Both the position numbers and the translations under genes were made by a program. Shown here piece by piece: positions 1 through 64,000 of a stretch of DNA of 64,000 nucleotides. The DNA is from a virus. Numbering within the stretch: the stretch's first letter is position 1; each line of letters opens with the position of its first letter. The stretch lies in IMG/VR virus record IMGVR_UViG_3300037493_001906, positions 54,099 through 118,098 of that record; one strand, 5' to 3'. The notes beneath the pieces were generated by a model. It saw only the letters and a list, made by a program, of their open reading frames with translations. It was not told the DNA's origin and made no database searches.

Positions 1-3000
1 CCACAACATCTGTAACTCTTATTCTACTAAAATCACCTGTATCAGGATTTTTTAATGTATTGCCAGTTTGAATAGCTACATAATTAGACCTATATAAATT
101 ATTAATTCTGTAAGTAGAATTAAATGTTGCAATTTGAGGACCAATATATTGTGCATGATTAATAACCCTTCTTCTATCACCAGTTGTAGGTATTGCATAA
201 TCTGTATATAAACAATGTGAATGATACCTTAATGCATAATCTTTATAACTAATAACAGCTTTAAAAAAGTTTAATGCAGTGTCTGTACCTTGAGTAAAGT
301 AATTAAAAAATAAAGGAATATTAGCCGTTAAAGCACTCACACTTGCCATGGGCATGTTTTGATATGCCCCATCTGCTTGTTCAATGTTTACTGAACCAGT
401 GTTTAATCCATTATGTGTTGCTGTTTCTACATTATAGGCTTTATTTAAACCATTATATATAAAAGTATCATCAGATTTTCCTAATAAATTATTTGACCAT
501 GAGGTAAGTAAACCACCTTTTAGATTATTATAGTTTTTAAAATAGTTTAATAATGTAGTACCTATTGCTGTACCACTTCCTGTATTATTAAAGTATGCAA
601 TATCTGCTTGAGTAGGAGATGTTACAATTAAATCATTTTGATTAATTGTTGTATCTCCTGTTGTATCATCATTGCCTGATGCATAAGTATTAGTATTTAT
701 GTTTGCAAACAAAGGAAATACTGTTCCTGGACCAAGAGTACCACTAGTATTACGTGTAGCAATATCTGTACTTAAATTATAATTTACTTTATGAGGTAAG
801 TTTTCTTCAGAAAAACCCTGCATATATGGAGATACATAATTTACTTTTCTTTGACCATTCATTGCAATAGCAGCAATACCAAGACCAGCTAAAGCAGATA
901 TTACAAAACAAAAATCTTTAATTAATTTTTCTCTTGGATGCTTATCTGATAATTCAAATTTACCTGTTATATTACCATGAAATTCACCATGAATTTTTAT
1001 TTCTTTAGCAGAGAGGAATGGATTAACAAAAGTTGTATCAGGACTATGAAAACTAAATATATTATTATTAATGGATGCTTGAGGATTATATCCAACTTGG
1101 TCAATCATACCTCCACCATATGGATATTTTTGACCAGTTGTAGGGGTAGTAGATAAGAATGGATCAGCACCAAGATCATTATAGGGATAGTTAGCATATA
1201 AACCTTTTTTACCTGAATTATCAGGTAGAGTATATTCTCTCATATTATTTATGAGACCTTTAGCTAAAATGGTTTTATTACCATTTCTTGTTCCTCTAAA
1301 GATTTCATAACCCACAATACCTACAACAGGAGTACCATCATTTTTAATTGGTGCCTTAATCTTATCAAATACTACACCAAGTATTCTTATATTTCCTGTT
1401 ACAGGATCTGTGTATAGACAAGTAGATCCTGGACCAGTATTTAAATCAGGAAATTTATGATGTCTAATTTGTCTACCACAAAGATCAAATTGACCTTTTA
1501 TAGAAACTCCATTTCCTATTCCTGGTGTTGCAGCTTGAATATTATATGGTAATACTCCTGGAATATTAAAACCAGGATTTAAAGTATTTGTTTCTGAATT
1601 CCATACTTCAGGATTATCATCTGGATATTGTTCTGATGATTCCCAATATCCCATAATACCTTCTCCAATAACAACACCACCATCTGATAATATAGTATTA
1701 GGAGCATTAGTAAAAACAGATGTATTACCTACAAACCATTCTTCATTTGTAAGATCACCAGTTATACTATCTAGAGCATTAGGTATTCCATCTATTCCAG
1801 GTGCATTAAATTTTGGTCTACCAGGAATATGATATGCAGAAGATTTATCTCCTGTATCATATACCCATCTTATAAAAAAAGAATAAACTTCATCTCTTAA
1901 GTAATTAGTTTTATTTCCACCTTTAATATAATAATCTGCAGGATATTCTATAGATTGCCATTTTGTAATAATTTGGTTAGCTAAAGGTTGGTAATTAAAA
2001 TCTTCTTTTGAAGTAGGTCCTGTTCTAATTAAATATGAACCAACAGAATATGTAGCATCTGTTTTATCTATAATAGGTGTCATGATTGGAATCTGTTCAA
2101 TAGGAAAAGTTGGCCAAGTATTATCTATTGTATCAAAACTAAGTCTTTGTTGATGTGTACTATATACACCTGCTAATTTTGCTACTGTTTGTTGATTTAC
2201 TACAGATATAATTACTATTTGAAATTCTGTAAATCTAGTATCTAAACTAGTTAATATAACATCTAATGAACAGGAAGAGTTATTATGATTAAATAATGAT
2301 TGCACATTTGATATATACCAATCACTTATTTTTTGGCCATCTACAGTATATGCAATAGCAACCATGTATGAACCATTGAGTAGTGTTCCTGAACCAAAAC
2401 CATTTTGTACTTCTACACAAGGCGTATCAATAAAGGTAGCTAATCTTAATTTATTACAATCAAGATTCTTTGAATTTATTGTATTATTACAAGTAGCAGA
2501 GTTATTAGGATCTGGAACTTGAATCCAAGGAATAGGACTATTAGGATTTAAATAACTATTATCAGATACTGGGTCAATAGTAAAAGTAAGATTTCTTGTT
2601 GGATTTAATCCATCATCCCAGTATGCCCTATATGTACAACTAACTACAGGTCTTGTTACACCCTTAATTAAATTGGTTGCAGAAAAATTAAGACAAGGAT
2701 CATTTACAACAGTTTCATATGTACATAATGATTCAGTAAAAATACCTATCTCATGACAAGGACCATTAGTAGTATAAATTAACCATTTATCTGCAGTGAT
2801 ATGTATTGTTCCAATGATTTTAGGAATTGAAGTACCACAACCAGTATAGGTTATATTAATACAATTTATATTTGAAGGTTCATTACCTAACTTTCCTAAG
2901 TCACCAGTTTTAGAATTGTTTATAGCATTTCTAGCCTGGGTCCAGGAATCATCAGGTAAGTGAAAATCATTTACATCTTCACTTAACTCTTTGTCAAATC

Positions 3001-3034
3001 TACGTGTATTAATCTGATTAGTATCTTTTGCCAT
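1..3034 (-). CDS. Very large virion protein, tail nozzle/muzzle-like (C-terminus beyond left edge)
   Basis: An open frame runs from an ATG at 3034 to the window edge without a stop, giving about 1011 visible residues starting MAKDTNQINTRRFDKE. It is rich in Asn, Thr, Gly and Tyr with beta-rich repeats, as expected of a tail component. One hydrophobic stretch near residue 700 (FVISALAGLGIAAIAM) could be a buried helix. In crAss-like phages a very large nozzle (muzzle) protein, distantly like P22 gp10, is encoded next to the ring proteins, and this gene directly follows two ring-like genes. The start overlaps the stop (TAATG) of a relic of the ring gene. The role is inferred from size and position, not from a motif. 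Confidence 0.72.
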   Translation of the reverse strand, partial: MAKDTNQINTRRFDKELSEDVNDFHLPDDSWTQARNAINNSKTGDLGKLGNEPSNINCINITYTGCGTSIPKIIGTIHITADKWLIYTTNGPCHEIGIFTESLCTYETVVNDPCLNFSATNLIKGVTRPVVSCTYRAYWDDGLNPTRNLTFTIDPVSDNSYLNPNSPIPWIQVPDPNNSATCNNTINSKNLDCNKLRLATFIDTPCVEVQNGFGSGTLLNGSYMVAIAYTVDGQKISDWYISNVQSLFNHNNSSCSLDVILTSLDTRFTEFQIVIISVVNQQTVAKLAGVYSTHQQRLSFDTIDNTWPTFPIEQIPIMTPIIDKTDATYSVGSYLIRTGPTSKEDFNYQPLANQIITKWQSIEYPADYYIKGGNKTNYLRDEVYSFFIRWVYDTGDKSSAYHIPGRPKFNAPGIDGIPNALDSITGDLTNEEWFVGNTSVFTNAPNTILSDGGVVIGEGIMGYWESSEQYPDDNPEVWNSETNTLNPGFNIPGVLPYNIQAATPGIGNGVSIKGQFDLCGRQIRHHKFPDLNTGPGSTCLYTDPVTGNIRILGVVFDKIKAPIKNDGTPVVGIVGYEIFRGTRNGNKTILAKGLINNMREYTLPDNSGKKGLYANYPYNDLGADPFLSTTPTTGQKYPYGGGMIDQVGYNPQASINNNIFSFHSPDTTFVNPFLSAKEIKIHGEFHGNITGKFELSDKHPREKLIKDFCFVISALAGLGIAAIAMNGQRKVNYVSPYMQGFSEENLPHKVNYNLSTDIATRNTSGTLGPGTVFPLFANINTNTYASGNDDTTGDTTINQNDLIVTSPTQADIAYFNNTGSGTAIGTTLLNYFKNYNNLKGGLLTSWSNNLLGKSDDTFIYNGLNKAYNVETATHNGLNTGSVNIEQADGAYQNMPMASVSALTANIPLFFNYFTQGTDTALNFFKAVISYKDYALRYHSHCLYTDYAIPTTGDRRRVINHAQYIGPQIATFNSTYRINNLYRSNYVAIQTGNTLKNPDTGDFSRIRVTDVV

Positions 3035-3108
3035 TATCTAACTATTTTATCACCGTAGAGATCATTAGGATTTTTGTCCCACTGATACCAAGGATAACTC
3101 TTAAACTT
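3034..3108 (-). pseudogene. Relic of the original 3' end of the ring-protein gene
   Basis: Read on the minus strand, this stretch encodes KFKSYPWYQWDKNPNDLYG followed by DKIVR and a stop. It matches the present C-terminus of the ring-like protein at 3579-4616 (MFKSYSWFQYDRNPNNYMG then ERVIR): 12 of 24 residues are identical and most others conservative. It has no start codon, lies just downstream of the HNH endonuclease, and its stop overlaps the ATG of the large tail gene. I infer it is the ancestral gene end, displaced when the endonuclease arrived with a replacement end. Confidence 0.82.
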
Positions 3109-3114
3109 ACTTTA

Positions 3115-3582
3115 TTATTTATGTTTTACAATATATTCAATTGCTTTAAGCATAATATTTATATTATCTTTAAATTTTCCAATACCTGTATTACAATTAT
3201 CACATAAAAAACCTCTAATTTTTTTAGTATTGTGACAATGATCTAATGAAAGATCTTTTTTTTGTGATGAGTTATGTTCACCACAAATGGCACAATAGCC
3301 GTTGTAAAAATCATAAAGTTTTTTATATTCTTGTTTAGTAATTTTTATACCCTGTTTTTTATAAGAAGACATTTTAACCCCTAATTTAAATTTTTCAGGA
3401 TTTTGTTTTCTATAAATACTTGACTTTATTTTATTTTTTTCTAAATTTTTTGGAAGTTTAGCTCTTTTTTTTGCATCTTCATTTTTACAAAATTTGCAAT
3501 GAGACGCATATCCAGACTTGTTTCTAGGTTCAACTCCAAATAAAGAAACCTCTTTATTTATTTTACATTTTGTACAAATCAT
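3115..3582 (-). CDS. HNH homing endonuclease, endonuclease VII-like
   Basis: The 155-aa protein has an N-terminal Cys pair (CTKC, then CKFC) and a C-terminal zinc-bound His-Me module: CAICG, then LSLDHCHNTKKIRGFLCDNC and NTGIGKF. This is the signature of the recombination endonuclease VII family, common in free-standing phage homing endonucleases. The middle is very Lys-rich. The gene starts in an ATGA overlap with the ring-like gene and ends just before a duplicated relic of that gene, so it is an invader of the virion operon, not a virion gene. It probably cuts alleles lacking the insertion. Confidence 0.88.
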   Translation of the reverse strand: MICTKCKINKEVSLFGVEPRNKSGYASHCKFCKNEDAKKRAKLPKNLEKNKIKSSIYRKQNPEKFKLGVKMSSYKKQGIKITKQEYKKLYDFYNGYCAICGEHNSSQKKDLSLDHCHNTKKIRGFLCDNCNTGIGKFKDNINIMLKAIEYIVKHK

Positions 3583-4616
3583 CTAATTACCCTTTCTCCC
3601 ATATAATTGTTTGGATTACGATCATATTGAAACCAGCTATAACTTTTAAACATATCATAATATTTTGCATACTGAGCTCTACGATTAGTAGTCCATACTC
3701 TTTTCATTTCTGAGAAGTTAGGAGTATTAACAATAGTAAGAGCATAATTTCTTGCTGCTCTATATCCCTCTTGAATAAGTTGAATCTTAGCAGGACTAAT
3801 ATTCTCATCATTCATGATAAGATTTTCTAGTATTCTTTTTTTAATAGCATACTCATAGTACTCATTTATCATATCATGATCTGGAACCATAAGATTACCT
3901 TCATCATCTTCTAGATCACCTTGATAATTAACATATACTTTACCTGTTGTGAAACTGGTATAGAGATAGCCATTTTTTATCCAAGCAGAATTAACTGAAT
4001 TAAGATACAAATTAGGACATCCACAATCTATTGATTCAGGATTCTCTAAAATTCTAATTGGCATTAATCTCTTATATGTATTAGTAGTTGTATTGATTCT
4101 CTGTACTAACTCATAGCAATCATTTTTACAATTCATAAATACCCTAGGCTTCCTACAGTAGTCACCAAATGGTTCTAAAGGATTGTAGTCTTGTGTAGAG
4201 CATGCAGTAGAAGCAGCAATACAATTGCATGGTTCAAAATTGCATCTATTACAATTGACTGTAGGAGCTGCACAGACATCTATTGTTCCTGGAGTTTCTT
4301 GGTAAGGAGCTATTAGCTTTTCTTCAATCCAAGTACCTTGTGGCATAGCTTGTTGTACAGTAACTTCATCACAAATAAGTGCAAAGTTAAGAGTAAAGAA
4401 ATCATCAGGTAGTTTTACTCTTCCTTTTTCAACATCAAGTAATGCTTCTTTAGTCATCATAATCCTAAGACCAAGATCATAGTTAACTCTCTTAGCAACT
4501 TTAATAAGTTGTTGAGGTTCTATTTGATTTTGTAAAGCAGCATTTTGAAAATCAACCAGAGCTTCACTTAGAAGTTGATCAAATGTTCTATATTTAAGTG
4601 TATAATTATACGACAT
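3579..4616 (-). CDS. Ring/adaptor-like virion protein, C-terminus replaced
   Basis: This 345-aa protein has a Cys cluster in the middle (CNRCNFEPCNC) and a conserved-looking C-terminus rich in aromatic residues. Its position, between a 224-aa partner and the large tail gene, fits the ring proteins that stack below the portal in crAss-like phages. The last 24 codons are a diverged second copy of the sequence at 3034-3108, so the present gene end came with the HNH insertion. The stop overlaps the endonuclease start (ATGA). The structural role is inferred from synteny. Confidence 0.72.
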   Translation of the reverse strand: MSYNYTLKYRTFDQLLSEALVDFQNAALQNQIEPQQLIKVAKRVNYDLGLRIMMTKEALLDVEKGRVKLPDDFFTLNFALICDEVTVQQAMPQGTWIEEKLIAPYQETPGTIDVCAAPTVNCNRCNFEPCNCIAASTACSTQDYNPLEPFGDYCRKPRVFMNCKNDCYELVQRINTTTNTYKRLMPIRILENPESIDCGCPNLYLNSVNSAWIKNGYLYTSFTTGKVYVNYQGDLEDDEGNLMVPDHDMINEYYEYAIKKRILENLIMNDENISPAKIQLIQEGYRAARNYALTIVNTPNFSEMKRVWTTNRRAQYAKYYDMFKSYSWFQYDRNPNNYMGERVIR

Positions 4617-4620
4617 TGTT

Positions 4621-5295
4621 TTATGTTCTTAGTTGACTTTGTTTATCATCTTGCCCTTCTGCATGCATTTGAACCATCAGACTTAATTCTTTTATTGCAT
4701 TTTGCTCTACTTCAGCAAATAGGTATTCAGGATACTGTAGTTTATTATCTTGGATAGGAGCACATTCATCACCATCACAAAGTAAATATTCAATACTTTC
4801 TTCCCATAATCCTTCTACTCTTACTGCTTCCCAAGTTACATTAGGTAAATAAAGATAACCATTTAAATACCAATAATACTTAACATTGTTATATTTAAAG
4901 TTAGTGCTCTTTGTCATGGCTACATATGTAGCTGGCTGAGTTCTATAACAAAGTTGAGAGCCATCAATAGAACTTACTGTTCTAAAGATAGCTCCATAGT
5001 CACCTTCTAATACTGTAGGTAGTTTATCTTTTGTACGCATAATTGTACAATTAGATTTTATATCATTACAACAAGCTTCTACTCTATCTACCTCAATTAG
5101 ATCTACACAAGGTAGTGGAACAAATAAACTTTGAAAGCTTAAGATCTTATTTAATACTTGTTGTTTTCTAATAGATAGTTTAGCATATTTTGTTACTATG
5201 CTATATATAAGGCGATCTGTTAAAAAGGCATCTTCATTGACACCTTTCATAACATTTCTTATTCTTGATATTGATTCTCCTATAGTTAGTCCCAT
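4621..5295 (-). CDS. Ring/adaptor-like virion protein
   Basis: This is a 224-aa protein with a helical N-terminus (GESISRIRNVMKGVNEDAFL, then KYAKLSIRKQ) that resembles portal-adaptor proteins, in which N-terminal helices contact the ring above. A beta-rich middle and a C-terminal helix follow. It lies 4 bases upstream of the larger ring candidate and so is probably translated with it. I infer a connector or ring role from gene order. No catalytic motif is visible. Confidence 0.68.
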   Translation of the reverse strand: MGLTIGESISRIRNVMKGVNEDAFLTDRLIYSIVTKYAKLSIRKQQVLNKILSFQSLFVPLPCVDLIEVDRVEACCNDIKSNCTIMRTKDKLPTVLEGDYGAIFRTVSSIDGSQLCYRTQPATYVAMTKSTNFKYNNVKYYWYLNGYLYLPNVTWEAVRVEGLWEESIEYLLCDGDECAPIQDNKLQYPEYLFAEVEQNAIKELSLMVQMHAEGQDDKQSQLRT

Positions 5296-5296
5296 G

Positions 5297-5884
5297 TTAA
5301 TCTAGTTCAAATTCATTATAATCTTTTGTATGAAATTCAGTATTTGCTAACATCTGATGCTTATACTTTTTATTTTTAAATAAAACATTAATAGCTGTGA
5401 AGTTTTCTACCTGAACATATTTTTTCCAATTCTCAGGATAATGCTTTGCTACTGCTCTTGTAAATTCTCTTTCTCCTTTAAATTGCCAAAGCTCCCTATC
5501 TTGTAATCTATACTTACTAATAAAGTTAGTATAAAATATTTTAGCTATAAAATTGTCAGATTCAAAATTCCTATGCTTAACATTTTGATTTAACTCTTTA
5601 GATTTTATATAATCAACATTATATTTTTTAGGAGGCATACATGTTCCTATAAATATATAACCTAACTCTTCTGGTAGTTCTGTGCCATCTCTATTTCCAA
5701 TAGCATTTTCCCATATCCTTTTATTAAAAGTAACTATGATAGATTTAAGTGTACTATTTGATATATCTTTATATTGAGGATACTTCTCTTTAAACTTTAG
5801 ATATAAGCTTTCATTAAGAATACTTGTTCTTTTTGCTCTAAATCTTGGAGCATTTAAGTCTGGCTTTTTGAAATAGTTTGTCAT
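5297..5884 (-). CDS. Conserved-looking basic protein of unknown function
   Basis: The 195-aa protein has many Lys, Phe and Tyr residues and no membrane segment. It opens the small operon with the two ring-like proteins, downstream of a strong terminator at 5954-5982. Its position suggests a tail or connector assembly role. I do not recognise the family. A perfect AT inverted repeat (5921-5940) lies in its leader, about 40 bases before the start. Confidence 0.6.
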   Translation of the reverse strand: MTNYFKKPDLNAPRFRAKRTSILNESLYLKFKEKYPQYKDISNSTLKSIIVTFNKRIWENAIGNRDGTELPEELGYIFIGTCMPPKKYNVDYIKSKELNQNVKHRNFESDNFIAKIFYTNFISKYRLQDRELWQFKGEREFTRAVAKHYPENWKKYVQVENFTAINVLFKNKKYKHQMLANTEFHTKDYNEFELD

Positions 5885-5953
5885 AATAATACACCTTACT
5901 ATAATATACGTAATTTTTTTAAAGTTTAAAAATAAACTTTTAATCTGACAAAA

Positions 5954-5982
5954 GCAAAAAGCCCAGATTTCTCTGAGCTTTT
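5954..5982 (-). terminator. Rho-independent terminator, GAAA loop
   Basis: On the minus strand AAAGCTCAGA and TCTGGGCTTT pair over 10 bases (one G-U) around a GAAA tetraloop, and TTTTTG follows. It ends the appendage gene unit (6028 and upstream) before the ring/nozzle unit. Confidence 0.9.
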
Positions 5983-6027
5983 CACCTGTCAGTCACTGTT
6001 ATACCAACAAACCGTGACATTTTTTTG

Positions 6028-6093
6028 TTAGGCTAGTGTAGTTGCTTTAACTATTACTGAACCACAGATTGTTTGAGGAATTGCAAAGGCCAT
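6028..6093 (-). CDS. 21-residue micro-ORF after the fibronectin-domain gene
   Basis: ATG at 6093 opens MAFAIPQTICGSVIVKATTLA with a TAA stop. The context TAAAATGGCC matches the starts of neighbouring genes, and the terminator at 5954-5982 follows. It may be a small coat component or merely a leader-like ORF. Coding status is uncertain because of its length. Confidence 0.4.
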   Translation of the reverse strand: MAFAIPQTICGSVIVKATTLA

Positions 6094-6112
6094 TTTATTT
6101 TATATTTAAAGG

Positions 6113-6589
6113 TTAAACTGTTTCACAACTAGATTCAATAAAAAATTCATATTCTGTATTTGCAAGGAGTCCTGTTACAGTTACTGTACCAATTGCACCA
6201 GCAAGTGGTGAGCCAAAATAAAGCCAAGTTGTTGTTCCAAATTTTCTATAACGTACTCTATAACTTGTAGCAGTACTAGGAATCCAAGATAATACAACTG
6301 AAGTTGCTGTATTTGCAATTGCACTAAATCCAGTTATAGGACTATAACATACATCTGGTGTATAACATGCATCAGGACCTACACCACCTTGTGTAGCTAA
6401 GACTTGAATTATATCACATAACCTATCTCCTGTTTTAACAAGACCTACATCTGGACCAGTATAGATGATACAACATGCATCAAATGTTTCTGAGCATGGG
6501 TTTGGTGTAGGGCAAAGGAATTCATTACAGGGGGCTGGTGTTGTTAGCCCCACATCATGACATCCACAATCTTTATTTCCGCAAGCCAT
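6113..6589 (-). CDS. Virion appendage protein with fibronectin type III domain
   Basis: The 158-aa protein starts with a Cys-rich segment (MACGNKDCGCHDVG). A short anchor motif, CCIIYTGPDVG followed by GDRLCDIIQVLAT, then a fibronectin III-like domain from about residue 103 (SATSVVLSWIPSTATSYRVR, ending TGLLANTEYEFFIESSC) complete it. The anchor motif recurs in the next gene upstream, suggesting both dock onto the same virion site. FnIII domains in phage appendages usually mediate weak surface binding. It ends the appendage operon. Confidence 0.75.
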   Translation of the reverse strand: MACGNKDCGCHDVGLTTPAPCNEFLCPTPNPCSETFDACCIIYTGPDVGLVKTGDRLCDIIQVLATQGGVGPDACYTPDVCYSPITGFSAIANTATSVVLSWIPSTATSYRVRYRKFGTTTWLYFGSPLAGAIGTVTVTGLLANTEYEFFIESSCETV

Positions 6590-6603
6590 TTTATTTTATT
6601 TTA

Positions 6604-8073
6604 TTAAGGTAAAGGACTAGTTGTTATTGAATTAAATCCACATACTGTAGGAGGACACTCAAGACATGCTGTAGGTACAATGGTTAATCTTACATTATAT
6701 ACAGTAGATGATGTTAATGGAGTAAATGTTCCTGTTACAGGTACTGCAGATCCTGCAGCTTGAGATTGTGAACTTAAAAGTGTTCCATAAGTTGAATCAT
6801 AAAGTTCTGCAGTATATGTATAATTACCAGAAAGACTAGTAAAATCATAACTTACACTTTCAGTATCAGCAGTTAAAGTAACCTCTGGACAATTTGCTGT
6901 ATTAACTATAGTATATGATAAACATGAATTACATGTTGCATTTGTAGCTGGATTAGTTAAACAAGGTAATATATCTACTGTAATATCTAAAGCTGTATTA
7001 ATTGGTGTACCTGAAAGATCAATAGTATATCCAGTAATGTTATTAAGATATGAAATAATATCAAAATTAACTAGAATTATACTACCTGCTGAATCTGTTA
7101 CTTTAATTTGAGTAGTTCCACTGCATTGAATAAATCCAGTTGGAATAGTACCACTAATAAATATTGTTAATCCTGATTCAACTAATGTAGAAGTAAGACT
7201 TAGATCAATACCATCACATCCTGAAGGACAACAATTAACTTGAATATTTCTTACTGCTGTTCTAATATCACATACAGTAACCCACATATTTCCAAATGCT
7301 TGAGCTAAATTTGATACTGTATTAGTCCATCCAGGTAAAGATGACATTGTTGTTGTATTACTTGTAAGAGATATATCAGTATTTAAACCTGCACATTGCT
7401 TTACAATATTAGTATAAATATCTACTGTACCTCCTGTTGCTGATCTAAGTTCACAAAATTGTGCTTCTAATGCTGCAAGTACTATATCCATTTCTTCTGG
7501 AACACTTGGCAAAACACATACAGGAGTAACTGTTGGTGGTATGTATATAGGAGGAGTAGCATTTTCAAGAACAATAATTCTTGCTGTGTTGTCAGCTACT
7601 GCAGCTTGTAATGTAGTTATATCAATAACAATAGAGCATACTCTATTTGCTATAGAAGTAACATAGTCTGTTATTTGAGCTTGAGTAACTGTATCTCCAA
7701 AACCATTAACATAATAAAAACAAGGTGCTAAGTCTATAACACAGTCTGGACATCCTGCAGATGTTGTTGTACCTAGTCTTCCTATTATTATTCCATTTTT
7801 AGTATTAAGATCACATATCTGAGTTATCAAAAACTGAATAAGTTCAGAATAGCTTTGAGGTGGACCTGAAGGAAAGCTAAAACAAGATAGATCATAGGTA
7901 CTAACCTTTAATTCATCAAGGACTGCACAAAGTTCTGTAGCTAGTTTGTATATTACATCACTAATTGTATCTCCTTTACAAAGATTAATACATGGAATAT
8001 CTGGCCCTTGCCAGAGTACACAATTGGATGAGATACTATTACATCCTTTTTCATCATAATTTAGTGGTTTCAT
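6604..8073 (-). CDS. Virion appendage/fibre protein with repeated beta domains
   Basis: This is a 489-aa protein with the N-terminal anchor NCVLWQGPDIPCINLCKGD followed by TISDVIYKLATELC, clearly related to the anchor in the 158-aa neighbour downstream. The centre is Thr/Ser-rich with paired cysteines, and the last roughly 95 residues look like a fibronectin-type beta sandwich (YTYTAELYD, then TSSTVYNVRLTI). It is probably a tail or head decoration fibre exposed to the host surface. The family is inferred from domain style. Confidence 0.7.
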   Translation of the reverse strand: MKPLNYDEKGCNSISSNCVLWQGPDIPCINLCKGDTISDVIYKLATELCAVLDELKVSTYDLSCFSFPSGPPQSYSELIQFLITQICDLNTKNGIIIGRLGTTTSAGCPDCVIDLAPCFYYVNGFGDTVTQAQITDYVTSIANRVCSIVIDITTLQAAVADNTARIIVLENATPPIYIPPTVTPVCVLPSVPEEMDIVLAALEAQFCELRSATGGTVDIYTNIVKQCAGLNTDISLTSNTTTMSSLPGWTNTVSNLAQAFGNMWVTVCDIRTAVRNIQVNCCPSGCDGIDLSLTSTLVESGLTIFISGTIPTGFIQCSGTTQIKVTDSAGSIILVNFDIISYLNNITGYTIDLSGTPINTALDITVDILPCLTNPATNATCNSCLSYTIVNTANCPEVTLTADTESVSYDFTSLSGNYTYTAELYDSTYGTLLSSQSQAAGSAVPVTGTFTPLTSSTVYNVRLTIVPTACLECPPTVCGFNSITTSPLP

Positions 8074-8111
8074 ATTACTATAATATATTAAATATTCCTC
8101 TAATTAACAAA

Positions 8112-9149
8112 TTAATTTATTGAACAACTTTTATTTTGACATCCACAGGCATTATCTCCACATGTAGAGCATGATCCTGCAGTTTCACAACACTCAATAT
8201 AGGTATTTTTTATGTTAGTTAAATCAACTAATTCTTTCTTAATATCCCATTTTTGAGAGTCTTCATCACAACAAGTTTCAAGACCATATCTTTTACTTAT
8301 CATTTGAGCATATACAGCATCTCCATATCTACAGTTTACATTTTCTGTATATAAAGTATCACAATCTCCACAATCTCTTGACTTACATTGAATACAATTA
8401 GATACTGTGGACAGTGTATCAATAGTTATTTCAATATCATAATAAAGAGCACCTTCTGAGTAGGTTGTTTCTACTAACTTTAAACATCCTTTAGCTACTT
8501 CAAATCCTGCATTATTATAAGCATTAGTAATTACTATTGATTGTAACCAATCAATTCCACCATTTGCAGTGACTGTGGTAGAAAGAGCACCATCATAAAC
8601 AAGTTGTAACACATTGCCTACAGAATTAATGTATTCTTTTCCAGAAGCACAATCTACTAGTACATAGAATTTATGAAAACAATCTGATGCACAATCTGAA
8701 CAACTTGAATATTGATTTAGTGGAGTTATTGTTTCTTGTGATGTTAATGGAGCTTCAGTTGGATTTAGTCTATAACAAGTAGATTCATATGGTCCTGTTG
8801 CTACACATACAAAAGCTACATCATTTAAAAGTGTTCCACTAAAATTACCAAATGGTATAACAAAGGTATTTGAAGTATTGGAGCATTCTGTAACAATTAA
8901 GTTATTAGTTGTAATACCACAATTAATAATACAATCTTCACAGTTATTATAAATACCATCAACTGAATAATTAACTATACTAGTTATAGGATCTTCTGTA
9001 AATGTTACTGTATAACAATTAGATCTAGTTAATTCACTATAAATACATATTATTTGTCCTAGTTCTATTTGAACTGATAACTGACTTTGATCAATTACTA
9101 TTATTGGTTGGTCAATATCACAAGGAGTAAGTAAATAATTTAAAGCCAT
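8112..9149 (-). CDS. Cys-rich repeat virion protein
   Basis: The 345-aa protein is built of repeats of roughly 70 residues, each with a Cys near its start, an aromatic-Cys-Tyr strand and a closing CxxC (for example NNCEDC, SSCSDC, NCIQC). It ends in a metallothionein-like tail of closely spaced cysteines (CSTCGDNACGCQ). It is a paralogue of the upstream 464-aa protein, with which it shares the opening LLTPC. No enzyme motif is visible. I infer a metal- or disulfide-stabilised appendage protein. Confidence 0.7.
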   Translation of the reverse strand: MALNYLLTPCDIDQPIIVIDQSQLSVQIELGQIICIYSELTRSNCYTVTFTEDPITSIVNYSVDGIYNNCEDCIINCGITTNNLIVTECSNTSNTFVIPFGNFSGTLLNDVAFVCVATGPYESTCYRLNPTEAPLTSQETITPLNQYSSCSDCASDCFHKFYVLVDCASGKEYINSVGNVLQLVYDGALSTTVTANGGIDWLQSIVITNAYNNAGFEVAKGCLKLVETTYSEGALYYDIEITIDTLSTVSNCIQCKSRDCGDCDTLYTENVNCRYGDAVYAQMISKRYGLETCCDEDSQKWDIKKELVDLTNIKNTYIECCETAGSCSTCGDNACGCQNKSCSIN

Positions 9150-9152
9150 TTC

Positions 9153-10547
9153 TTAACAGTTATTACAAGAATTACAATCTGAACAACCTGACTCACAATT
9201 ATTAGGACAAACAGGTTTAATATAACCAGGTCTTACTGGTCTTTCATTAGTTAACTTTGGTGGTTTAGGTGTAGGAATACATTGCTCACATCCTGTTTGC
9301 GTTGAAGTATCTGTAAAAGATACAGCTACATCAAGTGTTGCAGGTTCACCCTCACAAAATGGATCATATAATACCTTATAGCATTTAGTACCAAATTTTA
9401 ATATTACTGTAGTATTAGCATATTGAGTTAAATTTGGATCTATTACATAGTCAAAGTCTGTTGCATCTTCACAATTAACTAATAGAAAACATCCTCTACA
9501 TTTACTACAATCACTTAAAGTGTTTACTACAATAACATTTGTTTTTGTACCAGTACAAGTTTCAGGAATAGATACTCTCCAACATACTGTACTTCCTTGT
9601 ATTGTTATAACCTTATTTATATAAGTAGATAAATTAACAAGTGTTAATAATGTATTTGAAGAATTTGAACAATCAGTTAGTTTATATGCACCAGTACATT
9701 CACAGCATTCAACATATGATCTAAGTACTGCTACTTCTGTTGTTAATCCTGTACATGATTCTGCAAGTTGAACATGCCAACAATTAGGTGTATCTGGAGG
9801 AAAAAGAGGACCTACTATAACTATTACTTCATTTAAGTAAAGTGATAAATCAGTAATAACATCAAGAGTATACATTGGAAATTGACAATTTACTAATGTA
9901 TAACATGGTTGACAATTTCTTGTACAAATTTCACAATTATCATTAAAAGTAGCATCAAAAAAAGCAGTCTCCCAATCAAGATATACAATATCTGGATCAT
10001 ATGTTACCTCATTAAGAACAAGGCATCCTGATGCTATTAGTTGTTCAGTATTATCATATACATTGGTAATTGCAACAGGAGAAACAAAAGTTGCAGGAGT
10101 TGGTCTAGTAGGATTACTAACTACACCATTATATTCAAAATAAAGTATATTGCCATCTTCATTTTTATATGGCTCATCTGTACAGCAATCTAAAAGATTA
10201 AAATAGGCATGTATACAACTTCTACAATCTGGACAAGGTGGATACACAGGAAGTGGTGGTACTGGTTCTGGTAATGTATTAAGAGGAGGACCAGCTGCCA
10301 TACATAGACTACATAATCTATATTCAGCAAGTGCTGTATAAGAAACACTAGTAGTAATAGGTAATTCTGTAAGTTCAATTGTCCAACACTTTACATATGG
10401 ATCAATTCCATATATACAATATACATGTGGCCAAGGACCTGCAGGTAAATCAATAATTTGAATATAGGTAACAACAATAGGTGTTCCTCCTAAATCACAC
10501 GCACAGGGTGTTAATAATATTCTTGTACTTGGATCTGTTTCAGCCAT
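9153..10547 (-). CDS. Cys-rich repeat virion protein, larger paralogue
   Basis: This 464-aa protein carries at least five repeats of roughly 60-75 residues of the form C, about ten residues, a strand with CW or CY, then CxxC (CSLC, CEIC, CECC, CSKC, CEQC). It ends with a Cys tail (CPNNCESGCSDCNSCNNC). Repeats three and four are closest: both begin YKLTDC or FLLVNC and have a CW or CY strand about 35 residues later. It overlaps the upstream 60-aa Cys protein by 8 bases. Metal or disulfide cross-linking is plausible but unproved. Confidence 0.7.
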   Translation of the reverse strand: MAETDPSTRILLTPCACDLGGTPIVVTYIQIIDLPAGPWPHVYCIYGIDPYVKCWTIELTELPITTSVSYTALAEYRLCSLCMAAGPPLNTLPEPVPPLPVYPPCPDCRSCIHAYFNLLDCCTDEPYKNEDGNILYFEYNGVVSNPTRPTPATFVSPVAITNVYDNTEQLIASGCLVLNEVTYDPDIVYLDWETAFFDATFNDNCEICTRNCQPCYTLVNCQFPMYTLDVITDLSLYLNEVIVIVGPLFPPDTPNCWHVQLAESCTGLTTEVAVLRSYVECCECTGAYKLTDCSNSSNTLLTLVNLSTYINKVITIQGSTVCWRVSIPETCTGTKTNVIVVNTLSDCSKCRGCFLLVNCEDATDFDYVIDPNLTQYANTTVILKFGTKCYKVLYDPFCEGEPATLDVAVSFTDTSTQTGCEQCIPTPKPPKLTNERPVRPGYIKPVCPNNCESGCSDCNSCNNC

Positions 10548-10722
10548 CTATAGTTGGGTTTTGTTTTGTATACATAATTGTTGTTACTGGCTGTGGTTCT
10601 GCAGGTTTAAGTTTAGTTTCATATTGTCCTACACAATTAGCACATACAGGAGCACCATCACTGGCAGTTCTTTTTTGACATCCACAACTTAGTGAAGCTT
10701 TACAGTTTTGACAAGTTGACAT
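10540..10722 (-). CDS. Small zinc-ribbon-like Cys protein
   Basis: The 60-aa protein has MSTCQNCKASLSCGC followed by APVCANC, giving three close Cys pairs that could bind one or two zinc ions. It is translationally coupled (8-base overlap) to the Cys-repeat protein downstream. It could be a folding partner or minor coat part; I cannot name the family. Confidence 0.65.
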   Translation of the reverse strand: MSTCQNCKASLSCGCQKRTASDGAPVCANCVGQYETKLKPAEPQPVTTIMYTKQNPTIDG

Positions 10723-10744
10723 TTTATGTTGGTTTTGTTGGTTA

Positions 10745-11305
10745 CTAACAGGTTGTACAACTTGAGCAATTCATTTTATCAATAAGCTTTAAGGCATATC
10801 TGTAAAGATCCATACCCTTTGCTGGTTGATGACAGAATTCAACATAAGCTTTAGCAGCTTTTAGGTATTGTTGAATAAGTCTTACTTGTTCAAGTTTTGC
10901 TTTTATTTTTTCTGGTGGATCACATGCACCAAGATCTAATTCACAATAGATACCTTGTATCTTATTAAGAGCACAAGTTATTCTTAAGTGATTGTATTCT
11001 ACATATACTATGTCATTAGGAGATACACTGTATTTAATAATGTATATCCCATCAGGCAACTTAGAGTTTTTAGATCCACAGTTTGTAGATTGTAGTCCTA
11101 AATCACATGCATTAAAAGGTTGATAAAACCCAGGTGAAATATCTGGAGTAGTTATTTGCACAGGATAATTAAATCCAGGTACTGTAATTTCAAGTAAAGG
11201 ACAGTCTATTGTATTACTAGTACTATATATACTTGTATCTAATATAGGAAGGATACAAAGGTTAAGAGTATCTGGAAGTTCAAGACTTAATATATGATTA
11301 GCCAT
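10745..11305 (-). CDS. Predicted virion protein, first gene of appendage operon
   Basis: The 186-aa protein has a beta-rich first half and a helical C-terminus (EKIKAKLEQVRLIQQYLKAA) ending CSSCTTC. A TATATTTG promoter box ends only 4 bases before its ATG, directly after the terminator of the upstream unit, so this gene leads the appendage operon running down to 6028. The predicted start point nearly coincides with the ATG, so the mRNA may be leaderless. Confidence 0.68.
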   Translation of the reverse strand: MANHILSLELPDTLNLCILPILDTSIYSTSNTIDCPLLEITVPGFNYPVQITTPDISPGFYQPFNACDLGLQSTNCGSKNSKLPDGIYIIKYSVSPNDIVYVEYNHLRITCALNKIQGIYCELDLGACDPPEKIKAKLEQVRLIQQYLKAAKAYVEFCHQPAKGMDLYRYALKLIDKMNCSSCTTC

Positions 11306-11309
11306 TTTG

Positions 11310-11317
11310 CAAATATA
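11310..11317 (-). promoter_or_regulatory. TAnnTTTG promoter box (appendage operon)
   Basis: On the minus strand TATATTTG is followed by CAAA and then the ATG at 11305. TAnnTTTG is the established -7 element of Bacteroidota promoters. It lies just downstream of a strong terminator, as expected of an operon start. Confidence 0.78.
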
Positions 11318-11329
11318 ATGAAATTATTA

Positions 11330-11372
11330 AATGAAAAAAGGGAGAGGAGAGACTTTTGACTCTCACTCTCCC
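11330..11372 (-). terminator. Rho-independent terminator after the 567-aa virion gene
   Basis: On the minus strand GGGAGAGTGAGAG pairs with CTCTCCTCTCCC, with one mismatch zone and an 8-base loop, followed by TTTTTT. It separates the 11399-13102 unit from the appendage operon. Confidence 0.9.
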
Positions 11373-11398
11373 ACTTTTTCAAATTGAATTTGTAATTA

Positions 11399-13102
11399 TT
11401 ACAATGGTGTTACAAGACCATTTCCATCTACGTTAACTGAACAACGTGTACAGTCTCTAGATACTAGAGTAGTACAGTCTACACAAGCAGCTAACCAAGC
11501 ATTCAAGAAAGTATCAAGAGCTGCGTTACCTACTGGAATCAAAGGATTAGCTTCATTAACAATAATCTCCAACATATATCTATCATTGTCAAATGTACCA
11601 GTTGGGTTGTTAAAACGTGGAACAGAATGCAATAAGAAATAACGTGTATAAAGAGCGTTTCTATTAACAGCTCCAAGGATTTGATCACCTTGAGTGATTT
11701 CCCTTACCCTGATGTCAGTGTGGAAGAAGTTTTGTAAGTAAGATTCTGCAAGGATAAGATCCCTTACAACTTGCTCACCAAAGCCCATTCCTTGTACACC
11801 AAGACAGTCATTGTAAACACAAAGATTTTCAAATACACAAGGATCACCATTGTAATCTACTAATGAACCATAGATACGTACAGGCTCTTTTTCAAAGAAG
11901 TCTGTGATTTGGAAAGAGCAGTTACCAAATTTGGTTTCTACAAATGCACCAAATAAACGTATACCACCAGTTGTACCAGCAACATAACCAGGAGATGTAT
12001 AATAATCCCAAGTCTGAGGTTTACCTGCATTAATACCTGCAGTCAAAATTGGAACAGGAAGACCTGTTGAAGGATCAACTGTAGTTCCTGGAGCATACCA
12101 AGGATTACCAGCTTGATCAAAAACAACTGGAAGAATAAAATCTTTCAAGTAGTTATTGATTACAATAGCTTTTGCCCACTCAATCATAACATTAGTTGAA
12201 TCAACAGCTGTAGGAACAGTTCCAGAGCAGCAACCTGTGTAAGCAGATACAGTTTGGTAAGCATTGTGATTCAAAGCTCTAAGAGCTGGAGAACCTTTAA
12301 CATCTATACGTAAGTAGTAAGTCTCACCACAAAGAAATTGTTTAGAACAATCTAAATAAGTTGTACCACCTTGGAAATCAGAATCTAAAGGAAATGTAAC
12401 TGTAGAAACTACAATAGTAGTTGCAGTTGCACCACCAGTTTTAGTAAGATAACCAGGAATAACAAGTGGAGATACTGTAAAGGCTACAGTTAAAACATCA
12501 GCAGCAGTATAACCATTACCTGGTGAAGTAAGTGTTACAGATGTAATAAGACCAGCAGCACTTACAACAACAGTTGCAGCAGCATTGTTACCTGTACCTC
12601 CTGAAAGAAGGATATTTGTATAAGTCAATGGAGCACCCGTTGTATTTACATAAGTGTTGTTACCTATTGTTGGAGCAGCAGTTGTAGCAATATTTTTACC
12701 AGCTGATTTACCAGCAGTACCAATAGTGATAACTGATTGTTGAGGAACACAAGTTGTAACCTTATATACTTGTTGTATATATTTTGGGTTAATAAGTTTA
12801 GACTTGTTAGTTTCTTTGTATCCACCATGGAAAGGTCCAATTTTATCATTGGTCAACAATGAAGAAGATGCAAGAATTAATGGACAACAAGCTGTTCCTA
12901 AAGTTCCTGTTGTTACTGATAAATAAGTATCAGCAGTAAAGAAACCAAAGTAACCTGGAGCCAATGTAGATAAAGTTGCTGTAGTTACACTAGCAGTTGT
13001 GATAAATCCACCTGTAGAGGAAGGACTTAGTGCAGTACCACCTGTCAGGGTAGTACCTGTACCAAGAAACATCTTGGTAAATGCATGATTGAAATAAGCC
13101 AT
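11399..13102 (-). CDS. Large virion structural protein
   Basis: The 567-aa protein begins MAYFNHAFTKMFLGTGTTL and is rich in Thr, Gly and Ala, with many paired cysteines. It occupies its own transcription unit with a promoter upstream (13134-13141) and a terminator downstream, suggesting high expression. Proteins of this size and composition in this position are abundant virion components in related Bacteroidota phages. Whether it is capsid decoration or tail is not decidable from sequence. Its base composition is slightly more GC-rich than its neighbours, as is that of the capsid gene. Confidence 0.75.
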   Translation of the reverse strand: MAYFNHAFTKMFLGTGTTLTGGTALSPSSTGGFITTASVTTATLSTLAPGYFGFFTADTYLSVTTGTLGTACCPLILASSSLLTNDKIGPFHGGYKETNKSKLINPKYIQQVYKVTTCVPQQSVITIGTAGKSAGKNIATTAAPTIGNNTYVNTTGAPLTYTNILLSGGTGNNAAATVVVSAAGLITSVTLTSPGNGYTAADVLTVAFTVSPLVIPGYLTKTGGATATTIVVSTVTFPLDSDFQGGTTYLDCSKQFLCGETYYLRIDVKGSPALRALNHNAYQTVSAYTGCCSGTVPTAVDSTNVMIEWAKAIVINNYLKDFILPVVFDQAGNPWYAPGTTVDPSTGLPVPILTAGINAGKPQTWDYYTSPGYVAGTTGGIRLFGAFVETKFGNCSFQITDFFEKEPVRIYGSLVDYNGDPCVFENLCVYNDCLGVQGMGFGEQVVRDLILAESYLQNFFHTDIRVREITQGDQILGAVNRNALYTRYFLLHSVPRFNNPTGTFDNDRYMLEIIVNEANPLIPVGNAALDTFLNAWLAACVDCTTLVSRDCTRCSVNVDGNGLVTPL

Positions 13103-13133
13103 TTTTTTTTTTTAAATTAAGTTAAACAATAAA

Positions 13134-13141
13134 CAAATATA
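13134..13141 (-). promoter_or_regulatory. TAnnTTTG promoter box (567-aa virion gene)
   Basis: TATATTTG on the minus strand lies 32 bases before the ATG at 13102, followed by an AT-rich leader ending in a long A run. The spacing is normal for a Bacteroidota phage promoter. Confidence 0.75.
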
Positions 13142-13162
13142 TATAGGTATTAATATAATAAA

Positions 13163-13603
13163 TTATTTTAAGAATAGCAACTTATATTTTGTAGAATTTA
13201 TTAAAGATTTTATTTCATCTATAGTATTTTGAATTTCTGAGTGACTACATGCTTCATGTACCATCTCAGCTAAGTCATATAATCCTCTTAAATACTTAAT
13301 ACAATCCTCTGCAGTTTTCATTGTAGGTAGGTTTACTGAAGTAGGAAATGTAAGTAGCTTCTCAGTTACTCCTTGATACTGTTCTATTAAGTCATCAGCT
13401 AGGTCTCCAGCAGCATCATAAAATCCTCCCATTGCTGTGTGTGCAGCATATGATCCTACACCAGTAACAAGCAAATGATTAAGATGCACTTTAGTTACTC
13501 CATTAAGTAATTCAAAACCTAATGTTGCAATATGTTTTGAGTGATCACCTTTTGAACTTGTTTCTACCCCAGATTTAAGAGGTCTTTGAACGTATTCTGC
13601 CAT
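13163..13603 (-). CDS. Ferritin-like (Dps-type) helical protein, DUF5856-like
   Basis: The 146-aa, mostly helical protein carries HLNHLLVTGVGSYAAHTAMG, then GFYDAAGDLADDLIEQYQG. The spacing of His, Asp and Glu residues resembles ferritin/Dps-like proteins, and a related family (DUF5856) is known from Bacteroidota phages. If active it could bind iron or protect DNA; it may equally be a structural four-helix bundle. It sits between virion genes and is probably cotranscribed with them. Confidence 0.72.
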   Translation of the reverse strand: MAEYVQRPLKSGVETSSKGDHSKHIATLGFELLNGVTKVHLNHLLVTGVGSYAAHTAMGGFYDAAGDLADDLIEQYQGVTEKLLTFPTSVNLPTMKTAEDCIKYLRGLYDLAEMVHEACSHSEIQNTIDEIKSLINSTKYKLLFLK

Positions 13604-13608
13604 TTTAT

Positions 13609-14316
13609 TTAGTTATTAGATTCTACTGATTTTTCTTGTATTTGTTGTTGAATTATAGATTCAATATCACCTGCTAAAATTTTAGAACATTCATCAACTA
13701 AAAGTTCTACTATATCATCTTTAAATTCACAGACTATATCTACTAAAGGTATAAGACCTGTATATGGATCTTTTACATTTGTTATTTCAATTTTAATAGG
13801 TTGTCTATAATAAGTAAGAGTAGTATTTTTTAATATAAACTCATTATTTGTATAAACTTGAAACGTATTGTCCTTTAATGTGGCAAAAGTTTCACCCCAC
13901 TCATAACTAGGTTTTTTATTATAATCCTTAAGTAATATGTCTATATTTTGATTCTCTGTTAAATAAACAATCATTTTTTTTGCAGGACAACATCCATCAA
14001 CTTTTTCTGCCTCAGTAGATATTCTTTTAAACTGCAAATAATTTATAGGCAAAGTTGTACTTTCAAAGTATTGTTGTTTATTAGTCATTACTATAGAAAG
14101 TGTTGTAAGTAATATTTGAAGATCATCAATCCTTCTTTTGGATTGCTCATCTCCTTCTTTTACTATATTTAATCCATGCAAATTCCTTCTAACCCAATCT
14201 GATTGGCCTTTATTAAAAGCTTCAATAATCTGCCAGTCCTGAATATTGTCATAGTCATTACTAGCTAATTTATTTAGCCTTTGTTTTACCTTTATGAGTA
14301 TAGTTGAATTTAACAT
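13609..14316 (-). CDS. Predicted connector or head-completion virion protein
   Basis: This 235-aa protein begins with a helical adaptor-like segment (MLNSTILIKVKQRLNKLA, then QIIEAFNKGQSDWVRRN), as in ring and adaptor proteins. Its C-terminus is also helical (LLVDECSKILAGDIESIIQQ). The arrangement resembles other connector subunits in the window (4621-5295). It is tightly spaced with its neighbours. The role is inferred from style and position. Confidence 0.65.
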   Translation of the reverse strand: MLNSTILIKVKQRLNKLASNDYDNIQDWQIIEAFNKGQSDWVRRNLHGLNIVKEGDEQSKRRIDDLQILLTTLSIVMTNKQQYFESTTLPINYLQFKRISTEAEKVDGCCPAKKMIVYLTENQNIDILLKDYNKKPSYEWGETFATLKDNTFQVYTNNEFILKNTTLTYYRQPIKIEITNVKDPYTGLIPLVDIVCEFKDDIVELLVDECSKILAGDIESIIQQQIQEKSVESNN

Positions 14317-14320
14317 TTAA

Positions 14321-14566
14321 TTAGCATTTCCATTTTTTTCTTGCAAGCCTTAATCTACTATTAGGATCTTTAGCTGCCTTGGGGAACATTTTCATTTGAC
14401 CTGCAGATCTAGCACAAAAAGATTTTTTTCTAGAACCACCTTCAGGCTGTGGAGCTTTAAGGTGTGATCCAGGATTAGCATTATTATAAGATGCTCTGCC
14501 TTTTGCATTAAGTCCACCAGAAGGAGACTTACCCTCTTTTCTTTGCCAAGCAGCAGTCTTTGCCAT
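14321..14566 (-). CDS. Small basic conserved phage protein, DUF6321-like
   Basis: The 81-aa protein carries the motif AWQRKEGKSPSGGLNAKGRA, then SYNNANPGSHLKAPQPEGG, then RKKSFCAR. This is recognisable as a conserved family (DUF6321-like) spread through phages and large viruses; its function is unknown. Its start overlaps the stop of the next small gene upstream by one base (TAATG). High Arg/Lys content suggests nucleic-acid contact, perhaps as a packaged protein. Confidence 0.8.
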   Translation of the reverse strand: MAKTAAWQRKEGKSPSGGLNAKGRASYNNANPGSHLKAPQPEGGSRKKSFCARSAGQMKMFPKAAKDPNSRLRLARKKWKC

Positions 14567-14688
14567 TACTTTTTCTTTTTAGAATTAGACTTCTTCATGT
14601 TACGTCCTATATTCATACCTACTTGAAAAGATTTTTTAACCTTTTCTCCACATGCTGACTTCTTTGTATTTTTACTAGATGTTGCCAT
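14566..14688 (-). CDS. 40-aa basic protein
   Basis: ATG at 14688 opens MATSSKNTKKSACGEKVKKS, followed by FQVGMNIGRNMKKSN and a Lys tail. The stop overlaps the next ATG. It is one of a series of tiny basic genes between the capsid and connector genes, starting MA and ending in Lys runs. Function is unknown; DNA binding in the capsid is a guess. Confidence 0.7.
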   Translation of the reverse strand: MATSSKNTKKSACGEKVKKSFQVGMNIGRNMKKSNSKKKK

Positions 14689-14710
14689 ATTATTTTTTTT
14701 AGCTTTCACA

Positions 14711-15319
14711 TTAACCATTAGTCTCAGTTGTATCTGTTGTAGTAGTATCTGTAGTTCCTGACTCTGTAGTAGTATCAGTTGTTGTATCTGTAGAAGTAGT
14801 TGTAGCTTCTTCAGTAGTTACTTCAGCAGCAGGTTCAGTTGTAGTCTCTGCAGTTGTAGTAGTTTCTTCTACAACAGCAGTTTCTTCAATTGTAGCAGTT
14901 GGTTCAACTACAGTCTCTTCTACTACAGCAGTAGCTTCTTCTGTAGAAATTGAATCTCCAAATGAATCAATAGGAATTGAGGTTGTTGATTCCTCTGTAA
15001 CTACAGGAGTTTCTTCAACTATAGGTGTTTCAACAACTGATGCTTCTTCTACAACTTGTATTACTTCTTCAACACCAACTACAGGAAGACCTGAAGTTGC
15101 TTGATTACTCATAACATTTACATTGAATAAAAGATCACTAATAATAGCAATACTCAAGTTAGGTTCTTCAATACTCTGATGAATTGACAATTGTTTAGTT
15201 TTAGTTAAAACTTCAATTGATGATTCTTCCTTAATATCATAAGAAATAGTATAGAGAATGTTTTCACCAGATGTTACTCTATCTGCAGACTCTGTATAGT
15301 TTATAAGTTTATATGCCAT
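14711..15319 (-). CDS. Protein with Thr/Glu/Val low-complexity tail
   Basis: From the preferred start MAYKLINYTES (15319) the protein is 202 aa; an upstream ATG at 15352 would add 11 residues but overlaps the previous gene. The first 80 residues look globular. From about residue 90 to the end the sequence is dominated by VVEE, TTEEA and TTDTTT repeats, a flexible acidic linker. Such tails in virion proteins often project or act as spacers. I do not recognise the folded part. Confidence 0.65.
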   Translation of the reverse strand: MAYKLINYTESADRVTSGENILYTISYDIKEESSIEVLTKTKQLSIHQSIEEPNLSIAIISDLLFNVNVMSNQATSGLPVVGVEEVIQVVEEASVVETPIVEETPVVTEESTTSIPIDSFGDSISTEEATAVVEETVVEPTATIEETAVVEETTTTAETTTEPAAEVTTEEATTTSTDTTTDTTTESGTTDTTTTDTTETNG

Positions 15320-15320
15320 T

Positions 15321-15539
15321 TTAACAAGATTTTTTTGATTTAACCATTCCACCTTTTTTCATTGCAGGTGAAACTAATTTTGCAGGTTTAGGAGCAGCTC
15401 CAGGATATTTTGAATAATCCTTTACATCTATATCCTTATAAGGTTTACCAGAAAATGAACTTCCTCCAAATTGTTTTTTCTTAAGATCATTAAGATCATT
15501 AAAATGCTTAAGAGGATTTGTTGTAGTTTTTAATTTCAT
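15321..15539 (-). CDS. 72-aa basic protein
   Basis: It begins MKLKTTTNPLKHFNDLNDLK and ends KKGGMVKSKKSC. Gly and Lys dominate, with no hydrophobic core, so it is likely disordered. The KKGG motif near the C-terminus recurs in several neighbours (16586, 19866), suggesting a shared signal among these small proteins. Confidence 0.68.
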   Translation of the reverse strand: MKLKTTTNPLKHFNDLNDLKKKQFGGSSFSGKPYKDIDVKDYSKYPGAAPKPAKLVSPAMKKGGMVKSKKSC

Positions 15540-15541
15540 TG

Positions 15542-15688
15542 TTATTTAGATTTAGCCATTTTTTTAAATGTCCTGGCAAGAGCTTTTCTTTTAGGAGTAC
15601 AAGTTTTTTTGGTTTCTGGAGTACAAAAACCTTTATGTTTAGGATTTACTGCTTTTTGTATCCACTTTTTGTCTGACTTAGCTGCCAT
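15542..15688 (-). CDS. 48-aa basic conserved-looking protein
   Basis: ATG at 15688 opens MAAKSDKKWIQKAVNPKHKG, then FCTPETKKTCTPKRKALART and FKKMAKSK. The pattern of WIQKAVNPKHKG followed by a Lys/Arg-rich helix ending FKKMAK is a recurring small phage protein type. It abuts its neighbours with overlaps of only a base or two. Function is unknown. Confidence 0.72.
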   Translation of the reverse strand: MAAKSDKKWIQKAVNPKHKGFCTPETKKTCTPKRKALARTFKKMAKSK

Positions 15689-16002
15689 TATTTTTTAGAT
15701 TTAGACTTAATTTTAGACTTAACTGCTCCACCTGTTTTACGTAAAGGTTTACCTTCATATATTTTACCAGTACTTCTTTCTGCAGCTCTAACTCCCCATT
15801 CCATTGGTTTTGCTATACCAGCCCACATAGCTGCTCTAACAGGAGCCTTCAGTACTCTATCAAACATATTTTCAGACTTTGGACCTAAAATATCTTTAGC
15901 ATCCATAACATTATATGTTCCTGGTTTTCTAGTTGCTTTAACTGCAGGAGTAGATTTTACAACTTTTCCTGTTTGAGCTTTTTTTAATATTTTCTTTGCC
16001 AT
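15688..16002 (-). CDS. 104-aa basic protein
   Basis: It begins MAKKILKKAQTGKVVKSTPA and ends RKTGGAVKSKIKSKSKK. The middle (ENMFDRVLKAPVRAAMWAGI, then AKPMEWGVRAAERSTGK) could form one amphipathic helix. The opening MAKKxLKK and the TGGAVK near the end are shared with the 100-aa protein at 16586, so the two are probably paralogues. Confidence 0.68.
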   Translation of the reverse strand: MAKKILKKAQTGKVVKSTPAVKATRKPGTYNVMDAKDILGPKSENMFDRVLKAPVRAAMWAGIAKPMEWGVRAAERSTGKIYEGKPLRKTGGAVKSKIKSKSKK

Positions 16003-16004
16003 TA

Positions 16005-16181
16005 TTATTTCTTTTTTGTAGGTTTTACAATAGTACTAAGACTATTAAGAGATTTAGTTATACCTCCCATTAAAAATTTATCTTTCTTAATTTCTTCAGC
16101 ACGCTGCAAAGTTCTCATTGCATCACTGATTTCCCAAGACCTATCAATTTTAGGAGAAGCTATTTTTACTTTCTTTGCCAT
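16005..16181 (-). CDS. 58-aa basic helical protein
   Basis: It encodes MAKKVKIASPKIDRSWEISD, then AMRTLQRAEEIKKDKF, then LMGGITKSLNSL and a Lys tail. The start is preceded by a palindromic ACTATAATATAGT and, further upstream, by the hairpin at 16206-16248, so it may be the first gene of a subunit of the small-protein run. Function is unknown. Confidence 0.7.
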   Translation of the reverse strand: MAKKVKIASPKIDRSWEISDAMRTLQRAEEIKKDKFLMGGITKSLNSLSTIVKPTKKK

Positions 16182-16205
16182 ACTATAATATAGTTAAAAT
16201 AAATG

Positions 16206-16248
16206 ATTCTGCCAAAACTACAAAATAATTTAATAGTCTTGGCAGAAT
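16206..16248 (-). terminator. Inverted repeat, terminator-like or processing hairpin
   Basis: ATTCTGCCAA and TTGGCAGAAT form a perfect 10-base stem with a 23-base AT-rich loop. It lies directly after the 55-aa gene and before the 58-aa gene. No long U run follows on the minus strand, so it could be an mRNA-stabilising hairpin rather than a terminator. Confidence 0.6.
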
Positions 16249-16255
16249 TTTAATT

Positions 16256-16423
16256 TTATTTTCCCTTAACTTTTTTAAGTCTTGGGTTTTTAGCTTTTGC
16301 AGCAGAAGAAGCTTTACGTGAACTAGAAGCTAAGATTGCCCCTGCGGCCTCTTTGCTAATACCCTGTTTGCTTGCAATGCTGGCCTGGACGGCCTTAAAG
16401 CCTGGGTGTTTTTTACTTGCCAC
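16256..16423 (-). CDS. 55-aa basic protein with GTG start, conserved family
   Basis: The frame starts at GTG (16423) and reads MASKKHPGFKAVQASIASKQ, then GISKEAAGAILASSSRKASS, then AAKAKNPRLKKVKGK. The pattern HPGFKAVQ, then KQGISKEAAGAILA, then NPRLKKVKG is a recurring small phage protein that I recognise only as a type. Codons are visibly more GC-rich than in neighbouring genes, hinting at separate origin. No in-frame ATG lies nearby, supporting GTG. Confidence 0.75.
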   Translation of the reverse strand: MASKKHPGFKAVQASIASKQGISKEAAGAILASSSRKASSAAKAKNPRLKKVKGK

Positions 16424-16454
16424 TTTGGTTTTAATTTTTTATTACAATTACACA

Positions 16455-16583
16455 TTATCTTCCTTGTCTATTGTATTTCTTATAACCTAATTTTTCTTTA
16501 GGACCAAGTTTTTTCTTAGCCTTCCCAGTTTTACGTACACCAAAAGAACTCTTTTTAGTTGAACCTTTATCTACTCTAGCCAT
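16455..16583 (-). CDS. 42-aa basic protein
   Basis: ATG at 16583 opens MARVDKGSTKKSSFGVRKTG, then KAKKKLGPKEKLGYKKYNRQ and GR. The LGPKEKLGYKKY segment looks conserved rather than random. It is tightly packed with the 100-aa gene upstream. Its extreme Lys content fits a DNA-associated minor virion protein, though this is a guess. Confidence 0.68.
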   Translation of the reverse strand: MARVDKGSTKKSSFGVRKTGKAKKKLGPKEKLGYKKYNRQGR

Positions 16584-16585
16584 GG

Positions 16586-16888
16586 TTATTTCTTTTTAGC
16601 TTTAATTGTACCACCTTTTTTAAAGGTAGGAGTTTCTCTTTTTACTCTAGATTTTACATTAGGACTAGAAATTTTTGGTCCTTCTGGAGCAACAGCAGTA
16701 ACATAGCCTTTTTGTATTTTTGATACTCTAGGACTGCCAGTAATAAAACCTTTAAGTGTTCTTTTTACTTTACTTTCATAATCACCTTCACTATTCTGTT
16801 TTGTAACAGTTTTATATTTACCATCTGCTGATTTAACAGAAGTAGAAGATGTGCCACCTATTTGTTTCTTTAATAACTTTTTAGCCAT
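16586..16888 (-). CDS. 100-aa basic protein
   Basis: It begins MAKKLLKKQIGGTSSTSVKS and ends FKKGGTIKAKKK. It shares the opening MAKKxLKK and the closing KKGGxxK with other members of the run, indicating paralogy or a shared targeting end. It has no hydrophobic core and is probably disordered. Confidence 0.68.
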   Translation of the reverse strand: MAKKLLKKQIGGTSSTSVKSADGKYKTVTKQNSEGDYESKVKRTLKGFITGSPRVSKIQKGYVTAVAPEGPKISSPNVKSRVKRETPTFKKGGTIKAKKK

Positions 16889-17058
16889 TATTTTTTCAAT
16901 TTACCAGTTGGCACATCACAAGCAGCTTTATTAAGACCACCTGTATAACGTGTAGGATTAGTTACTACTGTAGGATAAGTGTTTTTACCACCAGTATATT
17001 TAGTAGGATTAGTTACCACTTCAGGGAACTTGTTTGAATTTTTTAGTGTACCAGCCAT
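16888..17058 (-). CDS. 56-aa protein with internal tandem repeat
   Basis: The protein contains the 17-residue unit FPEVVTNPTKYTGGKNT repeated as YPTVVTNPTRYTGGLNK, followed by a short basic tail. The repeat suggests two identical small binding sites. It begins the run of small genes downstream of the 337-aa protein. No family is recognised. Confidence 0.7.
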   Translation of the reverse strand: MAGTLKNSNKFPEVVTNPTKYTGGKNTYPTVVTNPTRYTGGLNKAACDVPTGKLKK

Positions 17059-17074
17059 TTTATTTAGTTTTTAG

Positions 17075-18088
17075 TTATTGCCATAATTTTTCTACCTTCT
17101 TCATGAGGTCAACTAAGACATGCTCATTAAGAGGATTCTTTAAAAACTCAACACACTCAGAAGGATTACGTCCCATTTGTGTAGATGAGTCAGTATGATA
17201 TATAAAACCATCTCCTTTAAATGAAATCATTTTATAAAATGTTCCATCTTTAACAATTGATTTTAATTTTAAAGTTTCCATATCTAGCTCTGCAGCATCT
17301 AGGAAAGATTGAGCAGCTCTTCTTAAATTTGACTCAACACCATCACCATTGATAAATGTATCCATGTTGTCATAGTAAACATCATTAGGTGTGTTCTTTT
17401 TATATTGAGGACTATTTGCATCAACTACTTTACATACATAAAATAATTTGTTAATGTTTTTATTAAATAGTTTATCCAATTCAGAAAGGGCCCTATTTTT
17501 AATCTTCTTAAGTTCTGTTTTAGTAGAGACAGTATCCACAAATTTATCTAAGTAAAACTTAGGTGGAACAGCTGAACTTCTTGCTAATTCATAACTTGGA
17601 CAAATCATTGCAAATCCACCAGCTTCAATAGCATATAACTTAATAAGGTCATATGGATCTTTAGCAGGATCAAGAATAACTGGATCATTACCACATCTCA
17701 TTGTGATCCTATTCCAGAACTCATCATTATCATGTCTGAGCAATTTAAGTTTATTCCAAAAATCAGGATCATTGGCATCTACTATATTTGCTGCAAGTTC
17801 TTTTTCAAGTTGTGATACTACAGTTCTTATTTCTTTAATCTTTGCTTCTCTTGTTTCAGTATCCTGAATAAGTTTAACTTCAGGTGAAAATTCATTAAGA
17901 CCTGTTAGGTAACGCTTAATACCATTTCTCTCTATACATGCAAGTTGTTCTTCATGGAACACACCATCATATAAAGACATTCCATATTTTTCAAGGCCAA
18001 GATTACTCATATCAGCATCAAAATATGGTTTAACAGAAATAGTCCCTGATTTTACGTCATAAGGGGATGACACAATAGTAATACTCAT
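17075..18088 (-). CDS. Conserved virion-arm protein downstream of capsid gene
   Basis: The 337-aa protein is mixed alpha/beta, with a helical hairpin (residues about 75-100, EIRTVVSQLEKELAANIVD) and no transmembrane segment. In crAss-like genomes a protein of this size commonly follows the major capsid gene; its function is not established. A terminator-like hairpin separates it from the capsid gene, so the two may be expressed at different levels. Confidence 0.68.
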   Translation of the reverse strand: MSITIVSSPYDVKSGTISVKPYFDADMSNLGLEKYGMSLYDGVFHEEQLACIERNGIKRYLTGLNEFSPEVKLIQDTETREAKIKEIRTVVSQLEKELAANIVDANDPDFWNKLKLLRHDNDEFWNRITMRCGNDPVILDPAKDPYDLIKLYAIEAGGFAMICPSYELARSSAVPPKFYLDKFVDTVSTKTELKKIKNRALSELDKLFNKNINKLFYVCKVVDANSPQYKKNTPNDVYYDNMDTFINGDGVESNLRRAAQSFLDAAELDMETLKLKSIVKDGTFYKMISFKGDGFIYHTDSSTQMGRNPSECVEFLKNPLNEHVLVDLMKKVEKLWQ

Positions 18089-18130
18089 TTTAGTTTAGAT
18101 TTGGTTGGTTATTAGACTGACATATTTAGT

Positions 18131-18161
18131 GAAAATTGGGGAGAGCTTTCACCCCCTCCCC
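18131..18161 (-). terminator. Terminator-like hairpin after the capsid gene
   Basis: On the minus strand GGGGAG pairs with CTCCCC around a 12-base loop and is followed by AATTTTC. A second short hairpin (CCCT/AGGG) precedes it. The weak U tract suggests partial termination, letting some transcripts continue into the next gene. Confidence 0.62.
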
Positions 18162-18196
18162 TATTCCACTTGCCCTACACGATGCAGGGACTTTGA

Positions 18197-19825
18197 TTAG
18201 AATGATCCACCAGTGATTGGGTTTCTCATAACAATTTTCAATACCTTAGTAGGATCTTTCACCCAAATTGCAGGCATTGTTTGAGTCATCATGACACGGT
18301 ATCCATTGAACTGACCAGAGCTTTGGAAGCCTTGTGTACGTCCCATGTAATCCATTGTACCATTTTGATACCACCATTTTAGTTGATTATCCCAAGATAA
18401 TTTTAGCATGAAGATATTATCATTACCAGTGTCAGTGATGTCAAAGATAATGAAGCTATAAGATGACAAAGGATTACCATCAATGATTGGGTTTTCAATG
18501 TCATTTGTATGCAAGTTATCAAAAGCTGGGTTAAGAACAAACTTAACATTAGCTAAGAAAGGAATAACATAACTTGTGAACGCAAATCCAAAGTTAAGAT
18601 CCATTGCACTTGTACCATTGATAGCACCAATACCAGCGTTGCTAGCAGCTTGAATAACAAGACCTGAGTTAGCAGCTTCACGTTTGATAGCCTCATTTAC
18701 AAGACGCATACCACCCATACCTGTTTGTACAATCAATTGACGTTTTGGATCTGGTCCTTGAAATTCAACCCTACCTGCGTAGAAGTTATAAATTTCAGAG
18801 CGGAACAATTCCAAGTTGAAGTTAGATTTGTTGTATACTCTTTTGAAAGAGTTATCCAACTGTTTCCAAAGACCCACAGATAAACGCATATCATCTGGAC
18901 CATCTTGCTTAATACGTCCACCATGTCCCCACATCAAGTAGGTTTCAATGTCAGTAGCAATTTTAGTCAAGTGAGCAGCTTCCATAGAAGTAAGGAAAGT
19001 TCTGGTTAAAGTACCATTACCTACTGCACGCTTCAAATAGTCTTTACCCATTTTAGAAGCAATGTCTTCAATTTTAGTGATTGAAGGATCTAGAGTTTTA
19101 TCAAAGTTTCTCCAGATTTCAGTTACAGGAACTGTACCATCTGCATTCATACCACCTTTGATCATCATGTCAGCTTTAGAGCTGATAGAATAATGTACGT
19201 GAGCTTCAGCACCACCTACAAAGTTGTAGAATTCACGGAATCCAGCTCTTGTCTGAATATCAGAAAATCTTTCACCATATTCACCTCTTGCAGAACCTTT
19301 TCTGAAAAGTTTGGTTTGTGGTTTAATGTATTTGTTATCAAGAAACTTGTAGTTATCATTGTTAACCAACTGTACTGTGTAGATGAAACCATCTCCCATA
19401 GGAAGAATATCATCAGCAGTAATGTACATCTCCACACCATTGTATTTGTCATAAGTGATAATATCACCATGTCCAAATTCACGTTTGTTGATTTTGATCT
19501 TGAAGGTTGTACCATCAATACCTTTTTGTTGATTAGTTGATTCAATGTCTTCAAGGATATAAGGAAGATCCTGGCTAACAGGGGTCTGCCATTTATACTC
19601 ACCACGGGCATTGTCTACCATGATAATGTTTTTGCCACCAAAGGATGACAATTGATACAAAGGCATTTCTACCTTTTGTGTCATAGCCCAAATATCTACT
19701 GGACCCAAATCCATGGGTTCAGAGTCTTTAAGCATGTTTACTAAGTGGTAAGAATCCACGTGTGAACTAGCATTGTAGTTCGTATCACGAAGGAGTATAC
19801 CATTGTTTAAAACTGGAGTGCTCAT
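18197..19825 (-). CDS. Major capsid protein
   Basis: The 542-aa protein lies between the scaffold-like gene and the 337-aa gene, the place of the HK97-fold capsid protein in crAss-like phages. It has an N-arm, a long helical spine region (residues about 200-260) and a beta-rich C-terminal half. Its codons are visibly more GC-rich and regular than those of neighbours, as expected of the most highly expressed gene. No motif alone proves the assignment, but size, order and composition agree. Confidence 0.85.
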   Translation of the reverse strand: MSTPVLNNGILLRDTNYNASSHVDSYHLVNMLKDSEPMDLGPVDIWAMTQKVEMPLYQLSSFGGKNIIMVDNARGEYKWQTPVSQDLPYILEDIESTNQQKGIDGTTFKIKINKREFGHGDIITYDKYNGVEMYITADDILPMGDGFIYTVQLVNNDNYKFLDNKYIKPQTKLFRKGSARGEYGERFSDIQTRAGFREFYNFVGGAEAHVHYSISSKADMMIKGGMNADGTVPVTEIWRNFDKTLDPSITKIEDIASKMGKDYLKRAVGNGTLTRTFLTSMEAAHLTKIATDIETYLMWGHGGRIKQDGPDDMRLSVGLWKQLDNSFKRVYNKSNFNLELFRSEIYNFYAGRVEFQGPDPKRQLIVQTGMGGMRLVNEAIKREAANSGLVIQAASNAGIGAINGTSAMDLNFGFAFTSYVIPFLANVKFVLNPAFDNLHTNDIENPIIDGNPLSSYSFIIFDITDTGNDNIFMLKLSWDNQLKWWYQNGTMDYMGRTQGFQSSGQFNGYRVMMTQTMPAIWVKDPTKVLKIVMRNPITGGSF

Positions 19826-19865
19826 TCTTTTTTAAAATTTAGTTATTAATTAATTGATTAGTTAT

Positions 19866-20018
19866 TTATTTTTTTACTGCTCCACCTTTTTTCATAGGAG
19901 GTTTAGCTGTTTTACTTTTTTTTGTAGCAGTTTTAGATGTTTCTTCTTTTTTTGCCCATGGTGGTACCCATTTACCACCTTTTGCTGCAGCAGCAGCTTT
20001 CTTTTTTGGAGTTGCCAT
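19866..20018 (-). CDS. 50-aa Lys/Ala-rich protein
   Basis: ATG at 20018 opens MATPKKKAAAAAKGGKWVPP, then WAKKEETSKTATKKSKTAKP, then PMKKGGAVKK. It sits between the scaffold-like and capsid genes and ends with the same KKGGAVK-type tail as the other small basic proteins. It is probably disordered. Function is unknown; a role in capsid assembly or DNA contact is a guess. Confidence 0.68.
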   Translation of the reverse strand: MATPKKKAAAAAKGGKWVPPWAKKEETSKTATKKSKTAKPPMKKGGAVKK

Positions 20019-20036
20019 TATATATTAAAGTTTAAA

Positions 20037-21293
20037 TTATCTTTTAAAGAAATTTTGTGAAGGTCTAGAAATACCTGATTTTTTAGGTCCACTAGATGGT
20101 TTATCTTCTTGTTCATTGTAAGAAGCATTTTTTCTACCTTCTTCAGATTTAAGTTGTCTAACTGTATTAGCTACAACTTCTTTTTTACCACCTTCTTTTA
20201 CTTTAGATTTATATCCATCTGGATCAGCAAGTAACCAAAGAGCTTCAGCAAGTAGACCATGATTTGGTTCTACATATTGATACTTCTCTAGAAGATGACC
20301 TAGTAGATTAGTTTGTTTACCAGATACTGAAGGATAGTTTGGTTGAACCAAGCCAGAGAACAATAAGTTTTGAGTTTTTCTGTCAAGCTTAATCCCATTT
20401 AAATCTCCTGGCTCAAGTGTTTTATAAACACTGTCCATATAATGTTGAGATTGTTCAGCTTGTTGTGCACGTAATTGTTCTTGTTGTTGTAGTTGATATT
20501 GGATATGTCTCTCAGATAAAGCATCTAATTTTGGTTTAAATTTATTTGCTTTATTTTCTAATTCACCTCTATCTTCCCAACCATCTATTTCTTCCTCAAT
20601 CTCATCAGGAGTACCAAAATTTGTAGCTTGGAGATAACTACGAACAATGCTTTTTTGATCATTTTCATCTGTTGTGTCTAAGGATTTAACTTCTTCTACT
20701 GCAGCAAGAGCTCTAAAGAAACCTTTAAGATCTTCTCCACCATCAGCTACATATTTTGCTGCGGCTTGAAGTTCACCAGGTAATGATTCAAAGAATTCTG
20801 CAGGAACTTGTTGACGCATCTTTTTTTCCTTTTCTTGAAAATTAGCTTCTAATAATTCTTCAAAATCTTGAAGAGTATATTTATCTAAAGGCTTATCATC
20901 ATCAAAAGGAACAAGAAGATTTTTTTCAATAAGTTTATTTGTAAGTTCTACAAGACCTGCTTTATCTATTTTAGGTCTTCCTGTAGTTTTACCTACTTCA
21001 TTATCATCATCATCTTCATCTATATTAAGCATACTATCTATTTCAGATTTTGAAACTGGAGCTTTAAACTCTTGTTTCTCATCTTCTTTAGAATCAGATG
21101 TATTACTTATATCTTCTTTTTCAATTGGTTTATCTAAAAAGGATACATCAACAGTACTTCTACTGAAGAGATTATTTTTTGATTCTTCTTTTTTGTCACC
21201 AGAAGGAAGCATGACACTATCCCCAATATTGAGGATATCATCTAGATTCATATCTACTGTTTCTACTGAAGTTGTTTCTCTATTTTCACTCAT
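20037..21293 (-). CDS. Probable capsid scaffolding protein
   Basis: The 418-aa protein is highly charged. It has an acidic N-terminal half (DEDDDDNEVG around residue 90), a Gln-rich coiled-coil segment near residue 260 (QYQLQQQEQLRAQQAEQSQH), and a basic C-terminus (SGPKKSGISRPSQNFFKR). That layout, helical and acidic with a basic capsid-binding tail, directly between portal and capsid genes, is typical of scaffolding proteins. A promoter box lies 50 bases upstream. Confidence 0.72.
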   Translation of the reverse strand: MSENRETTSVETVDMNLDDILNIGDSVMLPSGDKKEESKNNLFSRSTVDVSFLDKPIEKEDISNTSDSKEDEKQEFKAPVSKSEIDSMLNIDEDDDDNEVGKTTGRPKIDKAGLVELTNKLIEKNLLVPFDDDKPLDKYTLQDFEELLEANFQEKEKKMRQQVPAEFFESLPGELQAAAKYVADGGEDLKGFFRALAAVEEVKSLDTTDENDQKSIVRSYLQATNFGTPDEIEEEIDGWEDRGELENKANKFKPKLDALSERHIQYQLQQQEQLRAQQAEQSQHYMDSVYKTLEPGDLNGIKLDRKTQNLLFSGLVQPNYPSVSGKQTNLLGHLLEKYQYVEPNHGLLAEALWLLADPDGYKSKVKEGGKKEVVANTVRQLKSEEGRKNASYNEQEDKPSSGPKKSGISRPSQNFFKR

Positions 21294-21342
21294 AGTATTT
21301 TGGTTTATTGGTTGGTTAATTTGACTGACATAATTAATATAG

Positions 21343-21350
21343 CAAATTTA
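21343..21350 (-). promoter_or_regulatory. TAnnTTTG promoter box (scaffold/capsid unit)
   Basis: TAAATTTG on the minus strand sits 50 bases before the ATG at 21293. An AAAGTTTA element precedes it by 6 bases, similar to that seen near other phage promoters here. The gap between portal and scaffold genes (127 bases) is otherwise empty. Confidence 0.68.
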
Positions 21351-21420
21351 TACAAATAAACTTTATAAATTTGAATACTATACATATTTAAAATAAAATT
21401 TTGTGCACTACATAGCTAAG

Positions 21421-24192
21421 TTATTTTTTCTTTTTGCTGTTATCTTTAGCTTTCACATCAAATCTATTTTTATTTTCTTTGGCAATGTTAAGTTCCATTT
21501 GTTTCATTGCTAATTGAGCTTGAATTTTTTCTTCAGCAATCATATGTTTCTTATCACTCATCATGCTCTTATTGTTTTCTTTTTGTTGACCTAGTGCCAT
21601 AGTTTGTTGAAACTCATCTGATTGTTGAATCATACCTAATGCATCCATATAATCAGATTGCTGATTAGTATTAACATCTTGCATAGCACCATAACCAGCT
21701 GACTTAATCTCAGCAACAAGTAAATCTCTTCTTCTATCTTTTTCTTTCTCAAGACTAGATCTATCAAGCTCCATTTGTTTATCTTGAGTTCTTTGCTGCA
21801 TCTCCATCTCCTTCATTTGCTGTTCATGTTGCATTTGTTCTTGACGTTGAGTAGTAGATTTTTTCTCTGTTGCTTTAAGAACATGATTAAGTTCTGACAT
21901 GCTTTCTGCTTGCATAACATTACCAAGATCGTAAATAGTAGCACCTGTAGTATTATTAGTAACAACCAATTGTTTGAATTGCTCTAGCATGGATCTGTGG
22001 TTTGCCTTTGTAGTTGCAAAAATATTAAGATCTCTAGCTAATAAATCTGTACCATTAATTTCAAAATTAACTTTTTCATCATTAGAAGTCATGTATTGTA
22101 ATCTAACACTTGGCTTTCTTGAATGATAATACTGAGCTAAGTCTGTTCTCATTTGATGAATCCTAGGCATTAGATAATCACAATGCTGCATAAAGTAAAC
22201 TTCTGTTTGAGCAAAAGAACCTGTTACAGCTTGTTCAATACCTTTAGCAGTATCTGTTTGACCTATTTGCTGTCCCAGCCTTTGTGGTGTAATACCAATA
22301 ACTTCAAAAGCCTGATTTTTAAAGTAACTAGCTAATTGAACCCTAGATAACATTCTTTGAGTTTGTTCTAAATTCAAAGTTTGGAAGTGCTGAAAAGCTA
22401 AAGGATTTTCTGTATTAGTAATAGTTGTATCTAAGGGCAACATTTGGAAATTCTTCATTGCCACATATGCTTTGGCCAAATTGTTCTTTCCCCAGTCTTC
22501 ATTCATTGAGTGTCTAGGTAAAGCATTTTGATCAAGCAAGATTACTGTACCAAGTTCATCTACTAGAATATCTGCAATCTGATTATTTACAATATTGTAT
22601 CCAATTTGGAAAGGCTTCATAAGATCAACCATAGCTGTAGATCTAGTATTTCTATCTGAGAATACAGCTCCCTCTACAGGTAGTTTACAACCATAAAGAC
22701 TATTATCACCTTTAAATTGGAATCTTAATGGACCTGATTTGTTTTTATCAATACCAAGATACATAGGATTAATACCTCCAGGATTATTCATACCCCAGAA
22801 ACTAGGATGATTAGGTCCAATCTTAACTCCACCCCAAACTTCATTGATCCAAATCCAATCTATGTGTTCTCCAAAGATTAAATTATCTTTAGATTTGTTT
22901 TTAATTAATCTAGTATTATAAACTGGTTTATCAATTACATCATAATCCTCATCTATAATATCAGTTATTACTTCACCTGACTCAGATACTTTTGTAAGAT
23001 GACCAACTTTTCTTTGGCTTTTCCAGTAGGACGTAGTGACTCTAAGTAAAAAACTAGACCCCATAGGAGCATAATCTTCACCTTCTGCCATAATCCAATT
23101 AATAATATCACCACCAGGAGCAATACTATTGTCCCACATAGAAGTATACTGCCTATAAGCAAGGCCTGGCATAGCAGTATTCCAATCATGACCTTTTGTA
23201 GCATCGTAGTATGAACCATCATTTTGATAACCTTGTAGTGGATAACCTGCAGACCTTACAGGATAAATTGCTTCAATTGACTCTAATTGTTCTTGAGTCA
23301 TAATATAACCATACTTATCTATAACATCAGCTATAGTCATCATATCTATTCTACCTGCCCAGTTACCCTGAGAGATGTATCTATTGTCTGGTGATTTGTG
23401 GTAGAAAGATAATACAGGATTCCAAAGCTCTACTTCATAATCATCCTCACCCATTCTAAAGTGCCAGAATTCTCTATCTGTAATAAGCATATCTCTAAAA
23501 GCTCTTTCCTCAAGCTCATCCATTCTGAATCTTTCTTCATCAACTTTCATCTGATGAGATGCCCATTGTTCTACCATGGACCTATAATCTTTATCAAAAA
23601 ATCCTTGAATCTCAGGAAGAGTTTTAAGATTTTCTGGATCCATTTGTTGTTGGATTTGTTGCTGTACTTCAGGATCATTTGGATCCATGCCTTGTTGAAG
23701 CATAGCTTGTAACAACTTTGATTCAGCTTGAGAGTATAATACTTTCTCTACTTGTTGTCTTTTTGATTCAAGTTGTTCATTATAAGAAAACTCATCTACA
23801 GTTCTAAAAGTAACTTTAGTATTTCTTTTTGCAAACTCAGAAACTAATACATTAACTACATTAGGAATAATAGGATAAAATTTAAGTTCTAAAGCACTTG
23901 CATCTTCTCTTGTTAGAGTTTCTACAAGATCTCTCATCTCATTATCTTCTTCTACAATGTAATCATCTCTATCTATTACCCCTTTAGCTAACTTGTAGTT
24001 TTTCATAAGCCTGCGTGCATTCCTACGTATTTGCTTAAGACCATTCCACTCTAGCCAATCTAGATTCCAAGCTGTCCACTCAGGATCTTTTTCTTTTCTT
24101 GGTATAAACTGTATTGGTTGGGTTATAGAACCCATACGGTTATACTCTGATTTAGCTCCAGCTTTTAACTGCATTGCATTTAGAACACGCAT
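21421..24192 (-). CDS. Portal protein
   Basis: The 923-aa protein directly follows the terminase gene apart from an inserted endonuclease. It has the long helical N-terminal region and central wing expected of portals (for example EQTQRMLSRVQLASYFKNQA, then GITPQRLGQQIGQTDTAKG). A roughly 170-residue Gln/Met/Glu-rich coiled-coil C-terminus (EQMQHEQQMKEMEMQQRTQD) ends with Lys residues. The size and barrel-extension tail fit crAss-like portals. The first codons (MRVLNAM) are duplicated at the start of the upstream endonuclease gene. Confidence 0.9.
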   Translation of the reverse strand: MRVLNAMQLKAGAKSEYNRMGSITQPIQFIPRKEKDPEWTAWNLDWLEWNGLKQIRRNARRLMKNYKLAKGVIDRDDYIVEEDNEMRDLVETLTREDASALELKFYPIIPNVVNVLVSEFAKRNTKVTFRTVDEFSYNEQLESKRQQVEKVLYSQAESKLLQAMLQQGMDPNDPEVQQQIQQQMDPENLKTLPEIQGFFDKDYRSMVEQWASHQMKVDEERFRMDELEERAFRDMLITDREFWHFRMGEDDYEVELWNPVLSFYHKSPDNRYISQGNWAGRIDMMTIADVIDKYGYIMTQEQLESIEAIYPVRSAGYPLQGYQNDGSYYDATKGHDWNTAMPGLAYRQYTSMWDNSIAPGGDIINWIMAEGEDYAPMGSSFLLRVTTSYWKSQRKVGHLTKVSESGEVITDIIDEDYDVIDKPVYNTRLIKNKSKDNLIFGEHIDWIWINEVWGGVKIGPNHPSFWGMNNPGGINPMYLGIDKNKSGPLRFQFKGDNSLYGCKLPVEGAVFSDRNTRSTAMVDLMKPFQIGYNIVNNQIADILVDELGTVILLDQNALPRHSMNEDWGKNNLAKAYVAMKNFQMLPLDTTITNTENPLAFQHFQTLNLEQTQRMLSRVQLASYFKNQAFEVIGITPQRLGQQIGQTDTAKGIEQAVTGSFAQTEVYFMQHCDYLMPRIHQMRTDLAQYYHSRKPSVRLQYMTSNDEKVNFEINGTDLLARDLNIFATTKANHRSMLEQFKQLVVTNNTTGATIYDLGNVMQAESMSELNHVLKATEKKSTTQRQEQMQHEQQMKEMEMQQRTQDKQMELDRSSLEKEKDRRRDLLVAEIKSAGYGAMQDVNTNQQSDYMDALGMIQQSDEFQQTMALGQQKENNKSMMSDKKHMIAEEKIQAQLAMKQMELNIAKENKNRFDVKAKDNSKKKK
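24173..24186 (-). repeat. Direct repeat copy 1, portal start
   Basis: This is 14 bases, GTTCTAAATGCAAT on the minus strand, codons 3-7 of the portal gene. It is identical to the copy at 24861-24874; the start codons also align. The pair flanks the GIY-YIG gene. Confidence 0.88.
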
Positions 24193-24193
24193 T

Positions 24194-24880
24194 TTATATA
24201 AATTTTAAATTAAACACTCCTTTTTTAATCAATCTTGTCATATGACAAGCTGATTTATGATAATATAATGCACAATCTGTTATAGATTGAAAAATTATAC
24301 CTGTATCAAAATTTTTAACTTTTTTCTTTAATTTTGAAACTCTTTTATTTATTGTTTCTTGACTATGCTTTCTTCCAAGTTGAGCTTGTCTATTTATTTC
24401 TTTTTGATAATCTGGTAATTTTTTACCAAAATTAGGATTACCTAAACCTTTTAAATGACCTGTTCTTTTAGCAATTAACTCTGAAGATTGTTTTTTACCA
24501 TACATTGGGTTTTTCTTTCCAAGTCTACTATCTGAAATCTTCTTTCTACTTTCTTGTGAGAGTTCTGTGACACCTTCACCACCATTTGTCATATTACATA
24601 ATTTTCCAAGACCTAAATCTGATCTTCCATAAGTCATAATAAATAACTTTTCTTTTGTTTCAGCTTCAGTCTGTGTAAGATTATCAAGTAAAATATTTAC
24701 AATAAAATGACCTTCACATTTATCTACTATTCGTTGCCAATAAATGTTTCTATTTTTTGTAGTATGGGCTCTTTGATATTTCCATTTTTTCTGGTATCTG
24801 CCAAGTCCAATATAAAACACATCTCCTGTATCAGGTCTTATATGTCTGTATATATAGAATATTGCATTTAGAACCTTCAT
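24194..24880 (-). CDS. GIY-YIG homing endonuclease with NUMOD3-like repeats
   Basis: The 228-aa protein starts with the GIY-YIG fold variant IFYIYRHI, then DVFYIGLGRYQKKW, with a catalytic-type Arg and Glu further on (NLTQTEAETKEKLFIMTYGR). From residue 110 it has several NUMOD3-style DNA-binding units (SRLGKKNPMYGKK, GLGNPNFGKKLP, QLGRKHSQETINKRVSK) and a final wHTH-like segment. It is free-standing between terminase and portal genes. It opens with a copy of the portal start, MKVLNA, and so hijacks the portal initiation region. Confidence 0.9.
   Translation of the reverse strand: MKVLNAIFYIYRHIRPDTGDVFYIGLGRYQKKWKYQRAHTTKNRNIYWQRIVDKCEGHFIVNILLDNLTQTEAETKEKLFIMTYGRSDLGLGKLCNMTNGGEGVTELSQESRKKISDSRLGKKNPMYGKKQSSELIAKRTGHLKGLGNPNFGKKLPDYQKEINRQAQLGRKHSQETINKRVSKLKKKVKNFDTGIIFQSITDCALYYHKSACHMTRLIKKGVFNLKFI
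24861..24874 (-). repeat. Direct repeat copy 2, endonuclease start
   Basis: The 14-base copy of the portal start region lies inside codons 3-7 of the GIY-YIG gene. The upstream AT-rich ends (the TTTAAAAATATAAGATAATATG type versus the TTTAAAATTTATATAAAATG type) are also similar, so the whole terminase-portal junction seems duplicated. Confidence 0.85.
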
Positions 24881-24881
24881 A

Positions 24882-27086
24882 TTATCTTATATTTTTAAAT
24901 GGGCTTCTTGAATGTCTCATTGATTCATTATGACTTCTTGATCTTCCAAGATGCTTAAAAGGGTTTGTATTTAATTTAAACAAATTTGCTGACTTTTCCA
25001 AGTGTTTTTTATCTAACACCTCTACTCTCTTTCTATAACCACGATTAGCTTGCTGCACTTTAGCAAAGGAAATAAGAGCTGCTAAAGCAACTAACCTATC
25101 CACGTTGATGGTATCATTATAAGATTCCATCTCTTTCATAGCCATTATATCTGGTATTCTTTCTATACCATATGATGTTTTAACAATGGTGCCATCTTCT
25201 TTAGTTTCTGTATCTATTTCTTCTCTGAGAAATTCAATAAGATAACTAAGAAGGTGAGCTTTAAAGATTGTACTAACATTTTTCCATCCATATTCTTGGA
25301 ACACATTCCTATTAGCACCTAGATCTTTAAGAAATAGTATCTGGTCTTTAGGAACAAGGTATTTTTGTTTTCTTTTAGAAATCATGTATTGGATAAACAA
25401 GGACACGTTATTCTCTATAATTGTCCATGCATTATACCACTCTATAATTAACTCTAGTCTTTGATGAGTTTTTGTAATGTCATCAAATCTACCACACCAG
25501 GCAGCTACAATCTTATCCTTTTCTATAAAGGATTCTACAGTATCTGTATCTATTCTTGTTACTTCAACTGGATTCTTATATACATATATAGAACAAAGTG
25601 AATCACTTGTTGTAGTTTTTCCTTCTGAAACTGGATCCACAGAAGCATAGTAAGTTCCCCACTCAGATTTAGGATCTGGTTTTTCCCATACTACAATAGT
25701 TCCTGTTTTATCCTCAGTCTTTTTAGAGATTGGAAAATCAGAGATAGGTAACTTATTAGTTAACTTATGCTCTACTTTACCGTCTGTAGTTCTAAATAGT
25801 TCTACAAATTCATAAGCATAATCTTTTTCTTCAATTCTTCTTTTCTGAGCTGCTACTAAGTGTTGAGGAAAAACAGAAAGTTTTCTATAAGCAAATGCTT
25901 CAGCAATATTTCTTGGATGCTGAGAAATCCTAAGTTGGTATTTTTCAGGACTAAGATCTTTCTTCCATTTTTCAAACTTAATGTTAAGAGCCTCTAAAGC
26001 TTGTTCAACTAATGAGTTTCCAAACTCATCAATGTAAGGAGGCATAGACCATTGTTCTGGAATAAAGAGACCTGACACACCTATAGTACCTTTATCATCT
26101 AATAGATTTGTCTCTACTGCATAGATACTGTGTGGTTCAGGATTAAGCATCATTTCCTTAAGAGGTTCACATTGGTCAAGATCACCCACGGATCCTGCAG
26201 CTATAAAAGTTCCTGTTGTTATATCTCCAGACTGTAAAGCAGGAAATAAATACTCTACTGTTTTGTCCATGTTAGGAGCAATCCCAGCTTCTTCATAAAA
26301 GAAGTACCTGATTGCACCACCCACTCCAGCTGTATCACTTTGTTCAAAACTAGTTCCTTGGATAGTTCCTTTAAGACCTTTGTAAGTTGACCTACCATTG
26401 TAATCTGTATCTTCAATTTGTTGTTGCCACATTAATACTTTATTAGGAGACATTGGCCTATACCAAGCTGTCTTGTCATCTAAGAAAGATTTGTATTCTG
26501 TTAGAAACTTCCATGAACCCTTATCATTTATATAATCCTTTAGACTTGCACCCATCTTTAATATAGGTGTTTCTTCAAACCAAATTTGATTAATGAATTT
26601 AGCCATATGGAAATATGATGACCCAAATTGACGTTTCTTTAGGACAGCAGCATGGGTATAGTGTAGCTCTGCTAATAGTTCATAAAGAGCCATATGATAT
26701 TGCCCATCCCAAACTTCTGGAAAGTCAAACTTCTTTTTTACTTTATCATTAATAGGTAAAAAGTTAATCCACATATAGTATTCTCTAGTGAGATACCATG
26801 TATCAGTTTTACCTTTAAAGATTACTCCAAACCTATTTTTAAGTTTTTGATCATTCCAGTATTCTCTAAAGTCTCTTGATCCTTCAGTATATGCACAAAA
26901 GTAATTTTGATGTTGAAACTTTCTAGCTTGAGCATTAAACTCAAAGGCTGTTTCATCAAAGTTATACTGTCCTGGTTCTTTAAATAAAGACTTTATAAAA
27001 TCCCTAAATTCAATCATACTACTAAAAGATGTAGTTGACCATTGACCATTTTCCCAAGTAGGTATTTCTGAATAAAAATTACTCAT
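24882..27086 (-). CDS. terL: Terminase large subunit
   Basis: The 734-aa protein has an N-terminal ATPase with a deviant Walker A (LKKRQFGSSYFHMAKF, about residue 155) and Walker B-like RYFFYEEAGI (about residue 265). The C-terminal RNase H-fold nuclease has acidic residues in YYASVDPVSEG, FLKDLGANR and IPDIMAM. It packages DNA into proheads through the portal encoded next to it. Length and motif form fit crAss-like terminases. It overlaps the 70-aa gene upstream by 8 bases. Confidence 0.95.
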   Translation of the reverse strand: MSNFYSEIPTWENGQWSTTSFSSMIEFRDFIKSLFKEPGQYNFDETAFEFNAQARKFQHQNYFCAYTEGSRDFREYWNDQKLKNRFGVIFKGKTDTWYLTREYYMWINFLPINDKVKKKFDFPEVWDGQYHMALYELLAELHYTHAAVLKKRQFGSSYFHMAKFINQIWFEETPILKMGASLKDYINDKGSWKFLTEYKSFLDDKTAWYRPMSPNKVLMWQQQIEDTDYNGRSTYKGLKGTIQGTSFEQSDTAGVGGAIRYFFYEEAGIAPNMDKTVEYLFPALQSGDITTGTFIAAGSVGDLDQCEPLKEMMLNPEPHSIYAVETNLLDDKGTIGVSGLFIPEQWSMPPYIDEFGNSLVEQALEALNIKFEKWKKDLSPEKYQLRISQHPRNIAEAFAYRKLSVFPQHLVAAQKRRIEEKDYAYEFVELFRTTDGKVEHKLTNKLPISDFPISKKTEDKTGTIVVWEKPDPKSEWGTYYASVDPVSEGKTTTSDSLCSIYVYKNPVEVTRIDTDTVESFIEKDKIVAAWCGRFDDITKTHQRLELIIEWYNAWTIIENNVSLFIQYMISKRKQKYLVPKDQILFLKDLGANRNVFQEYGWKNVSTIFKAHLLSYLIEFLREEIDTETKEDGTIVKTSYGIERIPDIMAMKEMESYNDTINVDRLVALAALISFAKVQQANRGYRKRVEVLDKKHLEKSANLFKLNTNPFKHLGRSRSHNESMRHSRSPFKNIR

Positions 27087-27291
27087 TCAATAGTGCTTTA
27101 ACTTTATCTGGATCTCCTTGAGTATTTATGACTATTTCTATTAAGGTATCTACCTTAGAAGAAATTAACACATTTTTTAATTTTCCATTAAAATAATTAC
27201 CCATGTCTTCTTTTTTAAAGACTGCCCAGTGTTTCATATAAGGATTATAATGAAACAACCATCCATATAAATCTTCCATATTATTGGTCAT
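27079..27291 (-). CDS. 70-aa protein coupled to terminase
   Basis: It begins MTNNMEDLYGWLFHYNPYMK and has a small mixed fold (HWAVFKKEDMGNYFNG). It overlaps both the terminase start and the end of the 170-aa gene, so expression is coupled to packaging genes. Function is unknown. Confidence 0.72.
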   Translation of the reverse strand: MTNNMEDLYGWLFHYNPYMKHWAVFKKEDMGNYFNGKLKNVLISSKVDTLIEIVINTQGDPDKVKALLNE

Positions 27292-27793
27292 ATGCTAATT
27301 TTTTACCACCCCTTGTCCTACCCCGTGTTTCCTCTAATTCAGCTAAAACTACTTTTTCTAGTTGTTTAAACTCCATTATAGTTTTACCTACTGATTTAAT
27401 TTGTGCACTTAAAGCTGTTATATTACCATCTCTTCCTGCAGTAATACTTGTTGTCCTAGCAAATTTACCAAGTTTTTCAAGTAAGATTTTATTATCTAGA
27501 TAGTATCTATAAGTAGGTGTAGTGTATAAAGTTTCAAGTTTATTAATTGCTGCTCTAATCTCATCATCCTCTAGTGTATAGTCACCAGGGAAATCATTAT
27601 ATATAATGTCATCTTTGTCTTCATCTGCAATATTTGCATATGGACTTTCTACATCAAATCTATAATAGAGAAAATTAAAAACAGGAATAGGATCCTTATA
27701 AAAATCATGAATTGCTTTAAGTTCAGGTATAGTTAGGCAATGATGATTAATCACTACAGTACCATTTACTATATCAAATATTTTTAATATCAT
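27281..27793 (-). CDS. Unknown protein upstream of terminase, possible packaging accessory
   Basis: The 170-aa protein has an acidic middle (DEDKDDIIYNDFPGDYTLED) and a basic, helical C-terminus (VVLAELEETRGRTRGGKKL). The place just upstream of TerL is where a small terminase subunit would usually be, but I see no helix-turn-helix. I therefore only suggest a packaging or head-assembly role. Confidence 0.68.
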   Translation of the reverse strand: MILKIFDIVNGTVVINHHCLTIPELKAIHDFYKDPIPVFNFLYYRFDVESPYANIADEDKDDIIYNDFPGDYTLEDDEIRAAINKLETLYTTPTYRYYLDNKILLEKLGKFARTTSITAGRDGNITALSAQIKSVGKTIMEFKQLEKVVLAELEETRGRTRGGKKLAYDQ

Positions 27794-27930
27794 CTTTTAT
27801 TCCAATTAATATGTATTGCAAAACATAGTATGCAAATAGTTATACTTACGTATTCTGTCATAGGAAAGCCTATACCAAACATTACTCCATCAAAGTAACT
27901 AAAATCTACTTTTAATTTATATCTAGACAT
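27790..27930 (-). CDS. 46-aa single-span membrane protein
   Basis: ATG at 27930 opens MSRYKLKVDFSYFDGVMFGI. One hydrophobic stretch, EYVSITICILCFAIHI, ends with NWNKR. Stop and start overlap its neighbours on both sides (ATGA downstream), the usual coupling of real genes in this arm. Function is unknown. Confidence 0.65.
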   Translation of the reverse strand: MSRYKLKVDFSYFDGVMFGIGFPMTEYVSITICILCFAIHINWNKR

Positions 27931-28247
27931 TATATTTTCCAATTATTTATTCTATCAAGCTTTGCCCTTTGTTCTAAAGTTAAGTTATCTCTTAAAACTC
28001 TTTCCATAATAGCTTCATTAGAGCACATAATTTCATCACAGTCTGTTATTTTATGTACTTCCTTTATTGTATAAGTCTGGAACATAAAGATTCTACCAAA
28101 TAGTTTAAAACTAAATTCTTTTAAATTAGATTTAGCAGATGCTTGTAAATCAAATAACATAGGGTCATCTAATACAGAGTTAGATTGAGCTTTATGTTTC
28201 TCTATTTGCTTTTTAATAAAGTCAGGGTCTGTTGTTTTATTTATCAT
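27930..28247 (-). CDS. 105-aa unknown protein
   Basis: It begins MINKTTDPDFIKKQIEKHKA and ends LEQRAKLDRINNWKI, with an aromatic strand FSFKLFGRIFMFQTYTIKE in the middle. It overlaps the nuclease gene by 4 bases. No family is recognised. Confidence 0.7.
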   Translation of the reverse strand: MINKTTDPDFIKKQIEKHKAQSNSVLDDPMLFDLQASAKSNLKEFSFKLFGRIFMFQTYTIKEVHKITDCDEIMCSNEAIMERVLRDNLTLEQRAKLDRINNWKI

Positions 28248-29080
28248 TTTGTTTTAGTTATTGTGTCAGGATTATCCTGTATGTACTGAATCATGTTTAT
28301 TACTTCAGATTTAAGATAAGGCACTTCATAAGGAATTACAGTTTTTACAATAGGCTTATCATTAGCATCTTTACACAAGATAGGGTTTCCAAACTTATCT
28401 TCACCATCTTTTTCAAAGATTACATGATGTAAAGCCATTTTACCTGCTTTGTATCTAGGGTTATGTTTAAGGATCATGTACATGTAGGTAGACAACTGCA
28501 GTGCATAATGATTAAAATTGCAATCATCTAGATGTGTTATTGGACCACCCATCTTTTGACTTACTCCATCCCAATTCTTAAAGCTTTCTTTTTTGATTTC
28601 CTTATTAGTCTTATAGTCTATTATATCTACAGTATCTTTAATAACTTCTACTCTATCTGATTGACCACAAATGCCAGCAGATTTAAGATAAATAAAGTGC
28701 TCAGGATATATCCCTTCAGTAAGTCTCTGAATAGGAGAATGCTTTATACCATCTAAATAGATAGGTTTAATAATAGGAATAGGTCTTCCAGATCTGTCTA
28801 TTGTATCTACTTCAATAAGATCAGATTCTCTTTGGTCATGATAAAAAGTACCAGCAGTTACAGCTCTATCTGTTTCATGGGCCCAATGTCCTTGAATTTC
28901 TTCAGGGGTAAATCCATACCACTTAGACTTCTTATTCTTAGAACACTTTATAGATACAGCAATTGGATCAAATTTTTGTTTAAATAATCCTACAAACTTA
29001 GTTACACTAAGCCAATTAATTCTTTCATCAGGATCTAGACTCTGGTAAAGATGATTCTCTGGTTTGAATATCACTGTCAT
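28244..29080 (-). CDS. PD-(D/E)XK superfamily nuclease (RecB/Cas4-like)
   Basis: The 278-aa protein shows the exonuclease core: a His/Glu-containing N-terminal region (AGTFYHDQRESD near residue 100) and the catalytic motif DTVDIIDYKTNKE (about residue 160), where D and K of the IDYKT motif are the hallmark. A later QLSTYMYML-like helix (ALQLSTYMYMILK) matches motif QxxxY. Such phage enzymes process DNA ends for recombination or packaging. It is embedded in the packaging operon and overlaps the zinc-ribbon gene upstream. Confidence 0.87.
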   Translation of the reverse strand: MTVIFKPENHLYQSLDPDERINWLSVTKFVGLFKQKFDPIAVSIKCSKNKKSKWYGFTPEEIQGHWAHETDRAVTAGTFYHDQRESDLIEVDTIDRSGRPIPIIKPIYLDGIKHSPIQRLTEGIYPEHFIYLKSAGICGQSDRVEVIKDTVDIIDYKTNKEIKKESFKNWDGVSQKMGGPITHLDDCNFNHYALQLSTYMYMILKHNPRYKAGKMALHHVIFEKDGEDKFGNPILCKDANDKPIVKTVIPYEVPYLKSEVINMIQYIQDNPDTITKTK

Positions 29081-29237
29081 TTTGAGTAATGTTTTGAGTT
29101 GATGTTGAGATATAAGTTTCAGGTGGTAAGCCTGTTAATTCACTGATTAATTGTTTACCAAGACATACAGTACAAGTAGTATTACAAAAACCAATAGTAC
29201 CAGAACCATTACAAATAGGACATTTTACATAGTTCAT
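29028..29237 (-). CDS. 69-aa zinc-ribbon protein
   Basis: The N-terminus MNYVKCPICNGSGTIGFCNT, then TCTVCLG carries DnaJ-like CxxCxGxG spacing, expected to bind zinc. The C-terminal half is Ser/Thr-rich. It overlaps the nuclease gene by 53 bases in another frame, a long overlap, so the nuclease start may lie a little downstream. Function is unknown. Confidence 0.68.
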   Translation of the reverse strand: MNYVKCPICNGSGTIGFCNTTCTVCLGKQLISELTGLPPETYISTSTQNITQNDSDIQTRESSLPESRS

Positions 29238-29569
29238 GACTTATCAGGATTATAGTTAATGTCTTTATAAAGTTTATCTTCTTCTTCTTGAGATACAATA
29301 GCTGGCCAACGTGATCCATCAGGATGAGCACATTCAGATCCTAATGATCTTGTTTTCCAAGCAAGTTTACAACCACATTCTCCACAACATGGCTGGGTTC
29401 CAGGTGCAAAACACTTACTGCCTTCCCTGTCAATTAAAGGACATGCTTCACATATTCTAAGTCTTGAAGCAGCTATTTTTTCAATCTCATCTTTAATAAA
29501 GATTGAGTTTAATACTCCTTCAAAAATAAGGTCTTTACTTTTCCAAATCTTTTTTAATTTATTTAGCAT
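29234..29569 (-). CDS. 111-aa Cys-rich zinc-binding protein
   Basis: Residues about 37-85 carry a dense Cys pattern: RICEACPLIDREGSKCF, then PCCGECGCKLAWKTR, then SECAHPDGSRWP. This resembles a small double zinc-binding module found in Bacteroidota phages. The helical N-terminus (MLNKLKKIWKSKDLIFEGVL) may contact a partner. It overlaps IHF and the zinc-ribbon gene, so it belongs to the same operon. Confidence 0.75.
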   Translation of the reverse strand: MLNKLKKIWKSKDLIFEGVLNSIFIKDEIEKIAASRLRICEACPLIDREGSKCFAPGTQPCCGECGCKLAWKTRSLGSECAHPDGSRWPAIVSQEEEDKLYKDINYNPDKS

Positions 29570-29945
29570 TTCTTTTTTCCTTTATTTTTGATTTTTTTTG
29601 TTGGTCTTCTTGTAACATACTCTGTAAATCTTGAAGTTGTTTAAGTCTATTTTCATTATCTTTTAAAATAGCAAACTTTTGAAAAGAGATTCTATCTCCA
29701 CTATCTATTATTTTTTTATATTTTTTAATAGTGTTTTCATATTCAAGCATTACTTCTGGTACCTTCCAAGGCTTTACTCTAAATGTACCAAGTCCATGAA
29801 CTATAATATTAGGACCTTCTGCATTACTTAATTTTTTTCTTATTTCTTTCCAGTAAAATGTGACAAACTCTTTAACTAGATTTGCACTTACCTCATTTTC
29901 ATCTGCTATTTCTGGAAATAAAAAACTATGCTTCGTGGGTATCAA
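29559..29945 (-). CDS. IHF/HU-family DNA-bending protein
   Basis: The 128-aa protein matches HU/IHF: an N-terminal helix pair (SANLVKEFVTFYWKEIRKKL), the strand IIVHGLGTFRVKPWKVPE containing the conserved G-G-T-F motif, and a long charged helical C-terminus. A single IHF-like gene in the virion/packaging block is a known hallmark of crAss-like phages. It may bend DNA at packaging or replication sites. It overlaps the wHTH-like gene upstream by 20 bases. Confidence 0.88.
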   Translation of the reverse strand: MIPTKHSFLFPEIADENEVSANLVKEFVTFYWKEIRKKLSNAEGPNIIVHGLGTFRVKPWKVPEVMLEYENTIKKYKKIIDSGDRISFQKFAILKDNENRLKQLQDLQSMLQEDQQKKSKIKEKRNAK

Positions 29946-30354
29946 GATGAATTATTTTAAAATTAAGTAAAATATTACCATTAGTTTGAATTTTTAAATC
30001 TGGATTAAGACTAATCTTTTTACGAGACTTACCACTCTTAACTAATAGCTTTTCTTTTTCTACTTTAATAAGTACATTTCTTATTGTTTGTGGAGATGAC
30101 TCTGGCCTTTTAGGCTGAGGCATTCCAGGTTCAGGTTTCCAGGTTTTAAGTTTTTCTTCTAATCTTTTATCTGCCATATCATGGCAAAAATCAGTTAGTT
30201 CATATTCTCCTGATTTACCTAAATGAGTTAAACAATCTAGATCCAACTCACTTAAAGTTATATTGTTTATATAACAATAACTAATGAGTTGGAATCTAAT
30301 AATATCATCTAAATCCATTTGAACCTGTTTATTTACAAGGTTTACTTTAGCCAT
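29926..30354 (-). CDS. Probable winged-helix DNA-binding protein
   Basis: The 142-aa protein has a helical N-half (DDIIRFQLISYCYINNITLS), then SPQTIRNVLIKVEKEKLLVK as a possible recognition helix and wing, followed by a basic SGKSRKKISLNPDLK. The arrangement resembles winged-helix proteins next to the IHF gene in related phages. It might regulate late transcription or replication. The wHTH call is by eye. Confidence 0.66.
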   Translation of the reverse strand: MAKVNLVNKQVQMDLDDIIRFQLISYCYINNITLSELDLDCLTHLGKSGEYELTDFCHDMADKRLEEKLKTWKPEPGMPQPKRPESSPQTIRNVLIKVEKEKLLVKSGKSRKKISLNPDLKIQTNGNILLNFKIIHLDTHEA

Positions 30355-30376
30355 GTTGATATTGCTGACAGGTTAA

Positions 30377-30682
30377 TTATTCTGTTTTAAGTTTTCTAGG
30401 AGGATTGGATTTTTCTGGCTGAGGATTATGTACTGGTTCCTCTTCAGATTCTTCCTCCTCTTCTCTAGGACCTGCCATCATTTGGGCTATCCTAATTGTA
30501 TTCATTATCCTCTTAGCCCTTGCTTCTTCAATATCTGCTAATAGTTTTTCATACTCAGATTGTAGTTTTAAAGTACTAATCTGTTCTTTGTAATAAGCTA
30601 CTATATTCTTACGCATAGCTTCAATTTGTTCAGGAGTAAGCTGTTGTTGCTCCTGATTTTCTGTGTTGGTTGTGTCTGACAT
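30377..30682 (-). CDS. 101-aa acidic coiled-coil protein, operon leader
   Basis: I start at the ATG at 30682 (MSDTTNTENQEQQQ) because a TATATTTG promoter at 30711-30718 puts the transcript start inside any longer frame. The protein has a helix (PEQIEAMRKNIVAYYKEQIS) and an acidic Pro-rich tail (EEEEESEEEPVHNPQPE). It leads the IHF-nuclease-terminase operon. Function is unknown; the shape suits a scaffold or chaperone. Confidence 0.7.
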   Translation of the reverse strand: MSDTTNTENQEQQQLTPEQIEAMRKNIVAYYKEQISTLKLQSEYEKLLADIEEARAKRIMNTIRIAQMMAGPREEEEESEEEPVHNPQPEKSNPPRKLKTE

Positions 30683-30710
30683 TTTATAAACTTTTAAAGT
30701 TAAACTACCA

Positions 30711-30718
30711 CAAATATA
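30711..30718 (-). promoter_or_regulatory. TAnnTTTG promoter box (packaging operon)
   Basis: TATATTTG on the minus strand is preceded by GTTTAAACTTTT and lies 29 bases before the ATG at 30682. It is immediately downstream of a terminator, so it starts the 30682-to-terminase operon. Confidence 0.8.
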
Positions 30719-30756
30719 TAATAAAAGTTTAAACAAAAAAAATTTACCTAAATAAA

Positions 30757-30795
30757 TTACAAAAAAAAGACTTTAGGAATTAGCTAAAGTCTTTT
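30757..30795 (-). terminator. Rho-independent terminator
   Basis: AAAAGACTTTAG and CTAAAGTCTTTT form a perfect 12-base stem with a 7-base loop, followed on the minus strand by TTTTTTTTG. It ends the fibre/lysis unit upstream. Confidence 0.93.
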
Positions 30796-30815
30796 AGGGA
30801 GAAAAATATAATGGG

Positions 30816-31511
30816 TTATTTTAATAAATCCCATCCAGTAAATGGAGAAGCCCATCTTGATTTACCTGTATATCTATAGTAACCACTTACTCCAGCTATA
30901 AGCAATCCAGGATATACTGGAGCAATATAGTCAGTTTGATAACCAAGAGCTGCATCAGCAGGTACTTTAACTGAATTCCAAGCATCTGCATAAGTTGTTC
31001 CAGCAGCATATACACCTAGTAAACCACCTACAGCATTAAATAAATTTTGATTAGAAGAAAATACACCTATTCTTATTAAGCTTTCTGTTTGCTCATTTGT
31101 TGTATATGGAGGATTTCTTAAAAAAGCAACACCTACTGTAGCTGTAATATTATAAGCTCTACTTATTCCAGTTTGTAATTCATTCCACTCTTCTATTGTA
31201 GTAGCAGCAAATCCAGGAAGTACTTCATCATGTATACCTCTATCAGTTGCATATGCAGATAATTGCTGATTTGAAACATATACAGGAGGTGTATTTGCCA
31301 TATCACCATTCCATATATGATTGTTATTAGCAATAGCTAATTGTTTAGCATGTATGCTAGACAAAAAATCATGTGCATCTACAAGTGGATTTTTATATAA
31401 TGTTGCTTTTTTAGCAGGTAATCTAAATGTACTTTTTGTTGACCAGGATGTACCTGCCCAATTATTTGCAATTACACCAGCTGCTGGTACGAGTTTATCT
31501 TGAGCTCCCAT
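30816..31511 (-). CDS. 231-aa predicted virion protein
   Basis: It begins MGAQDKLVPAAGVIANNWAG and is rich in Ala, Asn, Tyr and Trp, ending GYYRYTGKSRWASPFTGWDL. There is no signal peptide. It is the last gene before the terminator, downstream of fibre-like proteins. The composition resembles phage tail-tip or fibre-associated proteins. No family is recognised. Confidence 0.66.
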   Translation of the reverse strand: MGAQDKLVPAAGVIANNWAGTSWSTKSTFRLPAKKATLYKNPLVDAHDFLSSIHAKQLAIANNNHIWNGDMANTPPVYVSNQQLSAYATDRGIHDEVLPGFAATTIEEWNELQTGISRAYNITATVGVAFLRNPPYTTNEQTESLIRIGVFSSNQNLFNAVGGLLGVYAAGTTYADAWNSVKVPADAALGYQTDYIAPVYPGLLIAGVSGYYRYTGKSRWASPFTGWDLLK

Positions 31512-31517
31512 AATTAT

Positions 31518-31859
31518 TTAATTTTTTTTATTATTAATTGCTTCCATAACACCTGTTATTTTAGCTAAACATACTTTCATTTCTATTTGAGCATCTGCAA
31601 TTATATCTAATTTAGCCCATAGCTTTTCATTAGAGTCATGCTGCTCTTTTTTAATTTCATTTATTCTATTATAGATATTAGTCTCTTTTTTATCAACTTG
31701 TAATTTAAAGTCTTCAAGTTCTTCTTTATATTGTTTTGATATCATGATTGTTCTATCTACAGTTCTTTTAAGTGCATACCACATGAATAATGCTGAGCCA
31801 ATAATTGTAATTATTGAAATCATATTTCCAAAGGTAAATGTTAAGTGTTGTGCATCCAT
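31518..31859 (-). CDS. 113-aa membrane-anchored coiled-coil protein
   Basis: One N-terminal transmembrane helix (MISIITIIGSALFMWYALKR) is followed by about 80 residues of Lys/Glu heptads (YKEELEDFKLQVDKKETN). The topology resembles an Rz-type inner-membrane spanin or a phage membrane anchor. Given the endolysin 2 kb upstream in the same unit, a lysis role is plausible but not shown. Confidence 0.66.
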   Translation of the reverse strand: MDAQHLTFTFGNMISIITIIGSALFMWYALKRTVDRTIMISKQYKEELEDFKLQVDKKETNIYNRINEIKKEQHDSNEKLWAKLDIIADAQIEMKVCLAKITGVMEAINNKKN

Positions 31860-31891
31860 ACTCTATTTATACTCTTATACTTTTTTATAAA

Positions 31892-31978
31892 TTAAAAAAT
31901 TTCTCTCCATTGCATTGAAGCTCCTACAGTTGTTGTAGTAGTTCCTGCAAAAAATACTCTTTTATATACGTTACTCAT
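31892..31978 (-). CDS. 28-aa micro-ORF
   Basis: ATG at 31978 opens MSNVYKRVFFAGTTTTTVGA followed by SMQWREIF. It fills the gap between the fibre-like gene and the membrane protein gene. The leader AATATTATG resembles its neighbours. Coding status is uncertain because of its length. Confidence 0.4.
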   Translation of the reverse strand: MSNVYKRVFFAGTTTTTVGASMQWREIF

Positions 31979-31982
31979 AATA

Positions 31983-33299
31983 TTATTGTGTTAAATCGTA
32001 AAATGTTAATAATGCAATTCCACCACCTGTTGCAGTAATAGTTCTAGCACATAAACTATAAACATCACTAATCCCTGTAAGTGAAGCACCTATTTGTAAA
32101 TCCCAGTTAAAAGCCATACCAGCACCAGATAAAGCACTTCTTCCTGATTTAGAAGTTATAAGTTCACTATATACAACAGTACCACTAGAAATAGAAGTAG
32201 AACTAATATCAAATTCAACATTAGTATCTGATGATACTGCTGAATAAGAAGCACCTGTTAAAGTACCATTTTTAATTAAAGCTATTTGATAGTTGTCAGT
32301 GGTTGTTGGTAAGAAGTTTACGTTGTAAGGAAGAACAACCGCTCCTAATGAAGTTGATGCAAGTCTAATAGAAACTAATGGTTTATATGTAGTTGTAATA
32401 AAAGTACCTGATGTAGAAGTAGTCATAGTTGCAACGTGTTCTATAGAAGTCTGTTCTAGTCCTCCTTCAGACATTACCGAGGAACAAATTTGTTTTAGAT
32501 TAGAAGTACCTGAAGTTGTTCCTGTATTAGTTATCTCATATCTAATAGGTAAAATTGCTGTTGTCATATAAACAGAATTTCCATATACGTTTGCTGTATT
32601 ATAAGTATGACAAACTATGTATTGTCCATTAATAATAAATCCACATCTAACAGATCCAACACCTAACCATTCAAAATCCATCCATAGAATTTGAGGATGA
32701 GTTAAATCTAATGTAAGTCCACTAGCACCAGTTCCATCTAATTTATCCCCGTTCCACGATGATTGATCAACTTTTCTTGTTGTATCATCAACAGAACCAC
32801 CAATATAAGTTCTTAATACAAATGAATTAGTAGTATTATTTACTTGAAAATAAATTCCATTTTGAGTGCTAAAATAACCTATACGTTGTCTTAAATTTGT
32901 TTTTGCAGTTGCAGCTTGAAATGTAGCAAGAACTAATAAACTTTTACCAGGTTGATAAGTCATTGATCTAAAAGATTGTCTAACTACTTCAGCACCTGAT
33001 GTTGTATTAACAGTCATTTGAACTGTAGCTTCATTAGCTAAATAACTAGTAGATCCACCTGATACAATTGAAGTATCAAATTGATTATCAGCTGCGTATC
33101 TATTTTGAGAATCAAATAATGTATAAGGTTGAGATACTCTTAATCTTCCAAATGCATCTGCTGCCATAGGTCCTACAGGTTGCATTGCAGCACCTGTAGC
33201 CAGGGTAGCATCAATGCTACCAAGAAGCTGCAATGATGCAAGTTGGTAAGGAAAATTATTTCCTTTATTACCCTGATCTCTAAGATTACCTATACTCAT
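31983..33299 (-). CDS. Virion fibre/decoration protein with GNLxDQGNKGNNFP anchor
   Basis: The 438-aa protein begins MSIGNLRDQGNKGNNFPYQL, an anchor shared with the next gene upstream. The remainder is Thr/Ser-rich beta structure (for example STSYLANEATVQMTVNTTSG), as in receptor-binding or head fibres. The same N-terminal motif occurs in Bacteroidota phage appendages, with variable C-terminal parts. It is probably exposed on the virion. Confidence 0.75.
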   Translation of the reverse strand: MSIGNLRDQGNKGNNFPYQLASLQLLGSIDATLATGAAMQPVGPMAADAFGRLRVSQPYTLFDSQNRYAADNQFDTSIVSGGSTSYLANEATVQMTVNTTSGAEVVRQSFRSMTYQPGKSLLVLATFQAATAKTNLRQRIGYFSTQNGIYFQVNNTTNSFVLRTYIGGSVDDTTRKVDQSSWNGDKLDGTGASGLTLDLTHPQILWMDFEWLGVGSVRCGFIINGQYIVCHTYNTANVYGNSVYMTTAILPIRYEITNTGTTSGTSNLKQICSSVMSEGGLEQTSIEHVATMTTSTSGTFITTTYKPLVSIRLASTSLGAVVLPYNVNFLPTTTDNYQIALIKNGTLTGASYSAVSSDTNVEFDISSTSISSGTVVYSELITSKSGRSALSGAGMAFNWDLQIGASLTGISDVYSLCARTITATGGGIALLTFYDLTQ

Positions 33300-33364
33300 T
33301 GGATGTAAGATTTTAACCTATATTGTATAATATAAGAATTTTTTTTACAATAACAAAAACTTTT

Positions 33365-33628
33365 TTAACTTACTGTAGCTAAAGTTAAGAATGCACTGTA
33401 GTTATTTGCTGTACTATTATATACTATGCTTTTTGATACAAGAAACAAAGAAGGATAGGCTGTATATACAGCATTAATAGATGTTAATAATGCAGCTGTT
33501 GTAGCTTGAGTTACAACAATTTCTTGTAGATTAGATCCAAGTTCTTTACCTGCTAATTTTAATGCTTTAAGTTGAAAAGGAAAGTTATTTCCTTTGTTTC
33601 CTTGGTCTTTTAAATTGCCTACTGACAT
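33365..33628 (-). CDS. 87-aa protein with the same virion anchor
   Basis: MSVGNLKDQGNKGNNFPFQL aligns with the first 20 residues of the 438-aa fibre (16 identical), but the protein stops after about 65 further residues. It could be a short competitor or cap for the same docking site, or a truncated fibre paralogue. The open frame and leader look intact. Confidence 0.72.
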   Translation of the reverse strand: MSVGNLKDQGNKGNNFPFQLKALKLAGKELGSNLQEIVVTQATTAALLTSINAVYTAYPSLFLVSKSIVYNSTANNYSAFLTLATVS

Positions 33629-33636
33629 AATTTTAA

Positions 33637-33933
33637 TTATTTAGATTCGTTGTATTTATAATTTATTTGAGCTCTTAGATCTTCTATAAATCTATCTCTT
33701 TGTTCTAATAAGTATTTTTCTCTAGATAAAAGTCTTTCTCTTTCGCCATCTGTAAGGTTAAGAATAAGGTCTTCTTTTTGCTTTATCATAGACTTATATT
33801 CTTCCATCTGATTGGTAAACAGCACATTCTGGTAGTACATTATACCTACTAGAATTATAATGGTAAAAGATTGTTCTTTTAATTTAGATAAAAATGTATC
33901 TGCATAGCCAGATTTAGTTTCTTCTTGTTCCAT
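33637..33933 (-). CDS. 98-aa single-span membrane protein, spanin or holin candidate
   Basis: A hydrophobic helix (FTIIILVGIMYYQNVLF, residues about 23-39) is followed by a highly charged coiled coil (ERERLLSREKYLLEQRDRFI). It overlaps the endolysin start by one base. The position and topology fit an Rz-like spanin or a pinholin-type partner of the endolysin. Confidence 0.72.
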   Translation of the reverse strand: MEQEETKSGYADTFLSKLKEQSFTIIILVGIMYYQNVLFTNQMEEYKSMIKQKEDLILNLTDGERERLLSREKYLLEQRDRFIEDLRAQINYKYNESK

Positions 33934-34550
33934 TAAACAGGCTTTATATAAGAGTAATATTTCTTAGTTTTTTCTATTCTGTCTTCTAGACCATGTGTAC
34001 CACCATTTACTCTTTTAGTTAGTTCTGTTATAGCAGCATCATTAACTCCTTTATCACAAATAGCCCATAGTTTGTTGCTATCAAAGAAAAACATTGCTGA
34101 TTCAAATGCATATAGATCTGCTACTAAGTCTGGAGTAACTAGGATTTCTGGCTTACTTAGATGTTTTGATAGAGCAGTGTAGTTGTCTTTACCTGTGGTT
34201 TGAAGAGCACCTCTACCTTTAAACTTCCATCCATCTCCTGATGCTTCATTGCCATTCCCCATTCTACTAGCATAAACTCTATTAGCAATTTTTTCAGGAT
34301 TTTTAGCATATAAGTCTGCCATATTACCTGGAAAGTATTTAGGAAATATCTTCTTTAAACCATCAGCAGAGTAGTTTAAGTTTTCTGTAAAGATTTTAAA
34401 GCCTCCTGTTTCATGGGAGGTTTGTCCAAAGAAGTGAGCTGCTCTTTCTGGTGTAAGTTTAAAGAATGCCATAGCAGCCTTAAAAGTTCCAGGACCAAAG
34501 GCTCCGTCAGCAGTAACTCCTATTTTAGCTTGTAGACTTTTAAGACTCAT
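33933..34550 (-). CDS. Endolysin, glycoside hydrolase family 19 with short PG-binding N-terminus
   Basis: The 205-aa protein starts with a short peptidoglycan-binding-like segment (LQAKIGVTADGAFGPGTFKA). The family 19 chitinase/lysozyme core follows: AHFFGQTSHETGGFKIF, with the catalytic Glu in the HETGG segment, NRVYASRMGNG, then WKFKGRGALQTTGKDNY. It cleaves cell-wall glycan at the end of infection. A membrane protein follows directly, making a lysis pair. Confidence 0.92.
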   Translation of the reverse strand: MSLKSLQAKIGVTADGAFGPGTFKAAMAFFKLTPERAAHFFGQTSHETGGFKIFTENLNYSADGLKKIFPKYFPGNMADLYAKNPEKIANRVYASRMGNGNEASGDGWKFKGRGALQTTGKDNYTALSKHLSKPEILVTPDLVADLYAFESAMFFFDSNKLWAICDKGVNDAAITELTKRVNGGTHGLEDRIEKTKKYYSYIKPV

Positions 34551-34659
34551 TTTCTTTTAATTTTTTTAAAACAGCATTGTTACTTTCTATTAACCTTTGA
34601 GTTTTAAGAATATTTTTCCTACTACTTTTATATTGAGATTGTGTTTTTTTATGGCCCAT
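34540..34659 (-). CDS. 39-aa basic protein overlapping endolysin start
   Basis: ATG at 34659 opens MGHKKTQSQYKSSRKNILKT, then QRLIESNNAVLKKLKENES. The stop lies 11 bases inside the endolysin gene, so translation of the two could be coupled. Function is unknown. Confidence 0.6.
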   Translation of the reverse strand: MGHKKTQSQYKSSRKNILKTQRLIESNNAVLKKLKENES

Positions 34660-34705
34660 GATAAGTTTTATTATAATATACAATAAAATCTTACATATGT
34701 TACAA

Positions 34706-34924
34706 CTAATCTTTATTTTCTACCATTGTTAATTTAGCTAACTTATCAGCTTTTACAAATGCCTGAACCTCAGATAAATGTACATAGCATTCTTTACACA
34801 AAGAACACTTTTGTTGTCTTAAGAATTTTTCCTTAACAACAGCAGGAGTTATTTCCCAAATGTTTAAAAGATGTTTATAAAAAGATTCATTTGATTTATC
34901 ATCTAGATTAAAAGAAGTTTCCAT
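34706..34924 (-). CDS. 72-aa protein with Cys cluster
   Basis: It begins METSFNLDDKSNESFYKHLL and has RQQKCSLCKECYVHLSEVQA, a CxxCxxC cluster that may bind zinc. It is mostly helical. It stands between a terminator and the endolysin cluster. Function is unknown. Confidence 0.66.
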   Translation of the reverse strand: METSFNLDDKSNESFYKHLLNIWEITPAVVKEKFLRQQKCSLCKECYVHLSEVQAFVKADKLAKLTMVENKD

Positions 34925-34950
34925 AGAGAGTATATTAGACTACAAATAAA

Positions 34951-34982
34951 CAAAAATCCCCAGGGATTTCCTAGGGACTTTT
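34951..34982 (-). terminator. Rho-independent terminator
   Basis: On the minus strand AAAAGTCCCTAGG pairs over 13 bases (with G-U pairs) with CCTGGGGATTTTT around the loop AAAT, followed by G and TTT. It ends the tail-fibre transcript. Confidence 0.9.
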
Positions 34983-35013
34983 GTAAAAACAACAGATAAC
35001 AAAATGAATAATA

Positions 35014-35021
35014 CAAATATA
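35014..35021 (-). promoter_or_regulatory. TAnnTTTG promoter-like box just upstream of a terminator
   Basis: TATATTTG on the minus strand directly follows the 67-aa gene. Any transcript from it would meet the terminator at 34951-34982 after a few dozen bases, so it would make a tiny RNA or need read-through. It may be a chance match. Confidence 0.4.
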
Positions 35022-35225
35022 CTATGCATTATTTAATTCTGCAATAATTTCATCAGCTGTCAGCAATAATTTTCCATTGATTACTGTATGGTTTCCTACA
35101 AGTGCAATTACTTGTCCACCCATAAATACATGCACACACATATCATCTATCTTTTCCACCTGTTCATATGGATAATTAATACCATTAAAGGTGATTATAG
35201 AGTTGTTATAAATTAAGTTATCCAT
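35022..35225 (-). CDS. 67-aa protein after the tail fibre
   Basis: It begins MDNLIYNNSIITFNGINYPY and ends LLLTADEIIAELNNA, a compact beta-then-helix fold. Its ATG is one base off the fibre gene's stop. It may be a fibre chaperone or assembly factor, as genes in this position often are, but no motif shows it. Confidence 0.65.
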   Translation of the reverse strand: MDNLIYNNSIITFNGINYPYEQVEKIDDMCVHVFMGGQVIALVGNHTVINGKLLLTADEIIAELNNA

Positions 35226-37090
35226 TATTCTATAAATCTTATATCATACATTGAAGCTGTTGTAGTATCTCCTATATTTGCATTTTGAATAGCAAAAACA
35301 AAATATTTGTCTGTTGTCCAATCAATGTTTAATGCAGAAGCAGCAACTACTCCATTAAGCATATCACTTGCAGCTGATGTTGAAGCAGGATACATTTCAG
35401 TATTTGTGACAGTTTTAATAATTATCTCACGTGTCATCTGAGCAACTAGCGTACCTGCTGCTGTTGAGTTTGTAGCAATCAAAGTTGCTCCTGCTATAGC
35501 AGCAGAAGTATTTACATATATCCTCAAAGTTGTTATGCCAGCAGTTCCAACTTTCCTTGCTTTATATATTATTGAAACAATGTCACCAACAGCAAATGTT
35601 CCACCAGTAATTAGTCTTGAATAAACTAATGTATTTGCTGTGCTTCCTGTTATAGCTGTAGCATTGTTTACTTCTCTATAAACCTTACCTGCTATCTTAG
35701 CATTCCAAGTAGCAGCAGATGCTATTCTAGAATCAGCAAGAGTTCCTGTCCATCCTAATGTTAAGCTTACTGCTTGTAACAAAGATGTATTAGGAGTTCC
35801 ACCAAGAGTCAAAGTTACGTTTGTATCATTTGTTTTTGTTAAAGCAGAAGGACTAATACTAGGAAATATAGGAAAGGCTTGCCAAGTTTTATCACCCCTA
35901 TAATAATCAGTAATAGTTCCAGGTGCTACTGCTGGTTCTTTACTATTAAAGTTAGTCCAATCAGCAGATGATAATGCACCTCTATTAGTAGCAGATGCAG
36001 TAGGTATATTAAAGGTATGGGTACTAGTAGCTGAACTAATATTAAAATCAGTTCCAGAAGTTCCAGTAGCAAGTGTTTGAGTAACTGCAGTAAGTGCATT
36101 GAGTGAAGTAATACCTGATCCACCTATTTCTACCCAGGTTAAATTAGTAATACCTATAGTAATAGGAACTGTAGCAGGAGTTAAATGCCAAATAGAATTA
36201 GCAAGGGTACTTCCATAGATAATAGAAAGGGTAGCTTCAAGTAATAAACTAGGCGTGTTAGCATCTACAGTCCTTGTCAATATATAAGGAGTAAATGCAT
36301 CTCCTACTTGAGTCAACTTATATATACCATTATTGGGAAGGTTGACACCAATCTCATCCTTAACAAGTACTCTTTCATTTAGTAATGCAGTATGGTTGTC
36401 TGTAGTAGCAGATGGTATAGCACCATTCACAGAACCAGTAAGAATCTGTCCACTTCCTGTAACTCCATAAGCTGGGAGTGCAGTAACAGTACCAACATGT
36501 GCTGCCTCTTTCCAATCTATACCATTAATAAGATTATCAATATACTGTTTAGTTGCAGCTTGTAGATTAGTTGTGGGATCTGCATTCAATATAAGATCCC
36601 CAGTCATAGTTCCTCCTGATAACTCAAGGTATCTTGCATCAAAAGTAGGATAACCATTAGCCCAAACAACAGAAGGATTAGGATATGTCCCTGATAAATC
36701 TCCCCCTGCTGGCCCAGCTGCACCACTAAATGTTCCTACAAAAGTCTCTGGCTCCCAACTTAATTCTGTAGTAGAAGTAGCTGATCCTAAAACCTGTATA
36801 ACAAAAGTACCTACAGGAACTATATCAGTAATACCTGCAGGGTTGGTAGGATCAGCATAATATTTATTACCTATTGTTAACCCACTAAGTTGATCATTAA
36901 CAGCATCAAAATATACAGTGGCTGGAGCACCTGCTAAATAACTAAGCTTAACAAACCCCCCATAACAAGCATATGGATTAATTATCCCCTTAGTAAATAC
37001 TAACTCATTATAATTTGAGGGGTTCCTAATTAAAGTAACAAAATCTCCTGCTGTGAGATTAACATATGCATTAAATACCTGAGTAACCAT
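35225..37090 (-). CDS. Tail fibre, receptor-binding protein
   Basis: I start at the ATG at 37090 (MVTQVFNAYVNLTAGDFVTL), giving 621 aa; a GTG-start extension to 37201 adds an unlikely Cys-rich leader. The middle has the classic fibre motif YPNPSVVWANGYPTFDARYL, then LSGGTMTGDLIL, then QAATKQYIDNLINGIDWKEA. The C-terminal roughly 150 residues form a separate beta-rich head (TANTLVYSRLITGGTFAVGD) that likely binds the host surface. It opens the left arm. Confidence 0.85.
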   Translation of the reverse strand: MVTQVFNAYVNLTAGDFVTLIRNPSNYNELVFTKGIINPYACYGGFVKLSYLAGAPATVYFDAVNDQLSGLTIGNKYYADPTNPAGITDIVPVGTFVIQVLGSATSTTELSWEPETFVGTFSGAAGPAGGDLSGTYPNPSVVWANGYPTFDARYLELSGGTMTGDLILNADPTTNLQAATKQYIDNLINGIDWKEAAHVGTVTALPAYGVTGSGQILTGSVNGAIPSATTDNHTALLNERVLVKDEIGVNLPNNGIYKLTQVGDAFTPYILTRTVDANTPSLLLEATLSIIYGSTLANSIWHLTPATVPITIGITNLTWVEIGGSGITSLNALTAVTQTLATGTSGTDFNISSATSTHTFNIPTASATNRGALSSADWTNFNSKEPAVAPGTITDYYRGDKTWQAFPIFPSISPSALTKTNDTNVTLTLGGTPNTSLLQAVSLTLGWTGTLADSRIASAATWNAKIAGKVYREVNNATAITGSTANTLVYSRLITGGTFAVGDIVSIIYKARKVGTAGITTLRIYVNTSAAIAGATLIATNSTAAGTLVAQMTREIIIKTVTNTEMYPASTSAASDMLNGVVAASALNIDWTTDKYFVFAIQNANIGDTTTASMYDIRFIE

Positions 37091-37441
37091 ATCTCTAATA
37101 TACAAATTTCTACAACAATAACAAAGCTTGGGACACACTTTTAACCAGCATGGTATACTGGTACTTTTTATATAAGAGATAGAGTTAGGTGCTACTACCA
37201 CAGACCCCCCTCCCCTCTTTGGAAAACCCCCCTACCCCCTACCTTTAGCCACACCTGAAGTCAAATTAGCTAGGGCTAGACAAAAAGCATTCTTTCTAGA
37301 GAAACATCATAGTCATGATGACAAGACAGGAAGACAACAAGAAAAAACACTTCAACATCTAAACTTTTTAAAAAACACTTCTTCCATACACTAACTTATT
37401 TTGTATTATAATTTAGTAATACATTTAAAAACCTTATCATT
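37091..37441. other. Divergent intergenic control region between the two arms
   Basis: These 351 bases hold no gene I accept. They contain a minus-strand hairpin (ACCAG/CTGGT near 37140-37160), the C-rich quadruplex tract at 37205-37239, a GCTAGGGCTAG segment, the near-palindrome ATCATAGTCATGAT and a pyrimidine-rich element at 37372-37402 that recurs upstream of 38709. Transcription runs away from it on both sides, so promoters for both arms should lie here, though I see no clear TAnnTTTG box. Confidence 0.7.
37205..37239 (-). other. G-quadruplex motif upstream of the tail fibre gene
   Basis: The minus strand carries four G runs (5, 6, 4 and 6 G) separated by 2, 11 and 1 bases. That satisfies the usual quadruplex pattern with four or more stacked tetrads. 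Nothing comparable is seen elsewhere in this very AT-rich window. Confidence 0.85.
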
Positions 37442-37888
37442 ATGGCAACTAAATTCACAGCCAAAACCAAGTCCACAGCACGTGGCACGAAGTCTGTTAA
37501 AGAAACAGCTTCCAAATCTGTTAAGCCAACAGGTAATTATTTTATTGACGTAGAATACGTAAAGACCACCTATTATAAGGGGGGTTCTTTATTGCACTAT
37601 GCTGTCACATCAAAACTTTTAGAAGAACAAATTACCCTGATTAAGAAACAAAGAGGGGAACATTATGCTGAAACAGCAAAAAAACAACCAATCATTACTT
37701 CACCTATGAATGGGGGTTTAATCACACAGTTTGAATTTGATGCCAAGGACAAAAAGTTTTATGTCCGTGAAAATGCAAATGTCAAAATGTTTAACACCAT
37801 CAACAAGAAAGTCATTGAAGGTACTATGGCACCAACCATTGCTTCAATGATAATGCAACCATTGCTTGCTGATGCTATGTTGGGTTAA
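37442..37888 (+). CDS. 148-aa protein with Lys/Thr-rich N-terminus
   Basis: The first 35 residues are basic and disordered (MATKFTAKTKSTARGTKSVK). The rest is a compact domain (NYFIDVEYVKTTYYKGGSLL). It is the first gene of the right arm, followed by a very strong terminator, so it is its own transcription unit and likely an early, highly expressed protein. The family is not recognised; the basic tail suggests nucleic-acid binding. Confidence 0.72.
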   Translation: MATKFTAKTKSTARGTKSVKETASKSVKPTGNYFIDVEYVKTTYYKGGSLLHYAVTSKLLEEQITLIKKQRGEHYAETAKKQPIITSPMNGGLITQFEFDAKDKKFYVRENANVKMFNTINKKVIEGTMAPTIASMIMQPLLADAMLG

Positions 37889-37896
37889 CCAACCAA

Positions 37897-37938
37897 AGAC
37901 AAGTCTAACCTTAACAGGTTAGGCTTGTCTTTTTTTTT
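37897..37938 (+). terminator. Strong rho-independent terminator
   Basis: AGACAAGTCTAACC pairs with GGTTAGGCTTGTCT (13 of 14 pairs, one mismatch or wobble) around TTAACA, followed by eight T. It isolates the first right-arm gene. Confidence 0.95.
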
Positions 37939-38106
37939 GTTTTTTTAAAGGAACACTTCTTTCAAGCCAAGGGTACAGCACATTGTAATCAAAGACTTCT
38001 TACTGTGTCTTGTTGCTTAATAGATAGACTCTCAAAATCCTCTCTCCTGTATTATCTTTGTGGTCTCATATATTATTATTATATTTACTCCTATATATAT
38101 AGTACA

Positions 38107-38406
38107 ATGGATAAGTCTAAGAGAAACAGTTTAGCTGGAAAGAGCACAGGTAAATCTAAATCAGCTAAGTACTTTGCATCACACCCTGAAGCAAGAGCTA
38201 AGAAGAATGATTACAATAAAGTATATCATGCTAGTGATGAGCGTAAGAATTATAGAGAAGAACTTAATAAGGTTAATAGGCGGATTAAAGGCTATGGAGA
38301 TAATAAGGATTTAAGTCATACTAAGTCAGGTAAGTTGGTAGCAGAATCACGCAGCTCTAATAGAGCACGCAATGGTAGAGGCAACAATGCTAGATTAAAA
38401 AGTTAA
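38107..38406 (+). CDS. 99-aa basic conserved phage protein
   Basis: From the ATG at 38107 the protein reads MDKSKRNSLAGKSTGKSKSA, then KKNDYNKVYHASDERKNYRE, then SHTKSGKLVAESRSSNRARN. The pattern NxYNKxYHxSxERKxYRxELN, then DxSHTxSGKLVxExxSxNRARNGxGNN is a family I recall from phages and giant viruses, with unknown function. A longer reading from 38005 adds an implausible hydrophobic Tyr-rich leader. Confidence 0.76.
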   Translation: MDKSKRNSLAGKSTGKSKSAKYFASHPEARAKKNDYNKVYHASDERKNYREELNKVNRRIKGYGDNKDLSHTKSGKLVAESRSSNRARNGRGNNARLKS

Positions 38407-38410
38407 CTAC

Positions 38411-38421
38411 TTGATTATCAA
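38411..38421. promoter_or_regulatory. Palindromic operator-like site 1
   Basis: TTGATTATCAA is a perfect 5+1+5 palindrome. A second site with the same half-sites lies about 100 bases downstream. Spaced identical palindromes in an early control region suggest a dimeric regulator. Confidence 0.5.
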
Positions 38422-38513
38422 TACACTCTCAAATAATATATGCTCATAAATATAATAGCCTCATTATTAGATAGTTAGTATACTATTTGCATAGGCTGGA
38501 TAACACGTAACTC

Positions 38514-38526
38514 ATTGATAATCAAT
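38514..38526. promoter_or_regulatory. Palindromic operator-like site 2
   Basis: ATTGATAATCAAT is a perfect 6+1+6 palindrome sharing half-sites with the site at 38411-38421. The two could also pair in RNA as a long-range stem. Confidence 0.5.
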
Positions 38527-38561
38527 AGCAGGTTTTTTATATAGGTTATAATGATGATAGT

Positions 38562-38633
38562 AACACTCTTTTCATCCACACTTTTTTCATACACCCACTT
38601 TTAAAACACTCTTTTCATACACTCACTTTTCTT
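38562..38633 (+). repeat. Pyrimidine-rich imperfect direct repeats
   Basis: There are three copies of a (A)CACTCTTTTCATACACYCACTTTT-like unit, with TTTTCAT cores 15 and 28 bases apart. The third (38603-38633) closely resembles a single copy at 37372-37402 ahead of the first right-arm gene. They are probable binding or promoter elements for early genes. Confidence 0.6.
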
Positions 38634-38708
38634 GCACGGGTAGTTATCAGTGTCTATATGCAAAGCGTATATAGTAATTACTAATCAAATGCTAAAAACA
38701 CACAGCAA

Positions 38709-39185
38709 ATGAAAATCAAATCAACAATGGGTAATGGCGTAGGCTATACCAACAAGAATGGCAATGATGTATTTCCTTATGCCATAGTAAGTGCAACTCC
38801 TTCAGAGTTAGCGTTATACAAGAAGATTACACCAAAGGGAGTGTATAAGGAAACTGCAGAAGGACATCCCTTATTCTTTGCGTCAGAGTCTTACGGTGAC
38901 ACTGCTACTTTGCAATTCAACTTTGCCAAGACTAATGTCTATTGTGTAGAGAAGGGTCAAAGAAAGGCAGTCATTAGTCAGATGAAGGCTTCAGGCATTG
39001 ATGTAAACAAGTCTGCTCAGGCAGTGTTGTCACAAATGTTTAGTGGCAAGGCATTTATGTCAGAAAGTACTGAGTCTGAGGCTACTGAAGAGTCTGAGAC
39101 AAAGGTAGAGCCTAAAGCAATGGTAGTGGTTAAGAGAACTGCAACCAAAAAGGTTTCTGCCAAAGGGATTGGTAAGGTAATGTAA
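38709..39185 (+). CDS. 158-aa protein with basic C-terminus
   Basis: A compact N-terminal domain (MKIKSTMGNGVGYTNKNGND, then FPYAIVSATPSELALYKKI) is followed by an acidic Glu/Ser/Thr stretch (ESTESEATEESETKVE) and a basic end (KRTATKKVSAKGIGKVM). Codons are more GC-rich than average here. It has its own leader and terminator. Function is unknown. Confidence 0.72.
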   Translation: MKIKSTMGNGVGYTNKNGNDVFPYAIVSATPSELALYKKITPKGVYKETAEGHPLFFASESYGDTATLQFNFAKTNVYCVEKGQRKAVISQMKASGIDVNKSAQAVLSQMFSGKAFMSESTESEATEESETKVEPKAMVVVKRTATKKVSAKGIGKVM

Positions 39186-39198
39186 TCCCAAGCAATAT

Positions 39199-39230
39199 AA
39201 CAAGGCTAATCTTCATAGGTTAGCCTTGTT
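39199..39230 (+). terminator. Rho-independent terminator-like hairpin
   Basis: AACAAGGCTAA pairs with TTAGCCTTGTT (11 bases) around a 10-base loop, followed by TATGTTG. The U run is short, so termination may be incomplete. Confidence 0.75.
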
Positions 39231-39290
39231 TATGTTGTGACAAAAATTATTTTTACTGAAGACTTGAACTAAAAGTTTAAGTAACACGCT

Positions 39291-39339
39291 CTAACTAACT
39301 GATAATGAGAGAGTTAGTTAGTGAGAAACAAACTCTCTC
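39291..39339 (+). promoter_or_regulatory. Leader with two competing hairpins
   Basis: Hairpin A pairs CTAACTAACT (39291-39300) with AGTTAGTTAG (39312-39321). Hairpin B pairs GAGAGAGTT (39307-39315) with AACTCTCTC (39331-39339). They share bases 39312-39315, so they cannot form together. This is the layout of an attenuator or RNA switch before the 58-aa gene. Confidence 0.55.
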
Positions 39340-39369
39340 AAAAACAAACCAATTCAAAAAACCACTCAA

Positions 39370-39546
39370 ATGGCAGCAATAATAGATTTATTAGAAGAGT
39401 ATATAGCTAATACTAACACAGTAATAGTTAAAACAGATATTAAAAGAGCTCATATAGATACTGAGCTTAGTCCTTATGATGTTAATGAGGACTTAGAGAA
39501 AGACTATCCTGAACTATCTAGTAGTTTGTATTCTCTTAGTGTATAG
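39370..39546 (+). CDS. 58-aa acidic protein
   Basis: ATG at 39370, preceded by ACCACTCAA as at other starts here, opens MAAIIDLLEEYIANTNTVIV, then KTDIKRAHIDTELSPYDVNE, then DLEKDYPELSSSLYSLSV. It is flanked by a structured leader and a terminator, so it is an independent unit. Function is unknown; a small acidic early protein could be an inhibitor, but that is a guess. Confidence 0.68.
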   Translation: MAAIIDLLEEYIANTNTVIVKTDIKRAHIDTELSPYDVNEDLEKDYPELSSSLYSLSV

Positions 39547-39571
39547 AGGGTAGGAAGATAATAGTCACCAA

Positions 39572-39600
39572 GGCTTTGGTAAGAATAACCAAGGCCCTTA
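39572..39600 (+). terminator. Rho-independent terminator-like hairpin
   Basis: GGCTTTGGT pairs with ACCAAGGCC (one G-U) around a 7-base loop, followed by CTTATTTT. Confidence 0.72.
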
Positions 39601-39658
39601 TTTTAACTCTTTTATGTTCCTAACATAGAGTATAAAGAATGTTAAATACAAGGAGTGC

Positions 39659-39880
39659 ATGGTAGCTCAAACTCAAAAACTATTTATTATGCACAAATCA
39701 TTTTTAATTCAAAGACTTTCTGATGGATTATTTTATAACCTTAATGGGCAATGGGATAAAAGAATTATAGGATTAACTTCTAGTTTTGTTTCTAAAGAAG
39801 ATGCATTATCCTATTTAGAAAACATTTATGAAATAAATCAAGACTATACAATAGTTGAAATTTATTATTCTTTTAAGTAA
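39659..39880 (+). CDS. 73-aa protein
   Basis: The frame from ATG 39659 (MVAQTQKLFIMHKSFLIQRL) is preceded by AAGGAGTGC, one of the few Shine-Dalgarno-like sites in the window; a second ATG ten codons on (MHKSFLIQRLSDG) is also possible. The fold looks like a small beta sheet plus helix (FVSKEDALSYLENIYEINQD). Its stop lies 7 bases before the first stem of the structured RNA region. Confidence 0.65.
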   Translation: MVAQTQKLFIMHKSFLIQRLSDGLFYNLNGQWDKRIIGLTSSFVSKEDALSYLENIYEINQDYTIVEIYYSFK

Positions 39881-40236
39881 CAACTTTGAGTTCAGGGAAG
39901 ATAACTTCAAACCTGAACTTATTATCTAGAATTCTAGTTATTACTCACAGGTAAAACCTGTACAGATATACAGGCCCTATACTAGATAGGTTATACAATC
40001 TAATATGTAACTTCAATTGACAACGGCCTCAGTACGTGGAGTTCCTTAAGTCCAGCCAAGGTGTAATCAGGAATGATTGCTAGGGTCAGACTCCACCAGT
40101 TATTCTCAAACACTGCCACAAACTTAAACTTTATCATTACCTAATAAGAGAATAGGGATAAAGTTATTATATTTATAGAGTCTTGGGTTTCTTGATAGGG
40201 TTCCCAAGGCTCTATTCTCTTTGCACACTCATTAGT

Positions 40237-40392
40237 GAGCAGTTGTAATATGGGTAGTAGCAATGTGTCTACGTAATAGAACCTGTAACTTGCATAATAG
40301 CTCTACACTTCACTTTAGAGATTTAGGTAATCCATTAATTGGAATCCTGAAGTGTGTATCTATCAAGTAGTATTACAATTGAGTGCAGAGGG
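40237..40392 (+). ncRNA. Structured motif copy A
   Basis: The copy reads GAGC, then AGTTGTAATA (40241-40250) pairing with TATTACAATT (40371-40380), then GAGTGCAGAGGG. The enclosed 120 bases hold a further 8-base stem (40305-40312 with 40348-40355). Flanking GAGC and GAGTGCAGAGGG are identical in copy B. Confidence 0.72.
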
Positions 40393-40529
40393 GTAGTCCA
40401 AATTTAACTGATTATTAGACTTTAAATATTAGAATCAGTCCTTGAGAGTGGTGGTTTGTAGAAATACAATAAACTCTTATTTAATGCACCACAACTCACG
40501 TGGATATAAAGACTTCTTATAAAATATCG

Positions 40530-40546
40530 TACAGTTTGAATCTGTA
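40530..40546 (+). other. T-loop hairpin within the RNA region
   Basis: TACAG and CTGTA enclose the loop TTTGAAT, matching the T-loop consensus of tRNA. No acceptor or anticodon arm fits around it, so it is probably a tertiary-contact module of the larger RNA. Confidence 0.6.
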
Positions 40547-40660
40547 GATTGGGCCCAACGCAGGGATTTAAGATGTGAAACCACAATGATTAAGAAACAG
40601 AAACAATACAAGTAATTCTTGTTGGACACACAGAAACATTTAATCATTCTCCCAAGGGTG

Positions 40661-40756
40661 AGCAGTTGTAATAACTACAGAGCCACTGTATCATGAAAAC
40701 CTTTTATTTAGGGATACAACCTACTGACAATAGATTATTACAACTGAGTGCAGAGG
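40661..40756 (+). ncRNA. Structured motif copy B
   Basis: AGTTGTAATAA (40664-40674) pairs perfectly with TTATTACAACT (40735-40745), with the same GAGC before and GAGTGCAGAGGG after as copy A. The G-U pair of copy A is a G-C pair here, a compensatory change. The enclosed loop is about 60 bases, half that of copy A. Confidence 0.72.
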
Positions 40757-40829
40757 GTATTTAATTATTAAGCTCATAAAGATTGTATTTAAACTTATAA
40801 TAAATTAAACAATTTAAAACCAACTCAAA

Positions 40830-40961
40830 ATGGAAACACTCACTGTATTATTAGTAGCCACACTATGTACCATTGGTATGTTTGCTCTGGCAATAGGACT
40901 TGTAACATTAGCAATCAAGTTAGACACTTTTATTTATAACTACTTAAACAACTCAAAATGA
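40830..40961 (+). CDS. 43-aa membrane protein
   Basis: ATG at 40830 follows AACCAACTCAAA and opens METLTVLLVATLCTIGMFAL, then AIGLVTLAIKLDTFIYNYLN. One or two hydrophobic spans fill most of the protein. Its stop overlaps the next start (ATGA). Function is unknown; superinfection or host-membrane effects are guesses. Confidence 0.72.
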   Translation: METLTVLLVATLCTIGMFALAIGLVTLAIKLDTFIYNYLNNSK

Positions 40962-41182
40962 AATCAACTCTTATTATGCTATCCTTTATTGGTAGTTTCC
41001 TAGCAACTTGGTTGATACTAGGATTTATAGTTTATATGGTATCATATATAGACTATGTAGAATGTCTACGTCATACAGGTGTATTACTAGCAATGTTCTT
41101 TGTTGGTTGGGTACCTGCCATATTTGTAGCATATGATGTAGAAGAACTATTGAAGAATAAACAATCTCAATCTAATGGGTAA
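40958..41182 (+). CDS. 74-aa two-span membrane protein
   Basis: Two hydrophobic helices are visible (ATWLILGFIVYMVSYI and GVLLAMFFVGWVPAIFVAY), with a charged C-terminus. It is coupled to the 43-aa membrane protein, so the pair probably acts together. The family is not recognised. Confidence 0.72.
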   Translation: MKSTLIMLSFIGSFLATWLILGFIVYMVSYIDYVECLRHTGVLLAMFFVGWVPAIFVAYDVEELLKNKQSQSNG

Positions 41183-41294
41183 GTATAGCAAACAAGATGT
41201 AAAGAACTTTGGTAAATCCAAGGTTCTTTATACACCCAAGAAAGAGTATAATTATTCAGAGATGCCCTCTATTAGAAAGGCACTAAGTAAATAA
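41175..41294 (+). CDS. 39-aa basic protein
   Basis: ATG at 41175 opens MGKYSKQDVKNFGKSKVLYT, then PKKEYNYSEMPSIRKALSK. It overlaps the previous gene's end by 8 bases and is followed by a GAAA-loop hairpin. Function is unknown. Confidence 0.66.
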   Translation: MGKYSKQDVKNFGKSKVLYTPKKEYNYSEMPSIRKALSK

Positions 41295-41295
41295 A

Positions 41296-41330
41296 TTAAG
41301 GACATAATCAGAAATGATTGTGTCCTTTAA
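41296..41330 (+). terminator. Hairpin with GAAA tetraloop, terminator-like
   Basis: TTAAGGACATAATCA pairs with TGATTGTGTCCTTTAA around GAAA; the stem is 15 bases with one mismatch and one bulge. A weak U run (TTTAATAATATTTTA) follows. Confidence 0.75.
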
Positions 41331-41464
41331 TAATATTTTATTTTAATCCATCAAATAAATTAAGCACACGCTCTCTAAATTCTCTCATTCTTTAAAGTTT
41401 ATTACTCTTTAAAGTTTACTATCATCATAATCCTTAAATCAATTAATCCTAAAAACACACACAA

Positions 41465-41734
41465 ATGCAAATCTTTATTCTTATTGCTATGTCTGCTTAT
41501 ATAAGTATGACAACCACTCTTATTGTCAAAGACATGGAGAAACCTATGACCAAAACAGTTTACCTTAAAGGTACAATTAAATCTGATGAAGAGTTTATGG
41601 ATGTACAAGAGTACCATGAATCAGATGACCTAGTTAAATCTACAAAAGATAGCCTTATTTATGTTAATAAGACCTCTCCTGATGCAGATACCCTTTACTT
41701 ATACTCAATTTCTAACTTAAAAAACATTAAATAA
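41465..41734 (+). CDS. 89-aa protein with N-terminal hydrophobic segment
   Basis: MQIFILIAMSAYISMTTTLI is a signal anchor or uncleaved signal peptide. An acidic external domain follows (KSDEEFMDVQEYHESDDLVK). It sits directly before the secreted 178-aa protein, so both may act at the cell envelope. Two AAAGTTTA-type repeats lie in its leader (41393-41420). Confidence 0.68.
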   Translation: MQIFILIAMSAYISMTTTLIVKDMEKPMTKTVYLKGTIKSDEEFMDVQEYHESDDLVKSTKDSLIYVNKTSPDADTLYLYSISNLKNIK

Positions 41735-41735
41735 A

Positions 41736-42272
41736 ATGAAAAAACTACTATTAATTAGTGTTATTGCTATAGCGGCAATGCAAGTAAATGCTCAAGATTC
41801 CACCAAAGTTGTCATTAACAAAGATTCAGTTTATGTTATACAAAACATAGATGAATTAGCCAATAAGACTATGTATTGGGCGAATAAATTACTTGTCATA
41901 ACAGATGGTAATCACACAGGGTTTGGTCTAAATATCCACATTGGCAAAGAAGGAGAACCATCAATGCTTACATCTAAATCTGTTAATATAGGTAGGTGTA
42001 CAGAAAAAGATGAGTTAATTATGTTGTTTGCAAATGGAGAAAAGATTATTGTTAAAAGCTGGGCTGACTTTAATTGTAAAGGTACTGGATACTATAATTT
42101 AACAGATTCACAATATGATTTGCTAAGGCATGTTGAAATAAAGACTATCAGAATAACCAATGGTCGTAGCTATGAATCTTACACAGCAACAGTTCCAAAT
42201 AAAAGTAGCAGATATTTTATTCAAGTGCTATATGCGTTAGACCATAAGCTATATAAAACAGTTAAAGAATAA
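41736..42272 (+). CDS. 178-aa exported protein
   Basis: MKKLLLISVIAIAAMQVNAQ is a clean signal peptide, with cleavage likely before QDS, a style typical of Bacteroidota exported proteins. The mature part is a beta-rich domain of about 158 residues (INKDSVYVIQNIDELANKTM) with no enzyme motif seen. An early, exported phage protein could alter the envelope or block other phages; this is inference. Confidence 0.75.
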   Translation: MKKLLLISVIAIAAMQVNAQDSTKVVINKDSVYVIQNIDELANKTMYWANKLLVITDGNHTGFGLNIHIGKEGEPSMLTSKSVNIGRCTEKDELIMLFANGEKIIVKSWADFNCKGTGYYNLTDSQYDLLRHVEIKTIRITNGRSYESYTATVPNKSSRYFIQVLYALDHKLYKTVKE

Positions 42273-42278
42273 TAACAA

Positions 42279-42386
42279 AGTCAGGTGGCGGAATTGGTAG
42301 ACGCAAGTATCATCATTACTACTGCGGGGGAGCCGATAATCAACGAAGGTAGGTCCCGTGTACAGGTTTAAATCCTGTCCTGACAA
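42279..42386 (+). tRNA. tRNA-Leu-like gene, abnormal anticodon/variable region
   Basis: An acceptor (AGTCAGG with CCTGACA, first pair mismatched), the D arm GCG...CGC with loop GAATTGGTAGA, and the T arm ACAGG-TTTAAAT-CCTGT are clear. The D arm is Leu-like. Between D and T arms there are 57 bases where about 33 are expected. The best anticodon-like stem (AGTA/TACT around TCATCAT) lacks U33, so the anticodon is unresolved. It could be a degraded tRNA, one with an insert, or a tRNA-like RNA. Confidence 0.6.
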
Positions 42387-42389
42387 AAT

Positions 42390-42453
42390 AGCCAAGTAGC
42401 ATACTTACTTATGTGATACTGTAAAAATGTGGGTTTGATTCCCACCTTGGCTA
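42390..42453 (+). tRNA. Short tRNA-like gene
   Basis: A perfect 7-base acceptor (AGCCAAG/CTTGGCT) and T arm (GTGGG-TTTGATT-CCCAC) are present, but only 32 bases lie between them, about ten too few for both D and anticodon arms. GCAT/ATGT can form a D-like stem; CTGTAAA looks like a Tyr anticodon loop but lacks a stem. It starts 3 bases after the first tRNA-like gene. It is probably truncated or a specialised tRNA-like RNA. Confidence 0.55.
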
Positions 42454-42499
42454 CAAAAAACAATTAGCTATATAATACACACTCAAAAACCAAAACAAA

Positions 42500-43441
42500 A
42501 TGACAAAACTAGACATGTTCAATGCAATTGTAGACGTATATTCTACAAGAATGCCTCTATACTCAGAGACAATTAAAGAAGGATTTATTAGTAAAACCTT
42601 TTTAAACTATGATGACAAAGGTAATATGGCTAAGGTAAAGCAATTAGCTTTTGTAGAAAAGAAAAACCATACAGAAGTTATGCAAAATGTACCTGGACCA
42701 TGGGCTAAAGTATTTGTTTCAGTTAACTATAATCCTATAGCTGACAAATTAAATATTAATGAGCTCCATTCAGGGTATGCATATGCAGGTAGAAAGCATA
42801 GAATATATCCTATTAGTAGGAAAACTAATTTAGTTACTTATACCAAGGAAATATATCTGTTTGGTGGTGAGAAAAGGAATAAGCCAAGAAGATTTAAAGG
42901 CTATGCTATCCCTTATATGCCATTGAATGCTCAGGAAGCAGTTAAATGTATGCTTAATATAAGCCAAGCCATGTGCCCTGTTCTACCTGTATCTCTTAAG
43001 CATTATGTAAATGCAGAGAGTGAATGGGAAGCTATGGAATCTGCTCTAGGTTATACAATATCAAGATCATTAAGGAAACTATCTTCTAAAGATGTATACA
43101 TGATCCTTAATAGTTTTGCTAACCCACAAGATAGACTTAGATATAGTCTATATGTAGCAGACTGTTCTCATGAAACTAATGATGAATTAATAGAACAGAA
43201 CGGCTACTCAAATGGTATTGCTTATGGTTTATTAGGTCATATGTTATGTGTAGATAATCTATATCATCATTGGAATATAATGGAGTGGATTGAGTTAAAG
43301 AATAAAACTAATCAGAAGATTGTTATAAGACCAATGGATATAAAGGAGATAATATCTGAATGCAATACTATGAGAGAAAAACTTTATAATATAAATCATA
43401 GTAAAGTAGAGGTAGTAGAACAGGAACTATTAGATGTATAA
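42500..43441 (+). CDS. 313-aa protein of unknown function
   Basis: It begins MTKLDMFNAIVDVYSTRMPL. It is an all-soluble mixed fold, with SKDVYMILNSFANPQDRLRY and YGLLGHMLCVDNLYHHWNIM in the C-terminal half. It has a normal A-rich leader (CCAAAACAAAATG) and a terminator after it, so it forms a single-gene unit. No catalytic motif is recognised. Confidence 0.72.
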   Translation: MTKLDMFNAIVDVYSTRMPLYSETIKEGFISKTFLNYDDKGNMAKVKQLAFVEKKNHTEVMQNVPGPWAKVFVSVNYNPIADKLNINELHSGYAYAGRKHRIYPISRKTNLVTYTKEIYLFGGEKRNKPRRFKGYAIPYMPLNAQEAVKCMLNISQAMCPVLPVSLKHYVNAESEWEAMESALGYTISRSLRKLSSKDVYMILNSFANPQDRLRYSLYVADCSHETNDELIEQNGYSNGIAYGLLGHMLCVDNLYHHWNIMEWIELKNKTNQKIVIRPMDIKEIISECNTMREKLYNINHSKVEVVEQELLDV

Positions 43442-43447
43442 CACAAC

Positions 43448-43477
43448 AGCAGGTTAGCTTAGGTCAGCCTGCTTTTA
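43448..43477 (+). terminator. Rho-independent terminator
   Basis: AGCAGG pairs with CCTGCT, with a partly paired 14-base loop, followed by TTTTATATT. Confidence 0.72.
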
Positions 43478-43488
43478 TATTAATTTAT

Positions 43489-43959
43489 ATGGAAGAAGTA
43501 GTAAACATTAGTATTACAAAAGAACAAATCTTTAAGAAATTAAAGTCAATATTAAAGAATGAACACGCTCATCTTATCTCAAAAATAATTATAGATAATC
43601 TTGCTATTACAGAAGTAGGACTCTCTCAATTATACAAATCATTTACTGGGGTAGAAGACACTGTAGATTTTAGGCTTGGAGATGAAGTATATGTTGAGTG
43701 GAATCAACTAAATACTTGGAGATTTAATAAAGATAAAATGATTGCCAATGGTTTACTTGAACAAGGAGTCGTCAGGTGTACCATAATTGAAATAAATATG
43801 TGTAGAAACTGTAGTATTCAAATATCTCATCCCTATTATAGAGATGCAGATGATGAGATACAAACAGACACAACTTGGGTTTCTCCTACTAAGATTACCC
43901 CTGCTGATGATGGAATAATAGACTCAGATTTTAAATTAAACAATGAATTACCATTCTAA
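43489..43959 (+). CDS. 156-aa unknown protein
   Basis: The N-terminal half is helical (MEEVVNISITKEQIFKKLKS). The C-terminal half has a beta domain with FRLGDEVYVEWNQLNTWRFN, typical of small SH3-like folds. It is two bases from the 62-aa membrane gene. Function is unknown. Confidence 0.7.
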   Translation: MEEVVNISITKEQIFKKLKSILKNEHAHLISKIIIDNLAITEVGLSQLYKSFTGVEDTVDFRLGDEVYVEWNQLNTWRFNKDKMIANGLLEQGVVRCTIIEINMCRNCSIQISHPYYRDADDEIQTDTTWVSPTKITPADDGIIDSDFKLNNELPF

Positions 43960-43961
43960 TT

Positions 43962-44150
43962 ATGGAAGAGATTAAAGAAAAAAAAGCTAAAAGAAAATAT
44001 GCCTACCTAGATAGACATGAAGCATTAATAGAAATAGTAGAAGAACAAGGCTCTAGAATAAATAGATTAGAGAATAGTCAAATCCTTAGTCACATTGTCT
44101 TAGGGTTATTAGTCATCTATTGTATAATAGATTTTCTCTATTTAAACTAA
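43962..44150 (+). CDS. 62-aa tail-anchored membrane protein
   Basis: A charged coiled N-terminus (MEEIKEKKAKRKYAYLDRHE) leads to one C-terminal helix (HIVLGLLVIYCIIDFLYL). The topology is tail-anchored, with the N-terminus inside. Function is unknown. Confidence 0.7.
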   Translation: MEEIKEKKAKRKYAYLDRHEALIEIVEEQGSRINRLENSQILSHIVLGLLVIYCIIDFLYLN

Positions 44151-44174
44151 TAGTTGTAAGTAAACTAAATTTAT

Positions 44175-44182
44175 TATATTTG
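44175..44182 (+). promoter_or_regulatory. TAnnTTTG promoter box
   Basis: TATATTTG sits 56 bases before the ATG at 44238, with AAACTAAATTTAT upstream. It is followed by a tandem ATAATAGTATC repeat before the gene. Confidence 0.75.
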
Positions 44183-44237
44183 TAGCTTATAATAGTATCA
44201 TAATAGTATCAAAGTTACTATCATCACTACAACAACC

Positions 44238-44525
44238 ATGATCTACTCACTACCAAATGGAAAAGTAATTTATCTCTCAATAGAAGAGTACTTGGACTTA
44301 AGTGACCAAGACATACAATTCTTGATGAGTATAAATGCAGGAGAATACAGTAGAGGACCTTGGCAAGGCTCTAGTATTAGGAAACCTAAAAAGGAAGTAG
44401 AAGATGAAGAAGAAATTGATACTTCTATAGACTATCAATATGAGGATGAAGACAAAATCATTAGCAATGAAGTCCCTCTAGAAGAAGTAATAGATGAGGT
44501 ATTAGATATACCTGAAGAAGAATAA
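44238..44525 (+). CDS. 95-aa acidic protein
   Basis: An N-terminal strand-helix unit (MIYSLPNGKVIYLSIEEYLD) is followed by a strongly acidic tail (EVEDEEEIDTSIDYQYEDED). It has its own promoter and terminator. Acidic early proteins can mimic DNA, but there is no direct evidence here. Confidence 0.7.
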   Translation: MIYSLPNGKVIYLSIEEYLDLSDQDIQFLMSINAGEYSRGPWQGSSIRKPKKEVEDEEEIDTSIDYQYEDEDKIISNEVPLEEVIDEVLDIPEEE

Positions 44526-44545
44526 AAAATATTAATAAATATGCT

Positions 44546-44576
44546 AAAGGCAGGAATAGACTCCCTGCCTTTTTGC
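44546..44576 (+). terminator. Rho-independent terminator
   Basis: AAAGGCAGG pairs with CCTGCCTTT around a 9-base loop, followed by TTTTTG. Confidence 0.9.
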
Positions 44577-44625
44577 ATTTATACCAAGTGAGTCTAATAA
44601 AAAAACAATTTAATAACAAAACAAA

Positions 44626-45135
44626 ATGAACAGTAAAGTGAAAGTAACTGCAGATGAAGCAGGAAATGTAGTTGTACCATCAACTAACAACTCTGAGTAT
44701 GGTCACATACGTGTAGAGCAAACACGTGCAATATTTGATGATAAGGGTTTTGCCCGTATTAAATCAATAAGTGCTCTAATTCCAGGATTAATTCAAGATT
44801 TGCGTTCCTTTGAGTGGAAAGCAGGTCAAGAAATTGAAGGTAAAATTATTGCTAAAGAATCTTTAACTCCTTTCAATCCAAAAGATCCTGAAAGAGATTA
44901 TAAAGTAGCAGGTAAAACAGGTATTGTTTGCTGTATTGATGGTCAACCCATCTATAGAAAAACATTTTATGTGGCTGATTCAAATTCTCAAGATGTATTT
45001 GTTTATGATGAGAAAGGAAATCCAGTAAGTCATAACAATGGAGAAGCAATTCGTGTTGCCTACAAACAATTAGCAGAAAAAGATTCTAAGAAATCTACAA
45101 GAACAATTAGAGCAAGAGGATTTGATGCTCTATAA
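44626..45135 (+). CDS. 169-aa conserved-looking early protein
   Basis: The core reads EYGHIRVEQTRAIFDDKGFA, then RIKSISALIPGLIQDLRSFE, then VCCIDGQPIYRKTFYVADSN. I recall this protein type in Bacteroidota phages near replication genes. Its beta-rich middle could be an OB or SH3-like fold, but function is unproved. It forms its own unit with a strong terminator and slightly more GC-rich codons, suggesting high expression. Confidence 0.72.
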   Translation: MNSKVKVTADEAGNVVVPSTNNSEYGHIRVEQTRAIFDDKGFARIKSISALIPGLIQDLRSFEWKAGQEIEGKIIAKESLTPFNPKDPERDYKVAGKTGIVCCIDGQPIYRKTFYVADSNSQDVFVYDEKGNPVSHNNGEAIRVAYKQLAEKDSKKSTRTIRARGFDAL

Positions 45136-45153
45136 TAAGTAATTCAATTATTT

Positions 45154-45187
45154 AAAAAGGGTGGCTATTAATTTAGTCACCCTTTTA
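45154..45187 (+). terminator. Rho-independent terminator
   Basis: AAAAGGGTGGCT pairs with AGTCACCCTTTT (one G-U) around an 8-base loop; TTTTATA closes it. Confidence 0.92.
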
Positions 45188-45216
45188 TATTTATTAATCT
45201 TAAAAACCAATTCAAA

Positions 45217-45708
45217 ATGACACAGACTCCTATGTATGAAGGAAAACACAGTAACCAACAAGTAAATGGCAATAGTTTTAAAGGAAAAAAGTATAGTTTG
45301 GTGGAGTATACAGCTCTGAATAATGTCCAAACTTTCCTGTATAACAGAGCTTTATTTGGTTTGGCAGTATACACCCAGGAAGAAATCAAAGAGATGCACT
45401 GGGAAAAAAGAAAACGCATTCTCAAAGTGCATAGACGTGCACAAACCACTCTGAATATTTGGAAACAACAAGTCACAAATGTTTTAAGTTCAAACATTTT
45501 TAGTACCTTGTTTCCAAAATCCTCATTGGCTAAAGCCTTTATTGAGACAACAGAAGATGTTGATCCAGAGTACATTAACAAAATGACTTTCAAAGAGTTG
45601 GGTATATCTAAAAAGAATGTTATAGATAAACTAATTACTGATGGAGTATTACCTATTAATTTTTACCAACTAAAACAAGAAGAAATATGCAAGTCCAATT
45701 TGTGCTAA
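45217..45708 (+). CDS. 163-aa unknown helical protein
   Basis: It begins MTQTPMYEGKHSNQQVNGNS and is mostly helical (NVQTFLYNRALFGLAVYTQE, then EIKEMHWEKRKRILKVHRRA). The leader AACCAATTCAAAATG is typical of real starts here. It overlaps the next gene by 22 bases. The family is not named. Confidence 0.72.
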   Translation: MTQTPMYEGKHSNQQVNGNSFKGKKYSLVEYTALNNVQTFLYNRALFGLAVYTQEEIKEMHWEKRKRILKVHRRAQTTLNIWKQQVTNVLSSNIFSTLFPKSSLAKAFIETTEDVDPEYINKMTFKELGISKKNVIDKLITDGVLPINFYQLKQEEICKSNLC

Positions 45709-45917
45709 ATGGTAGTGTTGCTTTAATACTTAGCCCTGATAATGAGGCAGAAGAAGCATTGATAAAACAACTATTAAAACAAGACAATGATATGGTACAA
45801 ATAAGAAATGCTGTACATGTTCTATCTAAGAACTATCCTAATGGAGTTATCATTGGAATCAAAGGTAAGTATGCTAGAGATATGTCTCAAGATGATACAG
45901 AAACTAAAGACTTGTAG
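45687..45917 (+). CDS. 76-aa unknown protein
   Basis: A small alpha/beta fold: MQVQFVLNGSVALILSPDNE, a helix, then NYPNGVIIGIKGKY and an acidic end. It overlaps both neighbours. Function is unknown. Confidence 0.68.
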   Translation: MQVQFVLNGSVALILSPDNEAEEALIKQLLKQDNDMVQIRNAVHVLSKNYPNGVIIGIKGKYARDMSQDDTETKDL

Positions 45918-46311
45918 TAAATGTTTAGAGCTTAAACCTATATGGAAGAATAGTGAAGGTAATAGGTATTGTAAAGGATGCTGGAGTGCTCATTCAAAAA
46001 ACTCTAAGCCTATACCATATCACAAACAAAAGCCTATTGCCTCACGTTCTTCTAAAAGGATTAAGCAAGATGTTATTTATTCTAGGGAGAGGAAACTCTT
46101 CCTAGATAAATATCCTATGTGTCAAGCACACATGCCTGGGATTTGTACTTCTCTCTCTACTGATGTACATCATGCATGTGGTAGGACAGGGGATTTATAT
46201 TTAAACCAAGAACATTGGATTGCATTATGTAGACAATGCCATAATTATTTAGAACTTAATCCAATTATAGCAAAGGAATTAGGATTTAGTAAATCAAGAT
46301 TAATAAAATAA
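45892..46311 (+). CDS. HNH nuclease, NinG-like
   Basis: I start at the ATG at 45892 (MIQKLKTCSKCLELKPIW), giving 139 aa, because the longer frame lies inside the previous gene. An N-terminal zinc knuckle (CSKC then YCKGCW) is followed by the HNH core: CQAHMPGICTSLSTDVHHAC, then WIALCRQCHNYLELNP. The DVHH and final CRQCH match phage NinG-type recombination nucleases more than homing enzymes, and no host-gene duplication is seen around it. Confidence 0.85.
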   Translation: MIQKLKTCSKCLELKPIWKNSEGNRYCKGCWSAHSKNSKPIPYHKQKPIASRSSKRIKQDVIYSRERKLFLDKYPMCQAHMPGICTSLSTDVHHACGRTGDLYLNQEHWIALCRQCHNYLELNPIIAKELGFSKSRLIK

Positions 46312-46315
46312 GACA

Positions 46316-47152
46316 ATGAAAAACATACACATATTACCAACAGATAAACCAAGTAGGTTAATTCTTCAAGGTTCTGAATTAGTTCTATCTAAATATATGG
46401 AAGTGAATGAAGGATTTTCAGAGTTTAACCAAAACATCTACATCACATCTGATGTAGAAATTAAAGAAGGAGATTGGATATTAAATCCTACAAATGAAGT
46501 TCAAAATTGTATTGGTTTAGAAAAAGGAATAGGTACAGATAATATTTGTTGGGTTAAAGTTAAAGAAACTACAACATTACAACAAATACTAAATTCTCAA
46601 AAACTTATCATAACAACAGACAAAGACCTAATCAAAGATGGTGTACAAGCTATCAGTAATGAGTTCTTGCAATGGTTCGTTCAGAATCCAAGTTGTGAAG
46701 AGGTTGAGATAGAATCTTGGCAAACAAAAGGAGACTGGGATTTAGATTACAAAATAATCATTCCAAACGAAGAACCTAAATACCCTATTGGAGGTTATGC
46801 TCCAGGTTATTATGGATGCACTTGTGTAACTTGTAAAACAGAATTTATGGGAGATAAAAGAGCAGTTCAATGTGAGCCTTGTGCTATTGAAATGACAAAA
46901 GAAGAACCTAAACAAGAAACACTTGAAGAAGCTGCTGAAAGATGGAATGAAAAACAAACTAAATTAGAGTTTGGTAAACCACATAATGCTCCAAATAGAA
47001 TTAAAGCATTTATTGCAGGTGCTAAATTGCAACAAGAGAGAATGTATAGTGAGGAAGAAGTTTACAATATTTTAGTACAACATACTATTGAATTATTTAA
47101 AGGACAACCTTGTACATTAGATGAATTTTTTGAACAATTTAAAAAGAAATAA
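46316..47152 (+). CDS. 278-aa conserved early protein
   Basis: The protein has a beta-rich N-terminus, the segment KLIITTDKDLIKDGVQAISN then EFLQWFVQNPSCEEVEIESW, which I recall as common in Bacteroidota phage proteins, a zinc knuckle (CTCVTCKTEF then CEPC), and a helical C-terminus. It looks modular, built from pieces seen in other small phage proteins. Function is unknown. Confidence 0.7.
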   Translation: MKNIHILPTDKPSRLILQGSELVLSKYMEVNEGFSEFNQNIYITSDVEIKEGDWILNPTNEVQNCIGLEKGIGTDNICWVKVKETTTLQQILNSQKLIITTDKDLIKDGVQAISNEFLQWFVQNPSCEEVEIESWQTKGDWDLDYKIIIPNEEPKYPIGGYAPGYYGCTCVTCKTEFMGDKRAVQCEPCAIEMTKEEPKQETLEEAAERWNEKQTKLEFGKPHNAPNRIKAFIAGAKLQQERMYSEEEVYNILVQHTIELFKGQPCTLDEFFEQFKKK

Positions 47153-47153
47153 C

Positions 47154-47378
47154 ATGAAAAGATTACTATTATTTTTTGGGAACTTTTTAGTTTCAATGAT
47201 TTTTGGTTTTGATATTATGAATTACTATATGTTTGGTGGTATTAATATAATTAACAATGATGTAAATAGATTTTTTATAATGTGGTTAGGTTTTATAGTA
47301 AGCACAATATCAATTTGTTGGTTTATGTTTGACCACTTTAAGTATAAAGAACAATTTAAAAAGGAGGACAAACAATGA
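47154..47378 (+). CDS. 74-aa two-span membrane protein
   Basis: I start at the ATG at 47154 (MKRLLLFFGNFLVSMIFGFD), just after the previous stop, rather than at the overlapping 47121. Two hydrophobic helices and a charged tail ending KKEDKQ follow. The tail and junction sequence recur in the next two genes. Confidence 0.68.
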   Translation: MKRLLLFFGNFLVSMIFGFDIMNYYMFGGINIINNDVNRFFIMWLGFIVSTISICWFMFDHFKYKEQFKKEDKQ

Positions 47379-47518
47379 GATTATTAGAATACTTAAATGT
47401 AAGTATGTATAGATTGAAAGAGTTTTTTCTATATACTATTTGTGGAATAGATTTTTATAGGAATTATTCAAGATTTTATTGGGGTAATATTTTTAATAAA
47501 AAGGATGACAAACAATGA
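47375..47518 (+). CDS. 47-aa aromatic-rich protein
   Basis: ATG at 47375 opens MRLLEYLNVSMYRLKEFFLY, then TICGIDFYRNYSRFYWGNIF, then NKKDDKQ. It ends with the same GACAAACAATG junction as the gene before. Function is unknown; it may be membrane-associated. Confidence 0.6.
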   Translation: MRLLEYLNVSMYRLKEFFLYTICGIDFYRNYSRFYWGNIFNKKDDKQ

Positions 47519-47757
47519 AACAAACAGCAGTAGAATGGTTGCAAAAGCAACTAAAAGATGTAAAGTATAATCCATTAGAAAAAAATGGTTATTCAATTGC
47601 AGAAGAAAGATTATTTAACCAAGCCAAAGAAATGGAGAAAGAGCAGATAATTGATGCTTTTGGTGTTGGTTGTCAAGTTGAATCAACAAGACTAATTGGT
47701 TATCAAGGTATGGCAAAACAATACTACAACGAAACCTTTAATAAAGACAAGCAATGA
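47515..47757 (+). CDS. 80-aa small helical protein, paralogue family
   Basis: The pattern MKQTAVEWLQKQLKDVKYNP, then FNQAKEMEKEQIIDAFGVGC, then YQGMAKQYYNETFNKDKQ matches a recurrent small Bacteroidota phage protein. Relatives at 52403, 52877 and 53083 share the xE(x)EQIxDAxxxG core and final YYxxxY. Function is unknown. Confidence 0.74.
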   Translation: MKQTAVEWLQKQLKDVKYNPLEKNGYSIAEERLFNQAKEMEKEQIIDAFGVGCQVESTRLIGYQGMAKQYYNETFNKDKQ

Positions 47758-48308
47758 TTGAAGTTATATGTGGTCCTATGTTCTCAGGTAAGACTGAAGA
47801 ACTTATTAGGAGACTTAAGAGAGTAGCAATATCAGGGCAAACTTATATAGTTATTAAGCCTAAGATTGCTAGTAGATATGATGCAGAAGATACAGGTATA
47901 TCCACACATGATGAAACTAATTCATTGAATGCTGTGGCAGTAGAAGATTGTATTGCAGATATTTATTATGCTACTGAAGAATACAATGTAGTTGCTATTG
48001 ACGAGGCCCAATTCTTTAGTGAGAAGCTCTATCAAGTAGTAATGATGCTAGCAGATAGTGGGAAAAGAATAATAATCTCAGGTCTTGATACAGACTTTAG
48101 AAGAAAACCTTTTCCTACTATAGCCAACCTAATGTCTGTTGCAGATAAGGTAGACAAGTTACACTCTATATGTATGGGGTGTAAGGAAGATGCTATCTAC
48201 TCTCTCAGAACTTCTAATGAAACAGATCTTATGGTTATAGGAAACCAGGATACTTATTTACCCCTATGTAGAAAATGTTATAATAATAAAAAAGATGGAA
48301 CTAAGTGA
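47754..48308 (+). CDS. tdk: Thymidine kinase
   Basis: The 184-aa protein has the P-loop GPMFSGKTEELIRRLKR, Walker B/lid VVAIDEAQFF, and structural zinc ligands CMGCKED and CRKCYN. These identify a type II thymidine kinase, which phosphorylates deoxythymidine to raise dTTP for replication. Length matches the family. It overlaps its neighbours by 4 and 14 bases. Confidence 0.95.
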   Translation: MIEVICGPMFSGKTEELIRRLKRVAISGQTYIVIKPKIASRYDAEDTGISTHDETNSLNAVAVEDCIADIYYATEEYNVVAIDEAQFFSEKLYQVVMMLADSGKRIIISGLDTDFRRKPFPTIANLMSVADKVDKLHSICMGCKEDAIYSLRTSNETDLMVIGNQDTYLPLCRKCYNNKKDGTK

Positions 48309-48552
48309 AATAGAACAATTGGCCAGGGAACATTACCCTCACCACTTTGATTATCAACAGGTATGGGTCAATGCTTTTACTAAAGCCTTAGAACTATGTG
48401 CTGATAAAGAATTTTCTGTAGCTGATTTGAATATGGCTATTAATTTAGCAAGACATATTAATCATACTGTATGGGAACTACCACAGAATACAATAATTGA
48501 AAGATTAATTGAACTTAAAACAAATAACAATGACAATCCAAGGACACCTTAG
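48295..48552 (+). CDS. 85-aa helical protein
   Basis: It begins MELSEIEQLAREHYPHHFDY and is entirely helical (LCADKEFSVADLNMAINLAR). It overlaps thymidine kinase by 14 bases. Function is unknown. Confidence 0.68.
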   Translation: MELSEIEQLAREHYPHHFDYQQVWVNAFTKALELCADKEFSVADLNMAINLARHINHTVWELPQNTIIERLIELKTNNNDNPRTP

Positions 48553-48769
48553 AAAAGAAAAAGATGGTTGGTATATTCAGTATAGGTCAGAAGAAGCAGG
48601 ACAAGACTATACTTGGTATGATAGATTACCTATACAAGACCAAAAAGATTTTGGTGATGAATGGATTGGTGTAAAGGCATTAGCAGAAACAATTGATGTA
48701 CCTAAATTAGATAATGGTGCAACTAATCAGTATATTAGATATGCTAAAATTATAAAACTAATCCTATGA
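48530..48769 (+). CDS. 79-aa beta-rich protein
   Basis: I start at ATG 48530 (MTIQGHLRKEKDGWYIQYRS) rather than 48509, to shorten the overlap. Strands carrying WYIQYRSEEAGQDYTWYDRL suggest an SH3-like fold. I recall similar short proteins in Bacteroidota phages; function is unknown. Confidence 0.7.
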   Translation: MTIQGHLRKEKDGWYIQYRSEEAGQDYTWYDRLPIQDQKDFGDEWIGVKALAETIDVPKLDNGATNQYIRYAKIIKLIL

Positions 48770-49149
48770 AAACTATACAAGAACATTATAAAAAAGAAAT
48801 TGAAGAGTTTAGAAATGAAGTAACAAGAGTTGTGCATGATTCCTTCATGGAATTAATGGAGCAACCACCTGTATTATTTGGTATTAAAGCTGACAGTGCT
48901 CCTAATGAAATATTTGTATTAGATGGACTAGATAGCTTACCTGAAATGGAAAACAACACACTCATGTTTGAAGCTATTAAAGAGTTTAATAAGAAAACTA
49001 AACCTATTGTAATAGCTTTTGCAAGTGAAGGTTATATGAGAGACTTTGATCCTCTATTAGATGAGGATGGAGAGTTGGAGGCGAAAACCTCCACTTCTAA
49101 TATGCACCCAATTTTTCAACAAGCACTAAAACCATTTGGAATAAGATAA
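48766..49149 (+). CDS. 127-aa unknown protein
   Basis: An N-terminal helix (MKTIQEHYKKEIEEFRNEVT) precedes a small alpha/beta domain with KPIVIAFASEGYMRDFDPLL. A GGAGG/CCTCC stem with a CGAAAA loop lies in its coding sequence near 49080. Its stop is one base from the ATG of the split gene. Function is unknown. Confidence 0.7.
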   Translation: MKTIQEHYKKEIEEFRNEVTRVVHDSFMELMEQPPVLFGIKADSAPNEIFVLDGLDSLPEMENNTLMFEAIKEFNKKTKPIVIAFASEGYMRDFDPLLDEDGELEAKTSTSNMHPIFQQALKPFGIR

Positions 49150-49150
49150 T

Positions 49151-49192
49151 ATGGATTGGATAAAATTACCTAAACCACTATTACTAATTTAA
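49151..49192 (+). pseudogene. 5' fragment of a small gene split by an insertion
   Basis: ATG at 49151, spaced as a normal gene start after the previous stop, encodes only MDWIKLPKPLLLI before TAA. The likely remainder resumes about 690 bases downstream at 49882. The intervening DNA has different composition and attC-like ends. Confidence 0.6.
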
Positions 49193-49204
49193 AAAACAAA
49201 AAAT

Positions 49205-49504
49205 ATGAACGCAAAAGAAAAAGCAAAAGAACTAATAGAAAAGTATTTAAAAGTTGACATTGAAATAGGTGGTCTTCTAAGTCTGCAATGTCGTCAACAC
49301 GATGGTTATCTTACAATGAAAATTCACGATGCCAAACAATGTGCTTTGATTGCAGTTGAAGAAATATTGCATTGTGAAGCCACAGAGCCATCCGATACCG
49401 ATTGGGATGATTGTGGTGCAACTGCTCAATATTATTGGCCACAAAAGAAAATCGATGCAGGTAAATTTTGGGGCGATGTCAAGTCGGAGTTGCAGTCTTT
49501 GTAA
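49205..49504 (+). CDS. 99-aa cassette-borne protein
   Basis: It begins MNAKEKAKELIEKYLKVDIE. The C-terminal part is acidic and aromatic (HCEATEPSDTDWDDCGATAQ). Codons such as CGT, CGA, CCG and GCC are far more common than in neighbouring genes, so it was probably acquired recently from a less AT-rich genome. Two bases after its stop comes TTGCGTATAACG, matching the site after the next gene. Function is unknown. Confidence 0.76.
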   Translation: MNAKEKAKELIEKYLKVDIEIGGLLSLQCRQHDGYLTMKIHDAKQCALIAVEEILHCEATEPSDTDWDDCGATAQYYWPQKKIDAGKFWGDVKSELQSL

Positions 49505-49506
49505 GG

Positions 49507-49518
49507 TTGCGTATAACG
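49507..49518 (+). repeat. attC-like half-site after first cassette gene
   Basis: TTGCGTATAACG lies two bases after the stop and matches TTGCACATAACG at 49764-49775 in 10 of 12 positions at the same spacing. No full palindrome follows, so it may be a truncated recombination site. Confidence 0.55.
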
Positions 49519-49572
49519 GTTTTTTGTATCAGAAATTAAAACAAACAAAATGACACTAACAGATTTAAAACA

Positions 49573-49761
49573 ATGAAAACATTAGCAGATGGATTTGAAG
49601 TATCGGCAAGAAGTTATTACTACTTACTTGATTGGAACGAAGTAAACGAATGGAAATATATTACTCACGCCTTTCTGAAAACAAGATTGTGTGATTTGAC
49701 AAAGGATGAATATAAGAAGTTATTTGACCATGCTACAACGTCTGAAATGAACGGATGGTAG
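49573..49761 (+). CDS. 62-aa cassette-borne protein
   Basis: It encodes MKTLADGFEVSARSYYYLLD, then WNEVNEWKYITHAFLKTRLC, ending HATTSEMNGW. Composition again is more GC-rich than that of phage genes. It is followed at once by the attC-like palindrome. Function is unknown; its small size and cassette setting fit accessory or stress genes. Confidence 0.7.
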   Translation: MKTLADGFEVSARSYYYLLDWNEVNEWKYITHAFLKTRLCDLTKDEYKKLFDHATTSEMNGW

Positions 49762-49763
49762 CC

Positions 49764-49856
49764 TTGCACATAACGTTTTGCAGATAAGCGAAGGCACAAA
49801 TAGCGTGGGCATTGTGCGGTTGGATTTGGGCTTTTGCTTAGCTGCTGTTAGCAGTA
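49764..49856 (+). repeat. attC-like imperfect palindrome
   Basis: TTGCACATAACG opens the site. GCAG (49780-49783), TAAGC (49785-49789) and GCACAA (49794-49799) then pair with TTGTGC (49812-49817), GCTTA (49836-49840) and CTGC (49842-49845), and CTGTTA closes it. An extended imperfect hairpin between a TAAC and a GTTA end directly after a stop codon is the layout of integron cassette attC sites. The core triplets do not match the strict RYYYAAC/GTTRRRY consensus. Confidence 0.6.
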
Positions 49857-49881
49857 GTGCCTTTCTCGAATTAAAATAAAA

Positions 49882-50076
49882 CTTCTGGGCGGAGTTTATT
49901 GGGAAATAGATAGAGATGAAGATGATAAGATTATAGGTATAACCCTGCTTCAAGATAAAGCATGGAGAACAAAAGGAGAAACTACAGGAGAGATGTCTAA
50001 ACTATTAACTAAAAATTATAGCTTGATGACTTCTAAAGTAGAAGACTATTTAGATAAAAAATTTAATATGAACTAA
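49882..50076 (+). pseudogene. 3' fragment of the split small gene
   Basis: An open frame without its own start reads LLGGVYWEIDRDEDDKIIGI, then TLLQDKAWRTKGETTGEMSK, ending DYLDKKFNMN. Its stop precedes the next gene by one base, the usual spacing here. Joined to MDWIKLPKPLL at 49151 it would make a normal gene of roughly 75 aa. Confidence 0.65.
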
Positions 50077-50077
50077 C

Positions 50078-50260
50078 ATGGAAATAAGAATCATTATATG
50101 GATATTCATAATATACATATTAATATCTCAATGCCTAGCTGTTTATTATTTATATCTATTTGCTCAGCACCATGGGTTTTGGACAACGCTCCTAATTGGT
50201 CCTATAGTATCTGAACTCAAAGGATTAATATGGATTATTAACCAACCTCATTTTAATTAA
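50078..50260 (+). CDS. 60-aa membrane protein
   Basis: One long hydrophobic stretch (IIIWIFIIYILISQCLAVYY, then LYLFAQHHGFW) is followed by a second short one. It lies two bases before the SF2 helicase gene. Function is unknown. Confidence 0.7.
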   Translation: MEIRIIIWIFIIYILISQCLAVYYLYLFAQHHGFWTTLLIGPIVSELKGLIWIINQPHFN

Positions 50261-50262
50261 TT

Positions 50263-51345
50263 ATGACAAGAGAACAAATTCAAAGTGAAGCTCTACAAAG
50301 TTTACTATCATCCACTCATGGTACAATTGCTATGTCAATGGGTTCTGGTAAAACTCTTGTAGGTCTCAAACATATGGATGCTAACTACACAGACTATGCT
50401 AGATTCCTTGTTGTTGCACCTAAAATATCCATCTTCCAAGAATGGATAGATCAGGCTAATAAGTTTAACCTATCTCATTTAATAGAGCATATTAAGTTTA
50501 CTACTTACTTATCTCTATATAAACAAGATCTTGACTATGATGTTGTGTACTTAGACGAGTGCCATTCGCTAAAATTCTCTCACAAGGATTGGCTTGACCA
50601 ATACAAGGAAAAGATTGTTGGCCTCACGGGAACTCCTCCTAAGTACGCATCATCAGAGAAAGGTAAAATGGTTAATGACTATTGTCCTGTAATTTATAAT
50701 TATTCCACAGATTCTGCAGTAGAAGACAACATCCTCAATGATTATAGAATAAAGGTACACATGCTCAGCCTGGGTACTAAATCAAATATTCCTGTAAATA
50801 CAAGAGGTAAAGGGTTTATGACTTCAGAATACAATAATTATAATTATTGGACCAATAGAATCTTAGATGCTAAATCTGCTAAGGAAACTCAAATTACTAG
50901 AGTAATGAGAATGAAAGCCTTGCAAGGATTTAAATCTAAAGAAGAACTTGCTAAGACATTACTCATTAATACTAATGAGAAGATAATTGTATTTGCTAAT
51001 ACTATGGAACAAGCAGATAGCTTTGGTATTCCTAGTTATCACAGCAAAAATACATTATCTGAAGAAAATCTCCGTCTATTTAAATCAGGAGCTATTAAAA
51101 AGATGTCTTGTGTACTGCAATTAAATGAAGGTGTTAATATTCCTAATCTTAAAGAAGGAATAATAATGCACGCATATGGTAATGAACGTAAGTCAAGCCA
51201 GCGTATTGGCAGGCTTCTTAGGTTAAATCCTAATGAAACAGCTGTAATACATATATTATGCTATAAAAATACAGTAGATGAGCAATGGGTTAACACAGCT
51301 CTAGAAGATCTTGATCAAACTAAAATTAAATACTTAAATTACTAA
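50263..51345 (+). CDS. SF2 DNA helicase (SNF2/DEAD-like)
   Basis: The 360-aa protein shows Walker A TIAMSMGSGKTLVGLKHM, motif II DVVYLDECHSLKF, motif III VGLTGTPPK, and motif VI SSQRIGRLLRL. These identify a small ATP-dependent SF2 helicase or translocase. crAss-like phages carry such an enzyme in their replication block. It may remodel replication or recombination intermediates. No nuclease domain is fused. Confidence 0.92.
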   Translation: MTREQIQSEALQSLLSSTHGTIAMSMGSGKTLVGLKHMDANYTDYARFLVVAPKISIFQEWIDQANKFNLSHLIEHIKFTTYLSLYKQDLDYDVVYLDECHSLKFSHKDWLDQYKEKIVGLTGTPPKYASSEKGKMVNDYCPVIYNYSTDSAVEDNILNDYRIKVHMLSLGTKSNIPVNTRGKGFMTSEYNNYNYWTNRILDAKSAKETQITRVMRMKALQGFKSKEELAKTLLINTNEKIIVFANTMEQADSFGIPSYHSKNTLSEENLRLFKSGAIKKMSCVLQLNEGVNIPNLKEGIIMHAYGNERKSSQRIGRLLRLNPNETAVIHILCYKNTVDEQWVNTALEDLDQTKIKYLNY

Positions 51346-51349
51346 ATAA

Positions 51350-51721
51350 ATGAAAACAAAAAAAGCAGTTAAAAAGGTAGCAAAAAAGGGAACAATCTCT
51401 AAAGTAACTAAACAAGTTAAATCTGTAGCAAATCCATTTGAAATATTAGAGGATGTGTCATTAGTAAGGACTAGTGCACTAACAGATCCTAATATTGATA
51501 AGCTTATTGAACAAATAAATAAACTTGAAGTAGGTAACAAGAACCAATCAATTAATGTTCCTACTACACTGTATCCTCTTAAGAAAGATGCTAACAATTT
51601 AATTAGAATAGTTAAATATAAGTTTAAAGAAGAAGGATTAGGTATTATTATATCTGCAAAAACTATTTTATCAAATGATAAAAAAGTGTATCTTGGCACC
51701 AGAATCTTTAGAATAAACTAA
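51350..51721 (+). CDS. 123-aa protein with Lys-rich N-terminus
   Basis: The first 25 residues are basic (MKTKKAVKKVAKKGTISKVT); a compact domain follows, ending GIIISAKTILSNDKKVYLGT and RIFRIN. The basic lead resembles the tail of the H1-like protein at 55400. DNA binding is plausible. Its stop overlaps the next start by one base. Confidence 0.7.
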   Translation: MKTKKAVKKVAKKGTISKVTKQVKSVANPFEILEDVSLVRTSALTDPNIDKLIEQINKLEVGNKNQSINVPTTLYPLKKDANNLIRIVKYKFKEEGLGIIISAKTILSNDKKVYLGTRIFRIN

Positions 51722-52041
51722 TGGCAACAACAGCATTACAAATAGAGAAAGATGGTAAGGTAGAGAGAATCTATTTTATGACAACAGCAAAAGAAAATGG
51801 AGAAGTTGATGTAGATATTTTTATAGCTGATGATGATTGGATACCCCAAGGTACTCCTTCTATTGGCTATGCACCTATGGGTGAAGAACAATATCATACA
51901 GAACTGAGGGTATTGGCTATTGAAAAAAATCAATATGTGCCATACCAATCCACTAATCCAGAATGGAATCCAGGATATAATCCTGAAGACTATGATTATG
52001 ACAAACTCTTAGAAGATACAGATTTAAATGAGTCCCTTTGA
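51721..52041 (+). CDS. 106-aa acidic protein
   Basis: It begins MATTALQIEKDGKVERIYFM and ends EDYDYDKLLEDTDLNESL. It is beta-rich in the first half with an acidic C-terminus. It overlaps the next gene by 14 bases. Function is unknown. Confidence 0.7.
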   Translation: MATTALQIEKDGKVERIYFMTTAKENGEVDVDIFIADDDWIPQGTPSIGYAPMGEEQYHTELRVLAIEKNQYVPYQSTNPEWNPGYNPEDYDYDKLLEDTDLNESL

Positions 52042-52327
52042 TGTAATTTGTGTTAATGATTCTAACAGACCTGATGGAATACCCACAAGTAAGTGGGTAA
52101 AGAAAGGAGAAATCTATACAGTTATTTTAGTAGGAAGAATGCTCATGCAAAATGGTTGCATGGGCTTCAAACTTAAACAACTTGATATAGATGATTGTTT
52201 TCCTTATCAATTCTTCAGTGCTGAAAGATTCAGAATGCTACAAGATGCAGATGTGTGGACAGAATCAATCTTAAATAAGATTGTTGAAGAAGCAGAAGAC
52301 GAATTAGTTAAAATTTCATTAAAGTAG
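52028..52327 (+). CDS. 99-aa conserved small phage protein
   Basis: The pattern FDVICVNDSNRPDGIPTSKW, then VKKGEIYTVI, then RFRMLQDADVWTESI is one I recall as recurrent in Bacteroidota phages; it looks like an SH3-like barrel. Function is unknown. The long hairpin at 52329-52391 follows its stop. Confidence 0.74.
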   Translation: MSPFDVICVNDSNRPDGIPTSKWVKKGEIYTVILVGRMLMQNGCMGFKLKQLDIDDCFPYQFFSAERFRMLQDADVWTESILNKIVEEAEDELVKISLK

Positions 52328-52328
52328 T

Positions 52329-52391
52329 CCTTGTCCAGGTATGGCTTACTGACAAAACTAGTATTTTGTGTAAGTCATGCCTAGGTCAAGG
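52329..52391 (+). ncRNA. Long imperfect hairpin between genes
   Basis: CCTTG...CAAGG closes a roughly 25-base-pair stem with single mismatches. The arms read CCTTGTCCAGGTATGGCTTA and AAGTCATGCCTAGGTCAAGG, with ACAAAA/TTTTGT near the loop CTAGTA. No U run follows, so it is not a standard terminator. It may be an RNase III-type processing site or a small structured RNA. Confidence 0.65.
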
Positions 52392-52402
52392 CAATTATAT
52401 AT

Positions 52403-52636
52403 ATGCAAAAACAAACTCCACTTCAAGAACTAATAGAATTTATGTCACATAATGTCTATAGAGGTAATGCAATTGTATATGGTAAAGTATTAGAGTTACT
52501 TGAAAAAGAACAAGAAGAATTATCTGAAGCTTTTAACAATGGTAGACACAATGCTAAATATGTACTTACTACATCACCAATAAATGGGATTGAGTATTAT
52601 AACAAAACTTATGGAAAATTAAATGTTGACATCTGA
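52403..52636 (+). CDS. 77-aa small helical protein, paralogue family
   Basis: It contains QTPLQELIEFMSHNVYRGNA, then LELLEKEQEELSEAFNNGRH and final YYNKTYGKL, like the proteins at 47515, 52877 and 53083. It overlaps the next gene by 14 bases. Function is unknown. Confidence 0.72.
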   Translation: MQKQTPLQELIEFMSHNVYRGNAIVYGKVLELLEKEQEELSEAFNNGRHNAKYVLTTSPINGIEYYNKTYGKLNVDI

Positions 52637-52874
52637 AGAAATAGAACAAGCTGCTCAAGACCATATTAATAGAACATATGGCAAACTTATTAGTAAAACA
52701 ACAAAAGAAAATATTAAAAATACCTATATTGCAGGTATAAAATTTGGTATAAAAGAAACAGCAAGTGACTATGCAGACTCTTATAATGAATTATTAGAAT
52801 GGCTATCACAAATACTTCCTATAGAAGAACTAGAAGCAATTGAAGCTGTAATTGAATCAAAACATAGAATATAA
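52623..52874 (+). CDS. 83-aa helical protein
   Basis: It begins MLTSEEIEQAAQDHINRTYG and is all helical (YADSYNELLEWLSQILPIEE). The HINRTYGKL segment resembles the paralogue family, but the DAxxxG core is changed to NTYIAGIKFG. It is probably a diverged member. Confidence 0.7.
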   Translation: MLTSEEIEQAAQDHINRTYGKLISKTTKENIKNTYIAGIKFGIKETASDYADSYNELLEWLSQILPIEELEAIEAVIESKHRI

Positions 52875-52876
52875 TA

Positions 52877-53080
52877 ATGAAAACTGCTTTACAAACATTT
52901 ATTGATGAAATTCCTGTTATCTCTAGTGAATCATTGGAGATTATAAAATTAGCTGAATCTTTTCTCCCCCTAGAAGAAGAACAAATCAAAGATGCTTGGT
53001 CAGCAGGACATAGAGTTGTTACAAGAAATCCAGAGCATGATGTAACTCCTGATGAGTATTATGATGATCAATTTGATTAG
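52877..53080 (+). CDS. 67-aa small helical protein, paralogue family
   Basis: KTALQTFIDEIPVISSESLE, then FLPLEEEQIKDAWSAGHRVV, then DEYYDDQFD aligns with the 47515-type proteins. It is packed two bases from its neighbours. Function is unknown. Confidence 0.72.
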   Translation: MKTALQTFIDEIPVISSESLEIIKLAESFLPLEEEQIKDAWSAGHRVVTRNPEHDVTPDEYYDDQFD

Positions 53081-53082
53081 CA

Positions 53083-53310
53083 GTGGCCAGGACAGCATTA
53101 GAACTCTATATTGATTGGTTAAAGACTGACCAACCTACTAATACAAAAGGTATTAGGAAAGCTATTAAGATGCTAGAAATAGAGCGTCAACAAATAATAG
53201 ATACATATGATATGGGATGGGTTCAATGCTTAAGGAAAGAAGGTAAGCCTGCTGAGAAACATTATAATGATAAGTATGGTAAATTAGAAAACAAATACTA
53301 TGAAGATTAA
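53083..53310 (+). CDS. 75-aa small helical protein with GTG start
   Basis: The start is GTG at 53083: MARTALELYIDWLKTDQPTN, then IKMLEIERQQIIDTYDMGWV, then KHYNDKYGKLENKYYED. It is a further member of the 47515-type family and overlaps the next gene by 11 bases. Confidence 0.72.
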   Translation: MARTALELYIDWLKTDQPTNTKGIRKAIKMLEIERQQIIDTYDMGWVQCLRKEGKPAEKHYNDKYGKLENKYYED

Positions 53311-53548
53311 TTTAAAAGAATTAGCACAAGACAAAGAAGTAATTAAATATTGCCAAAAGATATTGGTAGAAAACTCAGAAACTAAAGCCCTGTCAAGAAA
53401 ACTTAACAGGGTTCTTCGTTTTATGGAGGAAGTAGAAGTAGATTTAGAAATGGGTGGTGAGTCTATTATAGAATTAGATATGCCCAGGACTAAAGCTATA
53501 GAAGAAAGAGATAAAGCAATGAGATTCATGAATAATGAAGATGAATAA
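53300..53548 (+). CDS. 82-aa helical protein
   Basis: It begins MKINLKELAQDKEVIKYCQK and is helical and charged throughout. Its stop overlaps the next ATG by one base. A small AACAGGGTT/CTTGACAGGG-like hairpin lies in its coding region. Function is unknown. Confidence 0.7.
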   Translation: MKINLKELAQDKEVIKYCQKILVENSETKALSRKLNRVLRFMEEVEVDLEMGGESIIELDMPRTKAIEERDKAMRFMNNEDE

Positions 53549-53952
53549 TGGCAGGTAAACATAACATATTCCATGGTCAGTTCCATAAAGGTGAAGATGG
53601 TAAACTGACAGCAACAGGAGCTACTAAAGAAAGGTATCTTAAATTTATTAAAGCTTTAGAACCTGAACAAACTGTAGAAGCATTCTTTGAAGCTAATGAG
53701 GACAATGGAACAGTGCCTCAATTAGCTAAGATACATGCTTGTATAAGGGAATTAGCCAAAGAAATTGGTGAGCCTTATGAGGATATGAAACTAGAAGTTA
53801 AAAGACAATCAGGTCTTTGTGTTAAAAAAGAAGTTAATGGAGAATTGTTTATGGTATGCAAGTCTTTTGCAGATTGTTCTAAAGAAGAACTTGCACTAAC
53901 AATAGAAGCTATTAATAGGATTGGAGAAATGATTGGAATTAACTTCCACTAG
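53548..53952 (+). CDS. 134-aa protein, NinB-like C-terminal half
   Basis: The C-terminal part, YEDMKLEVKRQSGLCVKKEV, then FMVCKSFADCSKEELALTIE, then IGEMIGINF, resembles the end of NinB/Orf-type recombination mediators (basic strand, then SFADCSKEEL helix). This is recognition by pattern and is tentative. The gene converges with a minus-strand gene, overlapping by 14 bases. Confidence 0.68.
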   Translation: MAGKHNIFHGQFHKGEDGKLTATGATKERYLKFIKALEPEQTVEAFFEANEDNGTVPQLAKIHACIRELAKEIGEPYEDMKLEVKRQSGLCVKKEVNGELFMVCKSFADCSKEELALTIEAINRIGEMIGINFH

Positions 53953-54280
53953 GTGGTACAGGAACAATCATCTTGTAAAATTCTTCACTTGATAATTCCT
54001 TTTCTTCTGCTTTACCTTCTTTTTTAGCAGTCTTCTCCATAGCATCTACTAGTCCAACAAGAATAAATATTGTTTCTTCTTGTTGAGTATTACTTGCTTG
54101 ATTGGTTTTCATTTTCTCTAAGATATTAATGAATTCATTATTACCAATAGATTCACCATAAGTCATTAGAAGTATTTGACATCTTCTAAGGAAGTATCCA
54201 GATACCTCTATGTTAAACAAAGTATCCATTGAAATAATAGGCACTTTATATTTTTCTGGTTGTTCTGTATTTTGCTCCAT
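53939..54280 (-). CDS. 113-aa minus-strand protein in the early arm
   Basis: It reads MEQNTEQPEKYKVPIISMDT, then LFNIEVSGYFLRRCQILLMT, ending KMIVPVPPSGS. It has the orientation of the virion arm and a TATATTTG box 4 bases before its ATG, like the gene at 10745. Codon choice is normal. It is probably a late gene; function is unknown. Confidence 0.75.
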   Translation of the reverse strand: MEQNTEQPEKYKVPIISMDTLFNIEVSGYFLRRCQILLMTYGESIGNNEFINILEKMKTNQASNTQQEETIFILVGLVDAMEKTAKKEGKAEEKELSSEEFYKMIVPVPPSGS

Positions 54281-54284
54281 CCTG

Positions 54285-54292
54285 CAAATATA
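54285..54292 (-). promoter_or_regulatory. TAnnTTTG box abutting a start codon
   Basis: TATATTTG, then CAGG, then ATG on the minus strand. The predicted transcript start falls at or very near the ATG, as for the gene at 10745, suggesting a leaderless mRNA. Confidence 0.7.
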
Positions 54293-54318
54293 ATTGTAAA
54301 AATTAAATAAACAAAATC

Positions 54319-55041
54319 ATGCAAGCATTAACTGTACAAATTAACATAGAAGAAATAAAGCTAAAACTATATGAAAAACTTAAGCCATCAGGCTGGGCAG
54401 ATAAGTTGAAAACATTTATTATGTCAGAAGACTTTGATAAATTACTCAATGCTCTCTTAAAAGAAGCACAAGAGGGTAGAAGGTTTACTCCAGTACTTAA
54501 ACAAGTATTCAGAGCCTTTGAAGAATGTCCTTATAAAGAACTTAAGGTAGTTATAATAGGTCAGGATCCTTACATCTTTCACCAAGTGGCTGATGGAATT
54601 GCCTTCTCTTGTAGTAATTTAGGTAAGATAGAGCCTAGTCTAAGGTACATATATCATGCTATAGATGAAACAGTATATCCAAATCAGGAATATGAGCACA
54701 CAGCTGATTTAGCCAGATGGTCAAATCAAGGCGTGCTTATGCTTAACTCAACTCTAACTACTACCATAAACAAGGTAGGTCAGCATTATGAGATATGGAA
54801 GCCTTTTATGACTTTCTTATTTGACTTGCTAGGATACAATAACTCAGGACTAGTATGGATATTCATGGGCAAAAAGGCAGAGGAATGGGCAGACTCTCTA
54901 CCTGATACACATCATAAACTATTTGTATCTCATCCTGCCTCAGCTGCTCATATGAAGCAAGCCACATGGGACTGTAAAGACTGCTTTAATCAAGCCAATC
55001 AAATAATTAAACAAAACAATAATCAAACTATAACATGGTAA
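54319..55041 (+). CDS. ung: Uracil-DNA glycosylase, family 1
   Basis: The 240-aa protein carries the catalytic motif VVIIGQDPYIFHQVADGIAF (Asp of the GQDPY segment), NQGVLMLNSTLTT, and FVSHPASAAHMK with the catalytic His. It removes uracil from DNA. An insertion in GQDPYIFHQ, compared with the usual GQDPYHG, is a variant worth noting. Such enzymes are known from crAss-like phages. Length fits the family. Confidence 0.93.
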   Translation: MQALTVQINIEEIKLKLYEKLKPSGWADKLKTFIMSEDFDKLLNALLKEAQEGRRFTPVLKQVFRAFEECPYKELKVVIIGQDPYIFHQVADGIAFSCSNLGKIEPSLRYIYHAIDETVYPNQEYEHTADLARWSNQGVLMLNSTLTTTINKVGQHYEIWKPFMTFLFDLLGYNNSGLVWIFMGKKAEEWADSLPDTHHKLFVSHPASAAHMKQATWDCKDCFNQANQIIKQNNNQTITW

Positions 55042-55358
55042 ATCTAGTAAACACATTCTATTTATTAAGTATTGTATTCATAATAATGGAAACCTATGTA
55101 TTCTTCTACCCCAAGATACTAGTAGTAAACAGCACTCTATTTAATTATCTTCAAATTGCATATGCTCTATGGACTATAATAGGTTGTTGGTCAAACAATG
55201 TCATGGCCTTTGGTATGTTGTGTAGTTTAGGATTCATCACAGGTCTTATTAAATATAAAGTCAACAAAAGATATTATGTTACTATCATCAAAGCTGACTC
55301 AATTGTCTCAAATCTTTTGTTAATAACTATTTTATTAAAGCATTTTTTATATCTTTAA
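55035..55358 (+). CDS. 107-aa multi-span membrane protein
   Basis: Three or four hydrophobic helices are visible (FYLLSIVFIIMETYVFFY, LFNYLQIAYALWTIIG, NVMAFGMLCSLGFITGLI, IVSNLLLITILLKHFLYL). It overlaps the UNG stop by 7 bases. Function is unknown. Confidence 0.74.
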   Translation: MVNLVNTFYLLSIVFIIMETYVFFYPKILVVNSTLFNYLQIAYALWTIIGCWSNNVMAFGMLCSLGFITGLIKYKVNKRYYVTIIKADSIVSNLLLITILLKHFLYL

Positions 55359-55399
55359 CCCGTAATTTATCAATTTCTAATTAATTAAAATCAAGTAAC

Positions 55400-55825
55400 A
55401 TGAGAGTTTACAAGCAATTAGCTCCTCAATTAAAGGAGAATTCAGCAGAAGTATTACATTCTATTAAGGCACGTAATATCAAGGCAAGATTGATTTACCT
55501 TGTTAATGTTTCCAAAAAGGAAACTAAATATAAAGGTGCAGTAGAAAAGTTTCTTAATAAATACTTTGTTTTAGAGCTTGGTGCTCTTGGTGTAAGTAAA
55601 CTTAATATTAAGAAAGCTGAGGTAGTAGTAAGAAAAGTTAAAGCAATTGAAAAAGCTATTGCAAAAAAGGCAGCATCTCAGAAAGCTGCAGCTAAAAAGA
55701 CAGCTAAAGTAGCTAAAAAGAAAGTAACAGCTAAAAAAGTTGCTAGCAAAAAGGTAGCTAAAAAAGCAGTTAAGAAGGTTGCTTCTAAGAAAGTAGCTAA
55801 AAAAGTAGCTAAAAAGTCTAAGTAA
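55400..55825 (+). CDS. Histone H1-like Lys/Ala-rich protein
   Basis: The first roughly 85 residues are a small helical domain (MRVYKQLAPQLKENSAEVLH). The last 60 are KKAA, KKVA and KKTA repeats, the composition of histone H1 tails and bacterial Hc1/AlgP-type proteins. It should bind DNA non-specifically, perhaps to condense phage or host DNA. It has a normal leader after a 40-base gap. Confidence 0.8.
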   Translation: MRVYKQLAPQLKENSAEVLHSIKARNIKARLIYLVNVSKKETKYKGAVEKFLNKYFVLELGALGVSKLNIKKAEVVVRKVKAIEKAIAKKAASQKAAAKKTAKVAKKKVTAKKVASKKVAKKAVKKVASKKVAKKVAKKSK

Positions 55826-56025
55826 TGACTGTTATCCATGAAATAGAGCAAGTCTTATGGGTGGAAACACCCCACGGAATAGGACAAGCTCTATTTCTCA
55901 TGGATTATGGAGTTCATGAGAATACAATTTGGGTAGTGGCTTTGGAAGATTCAAAAGAAATTAAACACTACAACAGTAGACAGCTCAAAATATGCTGGAA
56001 TCATACCATCTTCGAGAAAAGTTAA
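55825..56025 (+). CDS. 66-aa beta-rich protein
   Basis: MTVIHEIEQVLWVETPHGIG, then QALFLMDYGVHENTIWVVAL suggests a small beta barrel. It overlaps the H1-like gene by one base and converges with the minus-strand lysis group. Function is unknown. Confidence 0.7.
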   Translation: MTVIHEIEQVLWVETPHGIGQALFLMDYGVHENTIWVVALEDSKEIKHYNSRQLKICWNHTIFEKS

Positions 56026-56468
56026 TGGATTATTGTATAAATCAACAATGTTGATGCTATACCAAACATAAGTGTAAACCCCAAATAAGAGTGTTTACTT
56101 TTTACCTCAGCAATTTTTAATTTTTTAGAGGTTATATCTAAGTTATATTTTTTAATAGATATAATATTATCCTTTATAACTAAGGATTTATTTAGTTCAA
56201 TTATCTCTCTATCCTTTATATAAAGGAGTGAATCCCTATTGTTTATCATATAATAAGCATTAGATAATAGAGTATCACAAGATTTGCTTTCTATTAAAGA
56301 GGAAGCAATCTGTTTAAGTTCACTAATACCATAACACTTTACAGTGTCTTTACCAATTTGCCCTAATGATGGAGTCCAACTGATTAACATCAGTGCTGGA
56401 ATTAATAACTTTAATTTTCTCAATGGTTCTATATTTAATTTTTGCGGGAATCTGTTTAAGACTGTCAT
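56022..56468 (-). CDS. Exported/membrane protein overlapping a spanin-like gene
   Basis: The 148-aa frame has a hydrophobic signal-like stretch (LKLLIPALMLISWTPSLGQ) near its N-terminus, an extended middle and a C-terminal transmembrane helix (YLGFTLMFGIASTLLIYTII). Translation may begin at an internal Met nearer the signal. It overlaps the 106-aa gene by 119 bases, reminiscent of overlapping Rz/Rz1 spanin pairs. The assignment to lysis is inferred. Confidence 0.62.
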   Translation of the reverse strand: MTVLNRFPQKLNIEPLRKLKLLIPALMLISWTPSLGQIGKDTVKCYGISELKQIASSLIESKSCDTLLSNAYYMINNRDSLLYIKDREIIELNKSLVIKDNIISIKKYNLDITSKKLKIAEVKSKHSYLGFTLMFGIASTLLIYTIIH

Positions 56469-56670
56469 ATTGTAATTGTAAAGAGTCTTCCTTATGATGG
56501 ATTAAAGTAATTGTATTCTTTAATAGAGAAATGGAATCTAACAACTCTTTTTCTCTTATTTCATATAGAGGATCAATAACTGGTTCCTTAATAGGATATA
56601 TAATATATAAGGATAATACTATTCCAACTGTAAAAGGAATAAGAATATTACCTAGGCTGTTCTTGGTCAT
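56350..56670 (-). CDS. Spanin-like membrane protein
   Basis: The 106-aa protein has one N-terminal transmembrane helix (ILIPFTVGIVLSLYIIYPI) and a long periplasmic coiled coil (IREKELLDSISLLKNTITLI), the form of an inner-membrane Rz subunit. It overlaps the 148-aa gene downstream and the holin-like gene upstream. Its opposite orientation to the early genes fits late expression. Confidence 0.68.
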   Translation of the reverse strand: MTKNSLGNILIPFTVGIVLSLYIIYPIKEPVIDPLYEIREKELLDSISLLKNTITLIHHKEDSLQLQYDSLKQIPAKIKYRTIEKIKVINSSTDVNQLDSIIRANW

Positions 56671-56926
56671 TTGAGGGAGGATTTGTATCTTTGTTTATCT
56701 TATTTTCCCAATTATTTCCTACTGTATAAGTCACAATTAGTGCTGTTATAAGACTAGAGAGTACTGTTATAACTGAGACTAGGTTATCATGATTAGTAAA
56801 CTTATAGATTACTAATGCCATAACCCAAAATATTCCAACAGCAAGCCACTTACGTAAACTCTGGCCTTCTTTCTTATTATTCATTGAATTAAGAAAGTCT
56901 GAGGCATATGCTTTTAACTTATTCAT
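56648..56926 (-). CDS. Holin-like two-span membrane protein
   Basis: The 92-aa protein has two hydrophobic helices (WLAVGIFWVMALVIYKF and ISVITVLSSLITALIVTYTV-like, residues about 28-72) with a basic N-terminus and a charged C-terminal tail. That is a class II holin layout. It leads the three-gene minus-strand group, with a possible TATTTTTG box upstream that overlaps the divergent DnaA-like gene's control region. Confidence 0.68.
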   Translation of the reverse strand: MNKLKAYASDFLNSMNNKKEGQSLRKWLAVGIFWVMALVIYKFTNHDNLVSVITVLSSLITALIVTYTVGNNWENKINKDTNPPSNDQEQPR

Positions 56927-56962
56927 GTTATTTTAATTTAGTATATACAAAAATATAAAATT

Positions 56963-57472
56963 GTGAGAGATAAAAAAATTAAAAATAAAGAATTAGCTAA
57001 AGATATACAGTTCTTTAAAGATCATTGCTTAATAAAATTTGGATATAACATAACTATAAAAGCTAAAAAGGTGGAAAAAGAATCTAAAAAAGACATTAAT
57101 GAATTGATAATAACATTCAATGAGTTAATAGAAGTTAATAAGTCTTACTTTAAATGTAAAAACCCTAGATTAGAAATGAAAAATAGGGAGAGAGAACTCA
57201 TACTATATAGACAGATATATTATTATATAGCCTTTAAATGGGGCTATACTAAATCTAAAATTGGTGTTTTAGTAGGACAAGACCACACCACTGTTGTACA
57301 TGGTATAAATCAATTAAGAAACAAAATTCAAATAAAAGATAAATTAATTACTAACAAGTTTAATTACATATACAATGTCATCAGTACAAAATTTGGAGTT
57401 GATGGAGATGTTCCATATGATATCAGAGAAGAATTTAACCCCAAATCAATTCTATCTTCTATGTTGTCTTAA
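56963..57472 (+). CDS. Stand-alone DnaA domain IV protein (origin-binding candidate)
   Basis: The start is GTG (56963). The 169-aa protein is basic; residues about 75-135 carry a DnaA domain IV pattern: REEL-like helix RERELILYRQIYYYIAFKWG, then YTKSKIGVLVGQDHTTVVHG, then INQLRNKI. The GQDHTTVVHG segment matches the DnaA-box recognition loop. No ATPase domain is present, so it could bind origins or act as an initiator with the neighbouring helicase, or mimic DnaA. Confidence 0.85.
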   Translation: MRDKKIKNKELAKDIQFFKDHCLIKFGYNITIKAKKVEKESKKDINELIITFNELIEVNKSYFKCKNPRLEMKNRERELILYRQIYYYIAFKWGYTKSKIGVLVGQDHTTVVHGINQLRNKIQIKDKLITNKFNYIYNVISTKFGVDGDVPYDIREEFNPKSILSSMLS

Positions 57473-58007
57473 AGAGAACACAGCTAGTCAAAATATTAAT
57501 TTACATGTAGACCTAAGATCTTTAGTAATGAATGGATTTGTTAAAGATACATCAGATACTTCAGGTAAAAGATATGAATTGCAACCCACTGCAATTAGTT
57601 TTATAGAAAAAGTTAATGGCTTCTTTAGATTACATAAAAAGAAAACCAGTAACCAAGCTATGGGTAAAGGATATGAAGATAAGATACAAGATTATTTAAA
57701 TGTCTTTCCTAAGATGAAATTGCCTAGTGGTAAGGCAGCAAGAACAGATAAGAAGAATGTAGAGGTAGCTTTTAAATGGTTCTTTGAGAATCATGAGTAT
57801 AGTTGGGAGACTATAATTCAAGCTACTACTCTATATGTAGATGAGTATAGGAGAAATAATTATAAGTACATGCAGACTTCTCAATACTTTGTTAGGAAGA
57901 TGATGTCAGATAGAACTTGGTCTTCAGAACTAGCCAATTGGTGTAGTAATGTAGAGTCAGGAGACATTGATAATGAGCAAGATTATTTCTCAGAAAAAGT
58001 AGTTTAA
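57417..58007 (+). CDS. Replication-associated protein, winged-helix candidate
   Basis: I start at ATG 57417 (MISEKNLTPNQFYLLCCLKE), 196 aa; an upstream ATG at 57375 would overlap the DnaA-like gene by 98 bases. The N-terminus looks like a winged helix (LRSLVMNGFVKDTSDTSGKR). The C-terminus is helical (ETIIQATTLYVDEYRRNNYK). Placed between DnaA-like and DnaB-like genes, it may be a helicase loader or initiator. Confidence 0.72.
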   Translation: MISEKNLTPNQFYLLCCLKENTASQNINLHVDLRSLVMNGFVKDTSDTSGKRYELQPTAISFIEKVNGFFRLHKKKTSNQAMGKGYEDKIQDYLNVFPKMKLPSGKAARTDKKNVEVAFKWFFENHEYSWETIIQATTLYVDEYRRNNYKYMQTSQYFVRKMMSDRTWSSELANWCSNVESGDIDNEQDYFSEKVV

Positions 58008-58032
58008 ACTTTTAAAGTTTAAATGTTTTTAT

Positions 58033-58040
58033 TACATTTG
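58033..58040 (+). promoter_or_regulatory. TAnnTTTG promoter box (replication operon)
   Basis: TACATTTG lies 18 bases before the DnaB-like ATG and is preceded by the palindrome AAACTTTTAAAGTTT (58006-58020). It starts the helicase-ATPase-SSB unit. Confidence 0.78.
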
Positions 58041-58057
58041 TTTAAACAAAATAAGTT

Positions 58058-59047
58058 ATGGATGATAAAAGTAAACCTTGGAAAGATCAAAAAGTTGGCT
58101 TTCAAGAGTCTCTTATTTACTTACAAGGCAGACAGAAAGGAGAAATTAAAAGCCTAAAAACACCTTGGGCAAAATGGAATGATGCAGGTACTGATGGATT
58201 TGAGTGGGGTTCAACCACTGTAATAGGAGGTAGACCTGGATCTGGAAAGACTTTAATCAAAGATCAAATTGTGCGTGAAGCTTTCAAGCTAAATGCAGGA
58301 GATGATTTTAGAGTATTGGAGTTCCAATTTGAAATGATTGCTAGAGTATCAGCTATCAGGGAGTACTCAAGTTTACTTGGTAAATCTTATAAGTATTTAT
58401 GCAGTGCAGAAGGAAAGATTAGTGATGATCATCTTGCTAAATGTTATGACTATGCCAAAGAAAGAATTAAGTACCCTATAGATATAGTAGATGATCCTTG
58501 TACAGTAAGTGAGTTCAAAGAGATAATCAAAACTTATATGAATGAACATGCCACATTTGCTGAAGGTAAAACAATCTATAAAAAGACAATCATTACACTA
58601 GACCATAGTCTTCTACTAAAGAAAGATGCCTATGAGAAAGATAAGTATGATACTCTTTATGCATTAGGTGAAGCACTAACATCACTTAAAAGACGCTTTC
58701 CAATAGCGTTTATAATCCTTAGTCAGCTTAATAGGAATGTAGATCACCCAGATAGGTGTGAGGATGGCAAGTATGGTAACTACATACTTGAGTCTGATAT
58801 GTTTGGTGCAGATGCATTGTTACAACATGCTGATATGCTAATAGGTATTAACAGACCAGCTAAGCAAAGGATAAGGTTCTATGGACCTGATAGGTATATT
58901 ATCCTAGATGATAAGACCTTAGTAATTCACTTTCTGAAGTGCAGGAATGGTGATACTAGAATGAGTTTCTTCAATGCAGAATTTGAAAGAATGAGGATAA
59001 CTGAAATGGCTACTCCTCCAACACAAGAAAAAAAAATTAAAATATGA
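58058..59047 (+). CDS. Replicative helicase, DnaB/RecA-like core only
   Basis: The 329-aa protein has Walker A TTVIGGRPGSGKTLIKDQ, a Glu after strand 2 (EFQFEM), Walker B KKTIITLDHSLLL, and IAFIILSQLNRNVDHPDR, which matches the DnaB SQLNR motif. It lacks the DnaB N-terminal domain. It should unwind the fork. Its stop overlaps the next start by 4 bases. Confidence 0.9.
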   Translation: MDDKSKPWKDQKVGFQESLIYLQGRQKGEIKSLKTPWAKWNDAGTDGFEWGSTTVIGGRPGSGKTLIKDQIVREAFKLNAGDDFRVLEFQFEMIARVSAIREYSSLLGKSYKYLCSAEGKISDDHLAKCYDYAKERIKYPIDIVDDPCTVSEFKEIIKTYMNEHATFAEGKTIYKKTIITLDHSLLLKKDAYEKDKYDTLYALGEALTSLKRRFPIAFIILSQLNRNVDHPDRCEDGKYGNYILESDMFGADALLQHADMLIGINRPAKQRIRFYGPDRYIILDDKTLVIHFLKCRNGDTRMSFFNAEFERMRITEMATPPTQEKKIKI

Positions 59048-59586
59048 TTAATACAACAGACAAACCTGAAGACAAAAGGGAGAAGCTGCGTAAACTACGT
59101 GAGTTTCACCAGGAAACATTTAATGAATTAGATACACCTAATGCATTGTTTATTCCTAAAATGGCCTATAGACCTTATGGCAAAACAGATTTACATATTG
59201 GATTCTTTGCTAGTGAAATCAGCAAAGGAGAAGATGTATATGTAGAGTTCTGTAGCAAAGAGAATGTACCTGAAGATCCATTAAGAAGACTTTATAAATG
59301 GAGATTCAACCCACATTTTGAAGAAGAGTATGAGAAGACTGAACCTAATGGTATTACAGGTAATGTAAGATACTTAGTTCCAGTAGATGAACTTACTGTA
59401 GTTAAAGCAGCTGAAGAAGTTAAACCTACAGCTATTAGAACTAAAGACATAAGTTTTGATGACTTTTCTGATGCTGATACAGATCTTCCAATAGATCAGT
59501 TAACAATTAGGGATCTTGCTGCTATCCTACTACAAAGACCAGTGAGCAATAAGAAATGGTTAAACCAATTAATATCCAATAAATAA
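59044..59586 (+). CDS. 180-aa unknown protein of the replication operon
   Basis: It begins MINTTDKPEDKREKLRKLRE. A beta-rich middle is followed by an acidic linker (DISFDDFSDADTDLPIDQLT) and a helical end (IRDLAAILLQRPVSNKKWLN). It is coupled to its neighbours by overlaps of 1-4 bases. It may be a helicase or ATPase partner; no motif shows this. Confidence 0.72.
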   Translation: MINTTDKPEDKREKLRKLREFHQETFNELDTPNALFIPKMAYRPYGKTDLHIGFFASEISKGEDVYVEFCSKENVPEDPLRRLYKWRFNPHFEEEYEKTEPNGITGNVRYLVPVDELTVVKAAEEVKPTAIRTKDISFDDFSDADTDLPIDQLTIRDLAAILLQRPVSNKKWLNQLISNK

Positions 59587-60269
59587 TGGCAGATAGTGTT
59601 CTTATAATAGCCGAGTCTGGCTCAGGTAAATCAACTTCCATAGAGAACTTGAATCCTAAAGAGACATTTATTATTAATGTAGCTAATAAACCATTACCAT
59701 TTAAAGGTTGGAAGTCTATGTATATACTATGGAGTAAAGATAATCCAACAGGTAATCTTTATGCTAAGTATGATGCAGACAGCATTGTTGCTTGTATGAA
59801 ATACATAAGTGAGAAGAGACCTGAAATCAAAACCATTGTAGTAGATGACTTTCAATACATGATGGGCTTTGAGTATATGGAGAAGGCTTTAGAGAAAGGT
59901 TATGAAAAATTCACCAAGATGGCTGCTAATTTAGCCAAGGTAGCCACTCTTCCTAAAGATCTCAGAGATGACTTAACTATCTTTTTCTTGACTCACGCTG
60001 AAGAAAGTTCAGACATAGATGGAAATAGAAAATTAAAAGCTAAGACTATTGGAAAAATGGTAGATAATGTTTTAACTTTGGAGGGATTATTCTCTATAGT
60101 TTTATTTGGCAAGGTTAAGAAAGACAAAGAGCTGGGTGTTAAATACGTATTTGAAACTCAGAACAATGGTGAGAATACTTGCAAGTCTCCTAAAGGAATG
60201 TTCCCCACCTTTGAGATCTCTAATGATTTGGCTCTAGTAAAGCAAGCAATTATAAATTATGAAAATTAA
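59586..60269 (+). CDS. Sak4-like RecA-fold ATPase
   Basis: The 227-aa protein has Walker A VLIIAESGSGKSTSIENL, Walker B KTIVVDDFQYMMG, and a sensor-like IFFLTHAEESSD. This is the phage Sak4/AAA_24 type of single-strand annealing-linked ATPase, usually encoded beside an SSB, as here. It probably acts in recombination-dependent replication. Confidence 0.87.
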   Translation: MADSVLIIAESGSGKSTSIENLNPKETFIINVANKPLPFKGWKSMYILWSKDNPTGNLYAKYDADSIVACMKYISEKRPEIKTIVVDDFQYMMGFEYMEKALEKGYEKFTKMAANLAKVATLPKDLRDDLTIFFLTHAEESSDIDGNRKLKAKTIGKMVDNVLTLEGLFSIVLFGKVKKDKELGVKYVFETQNNGENTCKSPKGMFPTFEISNDLALVKQAIINYEN

Positions 60270-60283
60270 AAACGTAAAAAAAA

Positions 60284-60943
60284 ATGATTAGTACAAAAGA
60301 CATCAAAGGAAACAGTGAGGGAGGACTTCCCAAGAATTTACAACCAGGCAATCACACCTGTACAGTTAATGGAATTAAGCTTGAAGAATTCAAGTTTAAA
60401 GAAGGTGCTTTCCACATCATTTTGAATCTTGAAGGACCTAACTTAGGTTCTAATTTTGAAGGATTTTTTATTGACAAAAACAATGAATCCAAAGGAAAGC
60501 ATAAAGGTCAAGTAGGTGATGTCAAAGCAAGTGAGTGGGCATATGCTGATGGTCAAACTAAATCAGGCATTGTAGTAAAGAGAGATGATGAGATTCTTAA
60601 GCTTCTTAAGAACTTCTGTAGTGCTCTTGATATTAATGAATGGTTGGTAGATCAAGATGGTAAGCACGCTACAATTGAATCTTTAATTAGTGCTCTTAAT
60701 AAAGAGAAACCTTTTAAAGGAGTGGCTATAGACTTCTGCATTGGTGGTAAAGAATATACTAACAAGAATGGTTATACAGCATATGATATGTTCTTGCCTA
60801 AATATTCTAAAGCAGGGGCTCCATTTGGTAAAACCAAAGTAGTTACCTTTAGTGAAGCAGACCATATAAGAAGAAAGAAAGTTGAATCTGTATCTGAATT
60901 TGGAAATGATTCTAGTTCAGCTAATGGAGACTTTGAGTTGTAG
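60284..60943 (+). CDS. Single-stranded DNA-binding-like protein
   Basis: The 219-aa protein has an OB-fold-like beta pattern (LQPGNHTCTVNGIKLEEFKF, then FHIILNLEGPN) and ends NGDFEL, an acidic hydrophobic tail like SSB C-terminal tips. The position after the Sak4-like ATPase supports the call. Codons are more GC-rich than in neighbours, suggesting high expression. A terminator follows. Confidence 0.8.
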   Translation: MISTKDIKGNSEGGLPKNLQPGNHTCTVNGIKLEEFKFKEGAFHIILNLEGPNLGSNFEGFFIDKNNESKGKHKGQVGDVKASEWAYADGQTKSGIVVKRDDEILKLLKNFCSALDINEWLVDQDGKHATIESLISALNKEKPFKGVAIDFCIGGKEYTNKNGYTAYDMFLPKYSKAGAPFGKTKVVTFSEADHIRRKKVESVSEFGNDSSSANGDFEL

Positions 60944-60967
60944 ATTGATAAATTACAAACATAGGGT

Positions 60968-60999
60968 AGAGGAGATCAGTAATGGTCTCCTCTTCTTAT
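60968..60999 (+). terminator. Rho-independent terminator-like hairpin
   Basis: AGAGGAGA pairs with TCTCCTCT around a 10-base loop, followed by TCTTATTTATA. It separates SSB from primase. Confidence 0.78.
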
Positions 61000-61014
61000 T
61001 TATACTAAGGAGAC

Positions 61015-62007
61015 ATGATAAGAACAAAAGCAATTGTTTCAGATTTAACTGAGGTACCTAGAGAATGGGTATATGAAAACTATCTGAAACTTCAAGAAAA
61101 ATTAACAGGGCAAAATTTAATGATATTATCTCCATTTAATGTGGCAGATAAGAGACCTTCATTTGGTATCTATGTCAGTGAAAAAGACAATAGAACCTAT
61201 AGGTTTAGAGATTTTAGTACAGGTATATCAGGTGATGGAATATCTTTAGTACAAAATATATTTCACTTAACAACTAGAGGTGAGGCAGCTCATAAGATTA
61301 TTGAAGACTACAATCAGTATGTTCTTAATAATAAGGATGACTATTCTCACCGTGAGTTTAAAGTACAAACTAAGTATAAGGTAATTCAATTTGTTAAAGC
61401 AGAATGGAATAATCTAGATGCAAAGTTCTGGGGCAAGTTTCATATTGGCTCAAGACTTCTAGAGAAGTATAATGTATTTCCATTAAGCTCTTATACAATG
61501 CAAAAGGATTCAGATGGTTATATACAAGAGCTTGTTATTACAGGTAGACATAACATCTATGGTTACTTTAGGACTGATGGTACTCTTTATAAGATATACC
61601 AACCCTATCTAAGAGATACTAAGTTTATTAAAGTAAGAGATTATATCCAAGGCACAGACCAACTTACTTATAAAACAAAGTATCTAGTAATATGTAGCTC
61701 ATTAAAAGATATGATGTGTCTGATGAAGCTAGGCTATAAAGATTTAGAAGTTGTAGCACCTGACAGTGAGAATACATTAATCCCAGTACATGTTATGAAT
61801 GCTTATAGATTAAAGTATCAGAACATATGTACTCTGTTTGATGTAGATCAGCCAGGTTTATTAGCTATGGAAAACTACAAGAATAAGTATGGTACTGAAA
61901 GTGTTATTCTAAATCTATCTAAAGATTTGAGTGACTCTGTAAGAGACCATGGAGTAAACAAAGTAAGAGAAGTATTAACCCCATTATTAAAACAAGCATT
62001 ATGTTAG
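61015..62007 (+). CDS. DnaG-like primase (TOPRIM)
   Basis: The 330-aa protein has an N-terminal module with RPSFGIYVSEKDNRTYRFRD then FSTGISGDGISLVQNIF, the shape of a primase zinc domain but without its cysteines. The C-terminal TOPRIM shows SSLKDMMCLMKLGYKD and LFDVDQPGLLAMENYK, then LSKDLSD. The usual first TOPRIM Glu is replaced by Ser. A clear AAGGAG lies just before the start. Confidence 0.85.
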   Translation: MIRTKAIVSDLTEVPREWVYENYLKLQEKLTGQNLMILSPFNVADKRPSFGIYVSEKDNRTYRFRDFSTGISGDGISLVQNIFHLTTRGEAAHKIIEDYNQYVLNNKDDYSHREFKVQTKYKVIQFVKAEWNNLDAKFWGKFHIGSRLLEKYNVFPLSSYTMQKDSDGYIQELVITGRHNIYGYFRTDGTLYKIYQPYLRDTKFIKVRDYIQGTDQLTYKTKYLVICSSLKDMMCLMKLGYKDLEVVAPDSENTLIPVHVMNAYRLKYQNICTLFDVDQPGLLAMENYKNKYGTESVILNLSKDLSDSVRDHGVNKVREVLTPLLKQALC

Positions 62008-62135
62008 AAGAACTAGATATACATTTTCAAAAGCTTGGTTGGAGAGATACAACAGAAGCTTATTATGGATTAGACTTTACACCTTTTATGAATGTCATAG
62101 AAGATTATATTAACTCACTAAACAAACAAGACTAA
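62001..62135 (+). CDS. 44-aa small protein
   Basis: ATG at 62001 opens MLEELDIHFQKLGWRDTTEA, then YYGLDFTPFMNVIEDYINSL, then NKQD. It overlaps primase by 7 bases. Its C-terminal INSLNKQD is repeated in the 77-aa protein at 62676. Confidence 0.65.
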   Translation: MLEELDIHFQKLGWRDTTEAYYGLDFTPFMNVIEDYINSLNKQD

Positions 62136-62136
62136 T

Positions 62137-62679
62137 ATGAAAGGAACACTACATAAAATAGAAAGAGGCTGGGTTGTAAAACAACTAATAAAAGAAGGTC
62201 CAAATGCCAAACTAATTTATCAATATCCACTAATAGACAATGGTCATATAGATGGTTTAATGTTGTATGACTCTAATGAAGGTCAAGAAGTAGAATTTGA
62301 GATTGTAGATGAGATAATAGATCTAGGTAGACATGGTTCTACAGTAGTAGAAAAAGCTAAACTTTTAGATAAATGGATAACCATGATGGAAGGTGATATA
62401 ACTGTAAACTTTAAACCAATGCCTGAGTTTGATGATCCCAAATATCCTGAAGTAAAGATTATATGTCCAAGATGTAAAACTCTTATGCCTTGTGAGTGTA
62501 ATCCTCCTAGACAAACTAGTTTACTAAACAGCATTAGAACTAATTCTTCTTGGGATACTATAATCAAAGAGTTTCACATAGCTACACAACAAGTTGAGAA
62601 AGGATTTACCCCTCTTATATTTGAGTGCTGGTTAATAGAGAACTATAACCCACCAACTAAAAAAACAAGACTAATATGA
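62137..62679 (+). CDS. 180-aa zinc-knuckle protein
   Basis: The N-terminus (MKGTLHKIERGWVVKQLIKE) is a small beta domain I recall from Bacteroidota phages. A CPRCKTLMPCEC knuckle follows at about residue 110, then a helical end. The last codons derive from the recurrent AAAACAAGACTAATATG junction. Function is unknown. Confidence 0.72.
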   Translation: MKGTLHKIERGWVVKQLIKEGPNAKLIYQYPLIDNGHIDGLMLYDSNEGQEVEFEIVDEIIDLGRHGSTVVEKAKLLDKWITMMEGDITVNFKPMPEFDDPKYPEVKIICPRCKTLMPCECNPPRQTSLLNSIRTNSSWDTIIKEFHIATQQVEKGFTPLIFECWLIENYNPPTKKTRLI

Positions 62680-62909
62680 AAAACATAACAATAAAATCAG
62701 TAACACATTGTCCAACTTGTAATAGTGAATGTAAAGTAAATGGTGGCACTACACAATATTACGTTCCTATTAAAAAATACACAGAGGAAGATATTAGAAA
62801 AGTTATTGATGAAACAATAAAGGCTTGTAACATTTCTCAAAAGGAATCTTATGGAGATTTAGAAATTGATACTGATAAAATTATTAACTCACTAAACAAA
62901 CAAGACTAA
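62676..62909 (+). CDS. 77-aa zinc-ribbon protein
   Basis: CPTCNSECKVNGG forms a zinc knuckle. A helix follows (TEEDIRKVIDETIKACNISQ) and the protein ends IINSLNKQD, identical in its last eight residues to the 44-aa protein at 62001. Function is unknown. Confidence 0.7.
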   Translation: MKNITIKSVTHCPTCNSECKVNGGTTQYYVPIKKYTEEDIRKVIDETIKACNISQKESYGDLEIDTDKIINSLNKQD

Positions 62910-63052
62910 TGAAGATACTAATGGGAATATTACTGGTTATACTAGGTATAACACTAACAGCATGTGCAATAATATTACTCTATCTGTTTTGGTTTAAAGC
63001 CATACCAGATTTTTGGAAAATGATCATTAAAAAACAAGACCATGATAAATAA
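62909..63052 (+). CDS. 47-aa membrane protein or lipoprotein-like
   Basis: ATG at 62909 opens MKILMGILLVILGITLTACA, then IILLYLFWFKAIPDFWKMII and KKQDHDK. LTAC resembles a lipobox, but hydrophobicity continues past it, so a plain transmembrane helix is likelier. Confidence 0.65.
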   Translation: MKILMGILLVILGITLTACAIILLYLFWFKAIPDFWKMIIKKQDHDK

Positions 63053-63200
63053 GAAAAACCTGATAATATATGTGCTTAGTAGTATAGTATTAATAAGCCT
63101 TATAGGAACTCTTTCTAATACCCCTGGGTTCTTAGCAATTATTTCCTACTGCCTAGGTATGACTACAATGATAACAATTAAAAAACAAGACAATGAATAA
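63042..63200 (+). CDS. 52-aa two-span membrane protein
   Basis: ATG at 63042 opens MINKKNLIIYVLSSIVLISL, then IGTLSNTPGFLAIISYCLGM, then TTMITIKKQDNE. It overlaps both neighbours by about 10 bases. Its IKKQD end matches the gene before. Confidence 0.65.
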   Translation: MINKKNLIIYVLSSIVLISLIGTLSNTPGFLAIISYCLGMTTMITIKKQDNE

Positions 63201-63861
63201 TATATACACAATAAAAATATTAAAAGATACTCCTTTTGATAAAGCAAATACTATTTTATCTCCAGAAGCATTTAGAATTAAATATTCTTACCTTATTAAT
63301 ACTCATAATTCTGATAAATTTTTAGCTGATTATTTAAATGGTAAATATAAAGAAGACCATTTAGATATAGAATTATCTGATTGGTTTGAAGTAATAGAAA
63401 CACCTATGAATAATTTTAAAGTAGGTGATTGGGTGTGGCATGAAGGTGAAAAGAAAGCATTTACTACTGTTGTTTATAAAAATGATTATGACAAAGAATG
63501 GAGACCTAATTATGCTTCAATAGAAGCTGTTAATAATAATCCTAATACTTGGAAAAGATTAGCTACTAAAGATGAAATAACTTATCATGATTTACATTCC
63601 TTTTGTGATGGTCAAATACTTATAGGACAATATAAATGTTATTATTTTGTAAATGTCTGGAAAGATTTAATTTGTATTCATAAAAATATTACTAAGTATT
63701 TACAATATCAAAAAGAATTTCATGGTGTAAGTATGTTAAAACAATTTTCTTCTGATATAGAGTCAACTTGGGATTGTAAACCTAATGGACTTAAAGTAGG
63801 GTGTAAAGAAATTTCACATGATGATATAATAAAAATTGCAAAACATTTAAAATTAATATAA
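63193..63861 (+). CDS. 222-aa unknown protein
   Basis: It begins MNNIYTIKILKDTPFDKANT. A segment FKVGDWVWHEGEKKAF, then NNPNTWKRLATKDEI is a mobile beta module I recall from many Bacteroidota phage proteins. The rest is unassigned. Codons are among the most AT-rich here. Confidence 0.7.
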   Translation: MNNIYTIKILKDTPFDKANTILSPEAFRIKYSYLINTHNSDKFLADYLNGKYKEDHLDIELSDWFEVIETPMNNFKVGDWVWHEGEKKAFTTVVYKNDYDKEWRPNYASIEAVNNNPNTWKRLATKDEITYHDLHSFCDGQILIGQYKCYYFVNVWKDLICIHKNITKYLQYQKEFHGVSMLKQFSSDIESTWDCKPNGLKVGCKEISHDDIIKIAKHLKLI

Positions 63862-63868
63862 AAAAAAG

Positions 63869-63994
63869 ATGAATAAATTTATATGTAGTGAGTGTGGTAC
63901 CAAGTACAGCTCACCAGAATTAACACCTCCTCCAAGTATTAAATGGAGTGATGGTCATGTATGTACACCTAAACCTGTAGACAATGGAAAATGA
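63869..63994 (+). CDS. 41-aa protein with Cys pair
   Basis: ATG at 63869 opens MNKFICSECGTKYSSPELTP, then PPSIKWSDGHVCTPKPVDNG. CSECG plus a later Cys may bind metal. Its stop overlaps the next start (ATGA at 63991). Confidence 0.62.
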   Translation: MNKFICSECGTKYSSPELTPPPSIKWSDGHVCTPKPVDNGK

Positions 63995-64000
63995 GTTTAA
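63991..64000 (+). CDS. Start of a gene cut by the right edge
   Basis: ATGAGTTTAA begins in an ATGA overlap with the previous stop, the spacing of most real gene pairs in this arm. Only three codons are visible, so nothing can be said of its product. Confidence 0.4.

Follow-up and report, generated by a model that had tools for sequence, protein, structure and literature searches.

A modular, domain-shuffled locus predicted to encode a large structured RNA in crAss-like phages

The gene-free locus and its modules

In the window (the whole 64-kb stretch of DNA analyzed here), TerL, portal and MCP match phage head-and-packaging families, and TerL is ~25% identical to Crassvirales TerL; from these similarities, we assign the window to an uncultured crAss-like phage. 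A hexamer coding scan, with the score trained on the long ORFs of these crAss-like phages, places the largest gene-free gap of the window (949 nt, the next being 501 nt) at positions 39881-40829, between a stop codon at 39880 and an ATG at 40830. ORFs within the gap score between -17.5 and +1.2, whereas the two genes immediately 5' of it reach 34.6 and 43.0, in agreement with an earlier reading of this DNA (hereafter the sequence-only reading) that had described the block as gene-free and dense in RNA structure; no protein frame spans it. The predicted fold of the + strand of the block has an energy of -224.9 kcal/mol (z = -3.4 relative to 20 dinucleotide shuffles); for the - strand, z is -2.7, again with dinucleotide shuffles. 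The folding energy is suggestive of a structured RNA, but the deciding evidence, in our assessment, is comparative, and it identifies most of the gap as a conserved, modular locus predicted to encode a structured + strand RNA (Table 1).

The region comprises two copies of a domain denoted M1 and at least four further modules, each of which is present elsewhere in other orders; from 5' to 3', the order is Mb, Mc, Md, a local hairpin, M1 type C, Me and M1 type B. All of these except the local hairpin recur in other contigs in other combinations. The modules adjoin almost without spacers, and the region begins within ~10 nt of a stop codon on its 5' side, with 72 nt separating its end from the next ATG; neither a ribozyme nor a promoter or terminator of note was found at its ends.

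Several of the smaller modules show compensated changes. The Mb stem UUCAGG/CCUGAA is replaced by UCUAGG/CCUAGA in one of the relatives (L098). Mc retains pairing through double changes in 7 of 20 predicted pairs among 10 sequences, and is located 5' of M1 in some contigs and immediately 3' of M1 in others. Md is shared by three loci (L163, L175 and L095) although their blocks are otherwise different. Me is mostly found directly 3' of an M1 domain, L274 being an exception, and the AGUC/GACU stem of its possible pseudoknot becomes AGCC/GGCU in relatives. The GNRA-capped hairpin noticed in the sequence-only reading (UUGUA-GAAA-UACAA) belongs to this module, and in relatives both the pairing of its stem and the GNRA character of its loop are kept. 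Also present as described are the T-loop-like hairpin (UACAG-UUUGAAU-CUGUA) and the duplicated stem motif, with GTGAGCAGTTGTAATA at 40235 and 40658 and TATTACAAYTGAGTGCAGAGGG at 40371 and 40736.

Table 1. Features of the modular RNA region and its surroundings (positions in the window)
Feature	Position	Strand	Evidence or details
Upstream 73-aa gene	39659-39880	+	Coding scan
Whole modular RNA region	39884-40757	+	Gap of coding scan; module matches
Mb, hairpin AGUUCAGG (39889-39896)/CCUGAACU (39912-39919)	39881-39923	+	In L106, L223, L253, L098
Mc, outer stem UCUAGU (39933-39938)/ACUAGA (39981-39986) around inner hairpin	39918-40000	+	~12 loci, varying positions
Md	40017-40173	+	91-92% identical over 139-154 nt in L163, L175, L095
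Local hairpin UAGAGUCUUGGG...CCCAAGGCUCUA	40175-40216	+	Sequence itself and fold
M1 copy 1 (type C)	40217-40392	+	Model R2, E = 0.0023; shared 3' motif; type-C relatives
M1 copy 1, P0	40217-40226/40383-40392	+	
M1 copy 1, P1 hairpin	40228-40239	+	
M1 copy 1, P2	40240-40249/40372-40381	+	
Me	40394-40477	+	In L282, L084, L027, L273, L263, L274
Me, possible pseudoknot	AGUC 40395-40398/GACU 40418-40421 with ACUGAUU 40407-40413/AAUCAGU 40433-40439	+	
Me, GNRA hairpin	40456-40469	+	Relatives: stem changes compensated, loop GAAA, GGAA or GAGA
M1 copy 2 (type B)	40482-40758	+	R2, 109 bits, E = 1.3e-25; R1, E = 1.2e-7
M1 copy 2, P0	40485-40489/40748-40752	+	
M1 copy 2, P1	40495-40499/40658-40662	+	
M1 copy 2, P2	40663-40672/40737-40746	+	
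M1 copy 2, M3 stem	40500-40503/40581-40584 and 40514-40519/40568-40573	+	
T-loop-like hairpin in variable M3 insert	40530-40546	+	Sequence itself
M1 copy 2, M3c stem	40585-40593/40640-40648	+	
M1 copy 2, pseudoknot	CCC 40651-40653/GGG 40755-40757	+	
tRNA-Leu-like element, 57-nt insert replacing the anticodon arm	42283-42387	+	One of 30 such elements
tRNA	42390-42453		36.5 bits, above Rfam threshold

The M1 domain

M1, the commonest domain, is a three-way junction with a pseudoknot that connects a loop to the 3' tail. The outer stem P0 (UGCAC/GUGCA) encloses hairpin P1, the stem of which varies while its loop is almost always the invariant UUCCCAAGG, and stem P2 (CAGUUGUAAU/AUUACAACUG), which carries a hypervariable insert at its end (~122 nt in window copy 1); the pseudoknot forms between CCC in the P1 loop and GGG in the 3' tail. 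Type B (window copy 2) differs in that P1 widens into a nested junction with two extra stems that bear inserts. Type C (window copy 1) has no CCC loop, and its 3' GAGGG pairs instead with an extended 5' strand, lengthening P0; the M1 3' tail thus has one of two partners. The combination of the P0/P1/P2 junction, the conserved loop and the 3' tail places both window copies in the M1 domain.

Covariation was assessed in two alignments, A1 with 36 type-A copies from which the insert was cut out (three stems and the loop-tail pseudoknot) and A2 with 37 type-B copies (two further stems). For stems that had been spotted by eye before counting, and with related rows counted more than once, 97.9% of the cells are paired in A1 (88.6% when shuffled), with double changes in 13 of 24 pairs (98 cells), and 95.8% in A2 (84.0% when shuffled), with double changes in 24 of 44 pairs (190 cells). 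Not one of 500 shuffles reached the values of A1 or A2, and slid controls pair at 29-50%. Because the type-A loci were picked by exact match to the 3' strand, its invariance in A1 is in part a product of the selection; for many A2 loci, the M3 motif served as the query instead. Compensatory changes include UGCGU/ACGCA and UGUGU/ACACA for UGCAC/GUGCA in P0, and CCUGA/UCAGG, UCUAC/GUAGA, CUAUC/GAUAG and CUAGC/GCUAG for CUCAC/GUGAG in P1; the CCC/GGG pseudoknot shows a single double change, CAC/GUG, in one locus. G-U pairs far outnumber A-C mismatches (19:3 and 44:16 in the two alignments), which identifies the + strand as the RNA.

Model R1 was built on type A only, and model R2 on 37 sequences that include window copy 2. 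The match of R1 to the window type-B copy (Table 1) is therefore independent of type B. In 47 loci collected through the M3 motif, which is unrelated to type A, R1 produced 41 matches (E<=0.01); the 252,780 bases of terminase loci that were searched contain no match. With two domains conserved and strong compensatory change across diverse relatives, the expectation of a large structured RNA in a crAss-like phage is borne out.

Carrier phages and genomic position

The carriers are diverse crAss-like phages with one RNA locus per genome and 1-3 copies, according to whole-genome searches. A homologous terminase was found in 36 of 50 carrier records, and its identity falls from 66% to 23%, so the RNA is spread over deep branches. 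In all 21 records in which both could be placed (G000, G001, G007-G009, G011, G013, G014, G016, G017, G020, G021, G026, G027, G030, G035, G036, G038, G046, G055 and G058), the RNA lies on the strand opposite the terminase, at the 5' side of the latter and ~4-31 kb away, that is, divergent from TerL. In the Crassvirales studied so far, early or middle expression is seen for regulatory and replication genes, and late expression for terminase and structural genes (PMC10136315); the position of the RNA thus suggests early or middle expression.

The seven named Crassvirales genomes searched, including crAss001 and phi14:2, have no copy (best match at E=0.9), which rules out a general presence in Crassvirales. 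Among 16 records collected by terminase, a copy was found in two, one of them weak, and was undetectable in 14, most of the 16 being fragments that end before the expected place of the RNA; a few that should extend to this place have no copy, so the presence of the RNA is patchy. A search for relatives through a 313-aa neighbouring protein returned none, and comparison with the DNA of named phages revealed nothing meaningful.

Module shuffling and variable inserts

The repeated 20-mer TTACAAYTGAGTGCAGAGGG, the 3' motif of M1, is present in at least 120 IMG/VR contigs; by our estimate, exact matches arising by chance in a collection on the scale of IMG/VR would number fewer than one. Nearly every match is preceded on its 5' side by TTAATGCACCAnnnCTCACTTCCCAAGGGTGAGCAGTTGTAAT, by the shorter form TTAATCAGCTCCCAAGGGTGAGCAGTTGTAAT, or by TTTGCACnnn...GTGAGCAGTTGTAAT, followed by an unrelated insert of 20-190 nt and then by ATTACAACTG and the 3' motif. 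The domains recur with varying order and number in other crAss-like phages. A module that is missing from the window, M2, includes a hairpin with the palindromic loop GUUGCAA, a candidate kissing loop, and is found with M1 in either order. A further module, M6 (ACCACAAGG...CUCAUCCUGUAAAGCAGGGGUUGACUUGUGG), recurs in L088, L025, L039 and other loci, usually just 5' of M2.

Of 408 inserts taken from four stems, most are unique (244 are without a relative in the set), but 15 matches connect inserts across stem types, such as M3c in L014 with P2 in L073 (97% over 38 nt). As units they fold weakly, with mean z of -0.7 to -1.0; the z of -2.5 for the M3c insert is trivial, the M3c stem having been included. 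The sequence-only reading had anticipated neither the shuffling of modules nor the hypervariability of the stem inserts. A close relative of the window phage, G058 (terminase 79% identical, the nearest with a copy), carries only one type-A domain, in other surroundings, so the locus turns over fast; because domains also occur singly in this way, the whole 870 nt would not be essential everywhere.

Identity of 91-95% between shuffled modules of otherwise different phages implies frequent recombination, and the P2 strands are strongly conserved inverted repeats, so an element acting at the DNA level could be considered, namely a recombination hot spot, a packaging or origin site, or the terminal inverted repeats of a small mobile element. 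This appears very improbable, given that the G-U tolerance is confined to one strand, that the conserved unit is a three-way junction with a covarying pseudoknot, that the orientation relative to TerL is fixed and that no transposase or integrase pattern was seen.

tRNA-like neighbours and nearby ribozymes

The tRNA-like pair reported downstream of the block is present, although it consists of one tRNA above the Rfam threshold and one tRNA-Leu-like body with an abnormal insert (Table 1). The RNA lies in a tRNA-bearing region: across the loci, tRNAs number 0.05-0.08 per kb at distances of 0.25-4 kb from modules versus 0.02 per kb at 4-8 kb. The 30 tRNA-Leu-like elements (including those in L043, L083, L070 and L052) have the acceptor, D and T arms in common (GUCAGGUGGCGGAAUUGG...ACAGGUUCGAAUCCUGUCCUGAC), and in 28 of them the canonical anticodon arm is absent, with a hypervariable insert of 30-112 nt in its place. 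Some of these elements are located directly 3' of an M1 domain.

Hatchet ribozymes were detected in five of the 50 carrier records (L001, L004, L013 and L025, corresponding to G001, G003, G006 and G015, and G048), in four of them on the strand of M1 and ~1.0-1.6 kb upstream of it. A twister-P1 match below the gathering score lies at positions 855-923 of L056, and hammerhead-like cores were found in L072 (position 2741, directly after M1 and 31 nt from the start of the M1 motif) and, close to RNA modules, in L018 (position 4057).

Comparison with known RNA families

Scans of the window and of relatives against Rfam, with all families including OLE, produced no match for the block, the only hit in the window being a tRNA downstream. 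Within the block, neither GOLLD (RF02032) nor ROOL (RF03087) matches at E<=5; across 48 records, no match exceeded the cut-off for GOLLD, nor for ROOL, for which no positive control matched in that scan. A full-text literature search on structured or non-coding RNA of crAss-like phages, with most subscription journals and preprints outside its coverage, yielded no description of this RNA.

The resemblance to the known large RNAs is one of setting. GOLLD is likewise a large phage RNA that is often found near tRNAs and has a conserved 3' and a variable 5' region (PMC12286853), a common setting rather than a sign of homology; its junctions and conserved sequences are different, whereas the domains described here are duplicated, shuffled and nested. 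GOLLD itself is a homo-oligomeric RNA cage. ROOL is a large phage RNA with multiple pseudoknots, located near tRNA islands and containing a linker without conserved sequence (PMC12286853), whereas the RNA described here has no fixed full-length consensus. OLE, a large ornate bacterial RNA, is dimeric via kissing loops (PMC12286853); the palindromic M2 loop of relatives could kiss similarly, but M2 is missing from the window. That the block encodes a diverged GOLLD or ROOL, an option left open by the sequence-only reading, is hardly tenable: phage origin, a size of ~0.9 kb, ornate structure, nearby tRNAs and the GOLLD-like division into a conserved 3' domain and a variable 5' part would fit, but the defining cores differ in sequence and junctions and the models find no match. 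The RNA thus appears to share the setting of GOLLD and ROOL but to belong to neither, and, because no other Rfam family matches either, we judge it to represent a new family of large phage RNAs, unusual in that its domains are shuffled.

A self-splicing intron or another known catalytic RNA is the least probable identity. Some groups of crAss-like phages are rich in group I introns (PMC10136315), but no group I or II intron or known ribozyme of Rfam matches the block, which lies between intact genes and not within one.

Y RNA and YrlA, which are bound by Ro60, combine a conserved stem with tRNA-like parts. The carriers differ in that a TROVE/Ro60 protein was found in none of 49 records, the window's own among them (a control genome matched), so that a partner of this kind is absent from these phage records; the host might supply a Ro60. 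An early-expressed TROVE protein is known from phage crAss001 (PMC10136315).

Possible function

We propose, with a probability of roughly 0.5, that the locus gives rise to a ~870-nt non-coding RNA of separable domains that is cut from a polycistronic transcript and acts in trans as a structural scaffold; this is the most likely of the readings considered. The RNA would be transcribed together with its neighbours, since the first module starts ~10 nt after a stop codon and there is no space for an intergenic promoter, and would then be trimmed, in some relatives perhaps by self-cleaving ribozymes. The conserved junction cores would determine the shape and bind to one another or to a shared partner, and the fast-changing arms would project outward and contact host-specific molecules. 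Three features favour a structural role in trans: the genes next to the RNA lack conservation, each genome has one such locus, and conservation falls on junction cores, not on a regulator of one gene.

With an ATG often only 30-50 nt beyond it, the 3' end of the RNA would also suit a leader, which counts against a role in trans. Each M1 could then be a cis-acting 5' leader or mRNA-processing element that influences the translation, the stability or the cleavage of the following mRNA, as the codirectionality of modules and neighbours (399 of 405) and the ribozymes near some relatives would also allow. We nevertheless consider this unlikely: the 202 genes located 3' of the modules fall into 127 clusters, so that neighbours differ from phage to phage and a single conserved regulated gene is ruled out, there is one locus per genome rather than one per operon, and the RNA is far bigger and more elaborate than a leader requires.

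The locus might also comprise several independent small RNAs, acting as decoys or sponges and built on conserved cores, with arms that track host RNases, toxins or defences and with the altered tRNA-like elements as part of the same set. The scarcity of related inserts, combined with matches between structural slots, the similar insert in place of the anticodon arm in the tRNA-Leu-like bodies and the free order of the modules are compatible with this scheme. We find it quite unlikely, however, given that the adjoining modules leave no space for separate promoters, that types B and C and Me tie neighbouring domains tightly, and that antisense matches between the window inserts and the genome of the phage itself do not exceed the chance level.

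A further reading that we put forward only tentatively is a new kind of RNA, combinatorial and domain-shuffled, in which a few conserved junction cores, among them tRNA bodies devoid of the anticodon arm, frame fast-evolving arms that are swapped between slots and phages, akin to a variable display made of RNA, directed against the host or acting on it.

Very few large structured phage RNAs are known so far, and the functions of GOLLD and ROOL are still open. A family unrelated to these by models but found in comparable settings would suggest several origins of large phage RNAs and a useful role for them. The modular build, which is missing in the known ones, provides hundreds of natural variants in which domains are added, removed or swapped and which can reveal the working parts; the domains are short (70-280 nt), so that each can be made and probed singly.

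Two minor observations concern the block and its upstream border. The block contains the palindromes CUAGAAUUCUAG (39926-39937) and UUGGGCCCAA (40551-40560), which may be RNA dimer contacts. The leader and start of the 73-aa gene (39603-39679) contain a hairpin, ACUC-UAUGU...ACAUA-GAGU, and are 79-95% identical in L042, L098, L120, L124 and L089; in L042, this leader stands directly 3' of an M1 domain.
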